DNA from: Nostoc sp. LEGE 12450
Lineage (GTDB): Bacteria; Cyanobacteriota; Cyanobacteriia; Cyanobacteriales; Nostocaceae
Assembly: GCF_015206895.1 (NCBI RefSeq)
Contig: NZ_JADEXU010000006.1
Coordinates: forward strand, 35,400-99,399
Direction: 5' to 3'
DNA: 64,000 bases
A program made the position numbers and the translations under genes. Below, piece after piece: positions 1-64,000 of this stretch (the first letter of the stretch is position 1; each line of letters opens with the position of its first letter). The notes beneath the pieces are model-generated. The model saw nothing but the letters and a program-made list of their open reading frames with translations. It had not been told where the DNA came from and searched no databases.

Positions 1-82
1 TTCGATTTCCGATTCTGTAGGGCGGCGATCTACAGAAGGTGCGATTTAAAAGGTATGGCTTAAACATCTGCAAACAATTCAT

Positions 83-1447
83 TTACGCCAATACAAGGCT
101 CTTATCCACTTGTTTTGCAGCAAAACGATTGACCGGACGACGCAATCCCAAGTTTTCACGCAAGGTACTACCCTCGTATTCGGTACGGAACAATCCGCGT
201 TTTTGCAAGATGGGAACGACTAAGTTAACGAATTCATCTAATCCTGTGGGGAGGATTGGCGGCATGATATTAAAGCCGTCTGCTGCACCGTTGTTGAACC
301 ATTCTTCTAACTGGTCGGCAATGGTTTCGGGTGTACCAAGTATGGTGCGATGTCCTCGTGCGGTGGCAAGAGAGAGATACAACTGACGCAGTGTGAGAGT
401 GCCACGAGTCGCCAAATCTCTGACTAGTTTGAGACGACTCTTGTTAGTGTTGGTGTCGCTGGGCAGTTCAGGAGCCACATCATCTAGAGAATATTTCGAC
501 AGATCCACACCTTTGTAATAGTTCTTTAAAATTCCCCAGGCGACATCAGGATGAATCAAAGATTGCAGGAATTCGTACTTTTCTTGAGCTTCTGCTTCGG
601 TACGGCCAATGATTGGGAAAGCACCGGGCATAATTTTTAGATCGTCTGGCGATCGCCCATATTGTGCTAATCTCCCTTTCACATCAGCATAAAATTCTTG
701 GGCATCAGCTAGAGTTTGATTGGCGGTGAAAATCACTTCGGCGGTGCGTGCAGCTAAATCCCGTCCAGATTCCGAGGCTCCAGCCTGAACAATCACGGGG
801 TAGCCTTGAGGGGGACGACCGACGTTTAAAGGCCCTTGGACAGAAAAATATTTGCCTTTATGGTTGAGTGTATGCAGTTTGTCTGGATCGAAATAGACAC
901 CAGATTCTTTGTCACGGATAAAAGCATCATCTTCCCAGCTATCCCACAGTCCTTTCACTACTTCCACAAACTCTTCAGCGCGTTCATAACGCTGGCTATG
1001 TTCTGGGTGATGCTCAAGTCCGAAATTACGAGCAGCGTTCTCATTGCCTGTGGTGACTACATTCCACCCTGCCCGGCCGTTACTCAAGTAGTCCAACGAG
1101 GCAAACTTCCGCGCCAAGGTGTAGGGTTCTTCATAAGTAGTCGAGGCGGTGGAAATGAAGCCGATATTTTTGGTAACAGAAGACAAGGCCGAGAAAAGAG
1201 TGACAGGCTCGAAATGGGCGATTTTACCGTTGCGATACTGAGTTTCTGGAGAGCCACCCCAGACTCCTGGGCTATCTGCCAAGAAAACTGCATCAAACAA
1301 GCCGCGTTCAGCAGTCTGGGTAATCTCCTTGTAATGCTCGAAATTCAATCCAGCATCTGCTTGTGCATCGGGGTGTCGCCAAGAGGAGACATGATGACCG
1401 GTGGCTTGAACGAATGCACCTAAACGAAACTTGCGTGTTGTATTCAT
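83..1447 (-). CDS. LLM-class flavin-dependent monooxygenase (NtaA/SnaA/DszA type)
   Basis: The 454-aa product looks like a bacterial luciferase-like monooxygenase of the nitrilotriacetate/DszA/SnaA branch, which uses FMNH2 from a partner reductase to oxidise small organic (often sulfur or amino) compounds in the cytoplasm. The N-terminus (LGAFVQATGHHVSSWRHP, then GLFDAVFLADSPGVWGG) and the central ARNFGLEHHPEHSQRYERA segment are typical of that branch, as is the length of about 450 aa. The ATG at 1447 is the only good start. A stand-alone FMN reductase lies at 5812, but on the other strand and 4 kb away, so pairing is only a guess. The substrate cannot be read from the sequence. Confidence 0.85.
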   Translation of the reverse strand: MNTTRKFRLGAFVQATGHHVSSWRHPDAQADAGLNFEHYKEITQTAERGLFDAVFLADSPGVWGGSPETQYRNGKIAHFEPVTLFSALSSVTKNIGFISTASTTYEEPYTLARKFASLDYLSNGRAGWNVVTTGNENAARNFGLEHHPEHSQRYERAEEFVEVVKGLWDSWEDDAFIRDKESGVYFDPDKLHTLNHKGKYFSVQGPLNVGRPPQGYPVIVQAGASESGRDLAARTAEVIFTANQTLADAQEFYADVKGRLAQYGRSPDDLKIMPGAFPIIGRTEAEAQEKYEFLQSLIHPDVAWGILKNYYKGVDLSKYSLDDVAPELPSDTNTNKSRLKLVRDLATRGTLTLRQLYLSLATARGHRTILGTPETIADQLEEWFNNGAADGFNIMPPILPTGLDEFVNLVVPILQKRGLFRTEYEGSTLRENLGLRRPVNRFAAKQVDKSLVLA

Positions 1448-1900
1448 AAGCTTTTTTCTTTTCTATAGTGTGATTGCTGATTTGCGTATTAATGGCTTTT
1501 CGTCTAACGTCAGTGTGCGATCGCTAATTTCTAATTGTTTGTAAAATCCTTATAACTACGTGGCAAGTGTCTGATAAGTAGACAGAACTGCTGACATCCA
1601 CCCCAAAAATACTCAGATGGCAGATTTATAAAATCCTTTCCATACAAAGCTTTGGGCTAGCATTTACTGCTAACTCCACACTGAATGTAATAATGGAATG
1701 CTTTCAAAACAACTAAAATGTAGACTTTAGTTGCTCTACATGGAATGAAATAACCATGTAAGTCAGGTTAATACCACAGTAAAACTAGGGTTGCTGCTGC
1801 TTGGCGCTCGAATTACCATAAATTTATGTAGCAATCTTACTCCGCAAATAGAGTTTACACGATGCATACAAAAAAATATGTACTGATAAACACAATATCA

Positions 1901-1941
1901 TGCAATACTAATTATTAGATTCTCTAATATTAAGTATTGCA
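1901..1941. repeat. Imperfect inverted repeat, 19-nt arms
   Basis: Left arm 1901-1919 (TGCAATACTAATTATTAGA) pairs with right arm 1923-1941 at 17 of 19 positions across a 3-nt loop. No T-run follows, so it is not a classic terminator. It lies 450 bases upstream of the monooxygenase start and 250 bases beyond the next gene end. Confidence 0.7.
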
Positions 1942-2099
1942 AACTAATTGTTCACTATTTCAGATTAACTGTCTCGTTTGCGATCGCTTCCGGTGGGCGG
2001 GTACGCGATCGCAGCACACTTAAAAATAAGCGTCATTTTTGTAACATGAATTCACAGAGTACGCAACGTTAATACTTCTCAGATAAGACCAAAACACTT

Positions 2100-2125
2100 G
2101 TAGAGACGGCGATTTATCGCGTCTC
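2100..2125. repeat. Dispersed palindromic repeat (GAGACGGCGATTTATCGCGTCTC)
   Basis: This is a near-palindrome of a kind scattered through Nostoc genomes. Variants of the same core occur in this window at 7753-7774 (opposite orientation), 7796-7820 and 51547-51568. Confidence 0.7.
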
Positions 2126-2141
2126 AAAACCTATGAATGGT

Positions 2142-2175
2142 AAAAACCCGGCTTCTCTATCAAAACCGGGTTTTT
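2142..2175 (-). terminator. Rho-independent terminator of the DUF928 gene
   Basis: A stem of AAAACCCGG with CCGGGTTTT around a short loop, with A/T runs on both sides, sits just beyond the stop of the minus-strand gene ending at 2190. The symmetry means it could stop transcription from either direction. Confidence 0.8.
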
Positions 2176-2189
2176 AAGTAATTTTTAAT

Positions 2190-3104
2190 TTATTTTTGAA
2201 CAGTACAACAGGGCAATAAAGGCTTGTTTACAACTTCTTTAATCTCTACTGAATTCAACAAATCTTCCCAATATTTCTGAACTTCAGAATCGTTAGGACG
2301 CTGGCGGCGTAAATTAGCTAAAGTTCTGAGAGAATCTTCCCAAAATCCAGCAGTTGCAAATAGAACTGCACGATCCAAGTCTGTGTTTGGTTGGTTTAGC
2401 TGAAGAGAGAGGTTTTCATCTTGCGATCGCACTATTGTACCTTCTACATAAGAATCCTTATCGCGGTTGTTGGTATCACAAATCATTGAAAAAGTCCAAC
2501 TATACTCTTTACCGATTTGTAGAGATGGCTGATTAGCAGGTACATTTACACTAACAATACCATTCTGCCCAACAGGTTTGAAAGTTCCTTTATACAATGG
2601 GTCGGAGCTATCATCATCCCGCAAAACAAATTCTAGTGCTTGCACTGTTGTAGAGGTTTGAGGAACATAGAAAAATAATGTGGGACGCTCTGCTGTGGTT
2701 CGTTGAGCTTCCTTATCTGTTGGTGTCAGGGGAATGATATTTTGTCCAGTTTGAAAGCAACTTCCTCGTGTTCCTGCTGACCTTACCCTACCAGGTCTAC
2801 CCGGTACGAAGGCAATACGATTTCTACCACGCTGAATGTAACCTGTAACATTTCTAATTGCAGCAGTAGCATACCTATCTCCAGGACGTAGCCGTTCTGC
2901 TTGCTGAAAATATCCTAAAGCTTTTCGATAGTTTCTCCGTCTAGTTTCGTTATAGCCGAGTTGCATATATTGCGTGTAAGCAGATTTGGCTTGTGCCAGT
3001 TGGACAACCGACTCTGTTGCCAAAACCTGAGTAGTAATCGCAGATTCTAAGGGGAGAAATGCTAAAGCCGCAAGCAGATAGCTTGCCCAAAATCTATGTT
3101 TCAT
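2190..3104 (-). CDS. DUF928-family secreted protein
   Basis: This is a predicted exported protein of about 304 aa and unknown function. From the ATG at 3104 the N-terminus is MKHRFWASYLLAALAFLPL, a signal peptide ending near the VLA/TES boundary. A short TPR-like stretch follows (YNETRRRNYRKALGYFQQAERLRPGDRYA). The rest matches the cyanobacterial DUF928 pattern: GTRGSC, LTPT, then RPTLFFYVPQT and a beta-rich C-terminal half. A second TPR-like helix pair lies near the end. The ORF track starts 16 codons upstream, but the signal peptide favours 3104 (or ATG 3113). It is monocistronic, with its own terminator. Confidence 0.75.
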   Translation of the reverse strand: MKHRFWASYLLAALAFLPLESAITTQVLATESVVQLAQAKSAYTQYMQLGYNETRRRNYRKALGYFQQAERLRPGDRYATAAIRNVTGYIQRGRNRIAFVPGRPGRVRSAGTRGSCFQTGQNIIPLTPTDKEAQRTTAERPTLFFYVPQTSTTVQALEFVLRDDDSSDPLYKGTFKPVGQNGIVSVNVPANQPSLQIGKEYSWTFSMICDTNNRDKDSYVEGTIVRSQDENLSLQLNQPNTDLDRAVLFATAGFWEDSLRTLANLRRQRPNDSEVQKYWEDLLNSVEIKEVVNKPLLPCCTVQK

Positions 3105-3216
3105 AATGTCCATTTCCACTTGTAGTACGTTGATTGGGTCTATATAATACAATACCCTAAGCTTGACAGTCGTAAGGCTTTATGTACCAGTTTGTAGAAA
3201 TGCTGAGGTAGCCTTC

Positions 3217-3328
3217 CAATACGGTTCGGTTAAAGGGGAAAGGTTTTGAATACATCCTTTACCCTTTATCCGCAATCCCTTTCCCCAGAGCACAAGAAAA
3301 GTGAAAAATGCTTATCCGAACCGTATTG
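3217..3328. mobile_element. 112-bp MITE with 10-bp target-site duplication (copy 1)
   Basis: Terminal inverted repeats CAATACGGTTCGG / CCGAACCGTATTG bound a 112-bp non-coding element. It is flanked by a perfect 10-bp direct repeat GGTAGCCTTC (3207-3216 and 3329-3338), as expected from insertion of a transposable element. A second copy with the same termini and similar interior lies at 49879-49989. A duplication of about 10 bp is compatible with an IS4-like parent, which is inference. Confidence 0.85.
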
Positions 3329-3391
3329 GGTAGCCTTCTACTTTTGCACAAGAAGATTCCCAACTTATTATTAGGACTCACGCAAAACTAT

Positions 3392-3428
3392 ACGGTGTAG
3401 AGGCAATTCATGTATTACCCCTACACCG
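3392..3428. repeat. Dispersed palindrome (ACGGTGTAG...CTACACCGT)
   Basis: This is an inverted repeat with the internal words GGCAATTCATG and ACCCC. It belongs to the same loose family as the palindrome at 59301-59332. Confidence 0.6.
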
Positions 3429-3503
3429 TGTGTCTATTTCCTATCAAAGAATGATTAATAAAAACTTGAAACGACGTATTTATTATGCGTTATCAAGAAC
3501 CCT

Positions 3504-3534
3504 TGTAGAGATGTAGCACTGCTACGTCTCTACA
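3504..3534. terminator. Palindrome / likely ftsH terminator
   Basis: TGTAGAGATGTAGCA and TGCTACGTCTCTACA pair at 14 of 15 positions, 18 bases beyond the ftsH stop. It is both a dispersed Nostoc palindrome and a plausible transcription terminator for ftsH on the minus strand. Confidence 0.55.
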
Positions 3535-3552
3535 TTATTTTTCATCAGATGT

Positions 3553-5481
3553 CTAATGAGGTACAGCTAATTGTGCATCAGCTACTTGGGCATTATCAGC
3601 AACGATTTGGCGGAATGAATCGCCTTCAATTGTTTCTTCTTCTATTAACAAATCTACTAAACGTTCCAAAACTATGCGGTTTTCTTCCAACAGTTCTTTT
3701 GCCTTGATATAAGAGTTGTTGACAATTTCACGCACCTGTGAATCAATCTTGGCGGCAATTTCTTCAGAATAGTCTGATTTATTCATCCAGTCGCGTCCTA
3801 AAAATACCTCTCCACTCTGATTTTCCAGAGACAATGGGCCTAATTCTGACATCCCGAAGCGTGTCACCATCTGCCGCGCCATCCCTGTCACCTGTTGCAA
3901 GTCATTGCTTGCACCTGTGGTAACTTCTGGCTTACCAAAAACGATTTCCTCGGCGGCGCGACCACCCAAAGTAGCAGTAATCCGGGATTTGAGTTGGGAA
4001 CGGGAAACTAACCCCTGTTCTTCGTTTGGAGTAAACCAAGTTAATCCCAGTGCTTGCCCCCGTGGAATTAATGTAACTTTCTGCACAGGGTCATGGTCTT
4101 TGAGCAATGTGCCTACTAAAGCGTGTCCAACTTCATGATAAGCAATCAAGCGTTTGCTCTTGCTGTCTACTAAAGCAGTACCTTCCATACCTGCAACAAC
4201 TCTATCCACAGCAGCATCAATTTCTAAAATGGTGACAGCTTCTTTGCGTCTCCGAGCAGTGAGAATAGCAGCTTCGTTGAGTAAATTGGCTAAGTCTGCG
4301 CCAGTAAATCCAGGAGTGCGGCGAGCGATCGCTTCTAATGATACGCTAGGGTCAATTTTCTTATTCCGCGCGTGGACTTTCAAAATTTCCAGTCGCCCTT
4401 TAAGATCGGGTGCATCCACCATCACTTGTCTGTCAAAGCGTCCTGGTCTGAGCAGCGCTGCATCTAAGACATCTGGGCGGTTAGTGGCAGCAATAATAAT
4501 AATACCTGTGTTACCTTCAAAACCATCCATTTCGGTGAGGAGTTGGTTGAGGGTTTGTTCGCGCTCATCGTTACCGCCACCGATACCAGCACCCCGTTGT
4601 CTACCTACTGCGTCAATTTCATCGATAAATATTAGACATGGGGCATTTTCTTTAGCTTTCTTGAAGAGGTCGCGCACGCGAGATGCACCCACACCAACGA
4701 ACATTTCCACGAATTCCGAACCGGAAATACTGAAAAATGGTACACCTGCTTCGCCTGCGATCGCTTTTGCTAGTAAAGTTTTACCAGTACCAGGAGGGCC
4801 AATTAACAGCACTCCTTTGGGAATCCGCGCACCTACAGCCGTAAATCTTTCTGGTTGTTTCAGGAAAGTAACAACTTCTTCAAGGTCTTCTTTAGCTTCT
4901 TCAACCCCGGCGACATCTTCAAATTTCACTCCGGTTTTGGCTTCCATTTGGAAACGCGCTTTGGATTTGCCGAAATTCATCGCTTGGCTAGAAGCATTTG
5001 TAGAGCGTCGGAGGAACAATAGCATTAAAGCTACCAGTGGCAAAATCCACATAAGATTAATCAACAGCCCAACAGCAGCTCGACTGTTAGCAGAGGAAAC
5101 CTCGCCAAATTCAACATTCTTATCTTTGAGTATGTTAATTAACTCTGTGTTTTGCGCTAAAAGTCTCACCTGTTGCGGTGGCGTATTTTCCTTTTGCCCT
5201 TTGAGATAAACTCTGGCTAGCTGTTCGGTTTCGTCAAGCTCTACTTTTTGGACTTCTCCCGCCTTCGCTTTCTTGAGCAAATCACCATAGTTTAGAGAGG
5301 TACTAGAGCTACTAGAGGTACTCTCTGCTTTTTGTGCCAAGACGGGGGTACTCCCGAAAATTCCTGGTAACATAATCAAGCTAGCTGCGATGCCTACGGC
5401 GGGCAACGCTTTCGCACCAACCCAAGCAACGCGCTTTGATGACTGCCTTTTTACCAATGCTTTTTTTCCCAAATTTGTCAT
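3553..5481 (-). CDS. ftsH: ATP-dependent zinc metalloprotease FtsH
   Basis: This is a membrane-anchored AAA protease that degrades damaged membrane proteins; in cyanobacteria the FtsH family includes the enzymes that turn over photosystem II D1. The 642-aa product has a hydrophobic N-terminal segment ([18 protein letters not shown]), a lumenal or periplasmic domain, and a second membrane helix ([19 protein letters not shown]). The AAA module follows with Walker A GPPGTGKT and Walker [12 protein letters not shown], then the SRH region ([19 protein letters not shown]) and the zinc motif HEVGH. Length and order are standard. Cyanobacteria have about four FtsH paralogs, and I cannot tell which one this is. 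Confidence 0.97.
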
Positions 5482-5811
5482 AATAATTACCCTTTGTCTG
5501 CTGGCACAAGTTGAGCTATGGTTTTATGCCTATTCTTCTACCAAAAATTGTAATAACTGGAAATTACACTCTTCTTATCTAGTCTAACTTCCACACAAAA
5601 GCATTCCCATGTTTCTCCGGTTATTACATAAATTTGAGCAACCTGGATAATTATTCTGGCTCCTAACTCCTAACTCTTTCATCCTCAAATTTTCCAGCAG
5701 ATATTAATTTGACACATTCCGACACAAATCGCTAAGATAAACATAGTCATAACGATTCCGCTTTTTAAGAAATCTGGTGATAGTAGCTAGTTAATAATTT
5801 GTAGGTTAATT
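5482..5811. other. Divergent ftsH / FMN reductase promoter region
   Basis: These 330 bases between divergent genes carry no ORF. Both promoters must lie here. No operator or riboswitch was recognised. Confidence 0.5.
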
Positions 5812-6357
5812 ATGGTGAGAATTGTTGGTATTGGTGGTAGTTTAAGACCAAACTCCTATACGCAGCTTGCTTTACAAGTAGCAGTGCAAAGGGTAGAAGC
5901 CCTTGGTGCAGAGGTAGAAATTCTTGATTTAAGACAGTTGCAGTTACCGTTTTGCACAGGCGCAAAGGAGTATTTAGAGTACCCAGACGTTAAGCGGTTG
6001 CAGGATACTGTCAGTCAGTCAGATGGATTAATTTTAGCCACACCTGAGTATCACGGTGGGGTTAGTGGTGTCCTGAAAAATGCTCTAGATTTGATGAGCT
6101 TTGAGCAACTGTCTGATAAAGTGACAGGACTAATCAGCGTATTGGGCGGTCAGTCAAATAGTAACGCATTAAATGACCTACGGCTAATTGTCAGATGGGT
6201 GCATGGTTGGGTAATTCCAGAACAAATTGCGATCGGACAAGCTTGGGGTGCATTCAGTCCTGAAGGCAAGCTAGTAGATGAGAAGCTTTCTCAAAGATTC
6301 GATCAATTTGCTCAGAGTTTAGTTGATAACACTCGCAAGCTACGGGGCGTGAATTAG
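5812..6357 (+). CDS. NADPH-dependent FMN reductase / flavodoxin-fold quinone reductase
   Basis: This 181-aa flavodoxin-like oxidoreductase has a phosphate-binding loop IGGSLRPNSYTQLAL at the N-terminus, an isoalloxazine-binding loop ATPEYHGGVSGVLKNALD near residues 85-103, and the family region LISVLGGQSNSNALNDLR. Members (ArsH, SsuE and chromate reductase relatives) reduce FMN or quinones with NADPH. The ATG at 5812 fits the family N-terminus exactly. The gene stands alone and converges on the chelatase gene. It could supply reduced FMN to the monooxygenase at 83-1447, but no linkage supports this. Confidence 0.88.
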   Translation: MVRIVGIGGSLRPNSYTQLALQVAVQRVEALGAEVEILDLRQLQLPFCTGAKEYLEYPDVKRLQDTVSQSDGLILATPEYHGGVSGVLKNALDLMSFEQLSDKVTGLISVLGGQSNSNALNDLRLIVRWVHGWVIPEQIAIGQAWGAFSPEGKLVDEKLSQRFDQFAQSLVDNTRKLRGVN

Positions 6358-6361
6358 TTGT

Positions 6362-6387
6362 AGGGTGGGCAAAGCCGGACCCACCCT
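6362..6387. terminator. Bidirectional terminator-like hairpin
   Basis: AGGGTGGG and CCCACCCT form an 8-bp GC-rich stem between the convergent stops at 6357 and 6402. It may serve both genes. Confidence 0.6.
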
Positions 6388-6401
6388 GATAAACTCAAAA
6401 C

Positions 6402-7520
6402 TTAATGATGATGGTGGTGATGATGGTGATCTCCAGCGAGTTGGGGATTAACTGCCAAAGCTTGCTCTGACAACAACTCTGCAATATGATCATCAGCCCA
6501 TTGGGCCACCATTGCCAAAAATTCTGGATGGTCATTAACACAAGCCATTTGCACGTAGTTCGTACCAGGATGCTGTTTCTCTAAAGCATGGATGATATGG
6601 TGTACATCCAATAGCGTTTCGTGGTTTTCTGTGGCAAAGCCAATTGGCATAAAAATTACCACTTTTGCACCCAACTGAATCAGGTTATTTGCAGCTTGTT
6701 CGGCGTTTGGCTGTGTCCAATCAATTAAGGGCGTGTCATGATTGAGCCAACCCACCGAGATTAACGGATAGCGATTAATCAACTTATCCCGAACTAAATC
6801 GTACATTGCTTCACTTTCGGCAATCCCAGAAGTAAAACCTTTAGCTTTATGGGGACAGCCATGATTCATTAGCACAATGCCGATTTGAGAAGGGAGATAA
6901 GCTCCGGCTAACTCAGCAATTTTCTCTTCAACCAGATGAGCCATCAAATCGATGTAAGCTGGTTCGTTGAAGAAAGAAGGAATGTAACGCTGTGCTTTAA
7001 CCCAGTGTTCCTCGCCATCAGTCAACTCAACGAGAGCATTGTTCACTTGCTCGATCGCAATTCCACTGGTAAAGATAGAATCAACAACTAGCAATGGGTA
7101 GATTAGCAGTTTCTCGAAGCCTTGGTTTTTGATTTCTGCCAAGACTTGATTGGGTAGAAAAGGGGCGCAGAAGTTGAAAGCTTTGAAAACTTGAACTTTA
7201 TCGCCCCATTTTTCTTGTAAATTCTTCTCAATCCCAGCTCGCTGCTGTTCAAAAATGGCATTGTGTGGGGAGATAAAATCGTGGTGTGTGTGTCCCCACT
7301 CATGGCGGTCAAATAGCGCCAAAAGCTTTGCCAGAGGGGGATAAATCCAGGTCGGTACTGGTGCGAACTTTGCTGTCAGTAGATTTAAAGCCTGTTCGTT
7401 ATAGTTGGCGAAATCTTCGTAGCTTTCGACTTCGCCGTAGCCCATAAGCAGTACGGCTACACGGTCTTTACCTGATAGATGCTCGTGGGTGTGTTGTACT
7501 TTTTCCGGCGTGGCAACCAC
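6402..7520 (-). CDS. Ferrochelatase-like class II chelatase with C-terminal His8 tail
   Basis: This 372-aa protein of the HemH/CbiX chelatase superfamily would insert a metal into a tetrapyrrole. The opening VAVLLMGYGEVESYEDF resembles HemH. Two paired half-domains follow, with LLIYPLLVVDSIFTSGIAIEQ, the NHGCPHKAKGFTSGIAES motif and VVIFMPIGFATENHETLLDVHH, the last like the C-terminal catalytic region of chelatases. The protein ends in GD plus eight histidines, an uncommon natural tail that likely binds metal. GTG at 7520 is preceded by GAGGAA. It is distinct from the usual cyanobacterial HemH, which ends in a Hlip-like helix. The metal (Fe, Co or Ni) cannot be read. Confidence 0.75.
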   Translation of the reverse strand: MVATPEKVQHTHEHLSGKDRVAVLLMGYGEVESYEDFANYNEQALNLLTAKFAPVPTWIYPPLAKLLALFDRHEWGHTHHDFISPHNAIFEQQRAGIEKNLQEKWGDKVQVFKAFNFCAPFLPNQVLAEIKNQGFEKLLIYPLLVVDSIFTSGIAIEQVNNALVELTDGEEHWVKAQRYIPSFFNEPAYIDLMAHLVEEKIAELAGAYLPSQIGIVLMNHGCPHKAKGFTSGIAESEAMYDLVRDKLINRYPLISVGWLNHDTPLIDWTQPNAEQAANNLIQLGAKVVIFMPIGFATENHETLLDVHHIIHALEKQHPGTNYVQMACVNDHPEFLAMVAQWADDHIAELLSEQALAVNPQLAGDHHHHHHHH

Positions 7521-7875
7521 AATTAGTTCCTCAATATAACCAGAGTGCAGAGAAATATAAAATAAGGGAATAGCTTACACATGTCCCTTCCTTACTTGTA
7601 ACTTATTATCCCATCCAGGGGGATAGGATAGGTGGGTAAATCAAGATAATACATCAAAAGACATACAAAACTTACGTGGGGCATTGGGCATCCCTTCCCT
7701 GCGGGAGGCTCAGGGCAAGTGGCATGAAAAATTATACAGTTCGGTTAAGCCAAGAGACGTGATAAATCGCCGTCAAAACGAAGGATTGATTATTGTAGAG
7801 ACGGCGATTTATCGCGTCTTTGTGATTTAGAATTTTCATCAAAAAACCCTAACCCAACCGTAGAATTATCTTCCA
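7521..7875. other. Intergenic stretch with a repeat cluster
   Basis: No gene is supported. The stretch holds the promoter side of the chelatase gene, a degenerate MITE end (ATACAGTTCGGTTAAG near 7735) and the inverted pair of dispersed repeats at 7753-7820. Confidence 0.5.
7753..7820. repeat. Two dispersed repeats in inverted orientation (large hairpin)
   Basis: GAGACGTGATAAATCGCCGTC (7754-7774) and GACGGCGATTTATCGCGTCT (around 7799-7820) are near-complementary arms of about 20 bases. They are copies of the palindrome also found at 2100 and 51547. Confidence 0.7.
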
Positions 7876-8517
7876 ATGCCGAATCAGAATAGACAAATGA
7901 GTATAATTATTTGCCCTGGAATTCATGAACCAGAGTTAACTGAAAGCTTTAGAGTAGGATTGTTAGATTTAGTTTCTAATGGCGCGATCGCTCCTCATAC
8001 CGCAAATATACTGCTTTATCCAGGTAAAGATGTTTTGGTTCTATCAGCATTTCATATTTTGCAGTTTTTGCGCGTTAGCGTAGCTCACCGCAGGTATCGC
8101 TTGACCAACTCTTTAAAATCACCAATTATATTTATTAGCTTTAGTGCTGGCGTAGTTGGGGCAATAGGGGCAGCACATTTGTGGCAACTCTTAGGTGGTA
8201 CTGTCAAAGCTTTTATTGCTATAGATGGATGGGGAGTACCACTACAGGGTAATTTTCCGATTCATCGGATGAGTCATGATTATTTCACGCATTGGAGTTC
8301 CTGTTTGCTAGGTTGTGGGCAAAATAACTTTTATGCACAACCAGCAGTTGATCATTTGTCTATGTGGCGATGTCTAACGGAAATCCCCTCTGAATCTACC
8401 TCCCAAGCTGTACAAGGCTGGTGGGTAGATTCATCCATTGAAATTTCTCCACCCAAAGGTTATCTGACAGCAGCTGAGTTTTTGCTTATGCTGTTAAAGC
8501 GCTATGAAGCAAATTAG
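7876..8517 (+). CDS. Putative alpha/beta-hydrolase-like protein, unknown function
   Basis: The 213-aa product begins MPNQNRQMSIIICPGIHEPELT and has a possible nucleophile region IFISFSAGVVGAIGA and a later VDHLSMW stretch, reminiscent of small cyanobacterial alpha/beta hydrolases. The catalytic triad cannot be assigned with confidence. A start at the internal ATG 7897 is equally possible. Residues around 65-75 (LRVSVAHRRYRL) are encoded by GCGTTAGCGTAGCTCACCGC, a word that recurs as an intergenic repeat elsewhere in the window, so the coding region seems to have absorbed a dispersed repeat. The gene stands alone. Confidence 0.55.
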   Translation: MPNQNRQMSIIICPGIHEPELTESFRVGLLDLVSNGAIAPHTANILLYPGKDVLVLSAFHILQFLRVSVAHRRYRLTNSLKSPIIFISFSAGVVGAIGAAHLWQLLGGTVKAFIAIDGWGVPLQGNFPIHRMSHDYFTHWSSCLLGCGQNNFYAQPAVDHLSMWRCLTEIPSESTSQAVQGWWVDSSIEISPPKGYLTAAEFLLMLLKRYEAN

Positions 8518-8524
8518 TCCGGAC

Positions 8525-8690
8525 AATAGAATTATGAGTTAGGAGTTAGGAGTGGGGAAGGGAAAAGGTTACAGGTGATAGCGTACAGGGGACAGTCAAG
8601 AAAAACTATACCCCATAGCCCATACCCCATAGCCCATACCCAATGCCCAATGTCCCATTCCCCATGTCCCATCTACCCAAAGCAAGAAAG
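8525..8690. repeat. STRR block (degenerate 7-bp repeats)
   Basis: Degenerate heptamer runs such as GTTAGGA and CCCCATAGCCCATA fill the gap between the hydrolase-like gene and the MFS gene. Such short tandemly repeated repetitive sequences are typical of heterocystous cyanobacteria. Confidence 0.8.
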
Positions 8691-8697
8691 TATCTAA

Positions 8698-9960
8698 ATG
8701 TTTCCAACTGAACCAGCTGCTGTTAATAACGGGTTTGGCGCACTGCTAAAAAACCGTGGTTTTATGCTCCTGTGGATTGGGCAACTGGTGTCCCAGTTAG
8801 CAGATAAGGTTTTCTTCGTTTTGATGATTGCTCTGCTGGAGAACTATTCACCGCTTCCTGGCTTGGCACAAAACTCGATGTACTCAACTTTGATGCTGTC
8901 CTTTACAATACCAGCAATTTTGTTCGGCTCTGCTGGTGGTATCTTTGTTGACCGCTTGCCAAAAAAGCTAATTATGGTTGGCTCAGATGTTGTGCGGGGA
9001 ATATTAACACTGTGTCTTCCCTTGTTACCAAGACAGTTTCTGATTCTATTAATCCTAACTTTTGCCATCTCTACGGTGACGCAATTTTTTGCACCAGCCG
9101 AGCAAGCAGCCATTCCCCTGTTGGTGAAGCGAGAGAATTTGTTAGCAGCCAATGCGCTGTTTACCAGCACGATGATGGGAGCTTTAATTGTTGGCTTTGC
9201 TATCGGAGAGCCAATTTTGAGTTTGGCGAAAAGCTGGATGGGAGAAGAATACGGTCAAGAGCTTGTGGTTGGTGGATTATACATATTGTCGGCTGCAATC
9301 ATGCAACCGATTAAGTTTAAAGAACCCAAACGACTGAGGGAACATCGGGCATCAAATAACCCTTGGGCTGAATTCACTGAAAGCCTGCGCTATCTCAAGA
9401 AAAACCCTTTGATCTTGAACGCTATGCTGCAACTGACAACCTTATATTGTGTGTTTGCAGCCTTAACAGTGCTGACAATTCAATTAGCTGAGGAGTTTGG
9501 TTTAAAAGAAAAACAGTTTGGCTTTTTCTTGGCAGCAGCAGGGGTTGGTATGGTATTTGGTGCGGCGATTTTAGGTCACTGGGGTGATAAATTGCATCAC
9601 AAACCCTTACCTTTAATTGGATTTTTGATGATGGCACTAGTTTTAGGGGTGTTCACTTTTACGCACAACTTATTACTGGCGCTAGGACTCTGTGCATTTT
9701 TGGGTATAGGTGCTGCCCTAATTGGCGTACCCATGCAAACTTTAATTCAACAGCAAACACCATCTACCATGCACGGGAAAGTATTTGGTTTTCAAAATCA
9801 TGCCGTAAACATCGCTCTGGCGTTACCCCTAGCAATTACTGGGCCATTAACTGATGCTTTGGGCTTGCGAACTGTGCTTGTAGGAATGAGTGTTGTTGTT
9901 GTTGTTGTCGGTGTTTGGGCTTGGAAAAATACCCGCAATGTCTTGCAAGACGTAATTTAA
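8698..9960 (+). CDS. MFS transporter
   Basis: This 420-aa major facilitator superfamily permease has about 12 hydrophobic segments. The loop between helices 2 and 3 carries GGIFVDRLPKKLIMVGSD, a variant of the MFS motif A, and a related GHWGDKLHHKP loop occurs in the second half, showing the 6+6 pseudosymmetry. It resembles the MFS_3/enterobactin-exporter-like branch (SQLADKVFFVLMIALL start), often efflux pumps. The substrate is unknown and no partner gene is adjacent. The ATG at 8698 follows an STRR block without a strong ribosome-binding site. Confidence 0.85.
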   Translation: MFPTEPAAVNNGFGALLKNRGFMLLWIGQLVSQLADKVFFVLMIALLENYSPLPGLAQNSMYSTLMLSFTIPAILFGSAGGIFVDRLPKKLIMVGSDVVRGILTLCLPLLPRQFLILLILTFAISTVTQFFAPAEQAAIPLLVKRENLLAANALFTSTMMGALIVGFAIGEPILSLAKSWMGEEYGQELVVGGLYILSAAIMQPIKFKEPKRLREHRASNNPWAEFTESLRYLKKNPLILNAMLQLTTLYCVFAALTVLTIQLAEEFGLKEKQFGFFLAAAGVGMVFGAAILGHWGDKLHHKPLPLIGFLMMALVLGVFTFTHNLLLALGLCAFLGIGAALIGVPMQTLIQQQTPSTMHGKVFGFQNHAVNIALALPLAITGPLTDALGLRTVLVGMSVVVVVVGVWAWKNTRNVLQDVI

Positions 9961-10092
9961 TTAATGTAGGCTAATAATCTATCTTTATATCTAATATAAA
10001 AATTAATCAGGTTTTCATTGAAGTTTTCAACTAAAATGAAATCTTAACTACAGAATTCAGCATTAACTTTAGCTATAGTCTGAGGTTTGACC

Positions 10093-12006
10093 GTGCGTTC
10101 ACGAAGTGTCTCCGCAGGAGAATCGCTCTCCCAAATTAGTCTCCCACAAACTGAGAATCACAAACAGTCTCGTGCTTCTAGCCCGCCAGTCCTGCCCAAA
10201 CGTGCATCTGGCGGTTTTGCTCTGCTTGACAGCCTTCATCGCCACGGCGTTGATTATATTTTTGGTTATCCTGGTGGGGCAATTCTACCAATTTATGACG
10301 ACCTGTATAAAGTGGAAGCGACTGGTGCTATTAAGCACATTCTCGTGAGACACGAACAAGGTGCAGCCCACGCCGCAGACGGTTACGCCCGTGCAACTGG
10401 GAAGGTAGGAGTATGCTTTGGCACTTCTGGGCCAGGAGCAACTAACTTGGTGACAGGGATCGCCACCGCCTACATGGATTCAATCCCAATGATTGTGGTT
10501 ACGGGGCAGGTAGCACGTCCGTCCATTGGTACAGATGCCTTTCAGGAAACCGATATTTACGGCATTACGCTACCCATCGTCAAGCACTCTTATGTAGTGC
10601 GTGACCCCAAAGATATGGCGCGAATTGTCGCCGAAGCTTTCCACATCGCTAGCACTGGGCGACCAGGACCAGTTCTGATTGATGTCCCCAAAGATGTAGC
10701 TTTAGAAGAATTTGACTATGTACCTGTAAAACCAGGTTCAGTGAAGTTGCGCGGTTATCGTCCCACGGTGAAGGGAAATCCCCGGCAAATTAACGCTGCA
10801 ATTCAGTTGATTACTGAAAGTCGCCGTCCTCTACTGTATATCGGTGGTGGTGCGATCGCAGCTGGTGCCCATGAAGAAATTAAAGAACTAGCTGAATTAT
10901 TCAACATCCCTGTCACCACCACCTTAATGGGGATCGGTGGCTTTGACGAACATCATCCCCTAGCTTTGGGAATGTTGGGGATGCACGGCACTGCTTACGC
11001 TAACTTTGCTGTAAGTGATTGCGACTTGCTGATTTGTGTCGGCGCTAGATTTGACGATCGCGTTACAGGCAAATTAGACGAATTCGCCTCCCGCGCTAAA
11101 GTCATTCACATCGACATCGATCCCGCAGAAGTCGGCAAAAATCGCGTTCCCGAAGTGCCCATCGTCGGCGATGTGCGGAACGTCTTAGTAGACTTGTTGC
11201 GTCGCTGCAAAGAAACAGGCGTTAAGGCTACACCTAATCAAAACCAAGAGTGGTTAAATTTAGTTAATCGTTGGCGCGAAGAGTATCCTCTAATAGTGCC
11301 GCATCATGCCGACAGCATTTCACCCCAAGAAGTGATTGTAGAAGTTAGTAGCCAAGCACCCCACGCTTTCTACACCACAGATGTAGGACAACATCAAATG
11401 TGGGCAGCACAATTCCTCAAAAACGGCCCAAGACGCTGGATTTCTAGCGCGGGTTTAGGAACAATGGGTTTTGGCTTACCTGCCGCAATGGGCGCTAAAG
11501 TGGCGTTTCCTGATGAAGAAGTCATTTGTATCAGTGGCGATGCCAGTTTCCAAATGTGTTTGCAGGAATTGGGAACACTCGCACAGTATGGAATAAATGT
11601 CAAGACAATAATTATCAATAACGGCTGGCAAGGAATGGTGCGCCAGTGGCAGCAAGCCTTTTATGGTGAGCGTTACTCATGCTCCAACATGGAAGTAGGG
11701 ATGCCAGACGTAGAGTTATTGGCACAAGCTTATGGCATTAAGGGTATGGTAATCAGCGATCGCAGTCAATTAAAAGATGCGATCGCCGAAATGCTGGCAC
11801 ACAAAGGGCCAGTAATCTTAAATGTCCACGTCACCAGAGACGAAAACTGCTATCCAATGGTAGTCCCTGGTAAGAGCAACGCTCAAATGGTCGGCTTGCA
11901 GAAGCGATCGCCCAAAGCAGCAGCGGAACCAGTTTATTGTAGTAACTGCAATGCCAAAAATGCTCCTAACCACAACTTCTGCGCTGAGTGTGGGACGAAG
12001 CTGTAA
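10093..12006 (+). CDS. ilvB: Acetolactate synthase large subunit with C-terminal zinc ribbon
   Basis: This ThDP-dependent enzyme condenses pyruvate to acetolactate or acetohydroxybutyrate, the first common step of branched-chain amino acid synthesis. Visible are the ThDP-glutamate region ([34 protein letters not shown]), the FAD/pyruvate region ([20 protein letters not shown]-like) and the ThDP/Mg motif near the C-terminus ([14 protein letters not shown]...[12 protein letters not shown]). The last 25 residues form an unusual CxxC-x10-CxxC zinc ribbon ([11 protein letters not shown]...FCAECGTKL). GTG at 10093 follows TGAGG by 7 bases and is preferred to the TTG at 10087. The first dozen codons match a dispersed Nostoc repeat. 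No regulatory subunit gene (ilvN) lies nearby. Confidence 0.95.
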
Positions 12007-12032
12007 CGCTTTTTGAGAATTAAATAGTTTTT

Positions 12033-12066
12033 ATACGCAGAGGGATGTCTCTCTGCGTATTTTTTA
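12033..12066 (+). terminator. Rho-independent terminator of ilvB
   Basis: ATACGCAGAG and CTCTGCGTAT form a perfect 10-bp stem with an 8-nt loop followed by a T-run, 27 bases after the ilvB stop. Confidence 0.9.
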
Positions 12067-12172
12067 TGAAGAAATATTTATATCAATGTATTTTTCTCCA
12101 TTCTTTTGGGAATCCTAAATTCTAGGAAGCATTTTACTTCCTGAAATATCACGTAACTTTTAGAGGATAATT

Positions 12173-12634
12173 ATGTCTAAACGCAAGTTGCCCAAAGGCC
12201 GTAGTGTTAGTTCAGTTGCTTTAGAACCAGAAGTTGCGATCGCAATCCTTGGACTATTTTCCGCAGCCGCCGATGGTGAAGGTATTTCTTCAACAGAAGA
12301 ATATGCTTTAAGTGAATTTCTGAGTCGGGTTGACTTATTTGAAGATTACTCTGAAGAAGACTTTGAAGAATTGACCGAAAAAGTTGTCAGCTTGATTGAA
12401 GAAGAAGAACCAGAAGATTTAATCGCTCAGTCCATCGAATCCTTACCGAATAGAGGTTATCGGGAAGCTGCATATATCACAGCTATCTTAGTGGTGGGGA
12501 TTGATGAGGAAGTACCCGAAGCGGAACAAGATTATATCTCTGAGCTTCAGGAAGCCTTAAAGATTTCAGACGAGCGGGCACAAGAACTGATAGACGCAGT
12601 GTTCGGGGAAGATGAAGAAGAGGAAGAGGAGTAA
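12173..12634 (+). CDS. TerB-like (tellurite resistance TerB family) protein
   Basis: The 153-aa acidic, all-helical protein matches the TerB fold: an EPEVAIAILGLFSAAADGEGISSTEEYALSEFLSRV helix pair, a second helical repeat near AAYITAILVVGIDEEVPEAEQDYISELQEAL, and a polyglutamate tail (GEDEEEEEE). TerB proteins accompany TerD-type proteins in membrane-associated stress systems. Here three TerD genes lie 3 kb downstream on the same strand, but a dacB gene and a reverse gene intervene, so a functional link is only suggested. An AGAGG ribosome-binding site precedes the ATG. Confidence 0.75.
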   Translation: MSKRKLPKGRSVSSVALEPEVAIAILGLFSAAADGEGISSTEEYALSEFLSRVDLFEDYSEEDFEELTEKVVSLIEEEEPEDLIAQSIESLPNRGYREAAYITAILVVGIDEEVPEAEQDYISELQEALKISDERAQELIDAVFGEDEEEEEE

Positions 12635-12791
12635 TCCTTTTTCAATTACAGCCTCAAGCATCTACTATCGTTAATTTGGGGTTGCTAATTTAGAGTAAAA
12701 AATAATTTTGTTTAAGTTGAGTTGTTCAGATTCCTGACTTCATAAAGAAGTTGGGAATCTTGTACTTTATCAAAATTAATCCCATAGACCA

Positions 12792-13457
12792 CTAATTAGA
12801 AATTGGTACATTTTTAAATGCGGCTGTATCTGGCACAAAAATGTCCAAGTTATTAACACCATCGGGAACTCTTAGCCAGATATAAGCATCTGCGGAGGCT
12901 TGTGGGCGTACTTGAAACAAAGAAACGCTTCCTGTTGAGCGATTGAGAGCAACTCCTTTGTAGGTTACGCTAGTCTCAGCATTACGGGCTGTTGTACTAG
13001 CCACCGATATAATATCACCAACAACTCCGTCTGTGGCAAGGCGACGAATCCGCATTTGCAAATTTACCACATCACGGTTTCCAGTTTCTGGATCTTTAAT
13101 TCGCTTTGCTGAAAGTAACTCAACTTCTGCCTTTTTGCCAAAAGCAGGCTGCACAAATTGACCAGGGCTAATTGTTGAAGTTGTAGTACTGGCTGGGGAT
13201 GGTGAGGCTGTTGCTTGTGGAGAAGTTGTAGCTGTAGGGCTTGGCACTTGACTGGGAATGGTGTTGCTGACTGTATTACTAGCATTTAGTGTCTGCCGCA
13301 ACGTGAAAACTTCATAAGCTACATAGCCGCTACATCCCAAAGCCAAAGTAGAGAGTAATACAGCTACACCAGATAAAAATGTACTCACACTGTTGCCTCG
13401 ATTTCGTATTTCTGTAGTATGTGCAGGTTGACTTACGTTTCTATTTTGTAGTCCCAT
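12792..13457 (-). CDS. Membrane-anchored hypothetical protein
   Basis: The 221-aa product has one N-terminal transmembrane helix (residues about 24-48, TFLSGVAVLLSTLALGCSGYVAYEVF), a Ser/Thr/Pro/Ala-rich linker (about 62-98) and a compact C-terminal domain likely outside the membrane. That domain has alternating beta-type sequence (AEVELLSAKRIKDPETGNRDVVNLQMRIRRL) and recalls DUF4352-like immunoglobulin-type domains, though I do not recognise it firmly. The gene is divergent from dacB. No function can be assigned. Confidence 0.65.
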   Translation of the reverse strand: MGLQNRNVSQPAHTTEIRNRGNSVSTFLSGVAVLLSTLALGCSGYVAYEVFTLRQTLNASNTVSNTIPSQVPSPTATTSPQATASPSPASTTTSTISPGQFVQPAFGKKAEVELLSAKRIKDPETGNRDVVNLQMRIRRLATDGVVGDIISVASTTARNAETSVTYKGVALNRSTGSVSLFQVRPQASADAYIWLRVPDGVNNLDIFVPDTAAFKNVPISN

Positions 13458-13625
13458 AAATTATGTTTGTGCGTAGGCGCAGCCCGTCGTAGACATCGGC
13501 CACCTATGAAACATGTGAACATCTTCCCTATACTAGTTAAGTAACTTTACTGAGCCAATTCTTCTCTCTCCGGAAAGAAGTTGTTGGCAAACTAAAAATA
13601 TCTATCTTTGGGATAAGAAAAATTG

Positions 13626-15095
13626 GTGAGACTTAAGACTTTCAACCAACCACTGGGTGTTTTGTTAATATTCTTGACTAGCCAGATAGGATTTAGTTCT
13701 ATTGCGAAAGCACAAACCCAAGTCGCGCCAACAACCAGTACAAAATCAATTTGCTCTACCCAACTGGGAACAGCTATAGATGCTGTAATCAATCGTCCCT
13801 TATTTAGTCGGGTGCGCTGGGGAATTTTAGTGCAACCCCTATCAAGTGGGCAAACTCTTTATAGTCGGGATGCTCAGAAATATTTTACTCCTGCGTCTAA
13901 TCTCAAATTGCTGACAACAGCAGCTGCATTGCAGCAATTGGGTGCTAATTTTCGGATTCGTACCTCTATTTATCAGAATGGCAATGGTGTTTTACGTGTT
14001 GTCGGTAGGGGAGATCCCAGCTTAAGTGATACTCAACTGCAAACATTAGCACAGCAGCTAAAACAGAAAGGTATTACTCAAATTCAGAGGTTGATAGCTG
14101 ATGATAGTTATATTCAAGGAGATATTGTTAACCCCACCTGGCAATGGGAAGATGTGCAGTCAGACTATGGCGCACCAGTCAGCAGCTTTATTCTCAATCA
14201 AAATATTTTTAGCTTAAAACTTGTACCGCAGGCTGTAGGTAAATCCTTACAAGTAGTGTGGATTGATCCTGGCGAGGCGAAACAGTGGCGGACAATTAAT
14301 CAGTCAATAACGGTTGCCCAAAATCAACCAACTTACGTCAATATTACCCGCGAATTATCAGGAACAGCATTACGAATTCAAGGACAACTAACAACAAATT
14401 CTGAACCGTCTTTAATAGATTTGCCTGTAATTGACCCTAATTATTATTTCTTACGACGCTTCCGTGCTGCTTTGGCAACAGAAAAAATTCCTTTGGGACA
14501 AACATTAGTGGTAACTGGTGGTGTTCATCAAGAGGAAATAGCTTTTGTAGAGTCACCACCTTTATCTGAATTATTAATGGAAACTCTTCAGAATAGTAAT
14601 AATCTATATGCTGAGGCACTATTGAGAGCATTAGCTGGGGAAAAACCCAGAGTGAAAACTAAAACTAGCATTGATGTTGGTTTAGAAGCTGTCAAAGCAA
14701 GTTTAACTCAATTGGGAGTTGATCCAGCAAATTACATTTTAGTAGATGGTTCGGGTTTATCACGTCGGAACTTAGCCACACCAGAAGCTTTTGTACAAAC
14801 TTTGCGAGGGATGGCAAGAACACCAGCAGGATATGTGTATCGCGCATCTTTACCCGTAGCAGGTAAAATTGGAACCTTAAAAGGGCGCTTTCAAAACACA
14901 TCTGCTGAGGGCATTGTGCAAGCAAAAACAGGTACATTAACGGGTGTAGTTTCTCTATCTGGATATATAAATTCGCCTAAATATGAGCCATTAGTTTTTA
15001 GTATTATCGTTAATCAATCGGATCAACCTGCAACGGCTGTGCGGCAAATAATTGATGAAGTTGTTGTGTTGTTAACGCAGTTGCAGCGTTGTTAA
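13626..15095 (+). CDS. dacB: D-alanyl-D-alanine carboxypeptidase/endopeptidase (PBP4, DacB family)
   Basis: This periplasmic peptidase of family S13 (about 489 aa) trims or cleaves peptidoglycan crosslinks. Seen in order are a signal peptide (LGVLLIFLTSQIGFSSIAKAQ), the SxxK motif PASNLKLLTTAAAL near residue 88, a long inserted domain, the SxN motif (SNNLYAEALLRAL) and the KTG motif VQAKTGTL near the C-terminus. These are the three active-site motifs of class C penicillin-binding proteins. GTG at 13626 was preferred to the adjacent TTG at 13623; neither has a strong ribosome-binding site. The nearby TerD genes begin 760 bases downstream and are probably transcribed separately. Confidence 0.92.
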   Translation: MRLKTFNQPLGVLLIFLTSQIGFSSIAKAQTQVAPTTSTKSICSTQLGTAIDAVINRPLFSRVRWGILVQPLSSGQTLYSRDAQKYFTPASNLKLLTTAAALQQLGANFRIRTSIYQNGNGVLRVVGRGDPSLSDTQLQTLAQQLKQKGITQIQRLIADDSYIQGDIVNPTWQWEDVQSDYGAPVSSFILNQNIFSLKLVPQAVGKSLQVVWIDPGEAKQWRTINQSITVAQNQPTYVNITRELSGTALRIQGQLTTNSEPSLIDLPVIDPNYYFLRRFRAALATEKIPLGQTLVVTGGVHQEEIAFVESPPLSELLMETLQNSNNLYAEALLRALAGEKPRVKTKTSIDVGLEAVKASLTQLGVDPANYILVDGSGLSRRNLATPEAFVQTLRGMARTPAGYVYRASLPVAGKIGTLKGRFQNTSAEGIVQAKTGTLTGVVSLSGYINSPKYEPLVFSIIVNQSDQPATAVRQIIDEVVVLLTQLQRC

Positions 15096-15854
15096 AAAAT
15101 GTTTAGAGATGCAAAAGTTTGTATCTCTATATTTGCTGACTCTGGTAAATAATTGCAGCGATCGCAGTATCAAACGATCAGAGATTGATTCTGCCATAAC
15201 TCATTGACAATAAAGCCCTAGACTCCGAGCTTTTACTTGGATTCAAACATAAAGACAATAATTTTTAATAGTTTAGCGCAATTATAGTCTACTTCATAAT
15301 GGCAATTAGATCAGTAATACCTGCAAAAAATATGTGGTATAAATACAAAAATGTTGGATATTACGTATTTTTCCTGATTACACTGCTTTTAAATATGACT
15401 ACGATAGAGCGCATAACAATATGATATGTCTTCAATTATGCGGCGTATTATTATTCAACTCAAATAGATAAACGCCTTAGTAAACTCCGACATAAAAACG
15501 TAATTATACAATAAAAATTTGTAGCTTTATTGTTCATTACTTTAATGGAGAATAATTTTGTATGCCAATTTTAAGGTGCAAAAAATTAGTAAAAATTAAC
15601 AAAGTTAAAAAGCTAGAAGTAACTCTTAATAAATAGGACTTACGCAAGTGTCACAAAAAATCAGATTTGTAGTTTGTAGTAAGGGCTTTAGCCCTTATTT
15701 TCAGGACTAAAGTCTTCTCTGCGAGACGCTGCGCGAACACTACGAACTGAAAATAATATGCCAGTTGCGTAAGTCCTAATAAAGACTAATACGAATAGCT
15801 ACCTAATCAAATAGTTAAAAATATTCGCAGTTTAAACATATTCAAAATCATCAC
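15096..15854. other. Intergenic stretch before the ter genes
   Basis: Some 760 AT-rich bases carry no supported gene. They contain the MITE-like element at 15634-15778 and presumably the promoter of the TerD genes near 15790-15850. Confidence 0.6.
15634..15778. mobile_element. 145-bp MITE-like element with TAGGACTTACGCAA ends
   Basis: Terminal inverted repeats TAGGACTTACGCAA / TTGCGTAAGTCCTA bound a 145-bp non-coding element. The interior includes an AAGGGCTTTAGCCCTT palindrome and the dispersed word TCTGCGAGACGCTGCGCGAAC. A 5-bp direct repeat ATAAA flanks it (15629-15633 and 15779-15783), a possible target duplication, though AT-rich and so less compelling. Confidence 0.75.
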
Positions 15855-16457
15855 ATGGTAATCAACCTACAAAAAGGGCAACGTATCTCACTTTCTAAAG
15901 AAGCACCTGGGCTTACAAAGCTGATGTGTGGGCTAGGGTGGGATATAGCAAAACGTTCTGGTGGCAGTTTTTTTGGGGCTTTCGGTAATACTCAAAACTG
16001 CGACTTAGATGCTTCTGTAATCTGTTTAGATAAAAATGACAAAATAACAGATATCGGTAACGTTCTTTACTTTGGAAATTTATTGCACAAATCAGGAGCT
16101 ATTACCCATTTGGGTGATAATCTTACAGGTGCAGGTACAGGTGATGACGAGCAAATTATTGTAGATTTAGCTCGACTACCAAAAGAAATTGTCAAACTAG
16201 TTTTTACGGTTAATATTTACGACTGTATTGCTCGTAAGCAAGAATTTGCACAGGTACAAAATGCCTTTGTGCGTTTAGTCAATACATCTAACAATCAAGA
16301 ACTGGCCAAATATCATTTATCTGGTTCTGAATACAAAGGAATGACCGGGATGATCATGGCTGAAATTTACAATCACAATAACGAGTGGAAAATGGCAGCT
16401 ATTGGTAACGGCATTAATGTTAATGGTTTGCAGGGACTTATGAAAGTCTATGCTTAA
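15855..16457 (+). CDS. TerD-family protein 1
   Basis: This is a 200-aa TerD-domain protein, a Ca2+-binding beta-sandwich found in tellurite/stress-response ter operons. Diagnostic stretches are LQKGQRISLSKEAPGLTKL, CDLDASVICLDKNDKI, the Ca-loop GAGTGDDEQIIVDL and VKLVFTVNIYDC. Compared with the next two TerDs it has an insertion after GLGWDIA (RSGGSFFGAFGNTQN) and more divergent sequence. It is the first of three tandem TerD genes on the plus strand, 70 bases before the second, likely co-transcribed. Confidence 0.9.
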   Translation: MVINLQKGQRISLSKEAPGLTKLMCGLGWDIAKRSGGSFFGAFGNTQNCDLDASVICLDKNDKITDIGNVLYFGNLLHKSGAITHLGDNLTGAGTGDDEQIIVDLARLPKEIVKLVFTVNIYDCIARKQEFAQVQNAFVRLVNTSNNQELAKYHLSGSEYKGMTGMIMAEIYNHNNEWKMAAIGNGINVNGLQGLMKVYA

Positions 16458-16527
16458 CTACTTATTGAGTTACCCAACTCAATAACAACTCTGCACAAAA
16501 TTCGTTTTGAAAAAATAGGGAGTAATT

Positions 16528-17100
16528 ATGTCAATAAACCTCAGCAAAGGCGAAAGAATCAATCTTTCAAAAGAAGCACCAAGCTTAAAAAATGCTGGTA
16601 TTGGTTTAGGATGGGATATCAACGTTACAGATACAGGTACAGTTTTTGACCTTGATGCTTCTATCTTTATGTTAGGTGCTAACGGAAAAATTCCTAATGA
16701 AAAATACTTTGTTTTCTATAACAACTCCCAATCACCAGATGGTTCTGTAAAACATGAAGGAGACAGCAGAACTGGAGAAGGGCTTGGAGACGATGAAACA
16801 ATTCAAATTGATTTGGGCAAAGTTGATGCTTCGGTTCAAGAAATAGTTTTTGTCGTTACCATTCATGAAGCAGATCAAAGAAAGCAAAATTTTGGACAAG
16901 TCAGAAACTCATTTATCAGAATTTATGACAACGCCACAGAAAAACAAATTGCTAAGTATGAATTAGATGAAGATGCTTCCGCAGAAACTGCAATTGAATT
17001 TGGTAAGCTTTATCGAAAAGATGGGGAATGGAGATTCCAAGCTGTCGGTGCTGGTTATAAATCAGGGCTACAAAGTTTTGTAGAACGATATGCTGCTTAG
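16528..17100 (+). CDS. terD: TerD-family protein 2
   Basis: This is a canonical 190-aa TerD protein: INLSKGERINLSKEAPSLKNAGIGLGWD at the N-terminus, FDLDASIFMLGANGKI, the calcium loop EGLGDDETIQIDL, and the C-terminal EWRFQAVGAGYKSGLQSFVERY. It is close to the TerD half of the following gene, which suggests a local duplication. A GGGAGTAATT ribosome-binding site precedes the ATG. A terminator-like hairpin follows at 17125-17161, so only part of transcription may reach the third gene. TerD proteins are linked to resistance to tellurite, phage and membrane stress; the direct function is unresolved. Confidence 0.93.
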   Translation: MSINLSKGERINLSKEAPSLKNAGIGLGWDINVTDTGTVFDLDASIFMLGANGKIPNEKYFVFYNNSQSPDGSVKHEGDSRTGEGLGDDETIQIDLGKVDASVQEIVFVVTIHEADQRKQNFGQVRNSFIRIYDNATEKQIAKYELDEDASAETAIEFGKLYRKDGEWRFQAVGAGYKSGLQSFVERYAA

Positions 17101-17124
17101 TAGCTATCTCAAAAAGTAATAAGT

Positions 17125-17161
17125 AAAAAGGGGGTAAGAGTCATGAATACCTCCTTTTTTT
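17125..17161 (+). terminator. Terminator between TerD 2 and the TerD-vWA gene
   Basis: AAAAAGGGGGTA pairs with TACCTCCTTTTT (one G-T pair) and a T7 run follows. It may attenuate read-through into the TerD-vWA gene. Confidence 0.75.
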
Positions 17162-17206
17162 GTATAAGTTAATTCACAAAAACTAAATTTATAGGATGTA
17201 TATGAA

Positions 17207-18625
17207 ATGGAAATTGAATTAAGCAAAGGTGGTAGATTTAATCTTTCTAAAGAAGCTCCTAATTTAAAGAAAGTAGCTATTGGCTTGGGTTGGCAAACAA
17301 ATCAAGCTGGACAAAATTATGATATTGATGCTTCCGTATTTATGTTAGACGCGAATGCCAAAATACCCGATGAGAAATACTTTATTTTCTACAATAACCT
17401 GCAATCACTAGATGGTTCTTTAAAACACTCAGGAGATAATAGAACTGGAGAAGGTAACGGAGATGACGAGACAATTTATGTTGATTTGGAAAAAGTAAAT
17501 CCAGCTATTCAGGAAATAGTTTTTGTTGTCACTATTCATGAAGGGCAAGAAAAAAATCAAAATTTTAGCCAAATAAAAAATGCCTTTATCAAGATTTACA
17601 ATCACGAAAGTAAAAACTCTCTGGCTCGGTATAACTTAAGAGAGGCTTTTTCTCAAGAGACATCTTTGGAATTTGGACGTTTGTATAAAAAGGACAATGA
17701 ATGGAGATTTCAAGCAGTAGGAGAAGGCTATAGTTCTGGGTTACAAAGTTTTGTAGATAAATATATTGGAGAAACTAAACAAGAAAAAAGTCAAGAATAT
17801 CCGATCGTACAAAGTGAGAAAAAAACTTATAAAAATCAAGAAAATATAATATTAGATAAAAAGCTTGAACGTGAAGCACCACATATTTTTAATCTTGCTA
17901 AAAAAGCAGATATATCACTTCAGAAAGTAAATCTTACCAATCATAAAGCTAAGGTTGTGCTTTGCCTTGATATTTCTGGTTCAATGAGTTCGCTCTATTG
18001 CACAGGTAAAATCCAGAGGTTCGCTGAAAAAATCCTTGCTTTAGGATGTCGTTTTGATGAAAATGCCTCTATTGATATATTTCTATTCGGAGTTGAAACC
18101 CATAATGTAGGTGCAATGACTATTGAAAATTTTAAAAGCTTTATTCCCAATCTATTAAAACAGTATCCACTCGAAGGTGGTACTTACTATGGTAAAGCTA
18201 TCAATATGATTAGAAAAGTTTATTTTCCTATATCTAAAAAAGAGAGCCAAAAAAATACTACGCCCTTAAGTCAACCAGTTTATATCATGTTTGTTACAGA
18301 TGGAGCAACATCTGACGAGCCAGAAACAGAACAGTATCTTAAAGAGTCTTCTTATGAACCTATTTTTTGGCAATTTATGGCTATTGGCAAATCACGTAAG
18401 GATGCTAAGGGTAAAGGCATTTTAGGCTGGTTATCTCAAGCAAAGACAAGTGATTTTACCTTCTTAGAACGATTGGATGAAATGAGCGATCGCTATGTTG
18501 ATAATTCAGATTTCTTTAGTTTAGAAGATCCAGAAACTATAGCAGATCAAGAACTTTATGATTTACTGATGAATGAATATCCTAACTGGCTAAAACTAGC
18601 TAAAACAAAGAATTTATTACAATAA
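17207..18625 (+). CDS. TerD-vWA fusion (TerF-like)
   Basis: The 472-aa product fuses an N-terminal TerD domain (1-190, with DIDASVFMLDANAKIPDEKYF and the Ca-loop EGNGDDETIYVDL) to a von Willebrand factor A domain (about 225-450), joined by a Lys/Glu-rich linker. The vWA MIDAS residues are visible: VVLCLDISGSMSS, the Thr loop EGGTYYGKA and the Asp in FVTDGATSDE. This architecture is that of TerF in plasmid ter operons. The vWA part probably binds partner proteins in a metal-dependent way. The TerD half is nearly the same as the preceding gene. Transport and phosphorylation partners (TerC, TerY) are not in the window. Confidence 0.9.
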   Translation: MEIELSKGGRFNLSKEAPNLKKVAIGLGWQTNQAGQNYDIDASVFMLDANAKIPDEKYFIFYNNLQSLDGSLKHSGDNRTGEGNGDDETIYVDLEKVNPAIQEIVFVVTIHEGQEKNQNFSQIKNAFIKIYNHESKNSLARYNLREAFSQETSLEFGRLYKKDNEWRFQAVGEGYSSGLQSFVDKYIGETKQEKSQEYPIVQSEKKTYKNQENIILDKKLEREAPHIFNLAKKADISLQKVNLTNHKAKVVLCLDISGSMSSLYCTGKIQRFAEKILALGCRFDENASIDIFLFGVETHNVGAMTIENFKSFIPNLLKQYPLEGGTYYGKAINMIRKVYFPISKKESQKNTTPLSQPVYIMFVTDGATSDEPETEQYLKESSYEPIFWQFMAIGKSRKDAKGKGILGWLSQAKTSDFTFLERLDEMSDRYVDNSDFFSLEDPETIADQELYDLLMNEYPNWLKLAKTKNLLQ

Positions 18626-18693
18626 AAACTCCTGATTATAAAATAAATGTCTCTTTACGAAAACTCAATCACAATCATTGACAGTTTACGGTT

Positions 18694-19200
18694 TTAATCT
18701 GTGGCAATGTCAAGAGTTCTAAGTCCCATGATTACTAAATCTCGTTCAACGCTGTCAATTTCGGCAACTTTAGGTAAATGTCCCCAAGGTTGAAAACCAA
18801 ATGTTTTAAAAAGGTTTAAACTAGGCTGATTGTGGGCAAAAATGAAGCCTAATAGGGTATTTAAACCCAAAGTATGGCTTTCGCTAATTGCTTGTGCTAA
18901 TAGTTGTCGTCCCAAACCACAGCGATGAAATTGAGGGGCTATATAAATACTTATTTCGGCAGTCGTATTATAGGCGGGCCGCCCATAAAAGGATTGGAAA
19001 CTAAGCCATCCAGCAATTATTCCCTCCACTTCGATTACCCAAAGCGGGCGTTGTGAAGGCGATCGCGCCTTAAACCAAAGAAGGCGACTTTCTACAGATA
19101 TTGGCTCTAAATCAGCAGTTGCCATGCGGCTAGGAATTGCAGCATTATAAATTGCCACAATTGCAGGTAAGTCAGTTTCAGTCGCATGGCGAATAGTCAT
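18694..19200 (-). CDS. GNAT N-acetyltransferase (phosphinothricin acetyltransferase-like)
   Basis: This 168-aa GCN5-family acetyltransferase starts IRHATETDLPAIVAIYNAAIPSRMATADLEPIS, as phosphinothricin/methionine sulfone acetyltransferases do. The acetyl-CoA loop is seen as IAPQFHRCGLGRQLLAQAI, followed by LLGFIFAHNQPSLNLFKTFGFQPWG. It would transfer acetyl groups to a small amine or amino-acid analogue; the substrate is inferred only from similarity. The gene stands alone, convergent with the TerD-vWA gene. Confidence 0.88.
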   Translation of the reverse strand: MTIRHATETDLPAIVAIYNAAIPSRMATADLEPISVESRLLWFKARSPSQRPLWVIEVEGIIAGWLSFQSFYGRPAYNTTAEISIYIAPQFHRCGLGRQLLAQAISESHTLGLNTLLGFIFAHNQPSLNLFKTFGFQPWGHLPKVAEIDSVERDLVIMGLRTLDIATD

Positions 19201-19532
19201 TGGTAGCGTCTCGGAAAAATCTTGAGAAAATATTCAAAAATAATACAGCGTTACGCAAGCCGTAACACACTCTTGCATCTTAGAAGAAGTGGTAGCTCTG
19301 CTTGGATAGTAGCCGCAGTTCTCAACCGAGAAATAAGACATTATCGGTATATATCTGATGAACTATCGCTTAACCTTTCTGAGTTTTCGACATATTTCTC
19401 TAGATAGTTTGGCATCAAACAAGATATTTTATTTTTATTTCGGATATTTCGTTTATGTAGTGTGTATTATAAGATAGTGAATAGAAGTGACGGCGTAACG
19501 CCCCAAAACACAGGAGGAAGTAAGTAACCACG
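19201..19532. other. Promoter region of the HTH-PIN pair
   Basis: No convincing gene lies in these 330 bases. A TGTGTATTATAAG stretch at about 19459 looks like an extended -10 promoter element for the toxin-antitoxin-like pair, and AGGAGG occurs near 19511. A 61-codon ORF (19222-19407) has no supporting features. Confidence 0.45.
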
Positions 19533-19994
19533 ATGTCTAAGCATAGCGTGCTTTCAGAGTCTGTAATATCTCCACAGTTAGAAGCTCAATCTATCGAACT
19601 GGAGCGCATACTGAGCGTTAAAGGTTCTCAGGCAAAACTGGTAGGGGCTAACGGAGAAAAAATTACCATTCCTGAACCGATTTATCAAGTACTACTTCAA
19701 GTTGTCCACGCAATGGCATCAGGTAAGGCTATATCTATAATTCCTCAACAACAGGAATTGACGACACAACAAGCGGCCGAATATCTGAACGTATCACGTC
19801 CTTACCTGATCAAGTTATTAGAACAGGGTGACATTCATTACATTAAGGTGGGTTCGCATCGCCGGGTTCGTTTTGATGATTTAATGAAATATAAACAACA
19901 TCGGGACACTAAGCGGCGAGAAGGTTTGAAGGAATTCACTCAATTTCTGCAAGATGAGGGGTTCTATGATGAGGAGAGTAGCAAATTAGACTAA
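19533..19994 (+). CDS. Excisionase-type HTH protein, probable antitoxin
   Basis: The 153-aa product has an N-terminal beta-type region (LVGANGEKITIPEPIYQVLLQVVHAMASGKAISIIP) and a MerR/excisionase helix-turn-helix at about 75-125 (LTTQQAAEYLNVSRPYLIKLLEQG, then IHYIKVGSHRRVRFDDLMKY). This layout is common in antitoxins that pair with PIN-domain toxins and autorepress. The stop is 4 bases before the PIN gene, implying translational coupling. AGGAGG sits upstream but about 15 bases from the ATG. Confidence 0.85.
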   Translation: MSKHSVLSESVISPQLEAQSIELERILSVKGSQAKLVGANGEKITIPEPIYQVLLQVVHAMASGKAISIIPQQQELTTQQAAEYLNVSRPYLIKLLEQGDIHYIKVGSHRRVRFDDLMKYKQHRDTKRREGLKEFTQFLQDEGFYDEESSKLD

Positions 19995-19998
19995 CAAG

Positions 19999-20835
19999 AT
20001 GCTTTCTTTCTCTGTTGTTCTGGACTCCTGCGTTATCTACCCCATGCCTCTGTGTGATACCTTATTCCGTGCTGCCGAAGCAGAACTTTACGAAATTCAT
20101 TTTTCACAAGAAATTCTAGAAGGTGCTACTCGCAATCTTGTAAAGAAGGGAAAGATGACAGATGCCAAGGCTGCACGCTTTCAACAAATGCTCAAGATAC
20201 ATTTTCCTGAAGCAATAGTGGAAGTACCAGAACATCTAGTTGCATCAATGACAAATCATCCAGGTGATTACCATGTTGTCGCTGCTGCTATAGTTGCGAA
20301 GGCAAAAGTAATTGTTACTGCTGATTTAGATGACTTTCCAGCAGAAGCTTTAAAGCCTTGGGATATTGAGGCTTGGCATCCAGATGATTTTTTGGTTTAT
20401 CTTAATGACCAATTCCCAGGAAAAATGATTCAAGTAATTCGGCAGCAATCAGAGGATCTCAAAAACCCTCCGATGACCATTGTTGAATTGCTGGATAAGT
20501 TAGAAAAAAATAATGTTACAAAATTTGCTGGTAGTATTTGCTTCCATGAATATTCTGATGTAATCGTGCAAATTGCCAAAACAACTTTGAAGAGTAAATT
20601 TGCAAGAATAGCACCAGAGGGTGGTCGATACTTTGAGGGTGAACGGTATCGACTCTGGCAGAATCGGGGAATTTTAACAATTACTGCCAAGGACAACCGA
20701 GGGGAAATCCTGCGAGTTGAGAATGGAAAAATTCAGGGAAGTCTTTTATCAGAGGACATTAAGGCATTCCAAATATTTGAACAAAGTTTAGAAACAGAAC
20801 TAGAACAAGCTAAAACACAAAAATCTCAAACCTGA
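19999..20835 (+). CDS. PIN-domain protein (probable VapC-like toxin) with extra C-terminal domain
   Basis: The 278-aa product has a PIN nuclease domain at about 1-140: VVLDSCVIYPMPLCD (first acidic residue), HPGDYHVVAAAIVAKAKVIVTADLDDFPAEAL (later Asp cluster). PIN toxins cleave RNA, often tRNA or rRNA. The coupled HTH gene upstream fits a type II toxin-antitoxin arrangement. Unlike compact VapC toxins (about 130 aa), it continues for some 130 residues into a separate domain with RYFEGERYRLWQNRGILTITAKDNRGEILRVENGKI, a beta-rich unit I do not recognise. Toxicity is inferred. Confidence 0.8.
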   Translation: MLSFSVVLDSCVIYPMPLCDTLFRAAEAELYEIHFSQEILEGATRNLVKKGKMTDAKAARFQQMLKIHFPEAIVEVPEHLVASMTNHPGDYHVVAAAIVAKAKVIVTADLDDFPAEALKPWDIEAWHPDDFLVYLNDQFPGKMIQVIRQQSEDLKNPPMTIVELLDKLEKNNVTKFAGSICFHEYSDVIVQIAKTTLKSKFARIAPEGGRYFEGERYRLWQNRGILTITAKDNRGEILRVENGKIQGSLLSEDIKAFQIFEQSLETELEQAKTQKSQT

Positions 20836-20893
20836 TAGCTTAAAGTTCACCACTAATGTTACATCTAGTATCGTTGAGTGGGGAAAAAACAGC

Positions 20894-21940
20894 GTGAAAG
20901 CACAGGTATTTAGAGGCGTTAATCAACTGTCTTACGAAGATATCCCAGTCCCAACTGTGGAACCAGATGAAGTGCTGGTACAGGTGCGGGTTGTGGGGTT
21001 GTGTCAGTCAGATATTAAGAAAATTCGTTATCCACTGTATGAACCGCCGCGTATTTTTGGACATGAAACTGCCGGCACGATCGCAGCAATAGGCAATAAT
21101 GTCAAAGGTTGGCAAGTTGGACAACGGGTAGCCGTGATGCACCACATCCCTTGTATGCGTTGCGCCTACTGCCTAAATGATAATTTCTCTATGTGCGATG
21201 TTTACAAAAACATCTCCACAACCGCAGGCTTTAACGCCAGTGGTGGCGGTTTTGCCGATTATGTCAAGGTTCCTGGACATATTGTGGAAAATGGTGGGTT
21301 AATTTCCATCCCGGATAATATTAGTTTTGAAGAAGCAAGTTTTGTAGAACCAACTAACTGCTGCTTGAAGGCAGTGAGAAAAGCTCAAATTGCTCCAGGA
21401 CAAACTGTGTTAGTTACTGGTGCTGGGCCAATTGGGTTAATGTTCATTATGTTGGTGAAGTATTTCGGAGCAAAAGCGATCGCTACTGATTTACTACCCT
21501 CTAGAATTGATAAAGCTTTGAGTGTCGGTGCAGAGGCGGCTTTTGATGCTCGCGATCCCGATTTGCCTGCCAAAATCTCTGCCTTAACTGGTGGACTAGG
21601 TGTTGATGTTACTTTGCTGGCTGTACCCAGTGAAAAAGCCTTCTTTCAAGCACTTGATAGTACCCGCAAAGGCGGTAAAATCTTATTTTTCGCTGAATTT
21701 CCTGATGAGGTGGAAATTCCCATCAACCCAAATATCCTCTACCGTCGAGAAATTGACTTGATCGGCAGTTATAGCTCATCTTATCGGCTTCAGAGTTTAT
21801 CAGCCGATATTGTGTTTAATCAGCGAATTGATGTAAAAGCTTTGATTAGCGATCGCTATCCATTAAAAGATTTATCAGCAGCTGTTGAGCAAGCGATCGC
21901 ACCCACACCGGATACTTATAAAATCTTAATTTATCCGTAA
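20894..21940 (+). CDS. Zinc-dependent medium-chain alcohol dehydrogenase
   Basis: This 348-aa MDR-family dehydrogenase has the catalytic-zinc Cys in VVGLCQSDIKK, GHETAGTI for the zinc His/Glu, and a four-Cys structural zinc lobe CMRCAYCLNDNFSMC. The Rossmann nucleotide loop is VTGAGPIGLMFIML near residue 174. It most resembles sorbitol/threonine dehydrogenase-like members acting on polyols or sugar alcohols; the substrate is not readable. GTG start at 20894. Only 58 bases separate it from the PIN gene, but a shared role is unlikely. Confidence 0.9.
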   Translation: MKAQVFRGVNQLSYEDIPVPTVEPDEVLVQVRVVGLCQSDIKKIRYPLYEPPRIFGHETAGTIAAIGNNVKGWQVGQRVAVMHHIPCMRCAYCLNDNFSMCDVYKNISTTAGFNASGGGFADYVKVPGHIVENGGLISIPDNISFEEASFVEPTNCCLKAVRKAQIAPGQTVLVTGAGPIGLMFIMLVKYFGAKAIATDLLPSRIDKALSVGAEAAFDARDPDLPAKISALTGGLGVDVTLLAVPSEKAFFQALDSTRKGGKILFFAEFPDEVEIPINPNILYRREIDLIGSYSSSYRLQSLSADIVFNQRIDVKALISDRYPLKDLSAAVEQAIAPTPDTYKILIYP

Positions 21941-22008
21941 AAGGAAGATTAGGGAGATAGGAGAGTGTTAAAACTAGAAGTTTAAAGTTCTGTCTGAGAT
22001 TCAGCTAC

Positions 22009-22237
22009 GAAGCTAAAAGGTTCAACGATGAAGCTCAAAGGTTCAACGATGAAGCTCAAAGGTTCAACGATGAAGCTCAAAGGTTCAACGGTGAAGCTAA
22101 AAGGTTCAACGATGGAGCTAAAAGGTTCAACGGTGAAGCTCAAAGGTTCAACGATGGAGCTAAAAGGTTCAACGATGAAGCTCAAAGGTTCAACGGCGAA
22201 GCTCAAAGGTTCAACGGCGAAGCTCAAAGGTTCAAAG
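22009..22237. repeat. 21-bp tandem repeat array, about 11 units
   Basis: The unit AAAGGTTCAACGATGAAGCTC repeats about 11 times with exact 21-bp spacing (GGTTCAACG at 22019, 22040, 22061 and so on to 22229). Units differ at a few fixed positions (GATGAAG, GGTGAAG, GATGGAG, GGCGAAG). It starts 68 bases after the dehydrogenase stop and ends 63 bases before the PiT permease ATG. Because 21 is divisible by three, both strands read as heptapeptide-repeat ORFs, which I do not regard as genes. Confidence 0.95.
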
Positions 22238-22299
22238 TTCACCCTTAAAAACTCAAGTTTCATCCTCATTTCTCTCACTTTCCTCTTGTCCCTAACAAC

Positions 22300-23559
22300 A
22301 TGCTTATTACCCTACTTTTCGTCGCTCTACTGGCTTTCTACGTCGCCTGGAATCTCGGAGCAAACGATGTCGCTAACGCGATGGGAACCTCTGTAGGTTC
22401 CAAAGCTGTCACCCTCAAACAAGCGATAATTATCGCTGGGGTATTAGAGTTTACGGGTGCTGTGTTGTTTGGACATGAGGTAACGGAAACTCTCGCAACG
22501 AAAATTGCTAATCCCGCCTTATTCGCAGCTACACCCCAAATATTAGTTACTGGGATGGTAACGGTACTAATTTCCTGTGGTGTGTGGTTGCAAATTGCCA
22601 CATCACGCGGTTTACCTGTATCCTCTTCTCATGCCGTTGTTGGTGCGATCGCAGGATTTAGTTGGGTAGCTTTAGGAGTAGGTGCAATTGATTGGGCATC
22701 AATTGGCTTAATTAGCATTGGCTGGGTTTTAACGCCGTTAATTAGTGGTGCGATCGCTGCTTTATTTTATAGTCAAATCAAGCACTGGATTTTAGATCAA
22801 CCCAATCAAGTAGTCCAGTTACAAGAATGGATTCCCTGGTTGAGTACTGCGCTGCTAGGTGTATTCGGCGTGATTGTATTACCATCGCTGACTGAACCGC
22901 TAACCAATTTTGTAATTGAGCAAGTTGGTTTTACAATCCCTTCTCATGACATCCCGCTTTTAACGGGTGCAGTAGCAGCTGTTGGACTCACAATCATTAG
23001 TTGGCGACAATTGGGAGATAAGAGAGACAAGGGAGAAATACTTCCAAATCCTGTAGAAAGATTATTCGCCCGATTCCAACTACTAAGTGCTTGCTTTGTC
23101 GCCTTTGCTCACGGTTCTAATGATGTGGGAAATGCGATCGCTCCTTTAGCTGCGATCGTTTACATCAATCGCACTGGTAGCGTACCTACTGATGGTATAA
23201 CTATCCCGCTTTGGATTTTAATCCTTGGTGGTGCTGGTATTGTTGGTGGTTTAGCTGTCTGGGGAAAAAAAGTCATTGCCACCATTGGCGAAAACATCAT
23301 TGCCTTGCAACCTAGTAGTGGATTTTGTGCTGAACTGGCTACTGCTACCACCATCCTCATCGCTTCTCGGCTAGGTTTACCAGTCTCCACATCCCACGCT
23401 CTCGTCGGCGGTGTAGTTGGTATTGGACTAGTGCAAAATATTAAGTCGATTAAGTTCCAAACACTAAAAGGTATTGCTGCTGCATGGCTAATTACAATCC
23501 CTGTGAGTGCTTTACTTAGCGCTGCTATTTTTAGCATCGCTCGAATTTTATTCCGCTAA
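22300..23559 (+). CDS. pit: Inorganic phosphate (PiT family) permease
   Basis: This 419-aa PiT-family transporter has the duplicated PiT signature, GANDVANAMGTSVGSKAVTLKQA near residue 22 and HGSNDVGNAIAPLAAI near residue 268, with about ten hydrophobic segments and paired SSSHAVVGAI / STSHALVGGV loops. PiT proteins import phosphate as metal-phosphate with protons or sodium. No PhoU-like gene is adjacent. The promoter must lie in or beyond the 21-bp tandem repeat directly upstream, so repeat number might influence expression (inference). Confidence 0.92.
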   Translation: MLITLLFVALLAFYVAWNLGANDVANAMGTSVGSKAVTLKQAIIIAGVLEFTGAVLFGHEVTETLATKIANPALFAATPQILVTGMVTVLISCGVWLQIATSRGLPVSSSHAVVGAIAGFSWVALGVGAIDWASIGLISIGWVLTPLISGAIAALFYSQIKHWILDQPNQVVQLQEWIPWLSTALLGVFGVIVLPSLTEPLTNFVIEQVGFTIPSHDIPLLTGAVAAVGLTIISWRQLGDKRDKGEILPNPVERLFARFQLLSACFVAFAHGSNDVGNAIAPLAAIVYINRTGSVPTDGITIPLWILILGGAGIVGGLAVWGKKVIATIGENIIALQPSSGFCAELATATTILIASRLGLPVSTSHALVGGVVGIGLVQNIKSIKFQTLKGIAAAWLITIPVSALLSAAIFSIARILFR

Positions 23560-24031
23560 GAATTATTAATATTTCCCTAACTTTTTCATCTACTAAATCT
23601 ACTCAAAGTAGAACATAGACTGCAACAACAGCAAAAAAGCGTGTTTTTGCACAATTGCTGCTCATTCATTAGAATGTTGTGCAGGGGATAGCGTAACTTT
23701 GAATTTCCACAGAAAGATACTTTAATCTCCATTTAGAGATATAAACTGTCACAGAAGTTACATTCCACAGAAATTTACAACTAGTTTCGCAAGGCAGATA
23801 ACTTTCTGCCTAAGCACACGCATCTACAAGTCTTTGACAATTACTATTGGTAGCAAAACAATAAATATTTATTTGGAGTGAGATTTATTTAAAAGTAAAA
23901 ATCTCATTGGCAAATATTATATTGATGTACATGAAACTGATCAAAAATAAAAAAGGTGTAATTTCAAGCTAGTTACAGCCATACGACAATCTAAAATCGT
24001 TCGACTGAGGAAAACCGGAGTCCAAAATCGA
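23560..24031. other. Intergenic stretch, no gene recognised
   Basis: These 470 AT-rich bases hold a weak hairpin (GCAAAAA...TTTTTGC at about 23631-23650) that may end the PiT transcript. Nothing else was recognised. Confidence 0.4.
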
Positions 24032-24247
24032 ATGGCTAAATACTTAATCAATGCTGAAAAAATACTGATTATTAAGCAGCAAGGTACATTTGGTGCTTTG
24101 CCAAGTTGTGTTCAGTATGACAGAATTACGTTGAAATGCGGAAGTGCTGTTAAAATTTTTAATTTATCTGACAAAATACAGGAAATTAGGATGAGCGCCA
24201 ATAAAGCGTACCGGAAGCAGCTTTATCGTCAAGGTGTTAGAGGTTAG
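24032..24247 (+). CDS. Small hypothetical protein
   Basis: A 71-aa ORF, MAKYLINAEKILIIKQQGTFG..., is followed after 6 bases by the EamA fusion gene, a spacing that suggests an operon. The basic C-terminal part (SANKAYRKQLYRQGVRG) and the position make it plausible as a real gene. The fold is not recognised; a faint resemblance of LSDKIQEIRMS to CpcD-type linker ends is too weak to use. GGAG lies 13 bases before the ATG. Confidence 0.4.
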   Translation: MAKYLINAEKILIIKQQGTFGALPSCVQYDRITLKCGSAVKIFNLSDKIQEIRMSANKAYRKQLYRQGVRG

Positions 24248-24253
24248 AAGCTA

Positions 24254-26593
24254 ATGGGGCGATTCGAGAAGCAACCAGAAAACCCAAGAGTCAGAGGCGA
24301 GCTATCTAGAGCAGCAGAAAATGCTCTTTGGGCTGTAGTTGAAGACTTAGAAAATCTTCAGCAGAATGTCCTCAGAGCGTTGCAGGAAGATGTAAAGCGA
24401 CTTCAGTCAGAAAAAAATCGGTTATCCGATGAGATTCAAGGCTTGGTAGAGGAAAAAGAGCATTTACAACAAGTGCGCCAAATCACCGAACAGCAAGTCT
24501 TAATTCGTCAACTGGCAGAAGTTCTGGCAAAACATATATCTTCACAACTGCAATCCTCTCTGGCAAATTTAGCTAACCAAAGCATAGAGGGTAAGTCTTA
24601 CGAACAAGCTGCGCTGAAGTCCGCTGAAGTGAGCAGCAATGTAGTAGGTGAAATCAATGAAAAAGTCGAACACATGTTTGACAGCCTGGATGACACCGTT
24701 ACTGTTACTTTTAACTCGCTGCAACAGGAGCTAAAAAACTATCAAAGTAATCTTTCCCAACAGTTGTCACGGATGTATAGCCAGCAACAGCAAGGGGAAA
24801 CGATTTTGGCGGAGTTTGTTAACCGCCTGCATGGAGAACTAGAAAAAACTATAGAAGAAACTTCACGTAAACCAGCAGCAGGTACGCCTACTGTTTTACA
24901 GTTTACTGAGCCAGAAAAAAACAATTCTTCTGAGCCATCCCCGCCAACCTTTAGCGAAGTAGTAAAAAATTCCTCTGAGCCAATTTCCGCGATCCCGAAT
25001 CAATTTTTAGAAGAAAGAGAAACCACATTAGAGCCTCCCGTTGTTAGAGAAAACACCGCGAACACAATTTCTGTCTCCATCAAAGACTTGTTGGAAAGAG
25101 AAATAACATCAGAGCCTCCCATTGTTAGAGAAAGCGCTGCGAACCCGATTTCTGTCCCTAACAATGACTTGTCGGAAAGAGAAATAACATCAGAGCCTCC
25201 CATTGTTAGAGAAAACACTGCGAACCCGATTTCTGTCCCTATCAAAGACTTGTCGGAAAGAGAAACGACATCAGAGCCTACTACTCCTGTAGTTCCGCCA
25301 TCGCAGGAAAACGCTGCTGAACCTCTTTCTGTCCTCAATAAGGATTTGTCAGAAAGCGAAACAACATCAGAGCCTCCTATTGTATCTGTGCCAAAGCCGG
25401 AAGCAATACAACCTCCACCTTTACGAAGAAGAAACGCTACTGAACCAAATTCTGTGATCCGCAGAGTGTCGCAGAGCAAACCGAAATCACCACCTTCGAC
25501 TGCGCTAGAGCCGCAACCGGAAGCAAAACCCTCTGAATCGCGATCGCCTAATTCTTCCGGCTTTTCGCAGTTGCAAGTCGGTTTCTTGTTGATTGTCTTA
25601 TCAGCAGTGATATCGTCGCTTTACAACATAGCCATCAAGGTTATTTTCCATGAAGGTTCCCAAATTTTTGGAGTAGTAGATGTAGAACGCCTGCTACCGC
25701 CGACTTTGGGCAATACTCTGTTGATTTTGACGCTCCGGTTTATGGTAGTAGTACCACTGATGGTATTGCTATCCCCCATGTTGCATCCAACACTATGGCA
25801 AGATTTAGAAAACTTGGCTGCTTCAGTGCGAGGAAATCCCACAGCTGCTAATACAGCTACCAAGCGGATTTTGCTATTGTCGGTTGTGAGTGGGTGCTTT
25901 TTGTTCTTGTCTCAGGTGCTAATCTACATTGCGATCGCTCAAGTCACAACTGGAATGGCGATCGCACTGTTCTTTATCTATCCGATGGTTAGTGGGTTAT
26001 TGTCGTGGTTTCTGTTCCGCGATCGCCCCACCACATTCCGCTTCGGTGCGATCGCTGCCATTTGCTGCGGTGAATTGTTAGTTTTAGGAGGTTCTCCCAA
26101 CACCAGTATGGGTAATCCTTCACTAGGAGGCAGCACCGCCCTTCTTTCGGGCGTAGCTTTTGCTGCCTACATAATTCTGACACGGGTATGTGCTAGCAAA
26201 CTGCATCCCGTCACTTTTACCTTAATTAACTTCGTTACCATGTTGTTGTTGAGTTTTATCTGCTTGATGTTACCTTTACCAAGCAATTGGAACTTGATAG
26301 TTTTTGACTCATCTAAAATGCTAGAACTGGTTTTAAGCGCATTTATCTTGGGTGTGCTGACTCTTGCTGGCTATTTGCTGAACAATGTTGGTATCAGTAA
26401 ATTAGGTGCTTCGCGATCGGCGATTATCGGTGGTAGCATCCCAGTTTTAACGGTGATTTTTGCTGGGTTAATCATTCAAGAAAATTTAGAGATTGTGCAA
26501 ATTCTGGGAGTGTTGTTAGTAACCTTTGGCGCGGCGGCTTTCAGCCTAGAAACGATGCGAAATCAGGCTAAACCCTCCAGTAACACGAATTAA
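24254..26593 (+). CDS. EamA/DMT transporter with N-terminal coiled coil and repeat linker
   Basis: The 779-aa product is a three-part fusion. Residues about 10-210 are soluble and coiled-coil rich (LQEDVKRLQSEKNRLSDEIQGLVEEKEHLQQ). Residues about 255-380 consist of five imperfect repeats of around 27 aa (SEREITSEPPIVRENTANPI type). From about residue 435 a ten-helix drug/metabolite transporter follows, with duplicated EamA halves (YIAIAQVTTGMAIALFFIYPMVSGLLSW and GASRSAIIGGSIPVLTVIFAGLI). Typical EamA proteins are about 300 aa and lack such extensions. The cytosolic arm may tether the transporter to another complex. The substrate is unknown. Confidence 0.85.
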   Translation: MGRFEKQPENPRVRGELSRAAENALWAVVEDLENLQQNVLRALQEDVKRLQSEKNRLSDEIQGLVEEKEHLQQVRQITEQQVLIRQLAEVLAKHISSQLQSSLANLANQSIEGKSYEQAALKSAEVSSNVVGEINEKVEHMFDSLDDTVTVTFNSLQQELKNYQSNLSQQLSRMYSQQQQGETILAEFVNRLHGELEKTIEETSRKPAAGTPTVLQFTEPEKNNSSEPSPPTFSEVVKNSSEPISAIPNQFLEERETTLEPPVVRENTANTISVSIKDLLEREITSEPPIVRESAANPISVPNNDLSEREITSEPPIVRENTANPISVPIKDLSERETTSEPTTPVVPPSQENAAEPLSVLNKDLSESETTSEPPIVSVPKPEAIQPPPLRRRNATEPNSVIRRVSQSKPKSPPSTALEPQPEAKPSESRSPNSSGFSQLQVGFLLIVLSAVISSLYNIAIKVIFHEGSQIFGVVDVERLLPPTLGNTLLILTLRFMVVVPLMVLLSPMLHPTLWQDLENLAASVRGNPTAANTATKRILLLSVVSGCFLFLSQVLIYIAIAQVTTGMAIALFFIYPMVSGLLSWFLFRDRPTTFRFGAIAAICCGELLVLGGSPNTSMGNPSLGGSTALLSGVAFAAYIILTRVCASKLHPVTFTLINFVTMLLLSFICLMLPLPSNWNLIVFDSSKMLELVLSAFILGVLTLAGYLLNNVGISKLGASRSAIIGGSIPVLTVIFAGLIIQENLEIVQILGVLLVTFGAAAFSLETMRNQAKPSSNTN
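25018..25395 (+). repeat. In-frame 81-bp repeats inside the EamA fusion gene
   Basis: About five units of 81 bp, each encoding ERE(I/T)TSEPPIVRE(N/S)(T/A)ANPISVP.KDLS, lie between the coiled coil and the membrane domain. Units 2 and 3 are nearly identical; unit 4 is longer and unit 5 truncated. Confidence 0.85.
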
Positions 26594-26677
26594 ATGGTGA
26601 GTTTAATCAGTTTGGGTGTAATGGGTGCTAGTTTACCTTCTATCACTTTCACCATCAATCCTGACGCTAATCTGCCC

Positions 26678-26712
26678 AAGATCCCCGAATTCTAAAAGAA
26701 TTCGGGGATCTT
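26678..26712 (+). terminator. Strong hairpin after the EamA fusion gene
   Basis: Two perfectly complementary 15-nt arms (AAGATCCCCGAATTC / GAATTCGGGGATCTT) with a TAAAA loop lie 85 bases after the stop. Only a short T-rich stretch follows, so termination is likely but not textbook. Confidence 0.65.
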
Positions 26713-26936
26713 AAGTTTTCACGGATAATTTCGGACTCCCGGATAGGTGCAGAGAATACTTAATACAATACGCTTGGGTTAAGGCTAAAAACTAAAACTG
26801 GCGTAGTGGTTCATGTCATTAATTTTGACAAGAAGATAAATTCTTCAATTTCTCTTCTTTCCTTCTTCCTTCTCTGCAAGACGCTGCGCGATCGCGGTTC
26901 GTTATCTTATCTCTCAAATTGAATGGGACAGACCGG

Positions 26937-27010
26937 TAGGTTGGGTTGAGGAACGGAACCCAACATTATCAAGGCTTTGTTGGGTAACGCTTACACTCAA
27001 CCCAACCCAT
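26937..27010. repeat. Dispersed repeat with GGTTGGGTTGAG / CTCAACCCAACC ends
   Basis: An element of about 74 bp with complementary termini and internal AACCCAACA / TGTTGGG words, of a kind repeated in Nostoc genomes. It is possibly another MITE-like family. Confidence 0.6.
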
Positions 27011-28070
27011 GAATCCGGGGATTAGGTATGTATTCCATGCAATTGAGAACCACTCTAGTTGAGCGAAGAGTAATCAAAATAACTTGACTTGTAATATATT
27101 TTTAGCAATTTAGCCTGATACAGATAGGGAAAACACGTATATATAAGCAGTACGAGTAGTACTGACTCAAGCAATTGAGCGCAAGTACTTGCTCAAACAG
27201 GAAATTTGCAAGGAGTGAAGACCATTGCAGCATATTTTGGATCTAGAAGATGAAAAAGTAGTAGAAGGGTTGAGAGTAACCCGTTTTTTAAGGTACATGA
27301 ATACATGGAGCGATCGCGCCCGTAAAGCAGCTAGTCCCTTGATCCTACTAAAAGCCCTGCGAGTAAGGCAGAATTCAAAATGCCTCGTTTGTATGTTTTT
27401 GAGGTTGACGAGATGGTATCTTTATTAATGCTTTTGTGTGTTCGTCAACTTAGTCTGCGTAGGCGTAGCCCACCGTAGGTATCGCCTAGATACTTAGATA
27501 AAGATACTTGTATCGTAGTCGGCTGCGGATTCTCGTCTTTTTTTAGTAACACGCTATCTACGCAATTACAGTCTCTCAAGTATATAAAACAGTGCTGTCA
27601 AAATATACTTTCAAGTAGCCGATGAATTAGTTAAATCATGGAATTTTAAAATTCTTTCATGAAAAAAATATAATTCCATTGAAAAACAATCTCTAAATAA
27701 TCATCAGATGGAATCCAATATGTTTTATTATATATATGCCTATTAACTAATTTTTCGTTGATTAACACGAGCAAAAAAGCCTCATGGCTATGCGATTCAG
27801 TCTGAATCAATCGCAGATTTCTGTGTCAAATCATCAACACAAAAGATAAATCAGACTTAGTTTTAAGAGTCAAAACAGAAATATCATCAAACCTTGATTT
27901 AGTCAGAATATAAAATATTTAAATACTCATAATTTATAAGCTTTAAAATACATAATTTTATTCCAAAAGCAAAAAAAAATGGTATGATAAAAAGCGATAT
28001 TTGAAAGAACAATAGGTGCTTTGAAATTGGAATTAATTGATCTACTTGATGTCTACTATCTTCTCTCAAG

Positions 28071-28141
28071 CCAACGGCTCATAGTGCCGAGACATCACAG
28101 GAGGTTGTGAACGAAATGATAGTTCCCAACGAGCCGTTTGG
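28071..28141 (+). promoter_or_regulatory. Hairpin enclosing an AGGAGG site and ATG upstream of hetR
   Basis: CCAACGGCTC (28071-28080) can pair with GAGCCGTTTGG (28131-28141). Between them lie AGGAGG (28099-28104) and an ATG 11 bases later. A structured leader controlling the short ORF at 28116 is possible. Confidence 0.35.
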
Positions 28142-28172
28142 CTCAACCTCTGAATGTTGCTACACCTGGTAA
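28116..28172 (+). CDS. Possible 18-aa leader peptide upstream of hetR
   Basis: ATG at 28116 follows a consensus AGGAGG by 11 bases and encodes MIVPNEPFGSTSECCYTW before TAA. The ribosome-binding site is among the strongest in the window, although hetR itself lacks one. The peptide does not contain the RGSGR pentapeptide of PatS or the ERGSGR of HetN. It lies 512 bases upstream of hetR. It is too short to judge by coding statistics and may be chance. Confidence 0.3.
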   Translation: MIVPNEPFGSTSECCYTW

Positions 28173-28544
28173 GCGGTTGCTTCTGAGATTACTCCCAACG
28201 ATTTCCGACCACCTGTGTACTAAAAATAATTCACCAAAGCTGAATATAAACCATCTTTTTCGAGTAACAAATACCCTAGATAAACCGCGCAAACTAGTTT
28301 TTACTCCGAGTCGGCATAGTGCCATAATTAGGTATAAGCAGTTTGATCTTGTTGCTCTTGAAAGATGAGAATAATCCCACAGAAGTTAAAAGCTTTGTAG
28401 ATTATTTGCAACACAGTTAACTTTTGGGAAGTAAACCGCCGTCAAGCTGGACTTAGTGATATCTATAATTTTCCAGTCAGATGCAGAGACAGTTATGGTA
28501 ACAACGACTAAATCTGCCTGTGTACTAGAAAATATGCGAAAATG

Positions 28545-28590
28545 GTAGTTTGCACTACCGCCGATTTCATGGTTATCGCATACTAATATA
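28545..28590 (+). promoter_or_regulatory. NtcA-type promoter of hetR (GTAN8TAC plus -10)
   Basis: GTAGTTTGCACTAC at 28545-28558 matches the NtcA consensus GTAN8TAC exactly and lies within the wider palindrome GGTAGT-N4-ACTACC. A TACTAATATA stretch at 28581-28590, 22 bases after the box, could be the -10 element, giving the class II activator spacing. Transcription would start near 28597, about 88 bases before the hetR ATG. In Anabaena sp. PCC 7120 the NtcA effect on hetR is described as largely indirect, through NrrA. Confidence 0.6.
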
Positions 28591-28660
28591 GTCTGAAGTG
28601 AAAAATCGGCTTCAGCCAGGTGTATACTACCTTATTCTCAATCGATTAAAAACTCTGTAA

Positions 28661-29584
<924 letters not shown>

Positions 29585-29603
29585 TTGCACTACGCAAAAC
29601 TCA

Positions 29604-29626
29604 AAAAGCTTACTTTCTAAGCTTTT
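29604..29626 (+). terminator. First hairpin after hetR
   Basis: AAAAGCTTA and TAAGCTTTT form a perfect 9-bp stem with a 5-nt loop, 20 bases after the hetR stop. There is no long T-run beyond the stem. Confidence 0.55.
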
Positions 29627-29700
29627 CACCGCTTTTGTCCCTAACTTCAAAGTAGGGGGACGATTGGTTTATTTACATTGTCATACTGTACTAATAGTAT

Positions 29701-29730
29701 AAAAGTCACAAAACTGCTTGTGACTTTTGT
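29701..29730 (+). terminator. Second hairpin after hetR, likely terminator
   Basis: AAAAGTCACAA and TTGTGACTTTT form a perfect 11-bp stem with a 6-nt loop; the T-rich 3' arm resembles a Rho-independent terminator. Confidence 0.7.
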
Positions 29731-29937
29731 ATTGTAAGTATTTAGTTTGCATAATTTGCAAGCGTAAAGCAATTATGACGGATTTTATTATATAGATTAG
29801 ATATTGTTCCTTCAGTCAAGCTAGTATTGACCCCAATAGAACTCAATACTGCTCGGTTAAGTCTAAAAAAATAACTATTTTTTGTGTAAGTCCTCTACGA
29901 ACTTGCTTACCCATGAATTTAAACTTGACAGACTAAT

Positions 29938-29962
29938 AAGATGGGCATTAGAACGCCCACCT
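29938..29962 (-). terminator. Terminator-like hairpin of the Cys-repeat protein gene
   Basis: AAGATGGGC and GCCCACCTT pair with one G-T wobble, about 40 bases beyond the minus-strand stop at 30005. Confidence 0.5.
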
Positions 29963-30004
29963 TACTAATTAACCTATATTCTCAGCAATTACAAAGCACT
30001 GTAT

Positions 30005-30670
30005 TTAATTAGCGCCGGGTTGCGTTGGAACAGTCGGTTGCGTTGGAATAGTCGGTTGTGCTGGAACAGTCTGTTGCGTTGGAAATGGAACGGTCTCGAT
30101 ACTTGATCCCGCAGGAATGATGGTTGGTGGTGTTGAAGATGAAGCACCGATAACACTATCATCAGCACTAATACAAGTATCCAAGACTTGAGCAGGAGGA
30201 ACATCGATTTGACTACGCAAGCCAACCACACACTGCCCAAAGCGCACGGGTAACAAACTACGTCCACAGTAATTTAAAACTGCCGGATTAGCTTCTTCCT
30301 TAGTACTTAAACTGACACCGACTACACAGGTAGCTAGCTCTTCAGGTCGCCGGGCCTTCCCACAAGAAGAAAGTGCATCTGTCGCAGCAATTTGGGTTTC
30401 CTTATCAATTTTAACCACGCAAGCAGCCAAATCAGTTGGACGCAGTGCAGCTGCACAAGCTTGTGATGCCGCTTCTGCGGTTACGCCCACTTTTAGGAGA
30501 CGGCCTGCACAGTTACTGTAATCATTGCTGTAGGAAGCAGCGATCGCTGGATTGGGTAAGATCGTTGTCAACCATCCAGCTATAGCCAAAACTGGTACTA
30601 TTAAACTTCTGGAGGTGGAACTAACTTGTTTGTTCTTACGTCTATTAACCGCTTTGTTGCTCATTGACAT
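30005..30670 (-). CDS. Secreted Cys-repeat protein with proline/threonine tail
   Basis: This predicted exported protein of about 221 aa and unknown function begins after GGAG with MSMSNKAVNRRKNK, has a hydrophobic signal (SLIVPVLAIAGWLTTILPNPAIAA), then four similar units built on C...A.RP.(D/E)LA.CVV (NCAGRLLKVGV, ACAAALRPTDLAACVV, SCGKARRPEELATCVV, YCGRSLLPVRFGQCVV). The even Cys spacing suggests disulfides outside the cytoplasm. The C-terminus is a tail of QPT(I/V)PTQPT repeats. The ORF track begins at a TTG 7 codons upstream; ATG 30670 has the better ribosome-binding spacing. Confidence 0.7.
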   Translation of the reverse strand: MSMSNKAVNRRKNKQVSSTSRSLIVPVLAIAGWLTTILPNPAIAASYSNDYSNCAGRLLKVGVTAEAASQACAAALRPTDLAACVVKIDKETQIAATDALSSCGKARRPEELATCVVGVSLSTKEEANPAVLNYCGRSLLPVRFGQCVVGLRSQIDVPPAQVLDTCISADDSVIGASSSTPPTIIPAGSSIETVPFPTQQTVPAQPTIPTQPTVPTQPGAN

Positions 30671-31134
30671 TGCCATTCTCCAAACACCCAAAGTTATGCT
30701 AACTCAAATATTTTAAAAATCCTCTGTAATTCAATAATTTCAGCGTGAGCAAAGTATAGACATAATTAATTGTGCCGGAAATTGTGTTAATATAACTGTT
30801 TGAAAGATAAGTAGGCAACGTAAAAAGTATTTCAGAGTAAGAATACTGCGTACACCAATCTGATGATTGAGTAGCCTACGAAACTAAATAAAAACAAAAA
30901 ACTTATTGGCAGAAGTACGGCGTGACAGGTCGGAATTCAGGCTTGGAAGCTAGTGTGTCGGCTCTACCGACTTAAAGCAACTGGCACAAAAGTTGAAGTC
31001 TCTACTCTGGTAGGATACGTCATACCAAAGCAAGCAGCTTCAAAAACCAAGAATCCCCTGATTTTTTTTAATCAGTGGTATGTCAACATAGAATGTTTGG
31101 GTAAAGTTTAAACAGGATTAGATTAAGGAAACTC
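30671..31134. other. rpsD leader region
   Basis: No ORF is supported in these 460 bases. A small hairpin (CTGATT-T6-AATCAG, 31058-31075) lies 60 bases before rpsD and may be part of its leader. Ribosomal protein S4 autoregulates in other bacteria, but no pseudoknot was proven here. Confidence 0.4.
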
Positions 31135-31743
31135 ATGTCCCGATATAGAGGGCCACGCCTCAGAATTGTCCGTCGCTTAGGCGACCTACCAGGATTAACT
31201 CGTAAAAGCGCCAGACGCGCTTACCCACCTGGTATGCATGGTCAGAACCGTAAGAAACGCTCTGAGTATGCCATCCGTCTAGAAGAAAAGCAAAAGCTCC
31301 GCTTCAACTACGGTTTGACTGAAAAGCAATTGCTCCGTTATGTGCGGAAAGCCAGACGTGTTACCGGTTCTACCGGACAAGTGCTGCTGCAATTGTTAGA
31401 AATGCGCTTGGATAATACCGTTTTCCGCTTGGGTATAGCCCCGACTATCCCAGCCGCTCGTCAATTGGTGAATCACGGTCACGTAACTGTTAATGGTCGC
31501 GTGGTGAATATTGCCAGCTACCAATGCCGTCCTGGAGAAGTAATTGCAGTCAGGGATCGGGCACAATCACGGAAGTTGGTGGAAGCTAACTTGCAATATC
31601 CCGGTTTGGCAAACCTCCCCAGTCATTTGGAGTTTGACAAAAATAAGTTGGTTGGTAAAGTCAACAGTGTTATTGAGCGCGAATGGGTGGCACTACAAGT
31701 TAATGAACTACTTGTGGTGGAATACTACTCACGACAAGCGTAA
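31135..31743 (+). CDS. rpsD: 30S ribosomal protein S4
   Basis: This 202-aa small-subunit assembly protein binds 16S rRNA early. It begins [25 protein letters not shown] and carries the S4 domain ([37 protein letters not shown]) at about 90-150, ending VVEYYSRQA, as in cyanobacterial and plastid S4. It lies outside the main ribosomal operon, as is usual in cyanobacteria. TAAGGAAACTC precedes the ATG. Transcription converges on moaA and may stop at the hairpin at 31761-31795. Confidence 0.98.
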
Positions 31744-31797
31744 TAGTCATTTGTCCTTAGTCATTTGTCCTTAGTTATTTGCAAGGGACAAATGACC
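31744..31797. terminator. STRR-derived hairpin between rpsD and moaA
   Basis: Repeats of TCATTTGTCCTTAG are followed by GGGACAAATGA. TCATTTGTCC (31761-31770) pairs perfectly with GGACAAATGA (31786-31795), between the two convergent stops. Termination is inferred. Confidence 0.55.
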
Positions 31798-31802
31798 AAT
31801 TA

Positions 31803-32789
31803 CTATCCGCCAATTTGTGACATAGTACGAGTATATGTACCAACAATCCCAGAATCGCGCCCTTTAAAGTTAATTTCTGGCTTCATTCCAAGTAAATGCC
31901 TCACCTGTTCTTGTAATTGAGCGGTGCTAGTGCCAGAACGCAGAGCAGTTTTTAAATCTATTTGACCAGTTTCATTCAATAAACAGGGACGCAGCCAGCC
32001 ATCAGCACTCAGGCGCATCCGATTACAGCGATCGCAAAAACATTCTGACATCTGACTAATAAATCCTAGTGTCCCCTTCGCACCAGGAATTTTAAAGACA
32101 TCAGCAGGGCCAGCACCACGAACTTGAGATTCTGTCAAGCCCCAGCGATCGCGGATTTGTTGCCGTAAATCGGCTGAAGATACCCAACCGCGATCGCCAA
32201 ACAGATCCACATTACCAATAGGCATAAATTCAATAAATCGAACGTGCCACTGTTTATCAATTGTTAGGGCAGCTAAATCTAGAATTTCGTGGTCATTAAC
32301 ACCAGGAATCACCACCACATTCAGCTTCAGTGGGTCGAATCCAACGCTATGGGCAGCTTGAATGCCATGCCAAACTTGTTTCCAACGAGAACGCCCCTGA
32401 TTACCGATAATTTGATCAAAAGTGTCAGCATCAAGAGAGTCTAGACTAATATTAATTCGTCGCAGACCTGCATTGTAGAGGTTTTGTGCCATCGGAGCCA
32501 GCAAAAACCCGTTGGTGGTCATAGAGAGGTCTTGAGTTTGGGGTAAAGTTGCGATCGCACTTACCAAATCCACCACACGCGGACGCAATAAGGGTTCACC
32601 CCCTGTCAAACGAAACCGATTAAAGCCTACTGGAATAAATACCTCTTTAATTAAGGTGAGCAACTCCTCATTAGTTAATAGCTGTTGCTTGAGAATATAA
32701 TCCAGTTCTACTCCCTCTGGCATACAGTATTGACAACGGAAATTACAGCGATCTATTAAACTAATGCGGAGGTAGTCTACCTGGTTCAT
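31803..32789 (-). CDS. moaA: GTP 3',8-cyclase MoaA (molybdenum cofactor synthesis)
   Basis: This radical SAM enzyme converts GTP to the cyclic precursor in molybdopterin synthesis, needed for nitrate reductase. The N-terminal 4Fe-4S motif is CNFRCQYC and the C-terminal second cluster is [28 protein letters not shown] and the [10 protein letters not shown] region are also typical, and the 328-aa length from ATG 32789 fits. The ORF track begins at TTG 32816, which would add nine poorly conserved residues. No other moa genes are nearby. Confidence 0.97.
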
Positions 32790-32950
32790 CGTTTTATTTT
32801 TATTCTCTCTGATCAATTAAAGACCTTACTGGGGTGGTTTACCCCTTCCTACTATATGTGTAGTAATTCAAAATACCGTACTCCCCCTTAAGTGATAGTC
32901 CACAGATTGTGGCATAATAAGCCGATCGCATCCACTAGTTATCATCAATC

Positions 32951-33982
32951 GTGCAAGACACCGACTCCATCAACGACCTTGCTGCTGCTTTACTACAGCC
33001 AGCAGATATCAGCTTTGAACTGCCCGATCCAGAAGATGAACAGATTCTAGAATCAGATTTTCAACAGCAACTCGAAATAGCTTGGCAGGTATGCGATCGC
33101 TTCGATTTGCAAACTGAAATCTGGCGGGGACGAATTTTACGGGCTATCCGCGACAGAGAGAAAGTGGGCGGTGATGGGCGCGGTACTGGCTTTCTGCGAT
33201 GGCTAAAAGAGCGGGAAATCAGCAAAAGTCAAGCATACTCCTGGATTCAGCTGGCCAATAGTGCCGATACTCTGATTGAAGACGGTAAACTCGACCCCAG
33301 TTCTGTGAATAACTTCAGTAAACGGGCATTTGTTGAAACCTCCAAAGCATCGCCAGAAGTGCAACAGATGGTGAGTGAAGCCGCCCAAAAAGGCGATCGC
33401 ATCACCAGGCGCGAAGTGCGCCAACTCAGCGATGAATGGACAGCCATGTCCTCAGATTTATTACCTGAATCAGTCAAGGAAAAAGCCGCAGATAACACCC
33501 TTCCGCCGCGCTACATCGCCCCATTGGTGAAGGAAATGGAAAAACTGCCAGAATCGCACCAAAAGTTTATCCAGAAAGAAATTGCTGCCAATCCTGATGT
33601 GGATACCCTAAAACAGGTAACAAGCGAAGCGCGTAACTTGGCCAAATATCTCAAAGGGGCGGCTCAAGTTCAGGCGCTAACGCAGGAAAATGTTGATATT
33701 GAAACAGCCTTAGAAGAAGCGCAGAGAGTCGGCTGTTTGAGCATTGCTGCTGATTTGGTCAATCAAGCATCGCAGATTGAACAAACGATCGCTAAACTCT
33801 ATATGACTTGGAAACGAATCGGCAATTTGGCAGATAGATTATATGTAGATACTGGCGCAAGTACACCCAACTTGCGATCGCTCCTCACTTGTTTGGAACC
33901 TCTGGGTGGTGAAATTATGGAATTGCAACTAAGTGGTGCGACTGAACACACTGTTCGTTTGCAAATTCAGGAGACGAGTTAG
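32951..33982 (+). CDS. Hypothetical protein with ParB/DUF3102-like features
   Basis: The 343-aa product starts at GTG 32951. Residues about 55-110 (WRGRILRAIRDREKVGGDGRGTGFLRWLKEREISKSQAYSWIQLAN) look like a DNA-binding segment of the kind found in phage/plasmid DUF3102 proteins. The middle (RAFVETSKASPEVQQMVSEAAQKGDRITRREVRQLSDEW) recalls the KorB/ParB helical region. The C-terminal part is helical with no known motif. No parA partner is nearby. I suspect a chromosomal DNA-binding protein of cyanobacteria; the role is unknown. Confidence 0.6.
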   Translation: MQDTDSINDLAAALLQPADISFELPDPEDEQILESDFQQQLEIAWQVCDRFDLQTEIWRGRILRAIRDREKVGGDGRGTGFLRWLKEREISKSQAYSWIQLANSADTLIEDGKLDPSSVNNFSKRAFVETSKASPEVQQMVSEAAQKGDRITRREVRQLSDEWTAMSSDLLPESVKEKAADNTLPPRYIAPLVKEMEKLPESHQKFIQKEIAANPDVDTLKQVTSEARNLAKYLKGAAQVQALTQENVDIETALEEAQRVGCLSIAADLVNQASQIEQTIAKLYMTWKRIGNLADRLYVDTGASTPNLRSLLTCLEPLGGEIMELQLSGATEHTVRLQIQETS

Positions 33983-33998
33983 GGAATAGACAATAGGC

Positions 33999-34038
33999 TA
34001 ACTTTGCAGTAATTGCGATCGTAATTACTGCAAAGTTA
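33999..34038. terminator. Perfect 16-bp hairpin with a HIP1-like loop
   Basis: TAACTTTGCAGTAATT (33999-34014) and its exact complement (34023-34038) enclose the loop GCGATCGT. It lies between the convergent stops at 33982 and 34085, suiting a bidirectional terminator, although no T-run adjoins it. Confidence 0.7.
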
Positions 34039-34084
34039 CAGAAATTAAACCTTAATTCAGAGATTGTTTAACTTGTCTCAAAGT

Positions 34085-36487
34085 CTAACGAGCAGCGCAA
34101 GATGTAGCGGTGAGTGACGAGTTATGGGGCAACGCAGTGGGTACTTGAGCAACCAAAACCACATTACCATTGGCATCCATTACCCATCCTTGGGCTTCTA
34201 CAATTTGAGTAGGTTCATTGGCAGAATTAACTTTCTGTGATTTTTCTTCTGTGTTTTGCTGCGCCTGAAGAACTGCTCTTTTCTGAATACCAGCAGCACT
34301 ATTTTTACTCTCTGGCTCTAGTGTGATCCAATCTGCCAGCACCGCATCATCAGCTATCAATGGCTGCGTGGGATCGGCTACTAGTCCACCACGCCCAGTA
34401 GCAATAAATGAACTGCTTCCTATTTTTGCACCAGAATTACAACCAGCAGCAATTTGCTGGGAAGCATCAACCAGATTTACGGGCAATTCCACTAATCCTT
34501 TGCTGGGGTCAGCATCTGGTGAGTTGATTTGTACAGTGCCATTTAATGTAGGGTCTTGCTGAGAAAATGCGGTGATGTCACTTGTTCGGAGGTTATTCGG
34601 GTTGATTGAGCCTGTTGGATCAAGCCTTTCTACGTCTGCACGGGTGCGTGGCACAAACCCAAAGATGTTTTTAGCGGTGATTGTGATTTTACCACCAGAG
34701 CCAGAGAAGGCGTTGGCAGTGATATCGTTATTTCCAAAGGGAGTGGCAACGAGGAAGCCATTAGGTGCTTTGATGGTGATATTACCACCAGTTTTATCAC
34801 CCCCTGCATTAGTGGATATTTGACTATTGCGGCGCATCAGTAATAAGTCCCGCACCTGTAGTGTAATATTACCGCCCTTACCTAACTCACTATTAGATGT
34901 GAGGTTTCCTTTGTTTTCCAGAAGAATGGAGCGAGCATTCACATTTAATTCACCTGCTGAACCCAGATTGCTTGTATTCCCTATGTAAGTTCCAAATGTT
35001 AGAATTTGACTGCTTACATTTACTTCAGCTTTGTCCCGAACAATTAATTGTCCTGTGCTAATTGTTAATTTTCCGGCATCTCCGGAACCATTAGTAGAAG
35101 CAAATAAGCCACTGGAAAAACCATTTGTTGTAGTTCCCATTAACTCTACAGACTTGGAGGCGTTGACCGTCAAATTTCCTCCTGATCCTGTGGCTATTAT
35201 AAATTCTGAGTTTTTCAATGTTCCACTAGAATCTGTTGATACCCGCCCGCCGTTTTGAATAAGCAATCTCCCAGTGTTGATTGTTAAGTCACCCGCTTTG
35301 CCAGCAGCACCGGTTGAACTAAACAATACACTAGGTCGATCAAAAGTAGTATTTGGTATAGAAAAGCTACCAATTACCTCTACGGATTCGGAGGCGTTGA
35401 CAATCAAATTTCCCCCATAACCTTCACCTATAGTAGAAGTAAATACTTGTGCGCCATTCTGAACAACTAATTTTCTGGTGTTAATCGTTAAGTCTCCGCC
35501 TTTTCCCGCACCCGTAGTCTGAGTTGTTAAGCTTACAAGATTACCAATTAATTCCACTGTCCTACCCTGCACCTGGATATTTCCACCACTTTCGCCACTG
35601 GTAGCTACCTGAGATGGAAACTCTTCATGGTCAACAGTTCGCCGGATAAGTTGAATATTCTGAAAATTCTGAACACCTTCATATCCTAAACTCCAGCCTT
35701 GGTTTGTTTGATTTAGACTCACCAGACTATTGCCAGCAACACTACCTAACTCAATTCGTCCAGATTGTGCTGTTAAATTTCCGCCATCCAGTGTTATGTC
35801 ACCGCCTACAAGTGCTAATGTTTTGCCTGGCTTTACCTGTATACCAACATTTCCATCAAGACTATTAGTTACGTTATCTGGACTCTTTGCTTGAGATTGA
35901 TTGCGGATAGAAGCCGCAACTGCTCCGAATTGTAAGCCGATGGGAACACTTACTGTTAGTAGGGGCGTAGTTTGGCTATTTGTAGTACTAAACTTAGTAC
36001 CATCAGCAAAGTTCAGACTACTTGCTGTACTCGCCACGAATGAACCACCGATGTTTAAAGAAGCATTAGGGCCAAAAACAATCCCATTGGGATTAATTAG
36101 AAACAGGTTGGCTGTGCCGTTAGCTTTCAGAATGCCATCTATATTAGAGATAGACTTACCTGTCACTCGACTGATTATGTTTTGAATATTTGTCCCGTTG
36201 TTAAAATGAACTCTGCTGTTAGTGAGTACAGAAAACTGTTCAAAGCTGTGGAACAGGTTGGTACCGCGAATTGCTCCACCATCGATTTGGTCAATAGAAT
36301 TTCCATCAATATCTAACTGGGGTGTAACAACTGAACTTTCAGACTCTAGAGTATCATCCTTTTGAATTTGGGCTAAAGCACAACTTCCACATAATAAAAG
36401 TGTCCCAGCAATTGCTAAACCACTGGCTAGGACTAACTTATAATACCAAGCGGCTGGTCTTTGATGTCTCACAGAATTTGCACTCAA
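34085..36487 (-). CDS. Two-partner-secretion exoprotein, filamentous haemagglutinin N-terminal type (copy 1)
   Basis: The 800-aa secreted protein has a signal peptide (LVLASGLAIAGTLLLCGSCALAQ) and a TpsA secretion domain with GGAIRGTNLFHSFEQFSV, NIISRVTGKSISNIDGILKANG and FLINPNGIVFGPNASLNIGGSF (the NPNGI element). Beta-helix repeats follow (GKGGDLTINTRKLVVQNGAQV type, recurring about every 60-90 aa), and it ends with GWVMDANGNVVLVAQVP and a terminal Cys (TSCAAR). TpsA proteins cross the outer membrane through a TpsB/ShlB pore, which is not in the window. It is a close paralog of the gene at 37530-39977. A peptide gene lies immediately upstream on the same strand. Confidence 0.93.
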   Translation of the reverse strand: MSANSVRHQRPAAWYYKLVLASGLAIAGTLLLCGSCALAQIQKDDTLESESSVVTPQLDIDGNSIDQIDGGAIRGTNLFHSFEQFSVLTNSRVHFNNGTNIQNIISRVTGKSISNIDGILKANGTANLFLINPNGIVFGPNASLNIGGSFVASTASSLNFADGTKFSTTNSQTTPLLTVSVPIGLQFGAVAASIRNQSQAKSPDNVTNSLDGNVGIQVKPGKTLALVGGDITLDGGNLTAQSGRIELGSVAGNSLVSLNQTNQGWSLGYEGVQNFQNIQLIRRTVDHEEFPSQVATSGESGGNIQVQGRTVELIGNLVSLTTQTTGAGKGGDLTINTRKLVVQNGAQVFTSTIGEGYGGNLIVNASESVEVIGSFSIPNTTFDRPSVLFSSTGAAGKAGDLTINTGRLLIQNGGRVSTDSSGTLKNSEFIIATGSGGNLTVNASKSVELMGTTTNGFSSGLFASTNGSGDAGKLTISTGQLIVRDKAEVNVSSQILTFGTYIGNTSNLGSAGELNVNARSILLENKGNLTSNSELGKGGNITLQVRDLLLMRRNSQISTNAGGDKTGGNITIKAPNGFLVATPFGNNDITANAFSGSGGKITITAKNIFGFVPRTRADVERLDPTGSINPNNLRTSDITAFSQQDPTLNGTVQINSPDADPSKGLVELPVNLVDASQQIAAGCNSGAKIGSSSFIATGRGGLVADPTQPLIADDAVLADWITLEPESKNSAAGIQKRAVLQAQQNTEEKSQKVNSANEPTQIVEAQGWVMDANGNVVLVAQVPTALPHNSSLTATSCAAR

Positions 36488-36815
36488 AAAAAGTAATTTA
36501 GTGAAATTTTATTGCCAATAATCCAAGAATGATGACAAATATTCAGTTAATAATGTTGGGTTTTCTAATACCTAAAATTCATTATGCGGATTATTTTTTT
36601 TAGAATAAAACTATTTTATTTTGCTCATTTTTGATTTGAAATGATAGTATTGCCAACTTCACAAGTGGCGACAAACTTTTTGATTGAAATCAATGGGTTA
36701 ATGACATACCTAAATATTAAGATATAATTGTTAGGATAAATCGATTAAATTTATTTTCAATTTTTTTAAAAAGTATGGCACTTCCTTAAGTTGACAATAC
36801 TATTAAAGCTAATAA
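36488..36815. other. Gap between peptide gene 1 and exoprotein gene 1
   Basis: These 328 AT-rich bases hold no ORF. The 35 bases next to the exoprotein start (TTGCACTCAAAAAAAGTAAT) resemble those before the second exoprotein (TTGCACCCAAAAAATAAAAG), part of the duplicated unit. Confidence 0.5.
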
Positions 36816-37118
36816 TTAACCACAAATCATACCTTGATTAGTGATAATACAACCCTTAAGTGCAATTTTATTATGTGGTATTGCCACTGCAAAATTCTGA
36901 ACTCTCTGTTTGTCAACAATATGACTATTTTGGATTTTATCTAGGTTGACAGTACAATGAACTTCAAGGATATTCTCTCCTGATATACCATATTTTTCTA
37001 ACACATTATTTAAGTTAGAGTTCTTTATAATTTCGCGCATTTCCTGCTGAATCTCGTCTTGTATCTGCTGTAATATTTGAGCATCTATGACTGTTGGCTG
37101 TACTGTTTGAGATTCCAT
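36816..37118 (-). CDS. Small leader-like peptide, candidate RiPP-type precursor (copy 1)
   Basis: The 100-aa product starts at ATG 37118 behind a strong AAGGAGAG site (the ORF track's upstream start has none). The N-terminal half, ILQQIQDEIQQEMREIIKNS then LNNVLEKYGISGENILEV, is a helix followed by a beta strand and matches the peptide at 40141-40401. The C-terminal tail (KIALKGCIITNQGMICG) differs and ends with a Cys-Gly. A conserved leader with a variable tail is the layout of RiPP precursors such as the nitrile-hydratase-leader type, but no modifying enzyme is seen. The exoprotein gene follows 328 bases downstream on the same strand. Confidence 0.6.
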   Translation of the reverse strand: MESQTVQPTVIDAQILQQIQDEIQQEMREIIKNSNLNNVLEKYGISGENILEVHCTVNLDKIQNSHIVDKQRVQNFAVAIPHNKIALKGCIITNQGMICG

Positions 37119-37529
37119 GAATTTTGCTCTCCTTGCAGACTGGTAGATGTGTAAACCTATTTTGCGGTGTACTAAATTAACGTGACTTAGATTAGTACAG
37201 TTTGGCGACGAATGAATCAAGGATATAGAGTCTAGAGTGGCACGACAGCATTAGGTTTCTAACGCTCTTGCGAACTCCCATGATTATGACTTCAGCTTGG
37301 CTAGTTATAATTACGCATTGTGTAATAAAACTTCATATATTTCTGCTGGATTTCCTTAAAGCATTCATGAATCTGGCTACCAACCTGACAAAGAGGCTAT
37401 ACCTTCTCTACGAGACCCTACGCGAACGGTGAGCTACACCAACGCACCACACATAATTTGAGTAGAGAGAGCGATGTCTACGACGGGCTACGCCAGCGCA
37501 CCAACAAAGATTTACAAGAATCTCAAATT
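37119..37529. other. Upstream region of peptide gene 1
   Basis: No gene is supported. The stretch 37295-37372 (AATAAAACTTCATATATTTCTGC) aligns with 40439-40515 upstream of the second peptide gene, marking a shared promoter or leader. The part near 37400-37505 holds dispersed repeats (CTACGAGACCCTACGCGAACGG, GCGATGTCTACGACGGGCTACGCC). Confidence 0.55.
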
Positions 37530-39977
37530 TTAATTACCAGCGCAAGATGTAGCGATGAGTGAAGAATTATGAGGCGACGCAGTGGGTACTTGAGCAACCA
37601 AAACCACGTTCCCATTGGCATCCACTACCCATCCTTGAGCTTCCACAATTTGAGTAGGTTCATTGACAGAATTAACCTTCTGTGAGTTTTCTTCTGTGTT
37701 TCTCTGCTTGTCAACAACCACTCTCTTCTGGATACCCTCAGCACGATTCTGGCTCTCTGGAGAGAGTGCGATCCAATCTGCTAGCACCGCATCATCGGCT
37801 ATCAATGGCTCCGTAGGATTGGGCGCTATTCCTCCACGCCCAGTTGTAATAAATGAACTTCTGGCTATTTTTCCACCAGAATTACAACCAGCAACAATTT
37901 GTTGGGAAGCATCAACCAAATTTACAGGCAACTCCACTAATCCTTGACTAGGATCAACATCTGGTGAGTTGATTCGTACCGTGCCATTTAATGAAGGGTT
38001 TTGCTGAGAAAACGCCGTGATGTCACTTGTTCGCAGGTTATTCGGATTGATTTCTTCTCGATCGAGTTTTTCTACATCTGCACGAGTGCGCGGTACAAAT
38101 CCAAAAATGTTCTTAGCGGTGATTGTGATTTTACCACCAGAGTCAGAGAAGGCATTGGCAGTGATATCGTTATTTCCCAAGGGAGTAGCGACGATAAAAC
38201 CATTAGGTGCATTGATGATGATATTACCGCCATCTCCAACAAGCCCTGTCGTACCGGCGTTAGTGGTTATTTGACTTTCGCGGCGCATCAATAATAAATT
38301 CTGCACCTGTAGGGTAATATTCCCGCCTTTACCTGAATCACTATTAGATGTGAGTTTTCCTCTGTTGTCCAGAAGTATGGAGCGAGCGGTTATATTCAAA
38401 TTGCCTGCTTTACCTAGATTATTCGGATCTCCGATATAGATTACATCTTTTCGAGCTTGGCTGTTCACAGTTATTGCAGCCCCATCCTTGATAATCAATT
38501 GCCCTGTAGTTAGGGTCAAGTTTCCGCCATCTCCAGGCCCTTGAGTCCCAGAAAACAAGCTACTGAGCTTAGAACCATTTGGTGAAGTTCCAATTAGTTC
38601 TACCGACTCGGAAGCGTTCACCGTCAAGTTTCCTGCATTTCCTGTAGCTGGTGTAAGTTGGTTAGGGATAAACCTGTATATACCCTCAGAGCTTGTTGAT
38701 ATTCTTGCTCCTCCTTCGATACGCAATTTTCCAGTATTAATTGTGATGTTGCCAGCGTTTTTATCGCCAGAAGTTGCACTAAATAATCCACTGGATATTA
38801 AATCACTACCATCTCGAAATAGAGGGATGTTAGTGCCGCTAATTAGTTCCACGGAATCTGAAGCGTTTATGGTCAATTGCCCCTGCAATTGGGCTCCACT
38901 TTTGACCACCAACTTCTTAGTATTGACATTGATGTTTCCAGAGTTTGCGTTGGAGAAACTCTGAGTAAACAGTTGCGAATCTTGTTCAATTACTACAGAA
39001 TCTGATGCGTTCACTGTCAAATTCCCTCCTGATTGCACTTCAAAGGGATTAACTAGAATTAGGAAACTGCCAGCTACCCGCACAAGCTTGCCTTGCAGCT
39101 GGATATTGCTGCCACTCTCTCCATGAGTATCTACGGTAGATCGAATTTTATTTAACTTGATTATTTCGATATTCTGGAAATTTTGAATACCTTCATATCC
39201 AAATGTCCAACCTTGGTTTGTCGGACTTAAACTGACCAGACTATTACCAGCGACGCTTCCTAACTCAACTCTTCCGTCTTTTGCAGTTATATTTCCCCCC
39301 TCTAACGTTATATCACCGCCTATAAGTGCCAAAGTTTTGCCTTGCTGCACCTGTAGACCAACACCTTGCCTAAAGATATTAACTGCGCCATCTGGTTTGG
39401 CTTGGGATTGATTACGGATGGGAGCCGCAGTTGCTCCAAATTGTAAGCCAATAGGAACGCTTAGTGTCAGTAGAGGTGTAGTTTGAGGAGATGTAGCACT
39501 AAACTTTGTACCATCAGCAAAGTTCAAGCTACTCGCCGTACTTGCTAGAAATGAACCACCAATATTTAAAGAAGCATTGGGCCCAAAAATAATGCCGTTA
39601 GGGTTAATCAGAAAGAGGTTAGCTGTGCCGTTAGCTTTCAGAATGCCATCTATCTTAGAAATCGAATTACCCGTCACCCGACTGATAATGTTCTGAATAT
39701 CTATTGCATTGTTAAAATAGGCTGTCCTTTCCGCAGAGACAGAAAACTGTTCAAAGCTGTGAAACAAGTTTGTTCCACGAACTGCCCCACCATCAATCTG
39801 GTCTATAAGCTGACCATCGATTAGCTTTGGTGTAATGATTGAACTTTCAGATCCAAGTGTGCCATCTTTTTGTATTTGGGCTAAGGCAAAACTCTCAAAG
39901 AAAGTGAGTACTCCAGCAATTGCTAATGTACTCACTATCCCTAACTCCCAGTACCAACTACTTCGGTATCGAGACAT
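37530..39977 (-). CDS. Two-partner-secretion exoprotein, filamentous haemagglutinin N-terminal type (copy 2)
   Basis: The 815-aa secreted paralog of 34085-36487 has a signal peptide (LGIVSTLAIAGVLTFFESFALAQ), a TpsA domain (GGAVRGTNLFHSFEQFSV, NPNGIIFGPNASLNIGGSFLAS), beta-helix repeats (AGNLTVNASESVELIGTS) and the shared C-terminal block GWVVDANGNVVLVAQVP...SLIATSCAGN. The two copies agree most at both ends and diverge in the central repeats, as expected when the exposed passenger evolves. The second peptide gene lies 163 bases upstream. Likely surface adhesion or cell-cell contact; no function is proven. Confidence 0.93.
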   Translation of the reverse strand: MSRYRSSWYWELGIVSTLAIAGVLTFFESFALAQIQKDGTLGSESSIITPKLIDGQLIDQIDGGAVRGTNLFHSFEQFSVSAERTAYFNNAIDIQNIISRVTGNSISKIDGILKANGTANLFLINPNGIIFGPNASLNIGGSFLASTASSLNFADGTKFSATSPQTTPLLTLSVPIGLQFGATAAPIRNQSQAKPDGAVNIFRQGVGLQVQQGKTLALIGGDITLEGGNITAKDGRVELGSVAGNSLVSLSPTNQGWTFGYEGIQNFQNIEIIKLNKIRSTVDTHGESGSNIQLQGKLVRVAGSFLILVNPFEVQSGGNLTVNASDSVVIEQDSQLFTQSFSNANSGNINVNTKKLVVKSGAQLQGQLTINASDSVELISGTNIPLFRDGSDLISSGLFSATSGDKNAGNITINTGKLRIEGGARISTSSEGIYRFIPNQLTPATGNAGNLTVNASESVELIGTSPNGSKLSSLFSGTQGPGDGGNLTLTTGQLIIKDGAAITVNSQARKDVIYIGDPNNLGKAGNLNITARSILLDNRGKLTSNSDSGKGGNITLQVQNLLLMRRESQITTNAGTTGLVGDGGNIIINAPNGFIVATPLGNNDITANAFSDSGGKITITAKNIFGFVPRTRADVEKLDREEINPNNLRTSDITAFSQQNPSLNGTVRINSPDVDPSQGLVELPVNLVDASQQIVAGCNSGGKIARSSFITTGRGGIAPNPTEPLIADDAVLADWIALSPESQNRAEGIQKRVVVDKQRNTEENSQKVNSVNEPTQIVEAQGWVVDANGNVVLVAQVPTASPHNSSLIATSCAGN

Positions 39978-40140
39978 GACAAACTTGCACCCAAAAAATA
40001 AAAGTATATTGAAATACTGCTCCTTGCTAATTAGGTCTGGTGATACTTGGGATTATCTTTGTTACCTAACTAGTAAATGCAAAGTTCAGCATTTTTATAC
40101 TTACTAGAATAAACTCTTTGCAGTGCGAAGACTAAATTAT

Positions 40141-40401
40141 TTAGCAGTTACAGCCAAGAGGGTTTCCAGTTGGGCAAGGGACACACCATGAGTCTTGCAC
40201 TACCAAAATTTCCTGCTCATCAACTGCATCACCAGATTTGATTTTATTTGGGTCAATATTGAACTGCCACTGAACTGTCAAAGCTCTAGCATCTGGTACC
40301 CCATACTTTTCAAGCACGCTGTATAAGCTAGCATTATTAACGCTTTCAAGCAGTTTCTGTTGAACTTCGTCTTTTAACTGCTGTAATGTTTCAGGGTTCA
40401 T
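40141..40401 (-). CDS. Small leader-like peptide with Cys-rich tail, candidate RiPP-type precursor (copy 2)
   Basis: The 86-aa product begins MNPETLQQLKDEVQQKLLESVNNASLYSVLEKYGVPDARALTVQWQF, closely like the first half of the 36816-37118 peptide (both have LQQ..DE.QQ and VLEKYG). The tail is wholly different, ending SWCVPCPTGNPLGCNC, with four Cys in 15 residues. It could be a core peptide, a metal site or a disulfide knot. It precedes exoprotein copy 2 on the same strand by 163 bases. I do not recognise a named family. Confidence 0.6.
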   Translation of the reverse strand: MNPETLQQLKDEVQQKLLESVNNASLYSVLEKYGVPDARALTVQWQFNIDPNKIKSGDAVDEQEILVVQDSWCVPCPTGNPLGCNC

Positions 40402-40438
40402 AACTGTTTTCGTTTCTTACAAGATGTGTCTAATTACA

Positions 40439-40515
40439 GCTTTACTAGTAAGAATTACGTTTAATGTTACAAAACTTCATGTTTTACTGCCGGATGTACT
40501 TCAAGCATTGATGAA
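40439..40515 (-). promoter_or_regulatory. Conserved upstream block of the peptide genes (copy 2)
   Basis: This block (plus-strand ACAAAACTTCATGTTTTACTGC, then TCAAGCATTGATGAAC) is clearly similar to 37295-37372 upstream of peptide gene 1. Conservation of non-coding DNA between duplicated cassettes suggests a promoter or regulatory element. Confidence 0.5.
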
Positions 40516-40693
40516 CATGAGAGCGTACAACTTTGGCTACTTTTCTATTTAGGTACTGAGTATGACAGAAAGCATCCCTTTACTGCGGAACGCTATACGT
40601 AGCTTACTTAAGAGAAGAAGTACAGTAAGTTATGCCAATGCACCAACAGGTTAAACATAAGATGGGCTTCCACTCGCCGCCAGCCTCCCCTAC

Positions 40694-41521
40694 TCAATTC
40701 TTAATTCCCGTCGCAGCAATACCCTGAATAAACTGACGCTGACCAATAAAAAATAATACCATTACTGGAACTGTCGCTATTGTCACCGCCGCCATCATCA
40801 AGGGCCAATTATTCGTAAATTGCTCTTGAAACTCTGCCAACGCCAATTGCACCGTCCTTAATTCTGGTCGTGTCGTAAACACCAGAGGCTTAAACAAATC
40901 ATTCCATTCGCCGATGAAGGTGAACAAAAACAGGGTTACTAAGGCCGGACGGGCTAAAGGTAACATCACCCGCCACAAAATTTGTAGTCGGTTCGCCCCA
41001 TCTATGGCTGCGGCTTCTTCTAACTCTACGGGAATTGTCTGGAAATACTGACGTAATAAGAAAATCCCAAACCCATTGACAGCAGTGGGTAAAATGAGCG
41101 CCCAGTATGTATTTATCAGGTGTCCCCACTTCAAAACCAAAAAGATGGGAATCACCAATAACTGAAAGGGAATCACCAAAGTTGCTAAAACAACCAATAG
41201 CAGTGCTTGCCGTCCCCGAAACTTCAGCCGTGCTAAGGCGTAACCAGCCAAAGCAGAAGTGACAATCTGAAACGCCGTCACAGCGATCGCTACCAAGGTA
41301 GAATTAGCAAACGCCAGCAAAAATTTTCCCTGTTGCCATGCAACGCGGTAATTAGCTAAAGACCAGTTATTTTTAGACAAATTTTCTGGGCTGGCGGCTG
41401 TCGATGCAAAGGAGGTGAGAAAAACCACAAAAAGCGGTAGTAAAACGATAAATGCCCCTAGCAGTAAGATTACTAGGCTCAAAAAATCACCAGATTTCAG
41501 ATTCGGGTTTGGTTTAGACAT
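40694..41521 (-). CDS. Carbohydrate ABC transporter permease (MalG type)
   Basis: This 275-aa inner-membrane permease has about six helices and the cytoplasmic EAA loop EAAAIDGANRLQILWRVMLPLARPAL, which docks the ATPase. LGAFIVLLPLFVVFLTSF at the N-terminus and the final MVLFFIGQRQFIQGIAATGIKN match the MalG/UgpE group that imports sugars or glycerol phosphate. Its usual partners (second permease, binding protein, ATPase) are not in the window, so the gene is an orphan here. It is divergent from ado. Confidence 0.92.
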   Translation of the reverse strand: MSKPNPNLKSGDFLSLVILLLGAFIVLLPLFVVFLTSFASTAASPENLSKNNWSLANYRVAWQQGKFLLAFANSTLVAIAVTAFQIVTSALAGYALARLKFRGRQALLLVVLATLVIPFQLLVIPIFLVLKWGHLINTYWALILPTAVNGFGIFLLRQYFQTIPVELEEAAAIDGANRLQILWRVMLPLARPALVTLFLFTFIGEWNDLFKPLVFTTRPELRTVQLALAEFQEQFTNNWPLMMAAVTIATVPVMVLFFIGQRQFIQGIAATGIKN

Positions 41522-41701
41522 AACTTGAGCCGCAAAGCATTTATTTCGCTAGTACTAGAGCATTGCCCCCAGCAACCATTAATCTATAAACATAGTCTAC
41601 TTGTTAAGTTAAATTAAACCACAGAGATTGTTACCCTCAGTTCATAGGGTAAATTGAATCCTGGTGTCAAATAATTCAGGTTTACAGGAGTAAACATAAC
41701 C

Positions 41702-42400
41702 ATGCAGCAGCTTACAGACCAATCTAAAGAATTAGATTTCAAGAGCGAAACATACAAAGATGCTTATAGCCGGATTAATGCGATCGTGATTGAAGGGGAA
41801 CAAGAAGCCCATGAAAATTACATCACGCTAGCCCAACTGCTGCCAGAATCTCATGATGAATTGCTTCGCCTATCCAAGATGGAAAGCCGCCATAAGAAAG
41901 GATTTGAAGCTTGTGGGCGCAATTTGGCAGTAACCCCAGATTTGCAATTTGCCAAAGAGTTTTTCTCCGGACTACACCAAAATTTTCAAACAGCTGCCGC
42001 AGAAGGGAAAGTGGTTACTTGCTTGCTGATTCAGTCTTTAATTATTGAATGTTTTGCGATCGCAGCATATAACATTTACATCCCCGTTGCCGACGATTTT
42101 GCCCGCAAAATTACTGAAGGAGTAGTCAAAGAAGAATACAGCCACCTCAATTTTGGAGAAGTTTGGTTGAAAGAACACTTTGCAGAATCCAAAGCTGAAC
42201 TTGAACTTGCAAATCGCCAGAACCTACCCATCGTCTGGAAAATGCTCAACCAAGTAGAAGGTGATGCCCACACAATGGCAATGGAAAAAGATGCTTTGGT
42301 AGAAGACTTTATGATTCAGTACGGTGAAGCACTGAGTAACATCGGTTTCACGACCCGCGATATCATGCGCTTATCAGCCTACGGACTCATAGGTGCTTAA
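41702..42400 (+). CDS. ado: Aldehyde-deformylating oxygenase (alkane synthesis)
   Basis: This 232-aa ferritin-like di-iron enzyme converts fatty aldehydes made by AAR into alkanes (mainly heptadecane) plus formate. The helical bundle carries the metal ligands in [11 protein letters not shown], the ExxH of [20 protein letters not shown] and [13 protein letters not shown]. The length is standard. It is followed by its usual partner, acyl-ACP reductase, and then accA, a typical cyanobacterial order. TTACAGGAG upstream is a good ribosome-binding site. Formerly annotated as aldehyde decarbonylase. Confidence 0.97.
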
Positions 42401-42409
42401 AAAAGTCCT

Positions 42410-42482
42410 GAGTAACGAGTGCTGAGTGCTGAGTAGTTCAAATTCAGAACTCAGAACTCCTAACTCCCAACTCCTAACTCTC
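42410..42482. repeat. STRR block between ado and aar
   Basis: Degenerate heptamers (GAGTGCTGAGT, CAGAACTCAGAACTCCTAACTCC) fill the 127-base gap. The ORF track extends aar into this repeat; the extension is not coding. Confidence 0.75.
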
Positions 42483-42527
42483 CTAAATTCCCCCCCCTCA
42501 AGACAGCATAAGCCTAATAATCACTAC

Positions 42528-43547
42528 ATGTTTGGTCTAATTGGACATCTGACTAGTTTAGAACACGCTCAATCGGTAGCTCAAGAATTGGGATACCCAG
42601 AATATGCCGATCAAGGGCTAGACTTTTGGTGCAGCGCCCCGCCGCAAATTGTCGATACTATTATTGTCACCAGTGTTACTGGGCAACAAATTGAAGGACG
42701 GTATGTAGAATCTTGCTTTTTGCCGGAAATGCTAGCTAGTCGCCGCATCAAAGCCGCAACACGGAAAATCCTCAACGCCATGGCCCATGCACAGAAGCAC
42801 GGCATTAACATCACAGCTTTAGGCGGATTTTCCTCGATTATTTTTGAAAACTTTAAGTTAGAGCAGTTTAGCCAAGTCCGCAATATCAAACTAGAGTTTG
42901 AACGCTTCACCACAGGAAACACGCATACTGCCTACATTATTTGTAAGCAGGTGGAAGAAGCCTCCAAACAACTGGGAATTAATCTATCAAACGCGACTGT
43001 TGCGGTATGTGGAGCAACTGGGGATATTGGTAGTGCCGTTACACGCTGGCTAGATGCGAGAACAGATGTCCAAGAACTCCTGCTAATCGCCCGCGATCAA
43101 GAACGTCTCAAAGAGTTGCAAGGCGAACTGGGGCGGGGGAAAATCATGGGTTTGACAGAAGCACTACCCCAAGCCGATGTTGTAGTTTGGGTTGCTAGTA
43201 TGCCCAGAGGCGTGGAAATTGACCCCACTACTTTGAAACAACCCTGTTTGTTGATTGATGGTGGCTATCCTAAAAACTTAGCGACAAAAATTCAATATCC
43301 TGGCGTACACGTGTTAAATGGTGGGATTGTAGAGCATTCCCTGGATATTGACTGGAAAATTATGAAAATAGTCAATATGGACGTGCCAGCCCGTCAGTTG
43401 TTTGCCTGTTTTGCCGAATCAATGCTACTGGAATTTGAGAAGTTATACACGAACTTTTCGTGGGGACGGAATCAGATTACCGTAGATAAAATGGAGCAGA
43501 TTGGCCGGGTGTCAGTAAAACATGGATTTAGACCGTTGTTGGTTTAG
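42528..43547 (+). CDS. aar: Long-chain acyl-ACP reductase (AAR)
   Basis: This 339-aa NADPH-dependent enzyme reduces fatty acyl-ACP to the aldehyde used by ADO. It begins at ATG 42528 ([22 protein letters not shown]), the conserved family start, not at the track's upstream ATG 42426, which lies in an STRR. The dinucleotide loop is [18 protein letters not shown], and [15 protein letters not shown] and the C-terminal FSWGRNQI are family features. The gene sits between ado and accA, so fatty acid precursor supply, reduction and alkane formation are together. Confidence 0.97.
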
Positions 43548-43640
43548 TCATTAGTCATTTGTCCTTGGTCATTAGTCATTGGTCATTTGTTATTTGCAAA
43601 GGACAAAGGACAAAGGACAAAGGACAAAGGACAAAAGATA
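43546..43640. repeat. STRR block between aar and accA
   Basis: GTCATTAGTCATTTGTCCTTGG repeats are followed by AAAGGACAAAGGACAAAGG repeats. The two halves are largely complementary and could fold into a long hairpin. Confidence 0.8.
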
Positions 43641-43674
43641 GATAACTTATAACTCGTAATTGATAAACCCTACG

Positions 43675-44655
43675 ATGGCAACTACCGAGCGTAAACCGCT
43701 ACTGTTAGATTTTGAAAAGCCCCTAGCAGAACTTGCAACCCGAATCGATCAAATTCGGCAACTTGCAGAAGAAAATGGTGTCGATGTTTCTGGTCAAATT
43801 CGTCAACTAGAAGCACGCGCCATGCAACTACGTGAGGAAATTTTTACTAGTCTATCGCCTTCCCAGCGATTGCAAGTCGCTCGTCATCCGCGTCGTCCCA
43901 GTACTCTCGATTACATTCAGGCTATTAGCGATGAATGGATGGAATTGCATGGCGATCGCTGTGGTGGTGACGATCCGGCTTTAGTTGGTGGTGTCGGTCG
44001 TCTGAGTGGGCAACCTGTGGTGATGTTGGGTCATCAAAAAGGTCGTGATACCAAAGACAATATTGCCCGTAACTTTGGAATGCCTTATCCTGGCGGCTAC
44101 CGCAAAGCTATGCGGTTGATGGAACACGCTAACAAGTTTAGTATGCCCATACTAACTTTTATCGACACACCAGGGGCTTGGTCTGGAGTGGAAGCAGAAC
44201 ACCAAGGTCAAGGAGAAGCGATCGCTTACAACTTGCGGGAAATGTTTTGCTTAGATGTGCCAATTATCTGCACAGTTATTGGTGAAGGTGGTTCTGGTGG
44301 CGCACTTGGTATTGGAGTAGGCGATCGCCTGCTCATGTTTGAACACTCCGTTTATACCGTCGCCACCCCCGAAGCCTGTGCCGCCATTTTGTGGAAAGAT
44401 GCTGGCAAAGCTCCTCAAGCCGCCGTTGCGCTGAAAATTATTTCCCACGACCTCAAAAGATTGGGAATTATCGACCAAATACTGCCTGAGCCCACTGGTG
44501 GCGCTCATTCTGATCCTTTAAAAGCTGCTACCACGCTCAAGCAAGTACTGCTAGAAAATTTGGACGAACTTAACCATTTAACCGCTCCAGAACGCCGCCA
44601 ACTACGTTATGAAAAATTCCGTAAAATTGGTGTTTTTACAGAAGTTGCCCACTAA
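43675..44655 (+). CDS. accA: Acetyl-CoA carboxylase carboxyltransferase subunit alpha
   Basis: This 326-aa subunit of the carboxyltransferase makes malonyl-CoA for fatty acid synthesis. Seen are the N-terminal [80 protein letters not shown] and the oxyanion-hole glycines [22 protein letters not shown] 43675 ([10 protein letters not shown]) is chosen over the track's TTG 43660. The cyanobacterial AccD, B and C genes are elsewhere. Two hairpins follow within 130 bases. Confidence 0.98.
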
Positions 44656-45009
44656 AGCCATTGCATAATGATGGATTAGTAAAGTAGCAATGCTATAATT
44701 GCCTATGTGCTTAAAGATTTTTAACAATCTGGCCATAGGCATTTGCATGTTCGGCAAATCTACTCAATCTGATTGAGTAGCTTTTGTGTCATTGAGTAAT
44801 CTAATTTGAGTGTACGGCGTGGTTTTCCAGGCGACGATTTGTTGTCTTCACTGATAAAACCCACAATATGCCCACTATTGCACTGCATCATAGCAGTTGC
44901 TTAATGGAAATCATCAGATTTTTAGATTCCTTTAATCTATCTAAACCGATAAATGTGAATAATTGGGTGGTACTAGGCTTTGGGAACTGCCAAAAAATTG
45001 GGAGACATC
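44656..45009. other. Intergenic stretch between accA and the SDR gene
   Basis: There is no gene. An inverted repeat GCCTATG...CCATAGGC (44701-44740) and the terminator at 44760-44785 occur here. The rest should hold the SDR promoter. Confidence 0.5.
44760..44785 (+). terminator. Rho-independent terminator after accA
   Basis: CTACTCAAT and ATTGAGTAG form a perfect 9-bp stem with a CTG loop, followed by CTTTTGTGT, 105 bases after the accA stop. Confidence 0.75.
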
Positions 45010-45735
45010 ATGAATGTTGAGCAAAAACGACGCGCCCTGATTACTGGGGCCAGTAGTGGAATTGGGAAAGCAACGGCTTTAGCCTTTGCCAAAGCCGGAA
45101 TAGATGTCGCCTTAGTCAGCCGTTCTTTGAATAAGTTAGAGGCGGTGGCAGAAGCTGTACAGCATACTGGGGTAGAAGCGAAAGCTTACGCTGTAGATTT
45201 AGCGCGGATCTTTGAAGTAAAAGAAAAAATTCAAGCCATCGCCCTTGACTTTGGTGATATAGACATTCTGGTAAACAGTGCGGGCCTTGCCTATACAGCC
45301 ACTTTGAGCGAAACTCCCCTAGAAGGATGGCAGCAGGTAATTGACTTGAATCTTACCAGCGTGTTTCAGTGCATTTTAGGAATTTTACCTTCAATGCGCG
45401 ATCGGGGCACAGGCACAATTATCAACGTCGCTTCAATTGCCGCCAAGCAACCGTTTCCCGGTTGGGGAGCATACAGCGTCAGCAAAGCTGGTTTGATTGC
45501 CCTCTCTCAAACCCTCGCACAAGAAGAACGTACCCACGGCATTCGTGTCACAGCTATCTCTCCTGGCGCAGTCAATACCGAACTTTGGGACACAGAAACA
45601 GTCCATGTCAACTTAGACCGTTCTAAGATGTTAACCCCGGAAATAGTGGCTCAGTCAATTCTCCACACAGTTCTGTTACCACAACAGGCAGTTATTGACG
45701 AATTGACCTTGATGCCCAGTGCTGGCGCACTTTAA
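45010..45735 (+). CDS. Short-chain dehydrogenase/reductase (SDR)
   Basis: This 241-aa classical SDR starts at ATG 45010 with GGGAG upstream. The cofactor loop is LITGASSGIGKATALAF, with LVNSAGLAYTA (NNAG-like), IINVASIAAKQPFPGWGAYSVSKAGL containing the catalytic Ser and YxxxK, and ISPGAVNTELWD. It resembles 3-oxoacyl-ACP reductases and related oxidoreductases; the substrate is not certain. Location after ado-aar-accA invites a role in lipid or aldehyde metabolism, but the terminator between them argues for separate transcription. Confidence 0.9.
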   Translation: MNVEQKRRALITGASSGIGKATALAFAKAGIDVALVSRSLNKLEAVAEAVQHTGVEAKAYAVDLARIFEVKEKIQAIALDFGDIDILVNSAGLAYTATLSETPLEGWQQVIDLNLTSVFQCILGILPSMRDRGTGTIINVASIAAKQPFPGWGAYSVSKAGLIALSQTLAQEERTHGIRVTAISPGAVNTELWDTETVHVNLDRSKMLTPEIVAQSILHTVLLPQQAVIDELTLMPSAGAL

Positions 45736-45747
45736 TTTATCCTTTGT

Positions 45748-45800
45748 CATCAGTCCTTTGCAAATGACCAATGTACTAATGACTAATGACCAACTTTCAA
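45748..45800. repeat. Short STRR block
   Basis: TTTGTCATCAGTCCTTTGCAAATGACCAATG...ACTAATGACC repeats fill the gap between the SDR gene and folE. Confidence 0.6.
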
Positions 45801-45820
45801 ACCATAACCAAGACTGAATC

Positions 45821-46528
45821 ATGACTATCGCTAGTTCCAACGGTTCCAATTACTCTCAATCGCCTCTGATTCCCGACTTGGCAGAAGCCATAACTCCTAG
45901 ACCCGATCGCAATACGAATAACGGGCGACAAGCTGATTTGTTCCCGCCAAAAGAGGAACATATAGAGGAAATGAAGGATGCAGTGCGGAAAATAATATTG
46001 GGCGTTGGCGAAGATCCTGAACGCGAAGGACTCCTCAAAACACCAAAGCGAGTGGCCGAGGCAATGCGGTTTCTTACCAGTGGCTACAACCAATCCCTTG
46101 AAGAACTAGTTAACGATGCCATCTTTGATGAAGGGCATAACGAGATGGTACTAGTCCGAGATATTAACTTTTTTAGTCTGTGCGAACACCACATGCTGCC
46201 ATTTATGGGTAGAGCGCACGTTGCTTATATCCCCAACCAAAAAGTTGTAGGACTGAGCAAACTGGCCCGCATTGTTGAGATGTATTCCCGTCGCTTGCAA
46301 GTCCAGGAGAGGTTAACCCGCCAAATTGCCGAAGCAATTCAGACCATTCTAGAACCCCAAGGCGTAGCCGTTGTGATGGAAGCTAGCCACATGTGTATGG
46401 TAATGCGAGGCGTACAGAAACCAGGTTCTTGGACTGTCACTAGCGCAATGGTTGGCGTGTTCCAAGAAGAGCATAAAACCCGCGAAGAATTTTTTAACTT
46501 GATTCGCCATCAACCAGCATTCTTTTAG
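45821..46528 (+). CDS. folE: GTP cyclohydrolase I
   Basis: This 235-aa cytoplasmic enzyme converts GTP to dihydroneopterin triphosphate, the first step to folate and pterins. The core is unmistakable: [19 protein letters not shown], the zinc/active-site region [47 protein letters not shown], and the zinc Cys in [20 protein letters not shown]. The first 45 residues are a less conserved tail typical of cyanobacterial forms. It converges on trpF with an STRR between. Confidence 0.97.
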
Positions 46529-46665
46529 GGAATTGGGCATTGGGCATTGGAAATTGGGAATTGAGAAAACACTTTCTTTATCCCCTTGTCCTCTTTTTCC
46601 CCTCATCTTCCCCATTCCCCATTCCCCATTCCCCATGCCCTATTCCCTATTCCCTATTCCCTAAT
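46528..46665. repeat. STRR block between folE and trpF
   Basis: TTGGGCATTGGGCATTGG and CCCCATTCCCCATTCCCC followed by CCCTATTCCCTATTCCC, heptamer-based tandem repeats, in a convergent gap. ORFs predicted across it are artefacts. Confidence 0.85.
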
Positions 46666-47279
46666 TTCTCAAACAACTTGCTTACTTTATCTAAATCTTT
46701 ATCTCCAGGTGCGCGTTCCACACCACTAGATAAATCAACACCACTGGGACTAACCTGACTTAAAGCTTCCACAATATTATCTGCTGTTAATCCCCCAGCT
46801 AAAAACCAAGGGCAATTGGGGTTAAATTGCTCTAATATTTTCCAATCTAAGGTTTTACCTGTACCACCAAGTTGTTCGGGATGGTAGGCATCCAGTAGTA
46901 AAGTATCTACGTATTTTGTGTAATCAGCCGCCGTGCCCAGATGCTCAAGACTACGAATTCTAAGTGCTTTAATAATTTCGACATTTGGTAAAGCTTGACG
47001 TAATTGGTAGCAAAAATCTGGTAACTCATCCCCATGTAACTGAACCCCCGTCAACCCAGAATCAACAACTATCTGGCTGATTTCAAGAATACTAGCGTTG
47101 GCAAAAACTCCAATTGTGTCAATATTTGCCGGGAGTTCTGCCACGGCTGCCCGAATTTGGGATGTAGTCACGTAGCGAGGGGAGTTTGGTACACAAATAA
47201 ATCCTAGTGCTGTTGCGCCCAGAGAAGCGATCGCTATAGATTGCTGTGGTTGAGTAATGCCGCAAATTTTAACGCGCAT
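46647..47279 (-). CDS. trpF: Phosphoribosylanthranilate isomerase
   Basis: This 210-aa TIM-barrel enzyme of tryptophan synthesis isomerises N-(5-phosphoribosyl)anthranilate. It starts [10 protein letters not shown] with the catalytic Cys; [44 protein letters not shown] and [12 protein letters not shown] and the terminal [16 protein letters not shown] are classical TrpF motifs. It lies alone, as trp genes in cyanobacteria are dispersed. Its last codons enter the CCCTATTCCCTA repeat. Confidence 0.97.
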
Positions 47280-47390
47280 GAAAATTTAACAAATCTAAAA
47301 TAATTAGTAAAAAACTCTAAACTATCCGAAAAACTTTTGTACCTTGGTAATTTTATAATTTTGTAGGTCTACATTTTAGGAGACAAAAGC

Positions 47391-47645
47391 TTGATTTCAT
47401 CTATTTTACTAGCAGCAGCTGCAACTGTTCCCGCTACACCTGCGTGGAATCCTACAGTCGGCATCATCATCAGCATCAGCAGCTTAGTAATGGTTCTACT
47501 AAGTACTAGGATCGAAAAACCGCTAGTTGGCCCCAAGTTCCCCATCCTGCCGATTAGTATTCCAACATTCGTTGCAGCGATGGCTTTTGGTCATATTGTT
47601 GGCGTTGGTATCGTTTTAGGACTGACTAACATCGGTCGTCTGTAG
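47391..47645 (+). CDS. psaK: Photosystem I subunit X (PsaK), copy 1
   Basis: This 84-aa membrane subunit at the PSI edge has two transmembrane helices: VGIIISISSLVMVLLSTRI and FVAAMAFGHIVGVGIVLGLTNIG. The loop KPLVGPKFPILP is the PsaK signature. The TTG start at 47391 stands 8 bases after AGGAG, and no ATG is available upstream, so TTG is likely real. It is followed 260 bases later by a second psaK, and the two are likely transcribed separately. Confidence 0.93.
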   Translation: MISSILLAAAATVPATPAWNPTVGIIISISSLVMVLLSTRIEKPLVGPKFPILPISIPTFVAAMAFGHIVGVGIVLGLTNIGRL

Positions 47646-47907
47646 TTTTGCAATCGCGGCGTTGCTTGTAACGCTGCGATCAATACAAAACTCCTCAAAA
47701 CGATCTTAGTTCTTTCTCCAGCAAGGTAACTCATAAGCATCAGCTAGCCAGCCTCCGTGTAGTAAGCCTAACTAAGGGGGGAGGCATTAACCTTCCCCTT
47801 GAGGGACGCTGCAACTACTTCATCAGAGGAGGATTTATATGGCTTTAGAGAAGGGATTAATCCCCTCTGTAAGGCTTATTTAGTTAATTCATGCAGGAGA
47901 AAGAACT

Positions 47908-48186
47908 ATGATGTCATCAATTTTATTAGCAGCCCAAGCCACTTTACCGAAAACTGGCACAGAATGGAACTTGACTGAAGCTGGAATTATTACTGGCGCT
48001 TGTTTATTATGTCTTTTGATTATTCCTCGGACAATTCGCTATCCTCACGTTGGGCCTAAGATGCCTTTGCCCTTTCCGTCGCTGTTCAATAACCCCAGTG
48101 CTGCTACATTCCTCGCCGCAATGAGCGCCGGCCACCTGATCGGCACTGGTACCGTCTTAGGATTGAGTAATCTCGGCATTATCTAA
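47908..48186 (+). CDS. psaK: Photosystem I subunit X (PsaK), copy 2
   Basis: This 92-aa PsaK homolog has two helices ([19 protein letters not shown] and [23 protein letters not shown]) and the signature loop [18 protein letters not shown], slightly longer than in copy 1. ATGATG with AGGAG upstream; either Met could start. Cyanobacteria often have two psaK genes, one constitutive and one induced in high light to take up phycobilisome energy (established for Synechocystis); which is which cannot be read here. Confidence 0.93.
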
Positions 48187-48214
48187 ATTTTATTTTTTCC
48201 ACATAACACACTCA

Positions 48215-48365
48215 AAAAGCGGCGCAGGGAAGTAGGGGAGGCAAGGGGGACAAGGGGACAAAGGGACAAGAGGTGAGAACTTGAAACAAGTCTTTCCCCT
48301 TGTCCCCAATTATCCTTGTCCCCAATTCCTCTTCCCAATGCCCAATGCCCAATGCCCAATTCCCC
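48215..48365. repeat. STRR block after psaK copy 2
   Basis: GGGGACAAGGGGACAAAGGGAC is followed by CCTTGTCCCC and CCCAATGCCCAATGCCCAATG, purine- and pyrimidine-rich heptamer repeats. Confidence 0.8.
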
Positions 48366-48526
48366 ACTTCAGAGTTTTGCTCACAGGCATTAATTGTCTA
48401 TTCTAGAAATAAGAGCATTTTGGAACTCGGCACTACCAAATTGATGCTCAGATATATACGTGTAAGTATATACGCAAGTATTGCTGTATAGGAACTACTG
48501 GCGATATCTAGTTTTAGGACAATGTA

Positions 48527-49723
48527 ATGCAAACAAATTGGAAAATTGGGTCTTTATTTGGAATTCCCCTGTTTTTAGACCCGTTATGGTTTGTGATTTT
48601 AGGGTTGGCAACCCTTAACTTTGGGGTAGCTTACCAGGAATGGGGGACTGCTATAGCTTGGAGTGCTGGAATAGTTATGGCACTGCTGCTATTTGGTTCG
48701 GTGTTGCTACATGAGTTGGGTCACAGCTTGGTAGCCCGATCGCAAGGTATTAAAGTTAATTCAATTACTCTGTTTCTGTTTGGCGGGATTGCTGCTATTG
48801 AAGAAGAATCTAAAACTCCTTTCAAAGCTTTTCAAGTAGCGATCGCTGGACCATTGGTGAGTATCATACTATTTTTCCTGCTCAGTCTAGGAGTTCTTGT
48901 AATACCTGATACTAGCCCACTCAGTATTATGGTTGGAGATTTGGCAAGAATTAACTTGGTGGTGGCACTATTTAACATGATTCCTGGCTTACCTCTAGAT
49001 GGAGGGCAAGTGTTAAAAGCAGCACTATGGCAAATAACAGGTAATCGTTTTCAAGCCGTACACTGGGCTGCTAGGGCTGGGCAAATTTTGGGTTATGGTG
49101 CGATCGCTTTAGGATTTGTTGTAGATTTCTTGACAAGGGAGTTAGCACTTGGTTTGTGGATTGCGCTGTTAGGTTGGTTTGCTGTCCGCAACGCTAACAC
49201 TTATGACAACATGACTACGTTGCAGGAAAGCCTACTTAAAGTGGTGGCGGCTGATGCGATGACTCGTGACTTTCGGGTTATCGATGCTGACCAGACACTG
49301 CGCTCCTTTGCCGATTTATACTTGTTGGAAACCGCTCCTTCACAGATTTATTTTGCTGCTTCTGATGGACGTTACCGAGGTTTGGTTTCCATTGACGATT
49401 TTCGTTTAACCCAAAGGAGTGAATGGGAAAGCCAAACCTTACACAGCATTGTGCATCCCCTAACAGAAATACCCACTGTTGCTGAAGCAACAACCATAGC
49501 TGAGGTAATTAACAAGCTGGAAAATGAGCAGTTACCTCGAATTACCGTACTTTCTCCTGCTGGTGCTGTCGCTGGTGTAATTGATCGGGGAGATATTGTG
49601 CGAACATTGGCGCAAAAGTTAAATTTACGGCTCACAGACGCAGAAATCAAGCGGATAAAAGAAGAAGGTAGCTATCCACCTGGGTTGCAACTGGGAGTAA
49701 TAGCGAAGTCAATTGCAAATTAA
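48527..49723 (+). CDS. Site-2-protease-type membrane metallopeptidase with CBS domains
   Basis: This 398-aa M50-family intramembrane protease has hydrophobic helices, the zinc motif in LLHELGHSLVARSQG near residue 65 and the third ligand in NMIPGLPLDGGQVLKAALW. The C-terminal third (about 245-390) holds two CBS motifs (VVAADAMTRDFRVIDADQTL, PTVAEATTIAEVINKL), which often sense adenylates. Such proteases cut membrane-bound regulators within the bilayer. The cyanobacterial form with CBS domains is widespread; its substrate is unknown. It is followed by a terminator. Confidence 0.93.
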   Translation: MQTNWKIGSLFGIPLFLDPLWFVILGLATLNFGVAYQEWGTAIAWSAGIVMALLLFGSVLLHELGHSLVARSQGIKVNSITLFLFGGIAAIEEESKTPFKAFQVAIAGPLVSIILFFLLSLGVLVIPDTSPLSIMVGDLARINLVVALFNMIPGLPLDGGQVLKAALWQITGNRFQAVHWAARAGQILGYGAIALGFVVDFLTRELALGLWIALLGWFAVRNANTYDNMTTLQESLLKVVAADAMTRDFRVIDADQTLRSFADLYLLETAPSQIYFAASDGRYRGLVSIDDFRLTQRSEWESQTLHSIVHPLTEIPTVAEATTIAEVINKLENEQLPRITVLSPAGAVAGVIDRGDIVRTLAQKLNLRLTDAEIKRIKEEGSYPPGLQLGVIAKSIAN

Positions 49724-49819
49724 ACGTCATATCCTCGTCATAGTTTTGCAATAGATTTGTCAAAAGCTTGTGTGATATTGAATTTGGTATTTGGTTACAA
49801 AATGCTTTTTTTGGGTAAG

Positions 49820-49842
49820 AGGTAGGGTTTCCTACCTTTTTT
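49820..49842 (+). terminator. Rho-independent terminator of the site-2 protease gene
   Basis: AGGTAGG and CCTACCT form a 7-bp stem with a GTTT loop and a run of six T residues, 97 bases after the stop. Confidence 0.85.
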
Positions 49843-49878
49843 ATTTTTTCAACTAACTTGAATTATAGAAACCTCTCC

Positions 49879-49989
49879 CAATACGGTTCGGTTAAAGGGA
49901 AAAAGGAAAAAGGCAAAGGTTTTGAATACATCCTTGTACCCTTTACCCAGACCACAAGGAAAGTGAAAATGCTTATCCGAACAGTATTG
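49879..49989. mobile_element. 111-bp MITE with 10-bp target-site duplication (copy 2)
   Basis: CAATACGGTTCGGTTAAAGGGA starts the element and GCTTATCCGAACAGTATTG ends it, nearly as in copy 1 at 3217-3328; the interior shares GGTTTTGAATACATCC and CACAAG(A/G)AAAGTGAAAA. The direct repeat AAACCTCTCC flanks it perfectly (49869-49878 and 49990-49999). The predicted ORF 49858-50061 is an artefact of this insertion. Confidence 0.85.
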
Positions 49990-50174
49990 AAACCTCTCCC
50001 TGCCTTGAACTTTAGTTCAAGTATTTCCCTTGCAGACCCTGATAGGGACGGTTTTACGTAGTCAAACCAGGGGGAGGTATCTTTGTCATCGCTTCAGATT
50101 ATGGGAAAATTAAAACTTAAAGTGAGTAAAATGTAAGTACATGATATACTACGTCTCTCACTTACCCTGGTTTT

Positions 50175-51545
50175 ATGGCACTGCCAATTGTTGCAATTAT
50201 CGGACGCCCAAATGTGGGCAAATCCACCCTGGTTAATCGACTCGCCGGGGAACAAACGGCGATTGTCCATGATGAACCGGGAGTGACACGCGATCGCACT
50301 TACATGCCAGCTTTCTGGAATGGTCGCGAATTTTTAGTCGTAGATACTGGTGGATTAGTCTTTAATGATGATACCGAATTTCTACCACTGATTCGCCAGC
50401 AGGCAATGACAGCCCTGGCAGAGGCCTGTGCCGCAATTTTTGTCGTAGATGGTCAAACAGGCCCCACATCGGCAGACCAAGAAATCGCTGAATGGATGCG
50501 TCAACAACGCGTACCTGTGCTACTAACTGTAAATAAATGTGAATCTCCTGACCAAGGTTTAATGCAAGCTGCCGAGTTTTGGGAATTGGGTTTGGGCGAA
50601 CCATACCCCATCTCCGCGATTCATGGTAGTGGCACAGGAGAGTTACTCGACGAGTTAGTTAATCACATACCTGCTGTTGAAGACATCCCAGAAACTAATG
50701 AAATCAAAGTAGCAATTGTGGGTCGCCCAAATGTGGGCAAATCGAGCTTACTCAATTCTTTTGTTGGCGAAGAAAGGGCAATTGTCAGCCCAATTTCCGG
50801 TACAACCCGCGACGCTATTGATACCGTCATTGAACGAGACGGACAAACCTACCGATTGATTGACACCGCCGGGATTCGCAAAAAGAAACATATAGAATAC
50901 GGCACAGAATTTTTTAGTATTAACCGTGCTTTCAAAGCGATTCGTCGCGCTGACGTGGTTTTATTAGTACTAGATGCTGTAGATGGAGTCACAGAGCAAG
51001 ACCAAAAATTAGCTGGGCGGATTATCGAAGAAGGTCGAGCTTGCATCATCGTCGTTAATAAGTGGGATGCTGTCGAAAAAGACTCTTACACAATCTACGA
51101 TTACGAAAAAACTCTGCAATCACGGTTACATTTTACCGAATGGGCAGAAACAATTTTTGTGAGTGCCTTGTCGGGACAACGGGTAGAAAAAATTCTAGAG
51201 TTGGTGAAAACGGCGGCTGAATCACACAAACGGCGTGTCAGCACATCAGTTATTAACGAAGTCTTAACAGATGCCGTTAGCTGGCATTCACCGCCAGCAT
51301 CCCGTGGTGGTCGTCAGGGCAAAATTTATTATGGTACACAAGTAAGTAGCCAACCACCGACGATCGCACTATTTGTCAATGATTCCAAACGCTTCAATGA
51401 CAACTACCGCCGATACATTGAACGTCAATTCCGGCAACAGCTAGGATTTAAAGGCACGCCAATTATTTTATTGTGGCGCAGTAAAAAAGTCCGGGATGCC
51501 GAAATTGGTAATGTTAATAGAGCAACTCGCGTCAAATTAAGTTAG
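50175..51545 (+). CDS. der: Ribosome biogenesis GTPase Der (EngA)
   Basis: This essential 456-aa GTPase with two tandem G domains supports 50S subunit assembly. The two P-loops are [16 protein letters not shown] and [16 protein letters not shown], with DTGG and DTAG switch II motifs and two NKxD motifs ([17 protein letters not shown]; the first lacks the Asp, as seen in some Der). The C-terminal KH-like domain ends [18 protein letters not shown]. The ATG is immediately at the conserved start. Confidence 0.97.
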
Positions 51546-51546
51546 G

Positions 51547-51716
51547 AAACGCGATGAATCGCGTCTGTACAAGAGTTATGAGTTAAAGTCAAAATTGCTT
51601 GCTAACTATACAACCCTATCGACTAGAGTTTGATAGCGGCAGAAGGTGAAAGTTATGAGTTTAAGTCAAAACTCATAACTCCTTACTCGTAACTCCTTAC
51701 TTTTAACTCTTAACTC
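51547..51716. repeat. Dispersed palindrome and STRR block between der and ecfT
   Basis: GGAAACGCGATGAATCGCGTCTG is a variant of the palindrome at 2100. It is followed by STRR runs such as AACTCATAACTCCTTACTCGTAACTCC. Confidence 0.75.
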
Positions 51717-51720
51717 TAAA

Positions 51721-52641
51721 ATGGATTTATTGCGATCGCTGCCACTTGGACTTTATTTAGAACAACCCCAAACTTGGCTGCATAAAATCGATCCGCGAGT
51801 CAAGTTCGCCTGGTTGATGAGCTTTTTAACAAGCTATGTTTTGGCTAACAACTTGTGGCGGGTACTGCTGGTGGTGCTATTGATTATTGCCACCTTGATT
51901 GCTAGGATTCCCCGGCGAGTATGGCAGCAACAAATGGGCTGGCTATTAATGCTATCCTTTTTTGTCTTAGCGATCGGAGCCATCAGCCCTGATGGAATGG
52001 GTGTAGATTATCAGCCACGCTTGCCAGCTAATGAACAAATATTAACCCAGCAAGCAAACTCTAAAAATATTGTTCCAGAGCAAGCAAATAATAACAAAAA
52101 ATACAACTATGTGCTATTGCAGAAAGGGCCAGTCAAAGTAACTCGCCGCTCATTGGATTTGGCAGTACGGCTGAGTACAATTATATTTACCGTAATTTAC
52201 AGTACCAACCTCTATTTGCTAACAACCGCACCAGAAGAAATCACATCTGGCATAGAAAGCTTAATGCAACCCCTACGACGTTTCAAATTGCCTGTCACAG
52301 AAATTGCTTTAACTTTAACCTTGTCCTTGCGCTTTATTCCTCTAGTTTTAGAAGAAGTGCAAAACTTATTTCGCTCTGTGATGACAAGGGCAATTAATTG
52401 GAAAAAGCTGGGATTGAAAGGAGGCTTCAAAGTTTGGATGACAGTCGCAGAGAGATTGTTAGAAAATCTGCTCTTACGAGCCGATCAAATGGCGAATGCA
52501 ATGATGGTGCGGGGTTTTACCAGTCCCAACGAGCATCGAGTGCAGTGGCACGACTTACGATTCAAAGGGCGTGACTGGCTTGCTATTGCAACTTTAATTG
52601 TATTCTGGGGAATACGGCTAGCTATAGGAACTCAGGTCTAA
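51721..52641 (+). CDS. Energy-coupling factor (EcfT/CbiQ family) transmembrane protein
   Basis: This 306-aa membrane protein of the CbiQ/EcfT family couples ATPases to vitamin or metal substrate-binding subunits. Near the N-terminus HKIDPRVKFAWLMSFLTSYVL is typical, and the C-terminal half has the coupling helices with LLLRADQMANAMMVRGF (the A-R-G motif of EcfT). About five hydrophobic segments are seen, with a less conserved hydrophilic insertion at about 100-140 (QPRLPANEQILTQQANSKNIVPEQANNNKK). ATPase and S subunits are not adjacent. It follows der by 175 bases, separated by an STRR. Confidence 0.9.
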   Translation: MDLLRSLPLGLYLEQPQTWLHKIDPRVKFAWLMSFLTSYVLANNLWRVLLVVLLIIATLIARIPRRVWQQQMGWLLMLSFFVLAIGAISPDGMGVDYQPRLPANEQILTQQANSKNIVPEQANNNKKYNYVLLQKGPVKVTRRSLDLAVRLSTIIFTVIYSTNLYLLTTAPEEITSGIESLMQPLRRFKLPVTEIALTLTLSLRFIPLVLEEVQNLFRSVMTRAINWKKLGLKGGFKVWMTVAERLLENLLLRADQMANAMMVRGFTSPNEHRVQWHDLRFKGRDWLAIATLIVFWGIRLAIGTQV

Positions 52642-52969
52642 TTTTGCACCGAGAAAATGGTAAGAGGTAGTATTTTATTTTCGCCCTTTCCCATCTACCC
52701 TTCACAGGCGCTTGATTAGGTTGTCTAGACTACAATGTGGTATGGGAAATTGAACAGTTATCCTACCAGAAAATTGATCCCATACCATTTTACGTAGCTT
52801 TTTAGTTGGAATCAGATTGTTTTCCTGTTTTAGATTGCGTGCAACAAGTTTTTGGCTAGCCGCCCAGTGTGCAAGTGGGTGCAAGAAGTGTCGCAGACAG
52901 GGAAGGGATCTTGAATAAAGAATGGTATGAATCTCTGCACAAAGCCCAGGCACAATTGACATGCTGAAT

Positions 52970-53010
52970 AGGGAATGGGGAATGGGGAATGGGGAATAGG
53001 AATAGGAATA
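52970..53010. repeat. STRR block (GGGAATG units)
   Basis: GGGAATGGGGAATGGGGAATGGGGAATAGGAATAGGAATAG, a near-perfect 7-bp repeat grading into a 6-bp repeat. Confidence 0.85.
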
Positions 53011-53194
53011 GTTTTCTTTCTAGTCCCCAATCCTCACTTCCCACTTAAGTTAGCTATTTTGTGCCATTTAGCAATAGTTGTGGCAGTATGGAAAGAAGTT
53101 GAAAAGTTCGCTGCTGCCATTGGGAGCTTCAAAGGGTGTTTTCCCTTGCTACGTCGAACTTTTAACAAGAGGATCAGGACTATCTTGTACCTTA

Positions 53195-53313
53195 GACTTC
53201 TTGCAGAAGTCGGGAAAAGGGGAAGGGGTAAAGGGAAAGGTTCTGTATTTTGCCCTTCCCCCTTAACCTTTACCCTTTTCCCACCTCTTGCAAAAAGCAC
53301 TTTTGCAAGAGGT
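53195..53313. repeat. Nested inverted-repeat element
   Basis: GACTTCTTGCAGAAGTC at the left, purine-rich GGGAAAAGGGGAAGGGG opposed by CCTTTACCCTTTTCCC, and a perfect 13-bp hairpin ACCTCTTGCAAAA / TTTTGCAAGAGGT (53283-53313) at the right. The layout suggests a non-autonomous element of about 120 bp, though no target duplication was found. Confidence 0.6.
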
Positions 53314-53597
53314 CTCTTCTTCCGACAGATTGGTAAATTGAAGTCACCAAAGCAGATGGTGATGTTTCTCAACCCGCCTCTACTCTCTGAATCCACGCTT
53401 TGCGGCTTCTGTTGTACTATTTCGCTTCACTACCACTAGCTTCATCTGCCAATTAGAAACTAGATCAAGGTCTTCGTAACCGCAGTTTTGCATTTTAAGC
53501 AAATATTCTGACGAATGTTGGTATTATCGTCTGAATGTTTGTAATTCACTGCGAAAAGATATATATACTCCCACCTTGACTACACCTTGACTCTTAA

Positions 53598-53876
53598 ATG
53601 AATCCAGAAAACGCAGAAACTTACATAAACCATCCAACTTGGGGTTTACTCTACAAAATCTGTATGGTTGATGAAACCCAGGATTTGTTCACCACACTTT
53701 ATGCCCAGCGCCTGTTTTTTTTGGTCGCAAATGACGTTAAAGGTGTCAAATTCCAGCCTATAGGACGAACTGAGGCGAGAATGATGTTGGAAAATCGCTT
53801 ACGTACCCTGCGGCGCAGTGGACATTCTCAGGAGTACGATCAACTTCAAAGTGTTTTCCAACGCACCTTCCAATGA
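53598..53876 (+). CDS. pipX: PipX, PII-interacting coactivator of NtcA
   Basis: This 92-aa protein binds NtcA (as coactivator with 2-oxoglutarate) or the PII protein when 2-oxoglutarate is low, linking carbon/nitrogen status to transcription. The Tudor-like N-terminal domain is seen as HPTWGLLYKICMVDETQDLFTTLYAQRLFFLVA and the C-terminal helices as RTEARMMLENRLRTLRRSGHSQEYDQL. Its stop overlaps the yggS start by four bases (ATGA), an arrangement conserved in cyanobacteria. A TATATATAC sequence at 53560 is a promoter candidate. Confidence 0.97.
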   Translation: MNPENAETYINHPTWGLLYKICMVDETQDLFTTLYAQRLFFLVANDVKGVKFQPIGRTEARMMLENRLRTLRRSGHSQEYDQLQSVFQRTFQ

Positions 53877-54541
53877 ACAGTTCGATTTCCGAACGTATTG
53901 TTTCCATTCGTTCATCCCTACCAACTTCAGTCAAATTGATTGCTGTTAGCAAACAAGTTTCTGCCCAGGCCATTCGGTCTGCATACTCCGCAGGGATTCG
54001 TGATTTTGCAGAGAGTCGCATCCAAGAAGCCGCCAGCAAACAAGCCGAGTTGCAAGACTTATCGGATATTACCTGGCACTTTATTGGACATTTGCAAAGC
54101 AATAAAGCCAAAAAAGCCATCGAACAATTCTCTTGGATTCACTCCGTGGACAATTTGAAGCTGGCACAGCGCTTAGATCAATTAGCCCAACAGCTAGGAG
54201 TGAGTCCCCAGGTTTGCCTGCAAGTGAAAATTCTCCCCGATCCCAACAAGTCTGGTTGGAGCGTGCCAGAACTGTTGGCTGATTTACCCACACTCGATCA
54301 ATACAAAAATTTACAAATTCAAGGTTTGATGACAATTCCACCTTCAGGATTAAACGATCCCGAAATCTTGAATGTATTTAATCTCAATCGTGAGCTGGCA
54401 AAGAAAATCCAGGAGCAAAACTGGTCGCACATAAAAATGCAGCAACTATCTATGGGTATGTCAGGCGACTACGAACTGGCAGTGCAAGCAGGCGCAACGA
54501 TGGTACGATTAGGAACAATTTTGTTTGGCGATCGCTCTTAG
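53873..54541 (+). CDS. YggS/PLPBP family pyridoxal phosphate homeostasis protein
   Basis: This 222-aa member of the YggS/PROSC (PipY in cyanobacteria) family is a PLP-binding TIM-barrel protein that buffers PLP and affects amino-acid pools. VKLIAVSKQVSAQAIRSAY contains the PLP lysine; WHFIGHLQSNKAKK, GLMTIPPSG and LSMGMSGDYELAVQAGATMVRLGTILFG are the family signatures. It overlaps pipX by 4 bases, so the two are translationally coupled, consistent with the known functional link of pipX and pipY in Synechococcus. Confidence 0.96.
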   Translation: MNSSISERIVSIRSSLPTSVKLIAVSKQVSAQAIRSAYSAGIRDFAESRIQEAASKQAELQDLSDITWHFIGHLQSNKAKKAIEQFSWIHSVDNLKLAQRLDQLAQQLGVSPQVCLQVKILPDPNKSGWSVPELLADLPTLDQYKNLQIQGLMTIPPSGLNDPEILNVFNLNRELAKKIQEQNWSHIKMQQLSMGMSGDYELAVQAGATMVRLGTILFGDRS

Positions 54542-54923
54542 CTCTCGAACGTCAGCTTTCCAGGTCAGTATTAATAGAGATCAGGATTTGATGACAAGAA
54601 TTTTGTAAGAGACTGGTGCAATTAGAAACAAAGGATATAGTATTGACAAGAGCAATCGCCAAGGGAAAATGGGGTATAAAGAACTTTCCTTCGGATAAAC
54701 CTTAGGATATAATCTTGACTCATTATTATGTTTAGGCGATGCACAGACCTTTCCAATAAGTGTCAGTTCATCGCCAAAACCCGTAGTATGGGCTACAAAT
54801 AGCAATATACTTGCTGAAGTATCCACCCATGTAGCATAGTTTACTACTGTAGGCATGGCTCCCATCTCAATAAATCCTAAACCAAGTCAATACGGCTATT
54901 CGCACCAGGAGAGTACACAGACA
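54542..54923. other. Intergenic region between yggS and sepF
   Basis: These 382 bases hold two GTAN8TAC boxes (54783-54796, 54831-54844). A 94-codon minus-strand ORF (54581-54865) spans it but has no recognisable features. The 5' part holds no known repeat. Confidence 0.5.
54783..54844. promoter_or_regulatory. Two GTAN8TAC (NtcA-type) boxes upstream of sepF
   Basis: GTAGTATGGGCTAC (54783-54796) and GTAGCATAGTTTAC (54831-54844) both match the NtcA consensus and are spaced 48 bases apart, the second ending 79 bases before the sepF ATG. No good -10 element stands 22 bases after either box, so activation versus repression is uncertain. Confidence 0.4.
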
Positions 54924-55529
54924 ATGAACAACATCTTTTCCAAACTCAGAGACTTTGTAGGTCTAAATGAGCAAGTGGAATACGAATATTACGAAGAAGA
55001 ACCAGAAACAGATAATAATAATTACCAAAATCTGTATCAGCAAGAAAATCCCCAACCCCCAGCCCCACAAGAGAGCGCAACCGCTCAGAATCGACGCTGG
55101 CGGGAACCAGTGCCTACAATGGGAGATGATATCGCAGCAGGTTCAAAGCCAATGGGGAATGTGATTGGTATGCCAGGAGCAATTAACGGAATTTCGGAAG
55201 TTTTAGTCCTCGAACCACGCACCTTTGAAGAAATGCCCCAGGCAATTCAAGCGTTGCGAGAACGGAAGTCAGTGGTATTAAATCTGACAATCATGGACCC
55301 AGACCAAGCTCAACGAGCAGTAGATTTTGTTGCAGGTGGTACTTACGCACTAGATGGACATCAAGAGCGCATCGGTGAGAGCATCTTCTTGTTTACACCA
55401 AGCTGTGTCCAAGTTAGCACCCAAGGTGGCGTTCTTCATGAAGTACCACAACCGCCAGCACGTCCTTCTCGTCCTACAGGTTCTCCAAATCAAACCTGGG
55501 GCAATGAAACTAACCGGATGGCACAATAG
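54924..55529 (+). CDS. sepF: Cell division protein SepF (Cdv2/YlmF family)
   Basis: This 201-aa protein bundles FtsZ and tethers it to the membrane at the division site. The start at ATG 54924 ([17 protein letters not shown]) keeps the amphipathic membrane-binding helix; the track's upstream ATG would bury it. An acidic linker ([15 protein letters not shown], with Gln/Pro) precedes the conserved core [68 protein letters not shown]. It lies between yggS and proC, as in many cyanobacteria and Gram-positives. Confidence 0.97.
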
Positions 55530-55535
55530 AGTTAA

Positions 55536-55630
55536 ATTAGTTGTTAGTCCTTTGTCCTTTGTCATTTATCTCGGGTTTTGATCGTAGTGACAAATGACAA
55601 ACGACAGAGGACTAATGACAAATGACTAAC
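55536..55630. repeat. STRR block between sepF and proC
   Basis: GTTAGTCCTTTGTCCTTTGTCATTT is followed by GTGACAAATGACAAACGACAGAGGAC and ATGACTAACGATCAATGAC, with self-complementary halves. Confidence 0.75.
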
Positions 55631-55635
55631 GATCA

Positions 55636-56454
55636 ATGACTATAAAATTTGGTTTAATTGGTGGTGGGGTAATGGGAGAAGCGCTCTTATCCCGCCTTAT
55701 CGCGCGTGGAATTTATCAATCATCAGAAGTCATAGTTAGCGAACCGCTACCTTCACGCCTAGATTTTTTGCAACAGCAATACGGTGTTGCTGTGACGACA
55801 GATAATAGTGAGGTTTTCACCCAAGCCAAAGAAGTTGTATTTTTGGCAGTGAAACCGCAGGTGTTCAGCGCGATCGCGCAAGAATTAGCAGATATTGATA
55901 TTATTAATAGAGAACAATCACCCCTGATAATTTCCATATTGGCGGGTGTGTCCTTAAGTCAGCTAGAAGCTGCATTTGTGCAATTGCCAGTTATCAGAGC
56001 AATGCCCAACACTCCAGCCACTGTGGGAGCAGGAATTACCGCCATTTGTTCCGGTGCATATACCAATACCAAGCATCACCAAATAGCACAACAAGTTTTT
56101 TCTGCTGTGGGCGAAGTTGTGGAAGTCTCTGAAGGGCTGATGGATGCAGTCACAGGGCTATCTGGTAGCGGCCCCGCTTACGTGGCGCTGCTAGTAGAAT
56201 CACTTGCTGACGGCGGAGTATCCGCAGGTTTACCTAGAGCAATTGCCAATCAATTAGCATTGCAAACCGTACTGGGAACAGCGAAACTATTGTATGAAAC
56301 CAAAATGCACCCAGCAGAACTTAAAGATCGCGTTACCAGTCCTGGTGGTACAACCATTGCCGGAATTGCCAAGTTAGAACAGGCAGGATTTCGTTCAGCT
56401 TTAATTGAAGCAGTCAAAGCTGCCACAGAGCGATCGCAAGAACTGGGAAAATAA
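55636..56454 (+). CDS. proC: Pyrroline-5-carboxylate reductase
   Basis: This 272-aa enzyme makes proline from pyrroline-5-carboxylate using NAD(P)H. KFGLIGGGVMGEALLSRLIARG is the dinucleotide loop; VFLAVKPQVF, VIRAMPNTPATVGAGITAI and VTGLSGSGPAYVALLVESLADGGVSAGLPR follow, and LKDRVTSPGGTTIAGIAKLE near the C-terminus completes the ProC signature. It closes the pipX-yggS-sepF-proC cluster. STRR blocks flank it on both sides. Confidence 0.97.
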   Translation: MTIKFGLIGGGVMGEALLSRLIARGIYQSSEVIVSEPLPSRLDFLQQQYGVAVTTDNSEVFTQAKEVVFLAVKPQVFSAIAQELADIDIINREQSPLIISILAGVSLSQLEAAFVQLPVIRAMPNTPATVGAGITAICSGAYTNTKHHQIAQQVFSAVGEVVEVSEGLMDAVTGLSGSGPAYVALLVESLADGGVSAGLPRAIANQLALQTVLGTAKLLYETKMHPAELKDRVTSPGGTTIAGIAKLEQAGFRSALIEAVKAATERSQELGK

Positions 56455-56458
56455 TAAA

Positions 56459-56512
56459 GAGTCATTGGTCATTTGTGAAAAACTAATGACTAATGACAAA
56501 TGACAAATGACT
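56459..56512. repeat. STRR block after proC
   Basis: AGTCATTGGTCATTTGTG is followed by AACTAATGACTAATGACAAATGACAAATGAC, heptamer repeats with a complementary left half. Confidence 0.75.
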
Positions 56513-56574
56513 ATTAACGAAGTTGACAAAAGACTCGTTAGTATAGTAAACAATCTGGTTGCAAATGTGATTGA

Positions 56575-59253
56575 GTGAATTATCCTGCGCCGTCTCCAGA
56601 ACTTGACTTAGGGTCTATATTTCCCTTTGATCTGGATCAGTTTCAAAAAGAAGCGATCGCGTCCCTAAATGCTGGACGCTCCGTAGTCGTGTGTGCGCCC
56701 ACAGGTTCGGGCAAAACATTAGTCGGAGAATACGCCATTTATCGCGCCCTAGCGCGAGGAAAACGTGTATTTTATACTACTCCCCTAAAGGCGCTGTCGA
56801 ATCAAAAATTACGTGACTTTCGAGAAAAATTCGGGTTTGATCAAGTCGGGCTGTTAACTGGAGATGCCTCCATTCACAGGGATGCACCGATTTTGGTGAT
56901 GACCACAGAAATTTTCCGAAATATGCTCTATGGCACACCCATCGGGCAAGTCGGCATCTCATTAGTAGACGTGGAAGCGGTGATACTTGATGAGTGCCAC
57001 TACATGAACGATCGCCAGCGCGGTACAGTTTGGGAAGAATCCATCATCTATTGTCCTCGGGAAGTGCAACTGGCAGCCCTCTCAGCAACGGTTGCCAACA
57101 GCGATCAACTCACCGATTGGTTAAATCGCGTTCACGGCCCAACAGACCTGATTTACTCCGATTTTCGCCCAGTTCCCTTGGAATTTCACTTTTGTAATCC
57201 CAAAGGGTTATTTCCCCTGTTGAATGATAGCAAAACCAAAATTAATCCCCGCCTTCTTCAGAAGAAGAAGGGGAGAGGGGGAGAAAGGGACAGAGGAAGA
57301 AGTGGTAGACCGGAAGCTCCTGGCATAATTTATACTTTGAGCCAGTTAGAGCAACGGGATATGCTACCAGCAATTTATTTTATCTTCAGTCGCCGGGGAT
57401 GTGATAAAGCAGTGGCAGAAGTGGGTGATTTATGGCTGGTAAATAATGAAGAATCCCAAATTTTACGGCAACAGATTGATGACTTTTTAGCCCGCAATCC
57501 CGAAGCTGGGCGTTCTGGACAAATTGCACCCCTATACCGAGGAATTGCTGCCCACCACGCCGGAATTTTGCCTGCTTGGAAAGCACTGGTAGAAGAACTA
57601 TTTCAGCAAGGGCTGATCAAAGTAGTATTCGCCACGGAAACACTGGCTGCGGGTATTAATATGCCCGCCCGGACAACGGTAATTTCTACCCTTTCCAAGC
57701 GGACTGACACCGGACACCGCCTGTTAAATGCTTCCGAATTCTTGCAAATGGCGGGACGGGCAGGCCGTCGGGGGATGGATAAACAAGGTCATGTGGTGAC
57801 AGTCCAAACTCCTTTTGAAGGAGCCAAAGAAGCGGCGTATTTGGGGACATCCAAGCCAGACCCCTTGGTAAGCCAGTTTACGCCCAGTTATGGCATGGTA
57901 CTCAACTTGCTGCAAACCCATACCCTAGAGCAAACGAGGGAACTGATAGAGCGCAGTTTTGGGCAGTACATGGCCACCTTGCATTTAAGACCAGAATACG
58001 ATGAGATTGCCGAACTGGAAAAACAATTAGCTCAACTACATGAGCAAATCGCCGCAGTTGATGAAAATGAACTAGCTATTTATGAAAAATTGCGGCAACG
58101 TCTGAAAGTAGAACGCCAGATATTGAAAACCCTGCAAGAGCAAGCACAGGAAGATAGACAAGAAGAATTGGGGATGATGTTGGACTTTGCAGTGTCAGGA
58201 ACTCTGTTGAGTCTCAAAGGCAAAAACATCACCGTGTCTTCACCCGTAACCGCAGTGTTAGTGGGAAAATCGCCTGGTTCTGGTCAAGCTCCTTACTTGG
58301 TATGCTTAGGGCATGATAATCGCTGGTATGTCGCAACCACAGGGGATGTGGTCGATTTGTATGCAGAATTGCCGCGAATTGAGGTGTCACCTGATGTACT
58401 ACCACCCCCAGAGATGCCTTTGAAGCCAGGACAGTCACGCCGTGGTAACGAAGAAACCTTTGCGATCGCTACGCGTATTCCTAATCCGATAGAATCTTTG
58501 CATCTGGCACCAGAAGTAGCAGAACAAATGAGTCGCACTGCTGCCGTCCAAGAGCAATTAGAAGCTCATCCCCTACATCAATCAGGCAATGCTGCCACGC
58601 TTTTCAAGCGTCGCGCCAAATATGTCGAACTAGAAGCCGAACTCGAACAGCTGCAAGGGCAAGTAGAGCAACAGTCACAACGTCATTGGGAAGAATTTCT
58701 CAATTTAATCTTAATTCTGCAACACTTTGGCGCTTTAGATAACTTAGTGCCCACACAATTAGGGCGAATTGCTGCTGCCATTCGGGGTGAGAATGAATTG
58801 TGGTTGGGCTTGGTATTCGCTAGTGGTGAATTGGACAACTTAGATCCCCACCATTTAGCCGCCGCCGCCGCCGGTTTGGTGATGGAAACACCCCGTCCAG
58901 ATAGCAAGGTTAACTTTGAGCTTAGTAATGAAGTGGCAGAAGCCTTAGCAAAATTGCGAGGAATTCGTCGGCAAATGTTCCAACTACAACGGCGGTATAA
59001 CGTAGCGCTGCCTATATGGTTGGAGTTTGAGTTAATTGCCATAGTAGAACAATGGGCGCTCGGAATGGAGTGGACAGAACTCTGCGAAAACACCACCTTG
59101 GATGAAGGCGATGTGGTGAGAATTCTCCGCCGGACGTTGGATTTATTATCACAAATACCCCACGTTCCCCATCTGCCAGACTCTTTCTTGCGTAATGCTT
59201 ATCGGGCGATGCAGTTGATTGATAGATTCCCTGTGAATGAAGTGGTTGAATAA
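56575..59253 (+). CDS. Ski2-like DEAD/DEAH-box RNA helicase
   Basis: This 892-aa superfamily-2 helicase is related to Ski2/Mtr4 (DSHCT-type C-terminus) and likely acts in RNA turnover. Motifs seen are Q-type DLDQFQKEAI, Walker A APTGSGKTLVGEYAI, VLTGDASIHRDAPILVMTTEI, DEVH-type box VILDECHYMNDRQRG, SAT in ALSATVANSDQL, then VVFATETLAAGINMPARTTV and QMAGRAGRRGMDKQGH. A coiled-coil stretch occurs near 480-530. The C-terminal helical domain ends NAYRAMQLIDRFPVNEVVE. Residues about 227-245 (KKKGRGGERDRGRSGRPE) are a purine-rich low-complexity insert. GTG start at 56575. Confidence 0.93.
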   Translation: MNYPAPSPELDLGSIFPFDLDQFQKEAIASLNAGRSVVVCAPTGSGKTLVGEYAIYRALARGKRVFYTTPLKALSNQKLRDFREKFGFDQVGLLTGDASIHRDAPILVMTTEIFRNMLYGTPIGQVGISLVDVEAVILDECHYMNDRQRGTVWEESIIYCPREVQLAALSATVANSDQLTDWLNRVHGPTDLIYSDFRPVPLEFHFCNPKGLFPLLNDSKTKINPRLLQKKKGRGGERDRGRSGRPEAPGIIYTLSQLEQRDMLPAIYFIFSRRGCDKAVAEVGDLWLVNNEESQILRQQIDDFLARNPEAGRSGQIAPLYRGIAAHHAGILPAWKALVEELFQQGLIKVVFATETLAAGINMPARTTVISTLSKRTDTGHRLLNASEFLQMAGRAGRRGMDKQGHVVTVQTPFEGAKEAAYLGTSKPDPLVSQFTPSYGMVLNLLQTHTLEQTRELIERSFGQYMATLHLRPEYDEIAELEKQLAQLHEQIAAVDENELAIYEKLRQRLKVERQILKTLQEQAQEDRQEELGMMLDFAVSGTLLSLKGKNITVSSPVTAVLVGKSPGSGQAPYLVCLGHDNRWYVATTGDVVDLYAELPRIEVSPDVLPPPEMPLKPGQSRRGNEETFAIATRIPNPIESLHLAPEVAEQMSRTAAVQEQLEAHPLHQSGNAATLFKRRAKYVELEAELEQLQGQVEQQSQRHWEEFLNLILILQHFGALDNLVPTQLGRIAAAIRGENELWLGLVFASGELDNLDPHHLAAAAAGLVMETPRPDSKVNFELSNEVAEALAKLRGIRRQMFQLQRRYNVALPIWLEFELIAIVEQWALGMEWTELCENTTLDEGDVVRILRRTLDLLSQIPHVPHLPDSFLRNAYRAMQLIDRFPVNEVVE

Positions 59254-59300
59254 ACAGGACACTCTTAACTACGGAGTTCTGTGCGTCTTTATATTAGACA

Positions 59301-59332
59301 TTGTAGGGACAATTCATGAATTGCCCCTACAA
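59301..59332. repeat. Dispersed palindrome (TTGTAGGGACAATTCATGAATTGCCCCTACAA)
   Basis: Two 15-nt arms with a single mismatch around AATTCATGAATT. It is related to the palindrome at 3392-3428. Confidence 0.75.
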
Positions 59333-59375
59333 ACTGTACTGACTTTTCAGCTTATGTGGAAGAGCCAGCCAAAAA

Positions 59376-59450
59376 CCTAACCCCCTTCCCGACGCGGGAA
59401 GGGGGAAAATTCAAAGTCTCTCTCCTTAAAGGAAGAGAGATTTAGAGAGA
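59376..59450. repeat. Dispersed double hairpin
   Basis: CCCCCTTCCC and GGGAAGGGGG form a perfect 10-bp stem (59381-59405), followed by TCTCTCTCCTT / AGGAAGAGAGA (59417-59440). Such CTAACCCCCTTCCC hairpins are frequent in Nostoc intergenic DNA and may also terminate the helicase transcript. Confidence 0.65.
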
Positions 59451-59618
59451 GGTTTTCCAAATGCCGTGAAAAGTTAGACAAACCGCCCCAAGAATGAATT
59501 TAAATTTAATAGTAGTGGTACGTAGTTAAAAATGCTTTTTTGGTTTCGTATATATTCTATACGTAATTAATTACGCGTATTTAACAGAAGTTGTAGTTGC
59601 TATAAGCGCTATTCAACC

Positions 59619-60005
59619 TTAGTACACCAAGTTTCCAGTACCCTGCAACTGACGCAAAGAATTTATACATAATGGACAGTCGCATCCAAATACCCTGATT
59701 GCCACATCACTTTCCTCTTCAGTAAAGTTCAACATAGCAACATTCTGATCTGATACTGATGTGACAATAGTTGAGGAACGTGCAGATGAGGTGTACGGTT
59801 TCTTTCTCTCTGAATCTCGAATGCACACAAAATCTTTTCCACCATGTGGGTTAGTGATACAGGTACGACCATCTTCTGTGTGCATCAATCGCTGTGTAAT
59901 ACTACCACCACTAGCATGGGCAGGATGAAATGCCACCAGTGTAGACATCATCGATACAAAGATTGAGGAAGTGGAAAGTAAATTCAAAAGAATTTTTTTG
60001 TTCAT
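59619..60005 (-). CDS. Small secreted protein with a C-terminal Cys motif
   Basis: This 128-aa hypothetical product begins MNKKILLNLLSTSSIFVSMMSTLVAFHPAHA, a clear signal peptide, after an AAGGAAATCT ribosome-binding site. The mature part has two early Cys (GRTCITNPHGGKDFVCIRD) that may form a disulfide, a Ser/Thr-rich middle, and a CDCPLCINSLRQLQG motif near the C-terminus. It is divergent from the P-type ATPase gene. A role in binding metals through the Cys motif is possible but unproven. Confidence 0.65.
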   Translation of the reverse strand: MNKKILLNLLSTSSIFVSMMSTLVAFHPAHASGGSITQRLMHTEDGRTCITNPHGGKDFVCIRDSERKKPYTSSARSSTIVTSVSDQNVAMLNFTEEESDVAIRVFGCDCPLCINSLRQLQGTGNLVY

Positions 60006-60460
60006 AGATTTCCTTGAGAAAATAGTCTACTAGCTTAGGGTATTCGATTCACTTTCAAACTTCAAGTGGGTTTCCCCTAAGAATAGCTAGCTTGACACTT
60101 GTTATTTAAGAAAGTTCCATATCTACCAAGTTTGATCGCAAAGTAGTTGTCATAGCAGAATTAAGCAGTCAAACAGGCTTGAAGTTTATGGATCAAGACT
60201 TTAAAATCTTATACAAAGCGATACATTGCTCACTACGAACAAAAATTATATCTTAGATTATTCTACAAAATTGATAACTAATATAGCTATCTTTACAGAA
60301 CTATAAATCTTAATCTGAACCAAAATATAACGTAAGTATTTAACAATAAATCTGATATAGATTCTCATTCTTAAATGTTCAACTTGTAAAAATCTCTTTT
60401 TTTTATTACATTTGAAAAAAGGCTCATATACCAAGTAATTTACTAGCCTCAACACAAAAT
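60006..60460. other. Divergent promoter region of the secreted protein and P-type ATPase
   Basis: These 455 AT-rich bases carry no ORF with support. No convincing SmtB/ArsR operator (TGAA-N6-TTCA type) or Zur box was found. Confidence 0.45.
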
Positions 60461-62455
60461 ATGAAGCAAAAAATACATTCAGAATCTTCAGGTTGTTGCA
60501 ACGGTGAACACAATCATCATGAGAATCATAACCACCATCATAATCATACTCATGATGAGAATCATAACCATGAGCACAATCACGATCACAGTGGAGAATT
60601 CAATCTAAAAAATGAGCTATTGCCTTTGGTAGCAATTTTAAGTTTATATGTGCCTGGTGTAATTTTTGAAAATCAATTACACAATACATTCTACTCAATA
60701 GGTGAATATCTGCTTTTCATCCCTGCCTATTTATTGAGTGGATGGAGTGTTTTAAAAACTGCTGGACGTAATATACTTAGAGGTAGATTATTTGATGAAA
60801 CTTTTTTGATGACAGTAGCAACACTAGGGGCGATCGCAATTCATAAATTGCCCGAAGCTGTCGGAGTTATGCTATTTTATAAAATTGGCGAATTGTTTCA
60901 GGATATTGCCGTTAGTCGTTCCCGTAATTCGATCAAAGCCTTATTGGAAGTCCGCCCAGACTATGCAAATATCCAAATAGAGGGTGAACTAAAAAAAGTC
61001 CGTCCAGAAACAGTAAACATTGGAGATATTATCGTCGTCAAACCAGGGGAAAAGATTCCCTTGGATGGTGAGATTATAGATGGAAATTCGCAAGTTGATA
61101 CATCTGCATTAACTGGAGAATCTGTACCGCGAACAGTGAGGTCGGGTGAAATAGTTTTGGCTGGAACGATCAATAAAATGGGTGTTCTTAGCATTAGAGT
61201 AACAAAACTATTTGATGACTCTGCGATTGCCAAGATTTTAGACTTGGTGCAAAATGCCAAAAGCAAAAAAGCAGATACAGAAAAATTCATTACTAAATTT
61301 GCCCGATATTATACGCCAATAGTAGTTTTTATATCTCTAGCAGTTGCTTTATTACCTCCTTTATTTATTTCTGGTGCAAGTCCATCAGAATGGATTTATC
61401 GTGCCTTAATTTTGCTAGTTATTTCCTGTCCCTGTGGACTCGTTATCAGTATTCCATTAGGTTATTTTGGAGGAGTAGGAGGTGCAGCTAGACGTGGCAT
61501 TTTGGTTAAAGGCTCTACTTTTTTAGATACTCTAAATGCAGTCAATACAGTTGTATTTGATAAGACTGGAACGTTAACTAAAGGCGTATTTAAAGTAGTA
61601 AAGATAGTAGCATTAAATGGCTACAATGAAACAGAATTGCTGCAATTAGCTGCCAAAGTAGAATCGCACTCAAATCATCCCATTGCTCAATCTATCCTTA
61701 AGGCTTATGGGGAAAAGATTGATGAATTTGAGGTGAGAGATTATGAAGAGATTGCAGGCTATGGAATTAGAGCCAAGGTTGAAAATAGGGTAGTGATAGC
61801 GGGAAGCGATCGCCTACTCCACAGAGAGAATATTGCTCATGATAATTGCCAGCTAGAGGGAACAGTGGTTCATTTAGCGGTGGATAATATTTACGTTGGG
61901 TATATTGTCATTGCTGATGAACTCAAAGAAGATGCGAGACACGCTATTCAAGCACTCAAGCGAATGGGTGTAGAAAGAACAGTAATGTTGACTGGAGATA
62001 ATCAAGCGATCGCTTCCCAAATTGCCAAACAGCTAGGCATAGATGCTTACGAAGCAGATTTATTACCAGAAGAAAAAGTTAATGCAATTGAAAAATTACT
62101 CAGCACCGCCGGTAAGCATGGTAAAGTTGCCTTTGTTGGGGATGGTATTAATGATGCACCAGTGATTGCTAGAGCTGATGTTGGGATGGCAATGGGTGGC
62201 TTAGGTTCAGATGCAGCCATCGAAACTGCTGATATTGTTATCATGACAGATGCGCCATCAAAAGTGGCAGAAGCAATACAAATCGCCAGAAAAACAAGGC
62301 AAATTGTTTGGCAAAATATTGGGTTTGCGTTAGCAATTAAAGCTGTGTTTATTGGATTGGGTATTTTAGGTATAGCGACAATGTGGGAAGCTGTCTTTGC
62401 TGATGTTGGAGTAGCATTGCTGGCAATTTTAAATGCAACCAGAGCGATAAAATAA
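60461..62455 (+). CDS. Heavy-metal (Zn/Cd-type) P1B ATPase with His-rich N-terminus
   Basis: This 664-aa membrane ATPase pumps soft divalent metals. The first 45 residues (HNHHENHNHHHNHTHDENHNHEH pattern, plus one CC) are a His-rich metal-binding tail replacing an HMA domain. The metal path motif is LVISCPCGLVISIPLGYFGG, the actuator TGE is in DTSALTGESVPR, the phosphorylation site in VVFDKTGTLTKG, the P1B His-Pro dipeptide in ESHSNHPIAQSI, and the hinge GDGINDAPVIARADVGMAMGG. The CPC motif and lack of HMA suggest Zn/Cd/Co export rather than copper. No regulator is adjacent. Confidence 0.95.
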   Translation: MKQKIHSESSGCCNGEHNHHENHNHHHNHTHDENHNHEHNHDHSGEFNLKNELLPLVAILSLYVPGVIFENQLHNTFYSIGEYLLFIPAYLLSGWSVLKTAGRNILRGRLFDETFLMTVATLGAIAIHKLPEAVGVMLFYKIGELFQDIAVSRSRNSIKALLEVRPDYANIQIEGELKKVRPETVNIGDIIVVKPGEKIPLDGEIIDGNSQVDTSALTGESVPRTVRSGEIVLAGTINKMGVLSIRVTKLFDDSAIAKILDLVQNAKSKKADTEKFITKFARYYTPIVVFISLAVALLPPLFISGASPSEWIYRALILLVISCPCGLVISIPLGYFGGVGGAARRGILVKGSTFLDTLNAVNTVVFDKTGTLTKGVFKVVKIVALNGYNETELLQLAAKVESHSNHPIAQSILKAYGEKIDEFEVRDYEEIAGYGIRAKVENRVVIAGSDRLLHRENIAHDNCQLEGTVVHLAVDNIYVGYIVIADELKEDARHAIQALKRMGVERTVMLTGDNQAIASQIAKQLGIDAYEADLLPEEKVNAIEKLLSTAGKHGKVAFVGDGINDAPVIARADVGMAMGGLGSDAAIETADIVIMTDAPSKVAEAIQIARKTRQIVWQNIGFALAIKAVFIGLGILGIATMWEAVFADVGVALLAILNATRAIK

Positions 62456-62550
62456 AATTTTTGGAAAATCGGGAATCTGTAGTTGGTAAATTGTAGTAGT
62501 TAAACTATGAGTCCTTCTGACTCATATTTTGCTACCCAAGAATAGAACCT

Positions 62551-63228
62551 ATGAATTCATCAATCAAAGGCATTGCTACAGCTACTTTAGCTTTACTACT
62601 AAACTATTCAGCAAACCCAGCCTTTGCTCTACCCCAGAAAATCAATCATCCAATTACTGTTGCTAAATCGCAATTATTAACAAACACCTTGATTGTTCCT
62701 GGCGAACGAGTGGGGCCAATAACACGCACAACCACCAAGCAAGATTTAGTGAAGCTGTTTGGTGCATCCCATCTCGTTGATAAAACCATTTCCGGTGCTG
62801 AAGGAATAGGGAGTTTCGCTGCTACTCAGGTAAACCTAAATCAGGGGCGTTCTCTGCTAATAGTTTGGAGTGATAATACTCGTACTAAACCTCTAGATGT
62901 GCGTAACCTGGGTTCAGCTTGGAAAACCCGCGAAGGTATCAGTGTTGGAACCCCATTGAGCGAATTACGCAAGAAGTTAGGTAATTTTAAGCTCTATGGA
63001 TTGGAGTGGGATTACGGCGGCACGATTTTGTTGGATAGTAGTAAATTATCCCGTTATCAAGGCAAACTGATTTTACGAGTAAACGCTGCTCCCAATGCTT
63101 CTGAAAAGTTCCCCAATGACTACCAAGCAGTGTTAGGGGATGGTACTTTTTCCTCCAGCAATCGTCATTGGAAACCTCTGGGAATCACACTTACAGAAAT
63201 TATTGTTGTTCTGAACCCAGGTGAGTAG
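62551..63228 (+). CDS. Secreted hypothetical protein
   Basis: This 225-aa predicted exported protein begins with a signal peptide (IKGIATATLALLLNYSANPAFALP). A beta-rich domain follows with GERVGPITRTTTKQDLVKLFGASHLVDKTI near 50-80 and GISVGTPLSELRKKLGNFKLYGLEWDYGG near 130-160, then a final ...ITLTEIIVVLNP. The two GxxxG.(P/T)..(D/E)L..(L/K).G segments look like an internal repeat. No family name is recognised. It is 95 bases downstream of the P-type ATPase and might be co-transcribed. Confidence 0.65.
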   Translation: MNSSIKGIATATLALLLNYSANPAFALPQKINHPITVAKSQLLTNTLIVPGERVGPITRTTTKQDLVKLFGASHLVDKTISGAEGIGSFAATQVNLNQGRSLLIVWSDNTRTKPLDVRNLGSAWKTREGISVGTPLSELRKKLGNFKLYGLEWDYGGTILLDSSKLSRYQGKLILRVNAAPNASEKFPNDYQAVLGDGTFSSSNRHWKPLGITLTEIIVVLNPGE

Positions 63229-63463
63229 TGGTATGCTAAACATCAGTTTGCTTGCTATGGTGTAGCAAGAATATGGACGCAACTTTTTATACTAAGTTTA
63301 GAACTAGTAAATTACTGTGGTCAGTGAATAAATTATCGGGATGTTCCAATTAAGAATTGAATCAAGATGCGTATAATTGCATCTAAGCAGTTATATAGGA
63401 ATTGCGATCGCAGTTGCATCGGGTAAGTTTGAGGAAAATGCGATCGCATTCTTCACCCACCGG

Positions 63464-63631
63464 ATGACGAACCAAAGCTTTACCAACGGTTATGCCTTAA
63501 TCATTAGCGTAGATGCAGATTTACCTGTCACGCTCAAAGATGCAAGGGCTATAGTAAATATACTGGTTGATAGCGATCGCGCTGCCTATCTACCAGAAAA
63601 ACTTACACTTGAGTCTGCATTGTACTTATAA
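63464..63631 (+). pseudogene. Truncated caspase-like (peptidase C14) gene remnant
   Basis: The 55-codon ORF MTNQSFTNGYALIISVDADLPVTLKDARAIVNILVDSDRAAYLPEKLTLESAL matches the first 50 residues of cyanobacterial metacaspase-type proteins (NGYALIIGVDADLPVTV.DA pattern) and then stops. The catalytic His/Cys region is absent downstream in any frame that I can see. It probably decayed from a full-length orthocaspase. The His and Cys dyad is lost, so it cannot be active. Confidence 0.55.
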
Positions 63632-63874
63632 GACCTATGTAAATATACAGTTATTTAGCGCATCGAAATTACGATTTTCTCACCCAGAAAACAAGGAAAA
63701 TACAGATATTCAGCTAATTGGTGTTTGTTTATACTATTTCAAATTTTTGTAGTCGTTATACTCATAACTTAGGTTCTACCTGGGAATTAGGAAGTGGCTT
63801 TGCCACTTCTTTTTATTAATTTAGGAACCCAGTAAAAATAAATTAAAAGTTAAAAGTAATTTGTTGAACTTTTA
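63632..63874. other. Short intergenic stretch, no gene recognised
   Basis: Apart from the terminator at 63791-63816 and a TTAAAAGT...ACTTTTAA inverted repeat (about 63849-63875) next to the insertion sequence, nothing was recognised. Confidence 0.4.
63791..63816 (+). terminator. Rho-independent terminator
   Basis: GAAGTGGC and GCCACTTC form a perfect 8-bp stem with a TTT loop followed by a T-run. It may once have served the caspase-like gene. Confidence 0.8.
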
Positions 63875-64000
63875 ACCTGAGTTCGGGATAAGGAAAAGGA
63901 CAGGTAGTAAGCTGAAAATAACAACAAATCCAGCAACCTGTCCTATGTTTAGTTTAGATGCTTTGTTCTGTCATGTAGATGATTTCTGTAAAGCCTTTGA
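63875..64000 (+). mobile_element. Left end of an IS982-like insertion sequence (partial)
   Basis: ACCTGAGTTCGGGATAAGGAAAAGGACAGG looks like a terminal inverted repeat, and an ORF starts 70 bases inside. The element continues past the window edge, so the right end and target duplication cannot be seen. Confidence 0.65.
63945..64000 (+). CDS. IS982-like transposase, N-terminal fragment
   Basis: Only 18 complete codons lie in the window: MFSLDALFCHVDDFCKAF. The phrase ALFC.VDDFC is typical of the N-terminus of IS982-family transposases. The absence of the DDE domain is due to the window edge, not necessarily to a defect. Confidence 0.6.
   Translation, partial: MFSLDALFCHVDDFCKAF

Follow-up and report, generated by a model that had tools for sequence, protein, structure and literature searches.

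TpsA exoproteins of two-partner secretion (TPS) systems are typically, but not universally, encoded next to a cognate TpsB. Some TPS operons carry an extra gene: the Burkholderia bcpAIOB operon contains BcpO, a small ORF required for TpsA function (PMC3415462), and HMW1C-type systems have a third partner, a glycosyltransferase (PMC3983070). In contact-dependent inhibition (CDI), tandem orphan cdiA-CT/cdiI cassettes located near TpsA genes recombine and thereby swap their variable ends (PMC5422565). Precursor peptides of the NHLP and Nif11 (N11P) families combine a long conserved leader with a short, hypervariable, Cys-rich C-terminus, have spread as paralogs in Nostoc, and are often encoded far from their enzymes (PMC2887384). 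At the locus described here, a peptide with a leader and a variable tail is encoded directly upstream of a TpsA gene. We found no report of such a pairing in the open-licence literature searched, and the gene pair is in none of the protein-family libraries or papers searched; its features suggest a diversified peptide that works with, or is shown by, a surface protein.

The window, the whole 64,000-nt stretch of DNA that was analyzed, carries on the minus strand, in the order that an earlier note on this DNA had read, genes for peptide A (40141–40401; 86 amino acids), TpsA-1 (37530–39977; 815 amino acids), peptide B (36816–37118; 100 amino acids), and TpsA-2 (34085–36487; 800 amino acids from a TTG codon at 36487, with GTG at 36472 as an alternative start). 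The peptide A gene is supported by its ORF, its homologs, coding sequence under selection, and an AlphaFold2 (AF2) model. For peptide B, the mechanically called ORF (36816–37220, starting at TTG) is overlong; the conserved start is the ATG at 37118, which is preceded by a Shine-Dalgarno sequence, and the stop lies at 36816. The exoproteins are paralogs, as the note had claimed, with 65% identity over 826 columns; the TPS secretion domain PF05860 was recognized in TpsA-1 (E = 4e-65) and in TpsA-2 (E = 1.5e-65), and the two also match TIGR01901 (E values of 1e-26 and 3e-26). TpsA-1, the partner of peptide A, consists of a Sec signal, the TPS domain, and beta-helix-type repeats; TpsA-2 is the partner of peptide B. 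The peptides are likewise paralogous (39% identity over 54 amino acids, E = 6e-8), with a conserved N-terminal half common to both.

The noncoding DNA upstream of the two cassettes also aligns. Homology had been claimed for 40439–40515 and 37295–37372, and the aligned blocks proved slightly longer, with 40424–40515 and 37280–37371 (minus strand; repeat D11) matching without gaps at 74% identity over 92 nt. Each block holds a cassette-specific promoter-like element, TGAAGTTTTGTAACATTAAACGTAATTCTTACTAG at 40445–40479 in copy A and TGAAGTTTTATTACACAATGCGTAATTATAACTAG at 37301–37335 in copy B (both minus strand). These are the only two matches in the whole 8.8-Mb genome, both preceding the peptides, and a reversed control gave none. 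Within two mismatches, the element was found at 31 of 92 peptides compared with 2 of 92 downstream controls; it stands out chiefly in Nostoc plus a few relatives, and about half of the loci show no recognizable copy. Scans for sigma-70 promoters and terminators did not exceed shuffled sequences, and Rfam revealed no RNA family in the cassette. An inverted repeat at 33999–34038 (repeat I1; 20-nt arms, 95% complementary), located between TpsA-2 and a convergent gene (32951–33982), is likely a bidirectional terminator that closes the cassette.

Given that both genes and their upstream DNA are paired, a two-gene unit was probably duplicated as a block, as the note had proposed; the duplication is nevertheless not unique to this genome, being present at the same site in many Nostoc relatives, and the copies have probably not evolved separately. 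The two window TpsAs fall into one group in the TPS-domain tree, whereas the peptide and promoter part of copy 2 groups with second copies of other Nostoc, from which we infer that the TpsA genes probably exchanged sequence after the duplication.

To what extent the peptide and TpsA belong together was assessed with 113 peptide homologs from approximately 85 Nostocales regions, drawn from Nostocaceae and from one other family in this order. A same-strand TpsA gene was present within 3 kb downstream of 105 of these peptides (median gap, 361 nt) and an opposite-strand one in no case, far above the chance expected with 14 TpsA genes in 8.8 Mb. The peptides occupied at least 18 unrelated flanking contexts and were linked to TpsA in 15 of them. 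Peptides lacking a TpsA neighbor, which the earlier note had named as evidence against the pairing, were confined to a small minority of five regions (L106, L107, L116, L129, and L160), two of which (L106 and L160) contain fused or remnant forms. A search of plasmids yielded one remnant fusion only.

The link is specific to one type of TpsA. Among the 14 TpsA genes of this genome, only the two in the window are linked to peptides. Linked TpsAs formed a single supported clade (98/98) in the TPS-domain tree, and 33 unlinked TpsAs from the same genomes all fell outside it. The 93 rows of the clade comprised 87 that were peptide linked, 4 at contig edges, and 2 apparent exceptions, both of which were accounted for: an IS200-like gene pair is inserted between peptide and TpsA in one (L137), and in the other (L187/L208) a 70–amino acid Cys-tailed ORF situated 285 nt upstream had been overlooked by the peptide model. 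Inspection by eye found no TpsB-like ORF beside the window cassette; one adjoins another TpsA of this genome (L092, also by eye). We also considered a special TpsA Cys pair that binds the tail and rejected it, because the other TpsAs of this genome share such a C-terminal Cys pair. This linkage, together with upstream homology that is widespread beyond the window, makes functional coupling of peptide and TpsA, for which the note had argued, close to certain.

The description of the peptide as leader-like was borne out. Peptide A has a leader of approximately residues 1–55, a linker, and the tail CVPCPTGNPLGCNC, and peptide B has the leader and the tail CIITNQGMICG. An AF2 model, of low confidence (pLDDT of 67), places helices at residues 3–23 and 26–32 and leaves the second half disordered. 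Tails turn over faster than leaders, with pairs at 40–60% leader identity showing a tail identity of approximately 0.33, and are rich in Cys (28%). Greedy dereplication gave 28 distinct tails, single-linkage classes being unusable because the Cys residues themselves merged classes, and 22 of the 28 had an even number of Cys residues (p = 0.002). The ratio dN/dS was <1 in 14 of 15 pairs, fusions included. Scanning 74 peptides against Pfam and NCBIfam returned only chance-level matches and no family. The window peptides contain no lipobox by eye, and the common leader form has no recognizable signal peptide. In its layout of helical leader, linker, and hypervariable tail, the peptide looks like a precursor.

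Some tails are joined to export signals. In eight regions (L070, L076, L077, L080, L110, L124, L126, and L130), they are fused to a TpsA-type signal with a TPS stub, that of L130 matching PF05860 (E = 8e-9); in L108 the tail is joined to a PstS N-terminus (E = 2e-9), and in L144 and L146 it follows a signal that by eye resembles a twin-arginine (Tat) signal. In L076, the tail and 3' DNA of the leader-bearing and Sec-bearing forms are 95% identical over 76 nt. Some of these forms may be deletion remnants of tandem arrays. Such fusions, whether to Sec signals of the TpsA or PstS type or to Tat-like ones, imply that the tail is destined for the outside of the cytoplasm, and they make a cargo or ligand that is exported likelier than a modifier that stays in the cytoplasm.

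We therefore prefer, at somewhat short of an even chance, a reading in which this two-gene cassette of Nostocales, with a precursor-like peptide gene followed by a TpsA of one particular clade, provides an exported, probably disulfide-bonded, diversifiable peptide that either works alongside its TpsA or is presented by it. A single promoter before the peptide gene most likely drives both genes. The tail, also that of the leader-only form, would be exported, oxidized, and active beyond the cytoplasm in concert with its TpsA; its likeliest role is that of a variable ligand or cargo physically borne by this long, beta-helical protein of the cell surface. Less probably, the leader-only form acts inside the cytoplasm. 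Tails would diversify by turnover and by recombination that attaches them to N-termini of other kinds (Tat-like, or Sec of the TpsA or PstS type), and the TpsB transporter and any peptide-processing factor would have to be encoded elsewhere. A more specific version, a surface-display system of a kind not described before, is tentative: TpsA would form a constant beta-helical stalk, paired with a disulfide-rich peptide that is encoded upstream and diversifies quickly. Recombination would move tails among the leader, Sec, and Tat-like forms, and the system would serve recognition or competition among filaments of cyanobacteria, partners in symbiosis, or rivals.

The peptide might instead be a strict RiPP precursor, its leader read by a maturase and a transporter encoded elsewhere and its tail becoming a modified product, with TpsA as carrier, receptor, or delivery partner. 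Its architecture and the remoteness of any enzymes would both suit NHLP/N11P precursors (PMC2887384), and Nif11-type precursors are present in the same genome. We nonetheless consider this unlikely, and membership in NHLP/Nif11 was rejected: neither TIGR03793 nor TIGR03798 was among the matches listed for the 74 scanned peptides, hhalign against the Nif11-type peptides of this genome gave a probability of 0.6%, and a Gly-Gly pattern preceded the tail in only 3 of 74 peptides. No modifying enzyme or peptidase-type ABC transporter or maturase recurred near the cassette in 26 regions with flanks of up to 10 kb, and lanthionine or oxazole chemistry cannot be general because 10 of the 28 distinct tails lack Ser and Thr.

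A role as an accessory in TpsA biogenesis (chaperone, pilot, or maturation factor), like that of BcpO, would explain the strict neighborhood with one TpsA clade. It is improbable, given that a helper of a conserved TpsA clade would be expected to keep a conserved surface, whereas the tail is hypervariable, that the Sec, PstS, and Tat-like fusions retain the tail, often without the leader, and that a TpsA is accompanied by two or three peptide genes in some regions (L124, L136, and L146). A tail that serves the cell surface as a metal- or redox-active Cys cluster, rather than as a ligand, is suggested by CxC and CxxC patterns in many tails and by the Tat-like signals on some forms, which might reflect export in a folded state with a bound cofactor; the number of Cys residues (one to eight, only two in some tails) and their spacing vary without a fixed site, and we doubt this explanation strongly. 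A small variable gene adjoining TpsA also recalls CdiI or BcpI, but an immunity protein or antitoxin is very improbable, because TpsA C-termini are conserved across the clade, lack a variable toxin domain, and end in the region that cyanobacterial TpsAs share, the peptide gene lies upstream rather than downstream, and part of the peptide family bears export signals. Least probable is co-inheritance without functional coupling: Nostoc copies share one syntenic site and are not independent loci, but the pair is kept in at least 15 unrelated contexts, the promoter-like element and low dN/dS persist, and the opposite-strand arrangement is never seen.

Nostoc-type genomes encode many TpsA exoproteins, 14 in this one, and the strict link of one TpsA clade to hypervariable, precursor-like peptides provides a testable handle, in that the peptide predicts the cargo or presentation of its exoprotein. 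Such Cys-rich peptides are invisible to family-based mining because there is no model for the leader. Were the tail a ligand that is displayed or released, two-partner secretion would gain a modular role in peptide presentation, and cyanobacteria a new class of secreted Cys-rich peptides.

Compared with NHLP/Nif11 precursors, the cassette peptides share the conserved leader, the short hypervariable Cys-rich C-terminus, and the paralogous spread in Nostoc; they differ in having no HMM or profile-profile match, Gly-Gly motif, or linked transporter or modifying enzyme, and in being linked to a TpsA exoprotein and occurring as export-signal fusions. In domain content (PF05860/TIGR01901) and architecture the large partner is an ordinary TpsA, but its constant neighbor is an upstream leader/tail peptide gene instead of an adjacent TpsB. 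BcpO and HMW1C are also extra genes tied to a TPS operon. BcpO, however, is encoded beside toxin/immunity genes and is a lipoprotein or a small protein of the cytoplasm, HMW1C is a glycosyltransferase, and both lack the combination of conserved leader and hypervariable Cys tail. Like the orphan CDI cassettes, these are tandem units whose variable ends recombine near TpsA genes; in CDI the variable part is the C-terminus of TpsA itself, whereas here TpsA is conserved and it is the tail of the small peptide that varies.

The minus-strand cassette comprises, in reading order, peptide A (40401-40141), TpsA-1 (39977-37530), peptide B (37118-36816) and TpsA-2 (36487-34085). Both TpsA proteins matched PF05860 and TIGR01901 strongly and were 65% identical to each other. 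Pairwise alignment of the two peptides gave 39% over 54 residues (E 6e-8), and the 92 nt upstream of each aligned at 74% in a repeat comparison of the window. The cassette is bounded on one side by an inverted repeat (33999-34038) with a convergent gene and on the other by an ABC permease gene. Elsewhere in the window, an ORF of repeated MKLKGST units (22028-22396), a tandem repeat with a 7-codon period, overlaps the start of a phosphate-permease-like gene, and three adjoining proteins (15855-18625) with similar N-termini had by eye a TerD/stress-type appearance, the last with a vWA-like region.

By single-sequence search, 76 of the 193 genomes sampled from the window's family had a peptide homologue, and profile searches added homologues from another family in that order; matches in a phylum-wide sample were confined to the window's own family. 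A scan of named genomes found the peptide in Nostoc, Desmonostoc, Mojavia, Calothrix, Amazonocrinis and others. In an alignment of 74 non-redundant members, a conserved NH2-terminal half, or leader (LQQLxDEIxxE...LEKYGI...L.....LDL), leads through a variable linker into a short tail rich in Cys. Cys makes up 28% of tail residues, with at least two in 73 of the 74 tails and one at the terminus in about half. Leader pairs at 40-60% identity had tails only about 33% identical, tail similarity being restricted to close orthologues. AlphaFold2 predicted helices at residues 3-23 and 26-32 (pLDDT about 80) and little order in the second half, in a model of mean pLDDT 67, and no member matched any Pfam or NCBIfam family above chance. 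Given that dN/dS was below 1 in 14 of 15 peptide pairs (mostly 0.15-0.6), these ORFs are real, quickly evolving genes.

Linkage was examined in about 85 regions fetched from relatives or the same genome (L-numbers) together with the window. A same-strand TPS protein lay downstream of 97 of 113 peptide-like ORFs within 1.5 kb and of 105 within 3 kb, counts that are slightly inflated because a few regions represent one genome twice; an opposite-strand TPS protein was near none of the 113. Nostoc copies share a single syntenic site and are therefore one observation repeated many times, and clustering by flanking genes separated at least 18 contexts, with the link present in 15. Among the eight peptides lacking a long TPS protein, two are at contig edges (L144, L148), one precedes a TPS gene that is broken (L122), and the other five are truly without one (L106, L107, L116, L129, L160). 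The window's genome encodes 14 TPS proteins, of which only the two in the window adjoin a peptide. In L124, L136 and L146, two to three peptide genes, some with signals and some without, precede one TpsA, as if tails were stacked before one carrier.

A maximum-likelihood tree built from 127 TPS domains grouped the linked TpsAs in one clade (support 98/98), which contained 87 linked members, 4 members at contig edges and 2 apparent exceptions; 33 unlinked TpsAs lay outside it. The clade count is biased because most members were retrieved through their peptide. One linked TpsA from another family (L163) was placed outside the main clade. In a peptide-blind sample (the window's own genome plus 30 loci from ten genomes), 9 of 10 clade TpsAs had a peptide by model; for the tenth (L187/L208), the model overlooked a 70-residue Cys-tailed ORF lying 285 nt upstream. 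In the other exception (L137), a gene pair judged transposon-like by eye separates peptide from TpsA; this IS200/IS605-like insertion (3126-4762) splits the cassette.

At many loci, some of them with other flanks, the promoter-like element TGAAGTTTTGTTACnnnnnGCGTAATTATTACTAG or a close variant lies 70-250 nt ahead of the peptide start. When up to 3 mismatches were allowed, the 8.8-Mb genome contained exactly two matches, one ahead of peptide A and one ahead of peptide B, and a reversed control contained none. Its position before peptides and absence from other TpsAs argue that transcription may begin ahead of the peptide and continue into TpsA.

In several relatives, additional short ORFs fuse an export signal to the tail, the leader being retained in some and missing from others. 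The signal is of the TpsA Sec type, sometimes accompanied by part of a TPS domain, in L070, L071, L076, L077/L080, L110, L124, L126 and L130 (the last scoring on PF05860), with remnants in L106 and L160; the PstS phosphate-binding-protein N-terminus in L108 (E 2e-9); and, by eye, an RR-containing Tat-like signal in L144 and L146. In L076, the fusion and the leader-type peptide next to it share 95% identity over 76 nt spanning the tail and the DNA that follows. One fusion, a TPS stub joined to a Cys tail and annotated as a hypothetical protein, is carried by pNsp_i (NZ_CP046712.1, 15635-16201; L216/L160), a mobilizable Nostoc sp. ATCC 53789 plasmid, with a tyrosine recombinase gene a few hundred bases away. 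Outside the window in the same genome, an ORF on contig C292 (L106, 3986-4405, minus strand) joins a TpsA-type signal region to the peptide second half and the short Cys tail LLAGCHFRCL; no TpsA is present in the surrounding 8 kb, and the ORF has the look of a remnant or of a separate exported peptide. Tails of one kind are joined to at least three unrelated export signals, the strongest evidence for a site of action outside the cytoplasm. Of 28 distinct tails, 22 have an even Cys count (p 0.002), which fits disulfides weakly, because tail classes are not fully independent.

Alongside the observed co-occurrence, clade specificity, common element, architecture and fusions, the simplest reading is a TpsA surface stalk that stays constant and a variable peptide produced together with it. 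Peptide and TpsA would be co-transcribed, the leader-only form would be exported, disulfides would form in the tail, and the peptide would associate with TpsA. The chief alternative is a genuine RiPP with enzymes encoded elsewhere; the lack of Gly-Gly in the peptide, of linked enzymes at the cassette and of Ser/Thr in 10 of 28 tails counts against known RiPP classes, not against an unknown class. Two tandem Nif11-type precursors with ELSEEELLSVSGG and the tails KLCHTEGCGGGHC and KLCHTAGCGGGHCYLS are present on contig C147 of the same genome (5447-6173; L212, L213).

No description of the peptide-TpsA pairing was found in the open literature, the search having covered papers available without subscription. 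The peptide resembles NHLP/N11P precursors (PMC2887384) in design, whereas its sequence, motif and neighbourhood differ; it resembles BcpO (PMC3415462) and CDI cassettes (PMC5422565) in neighbourhood but not in design.
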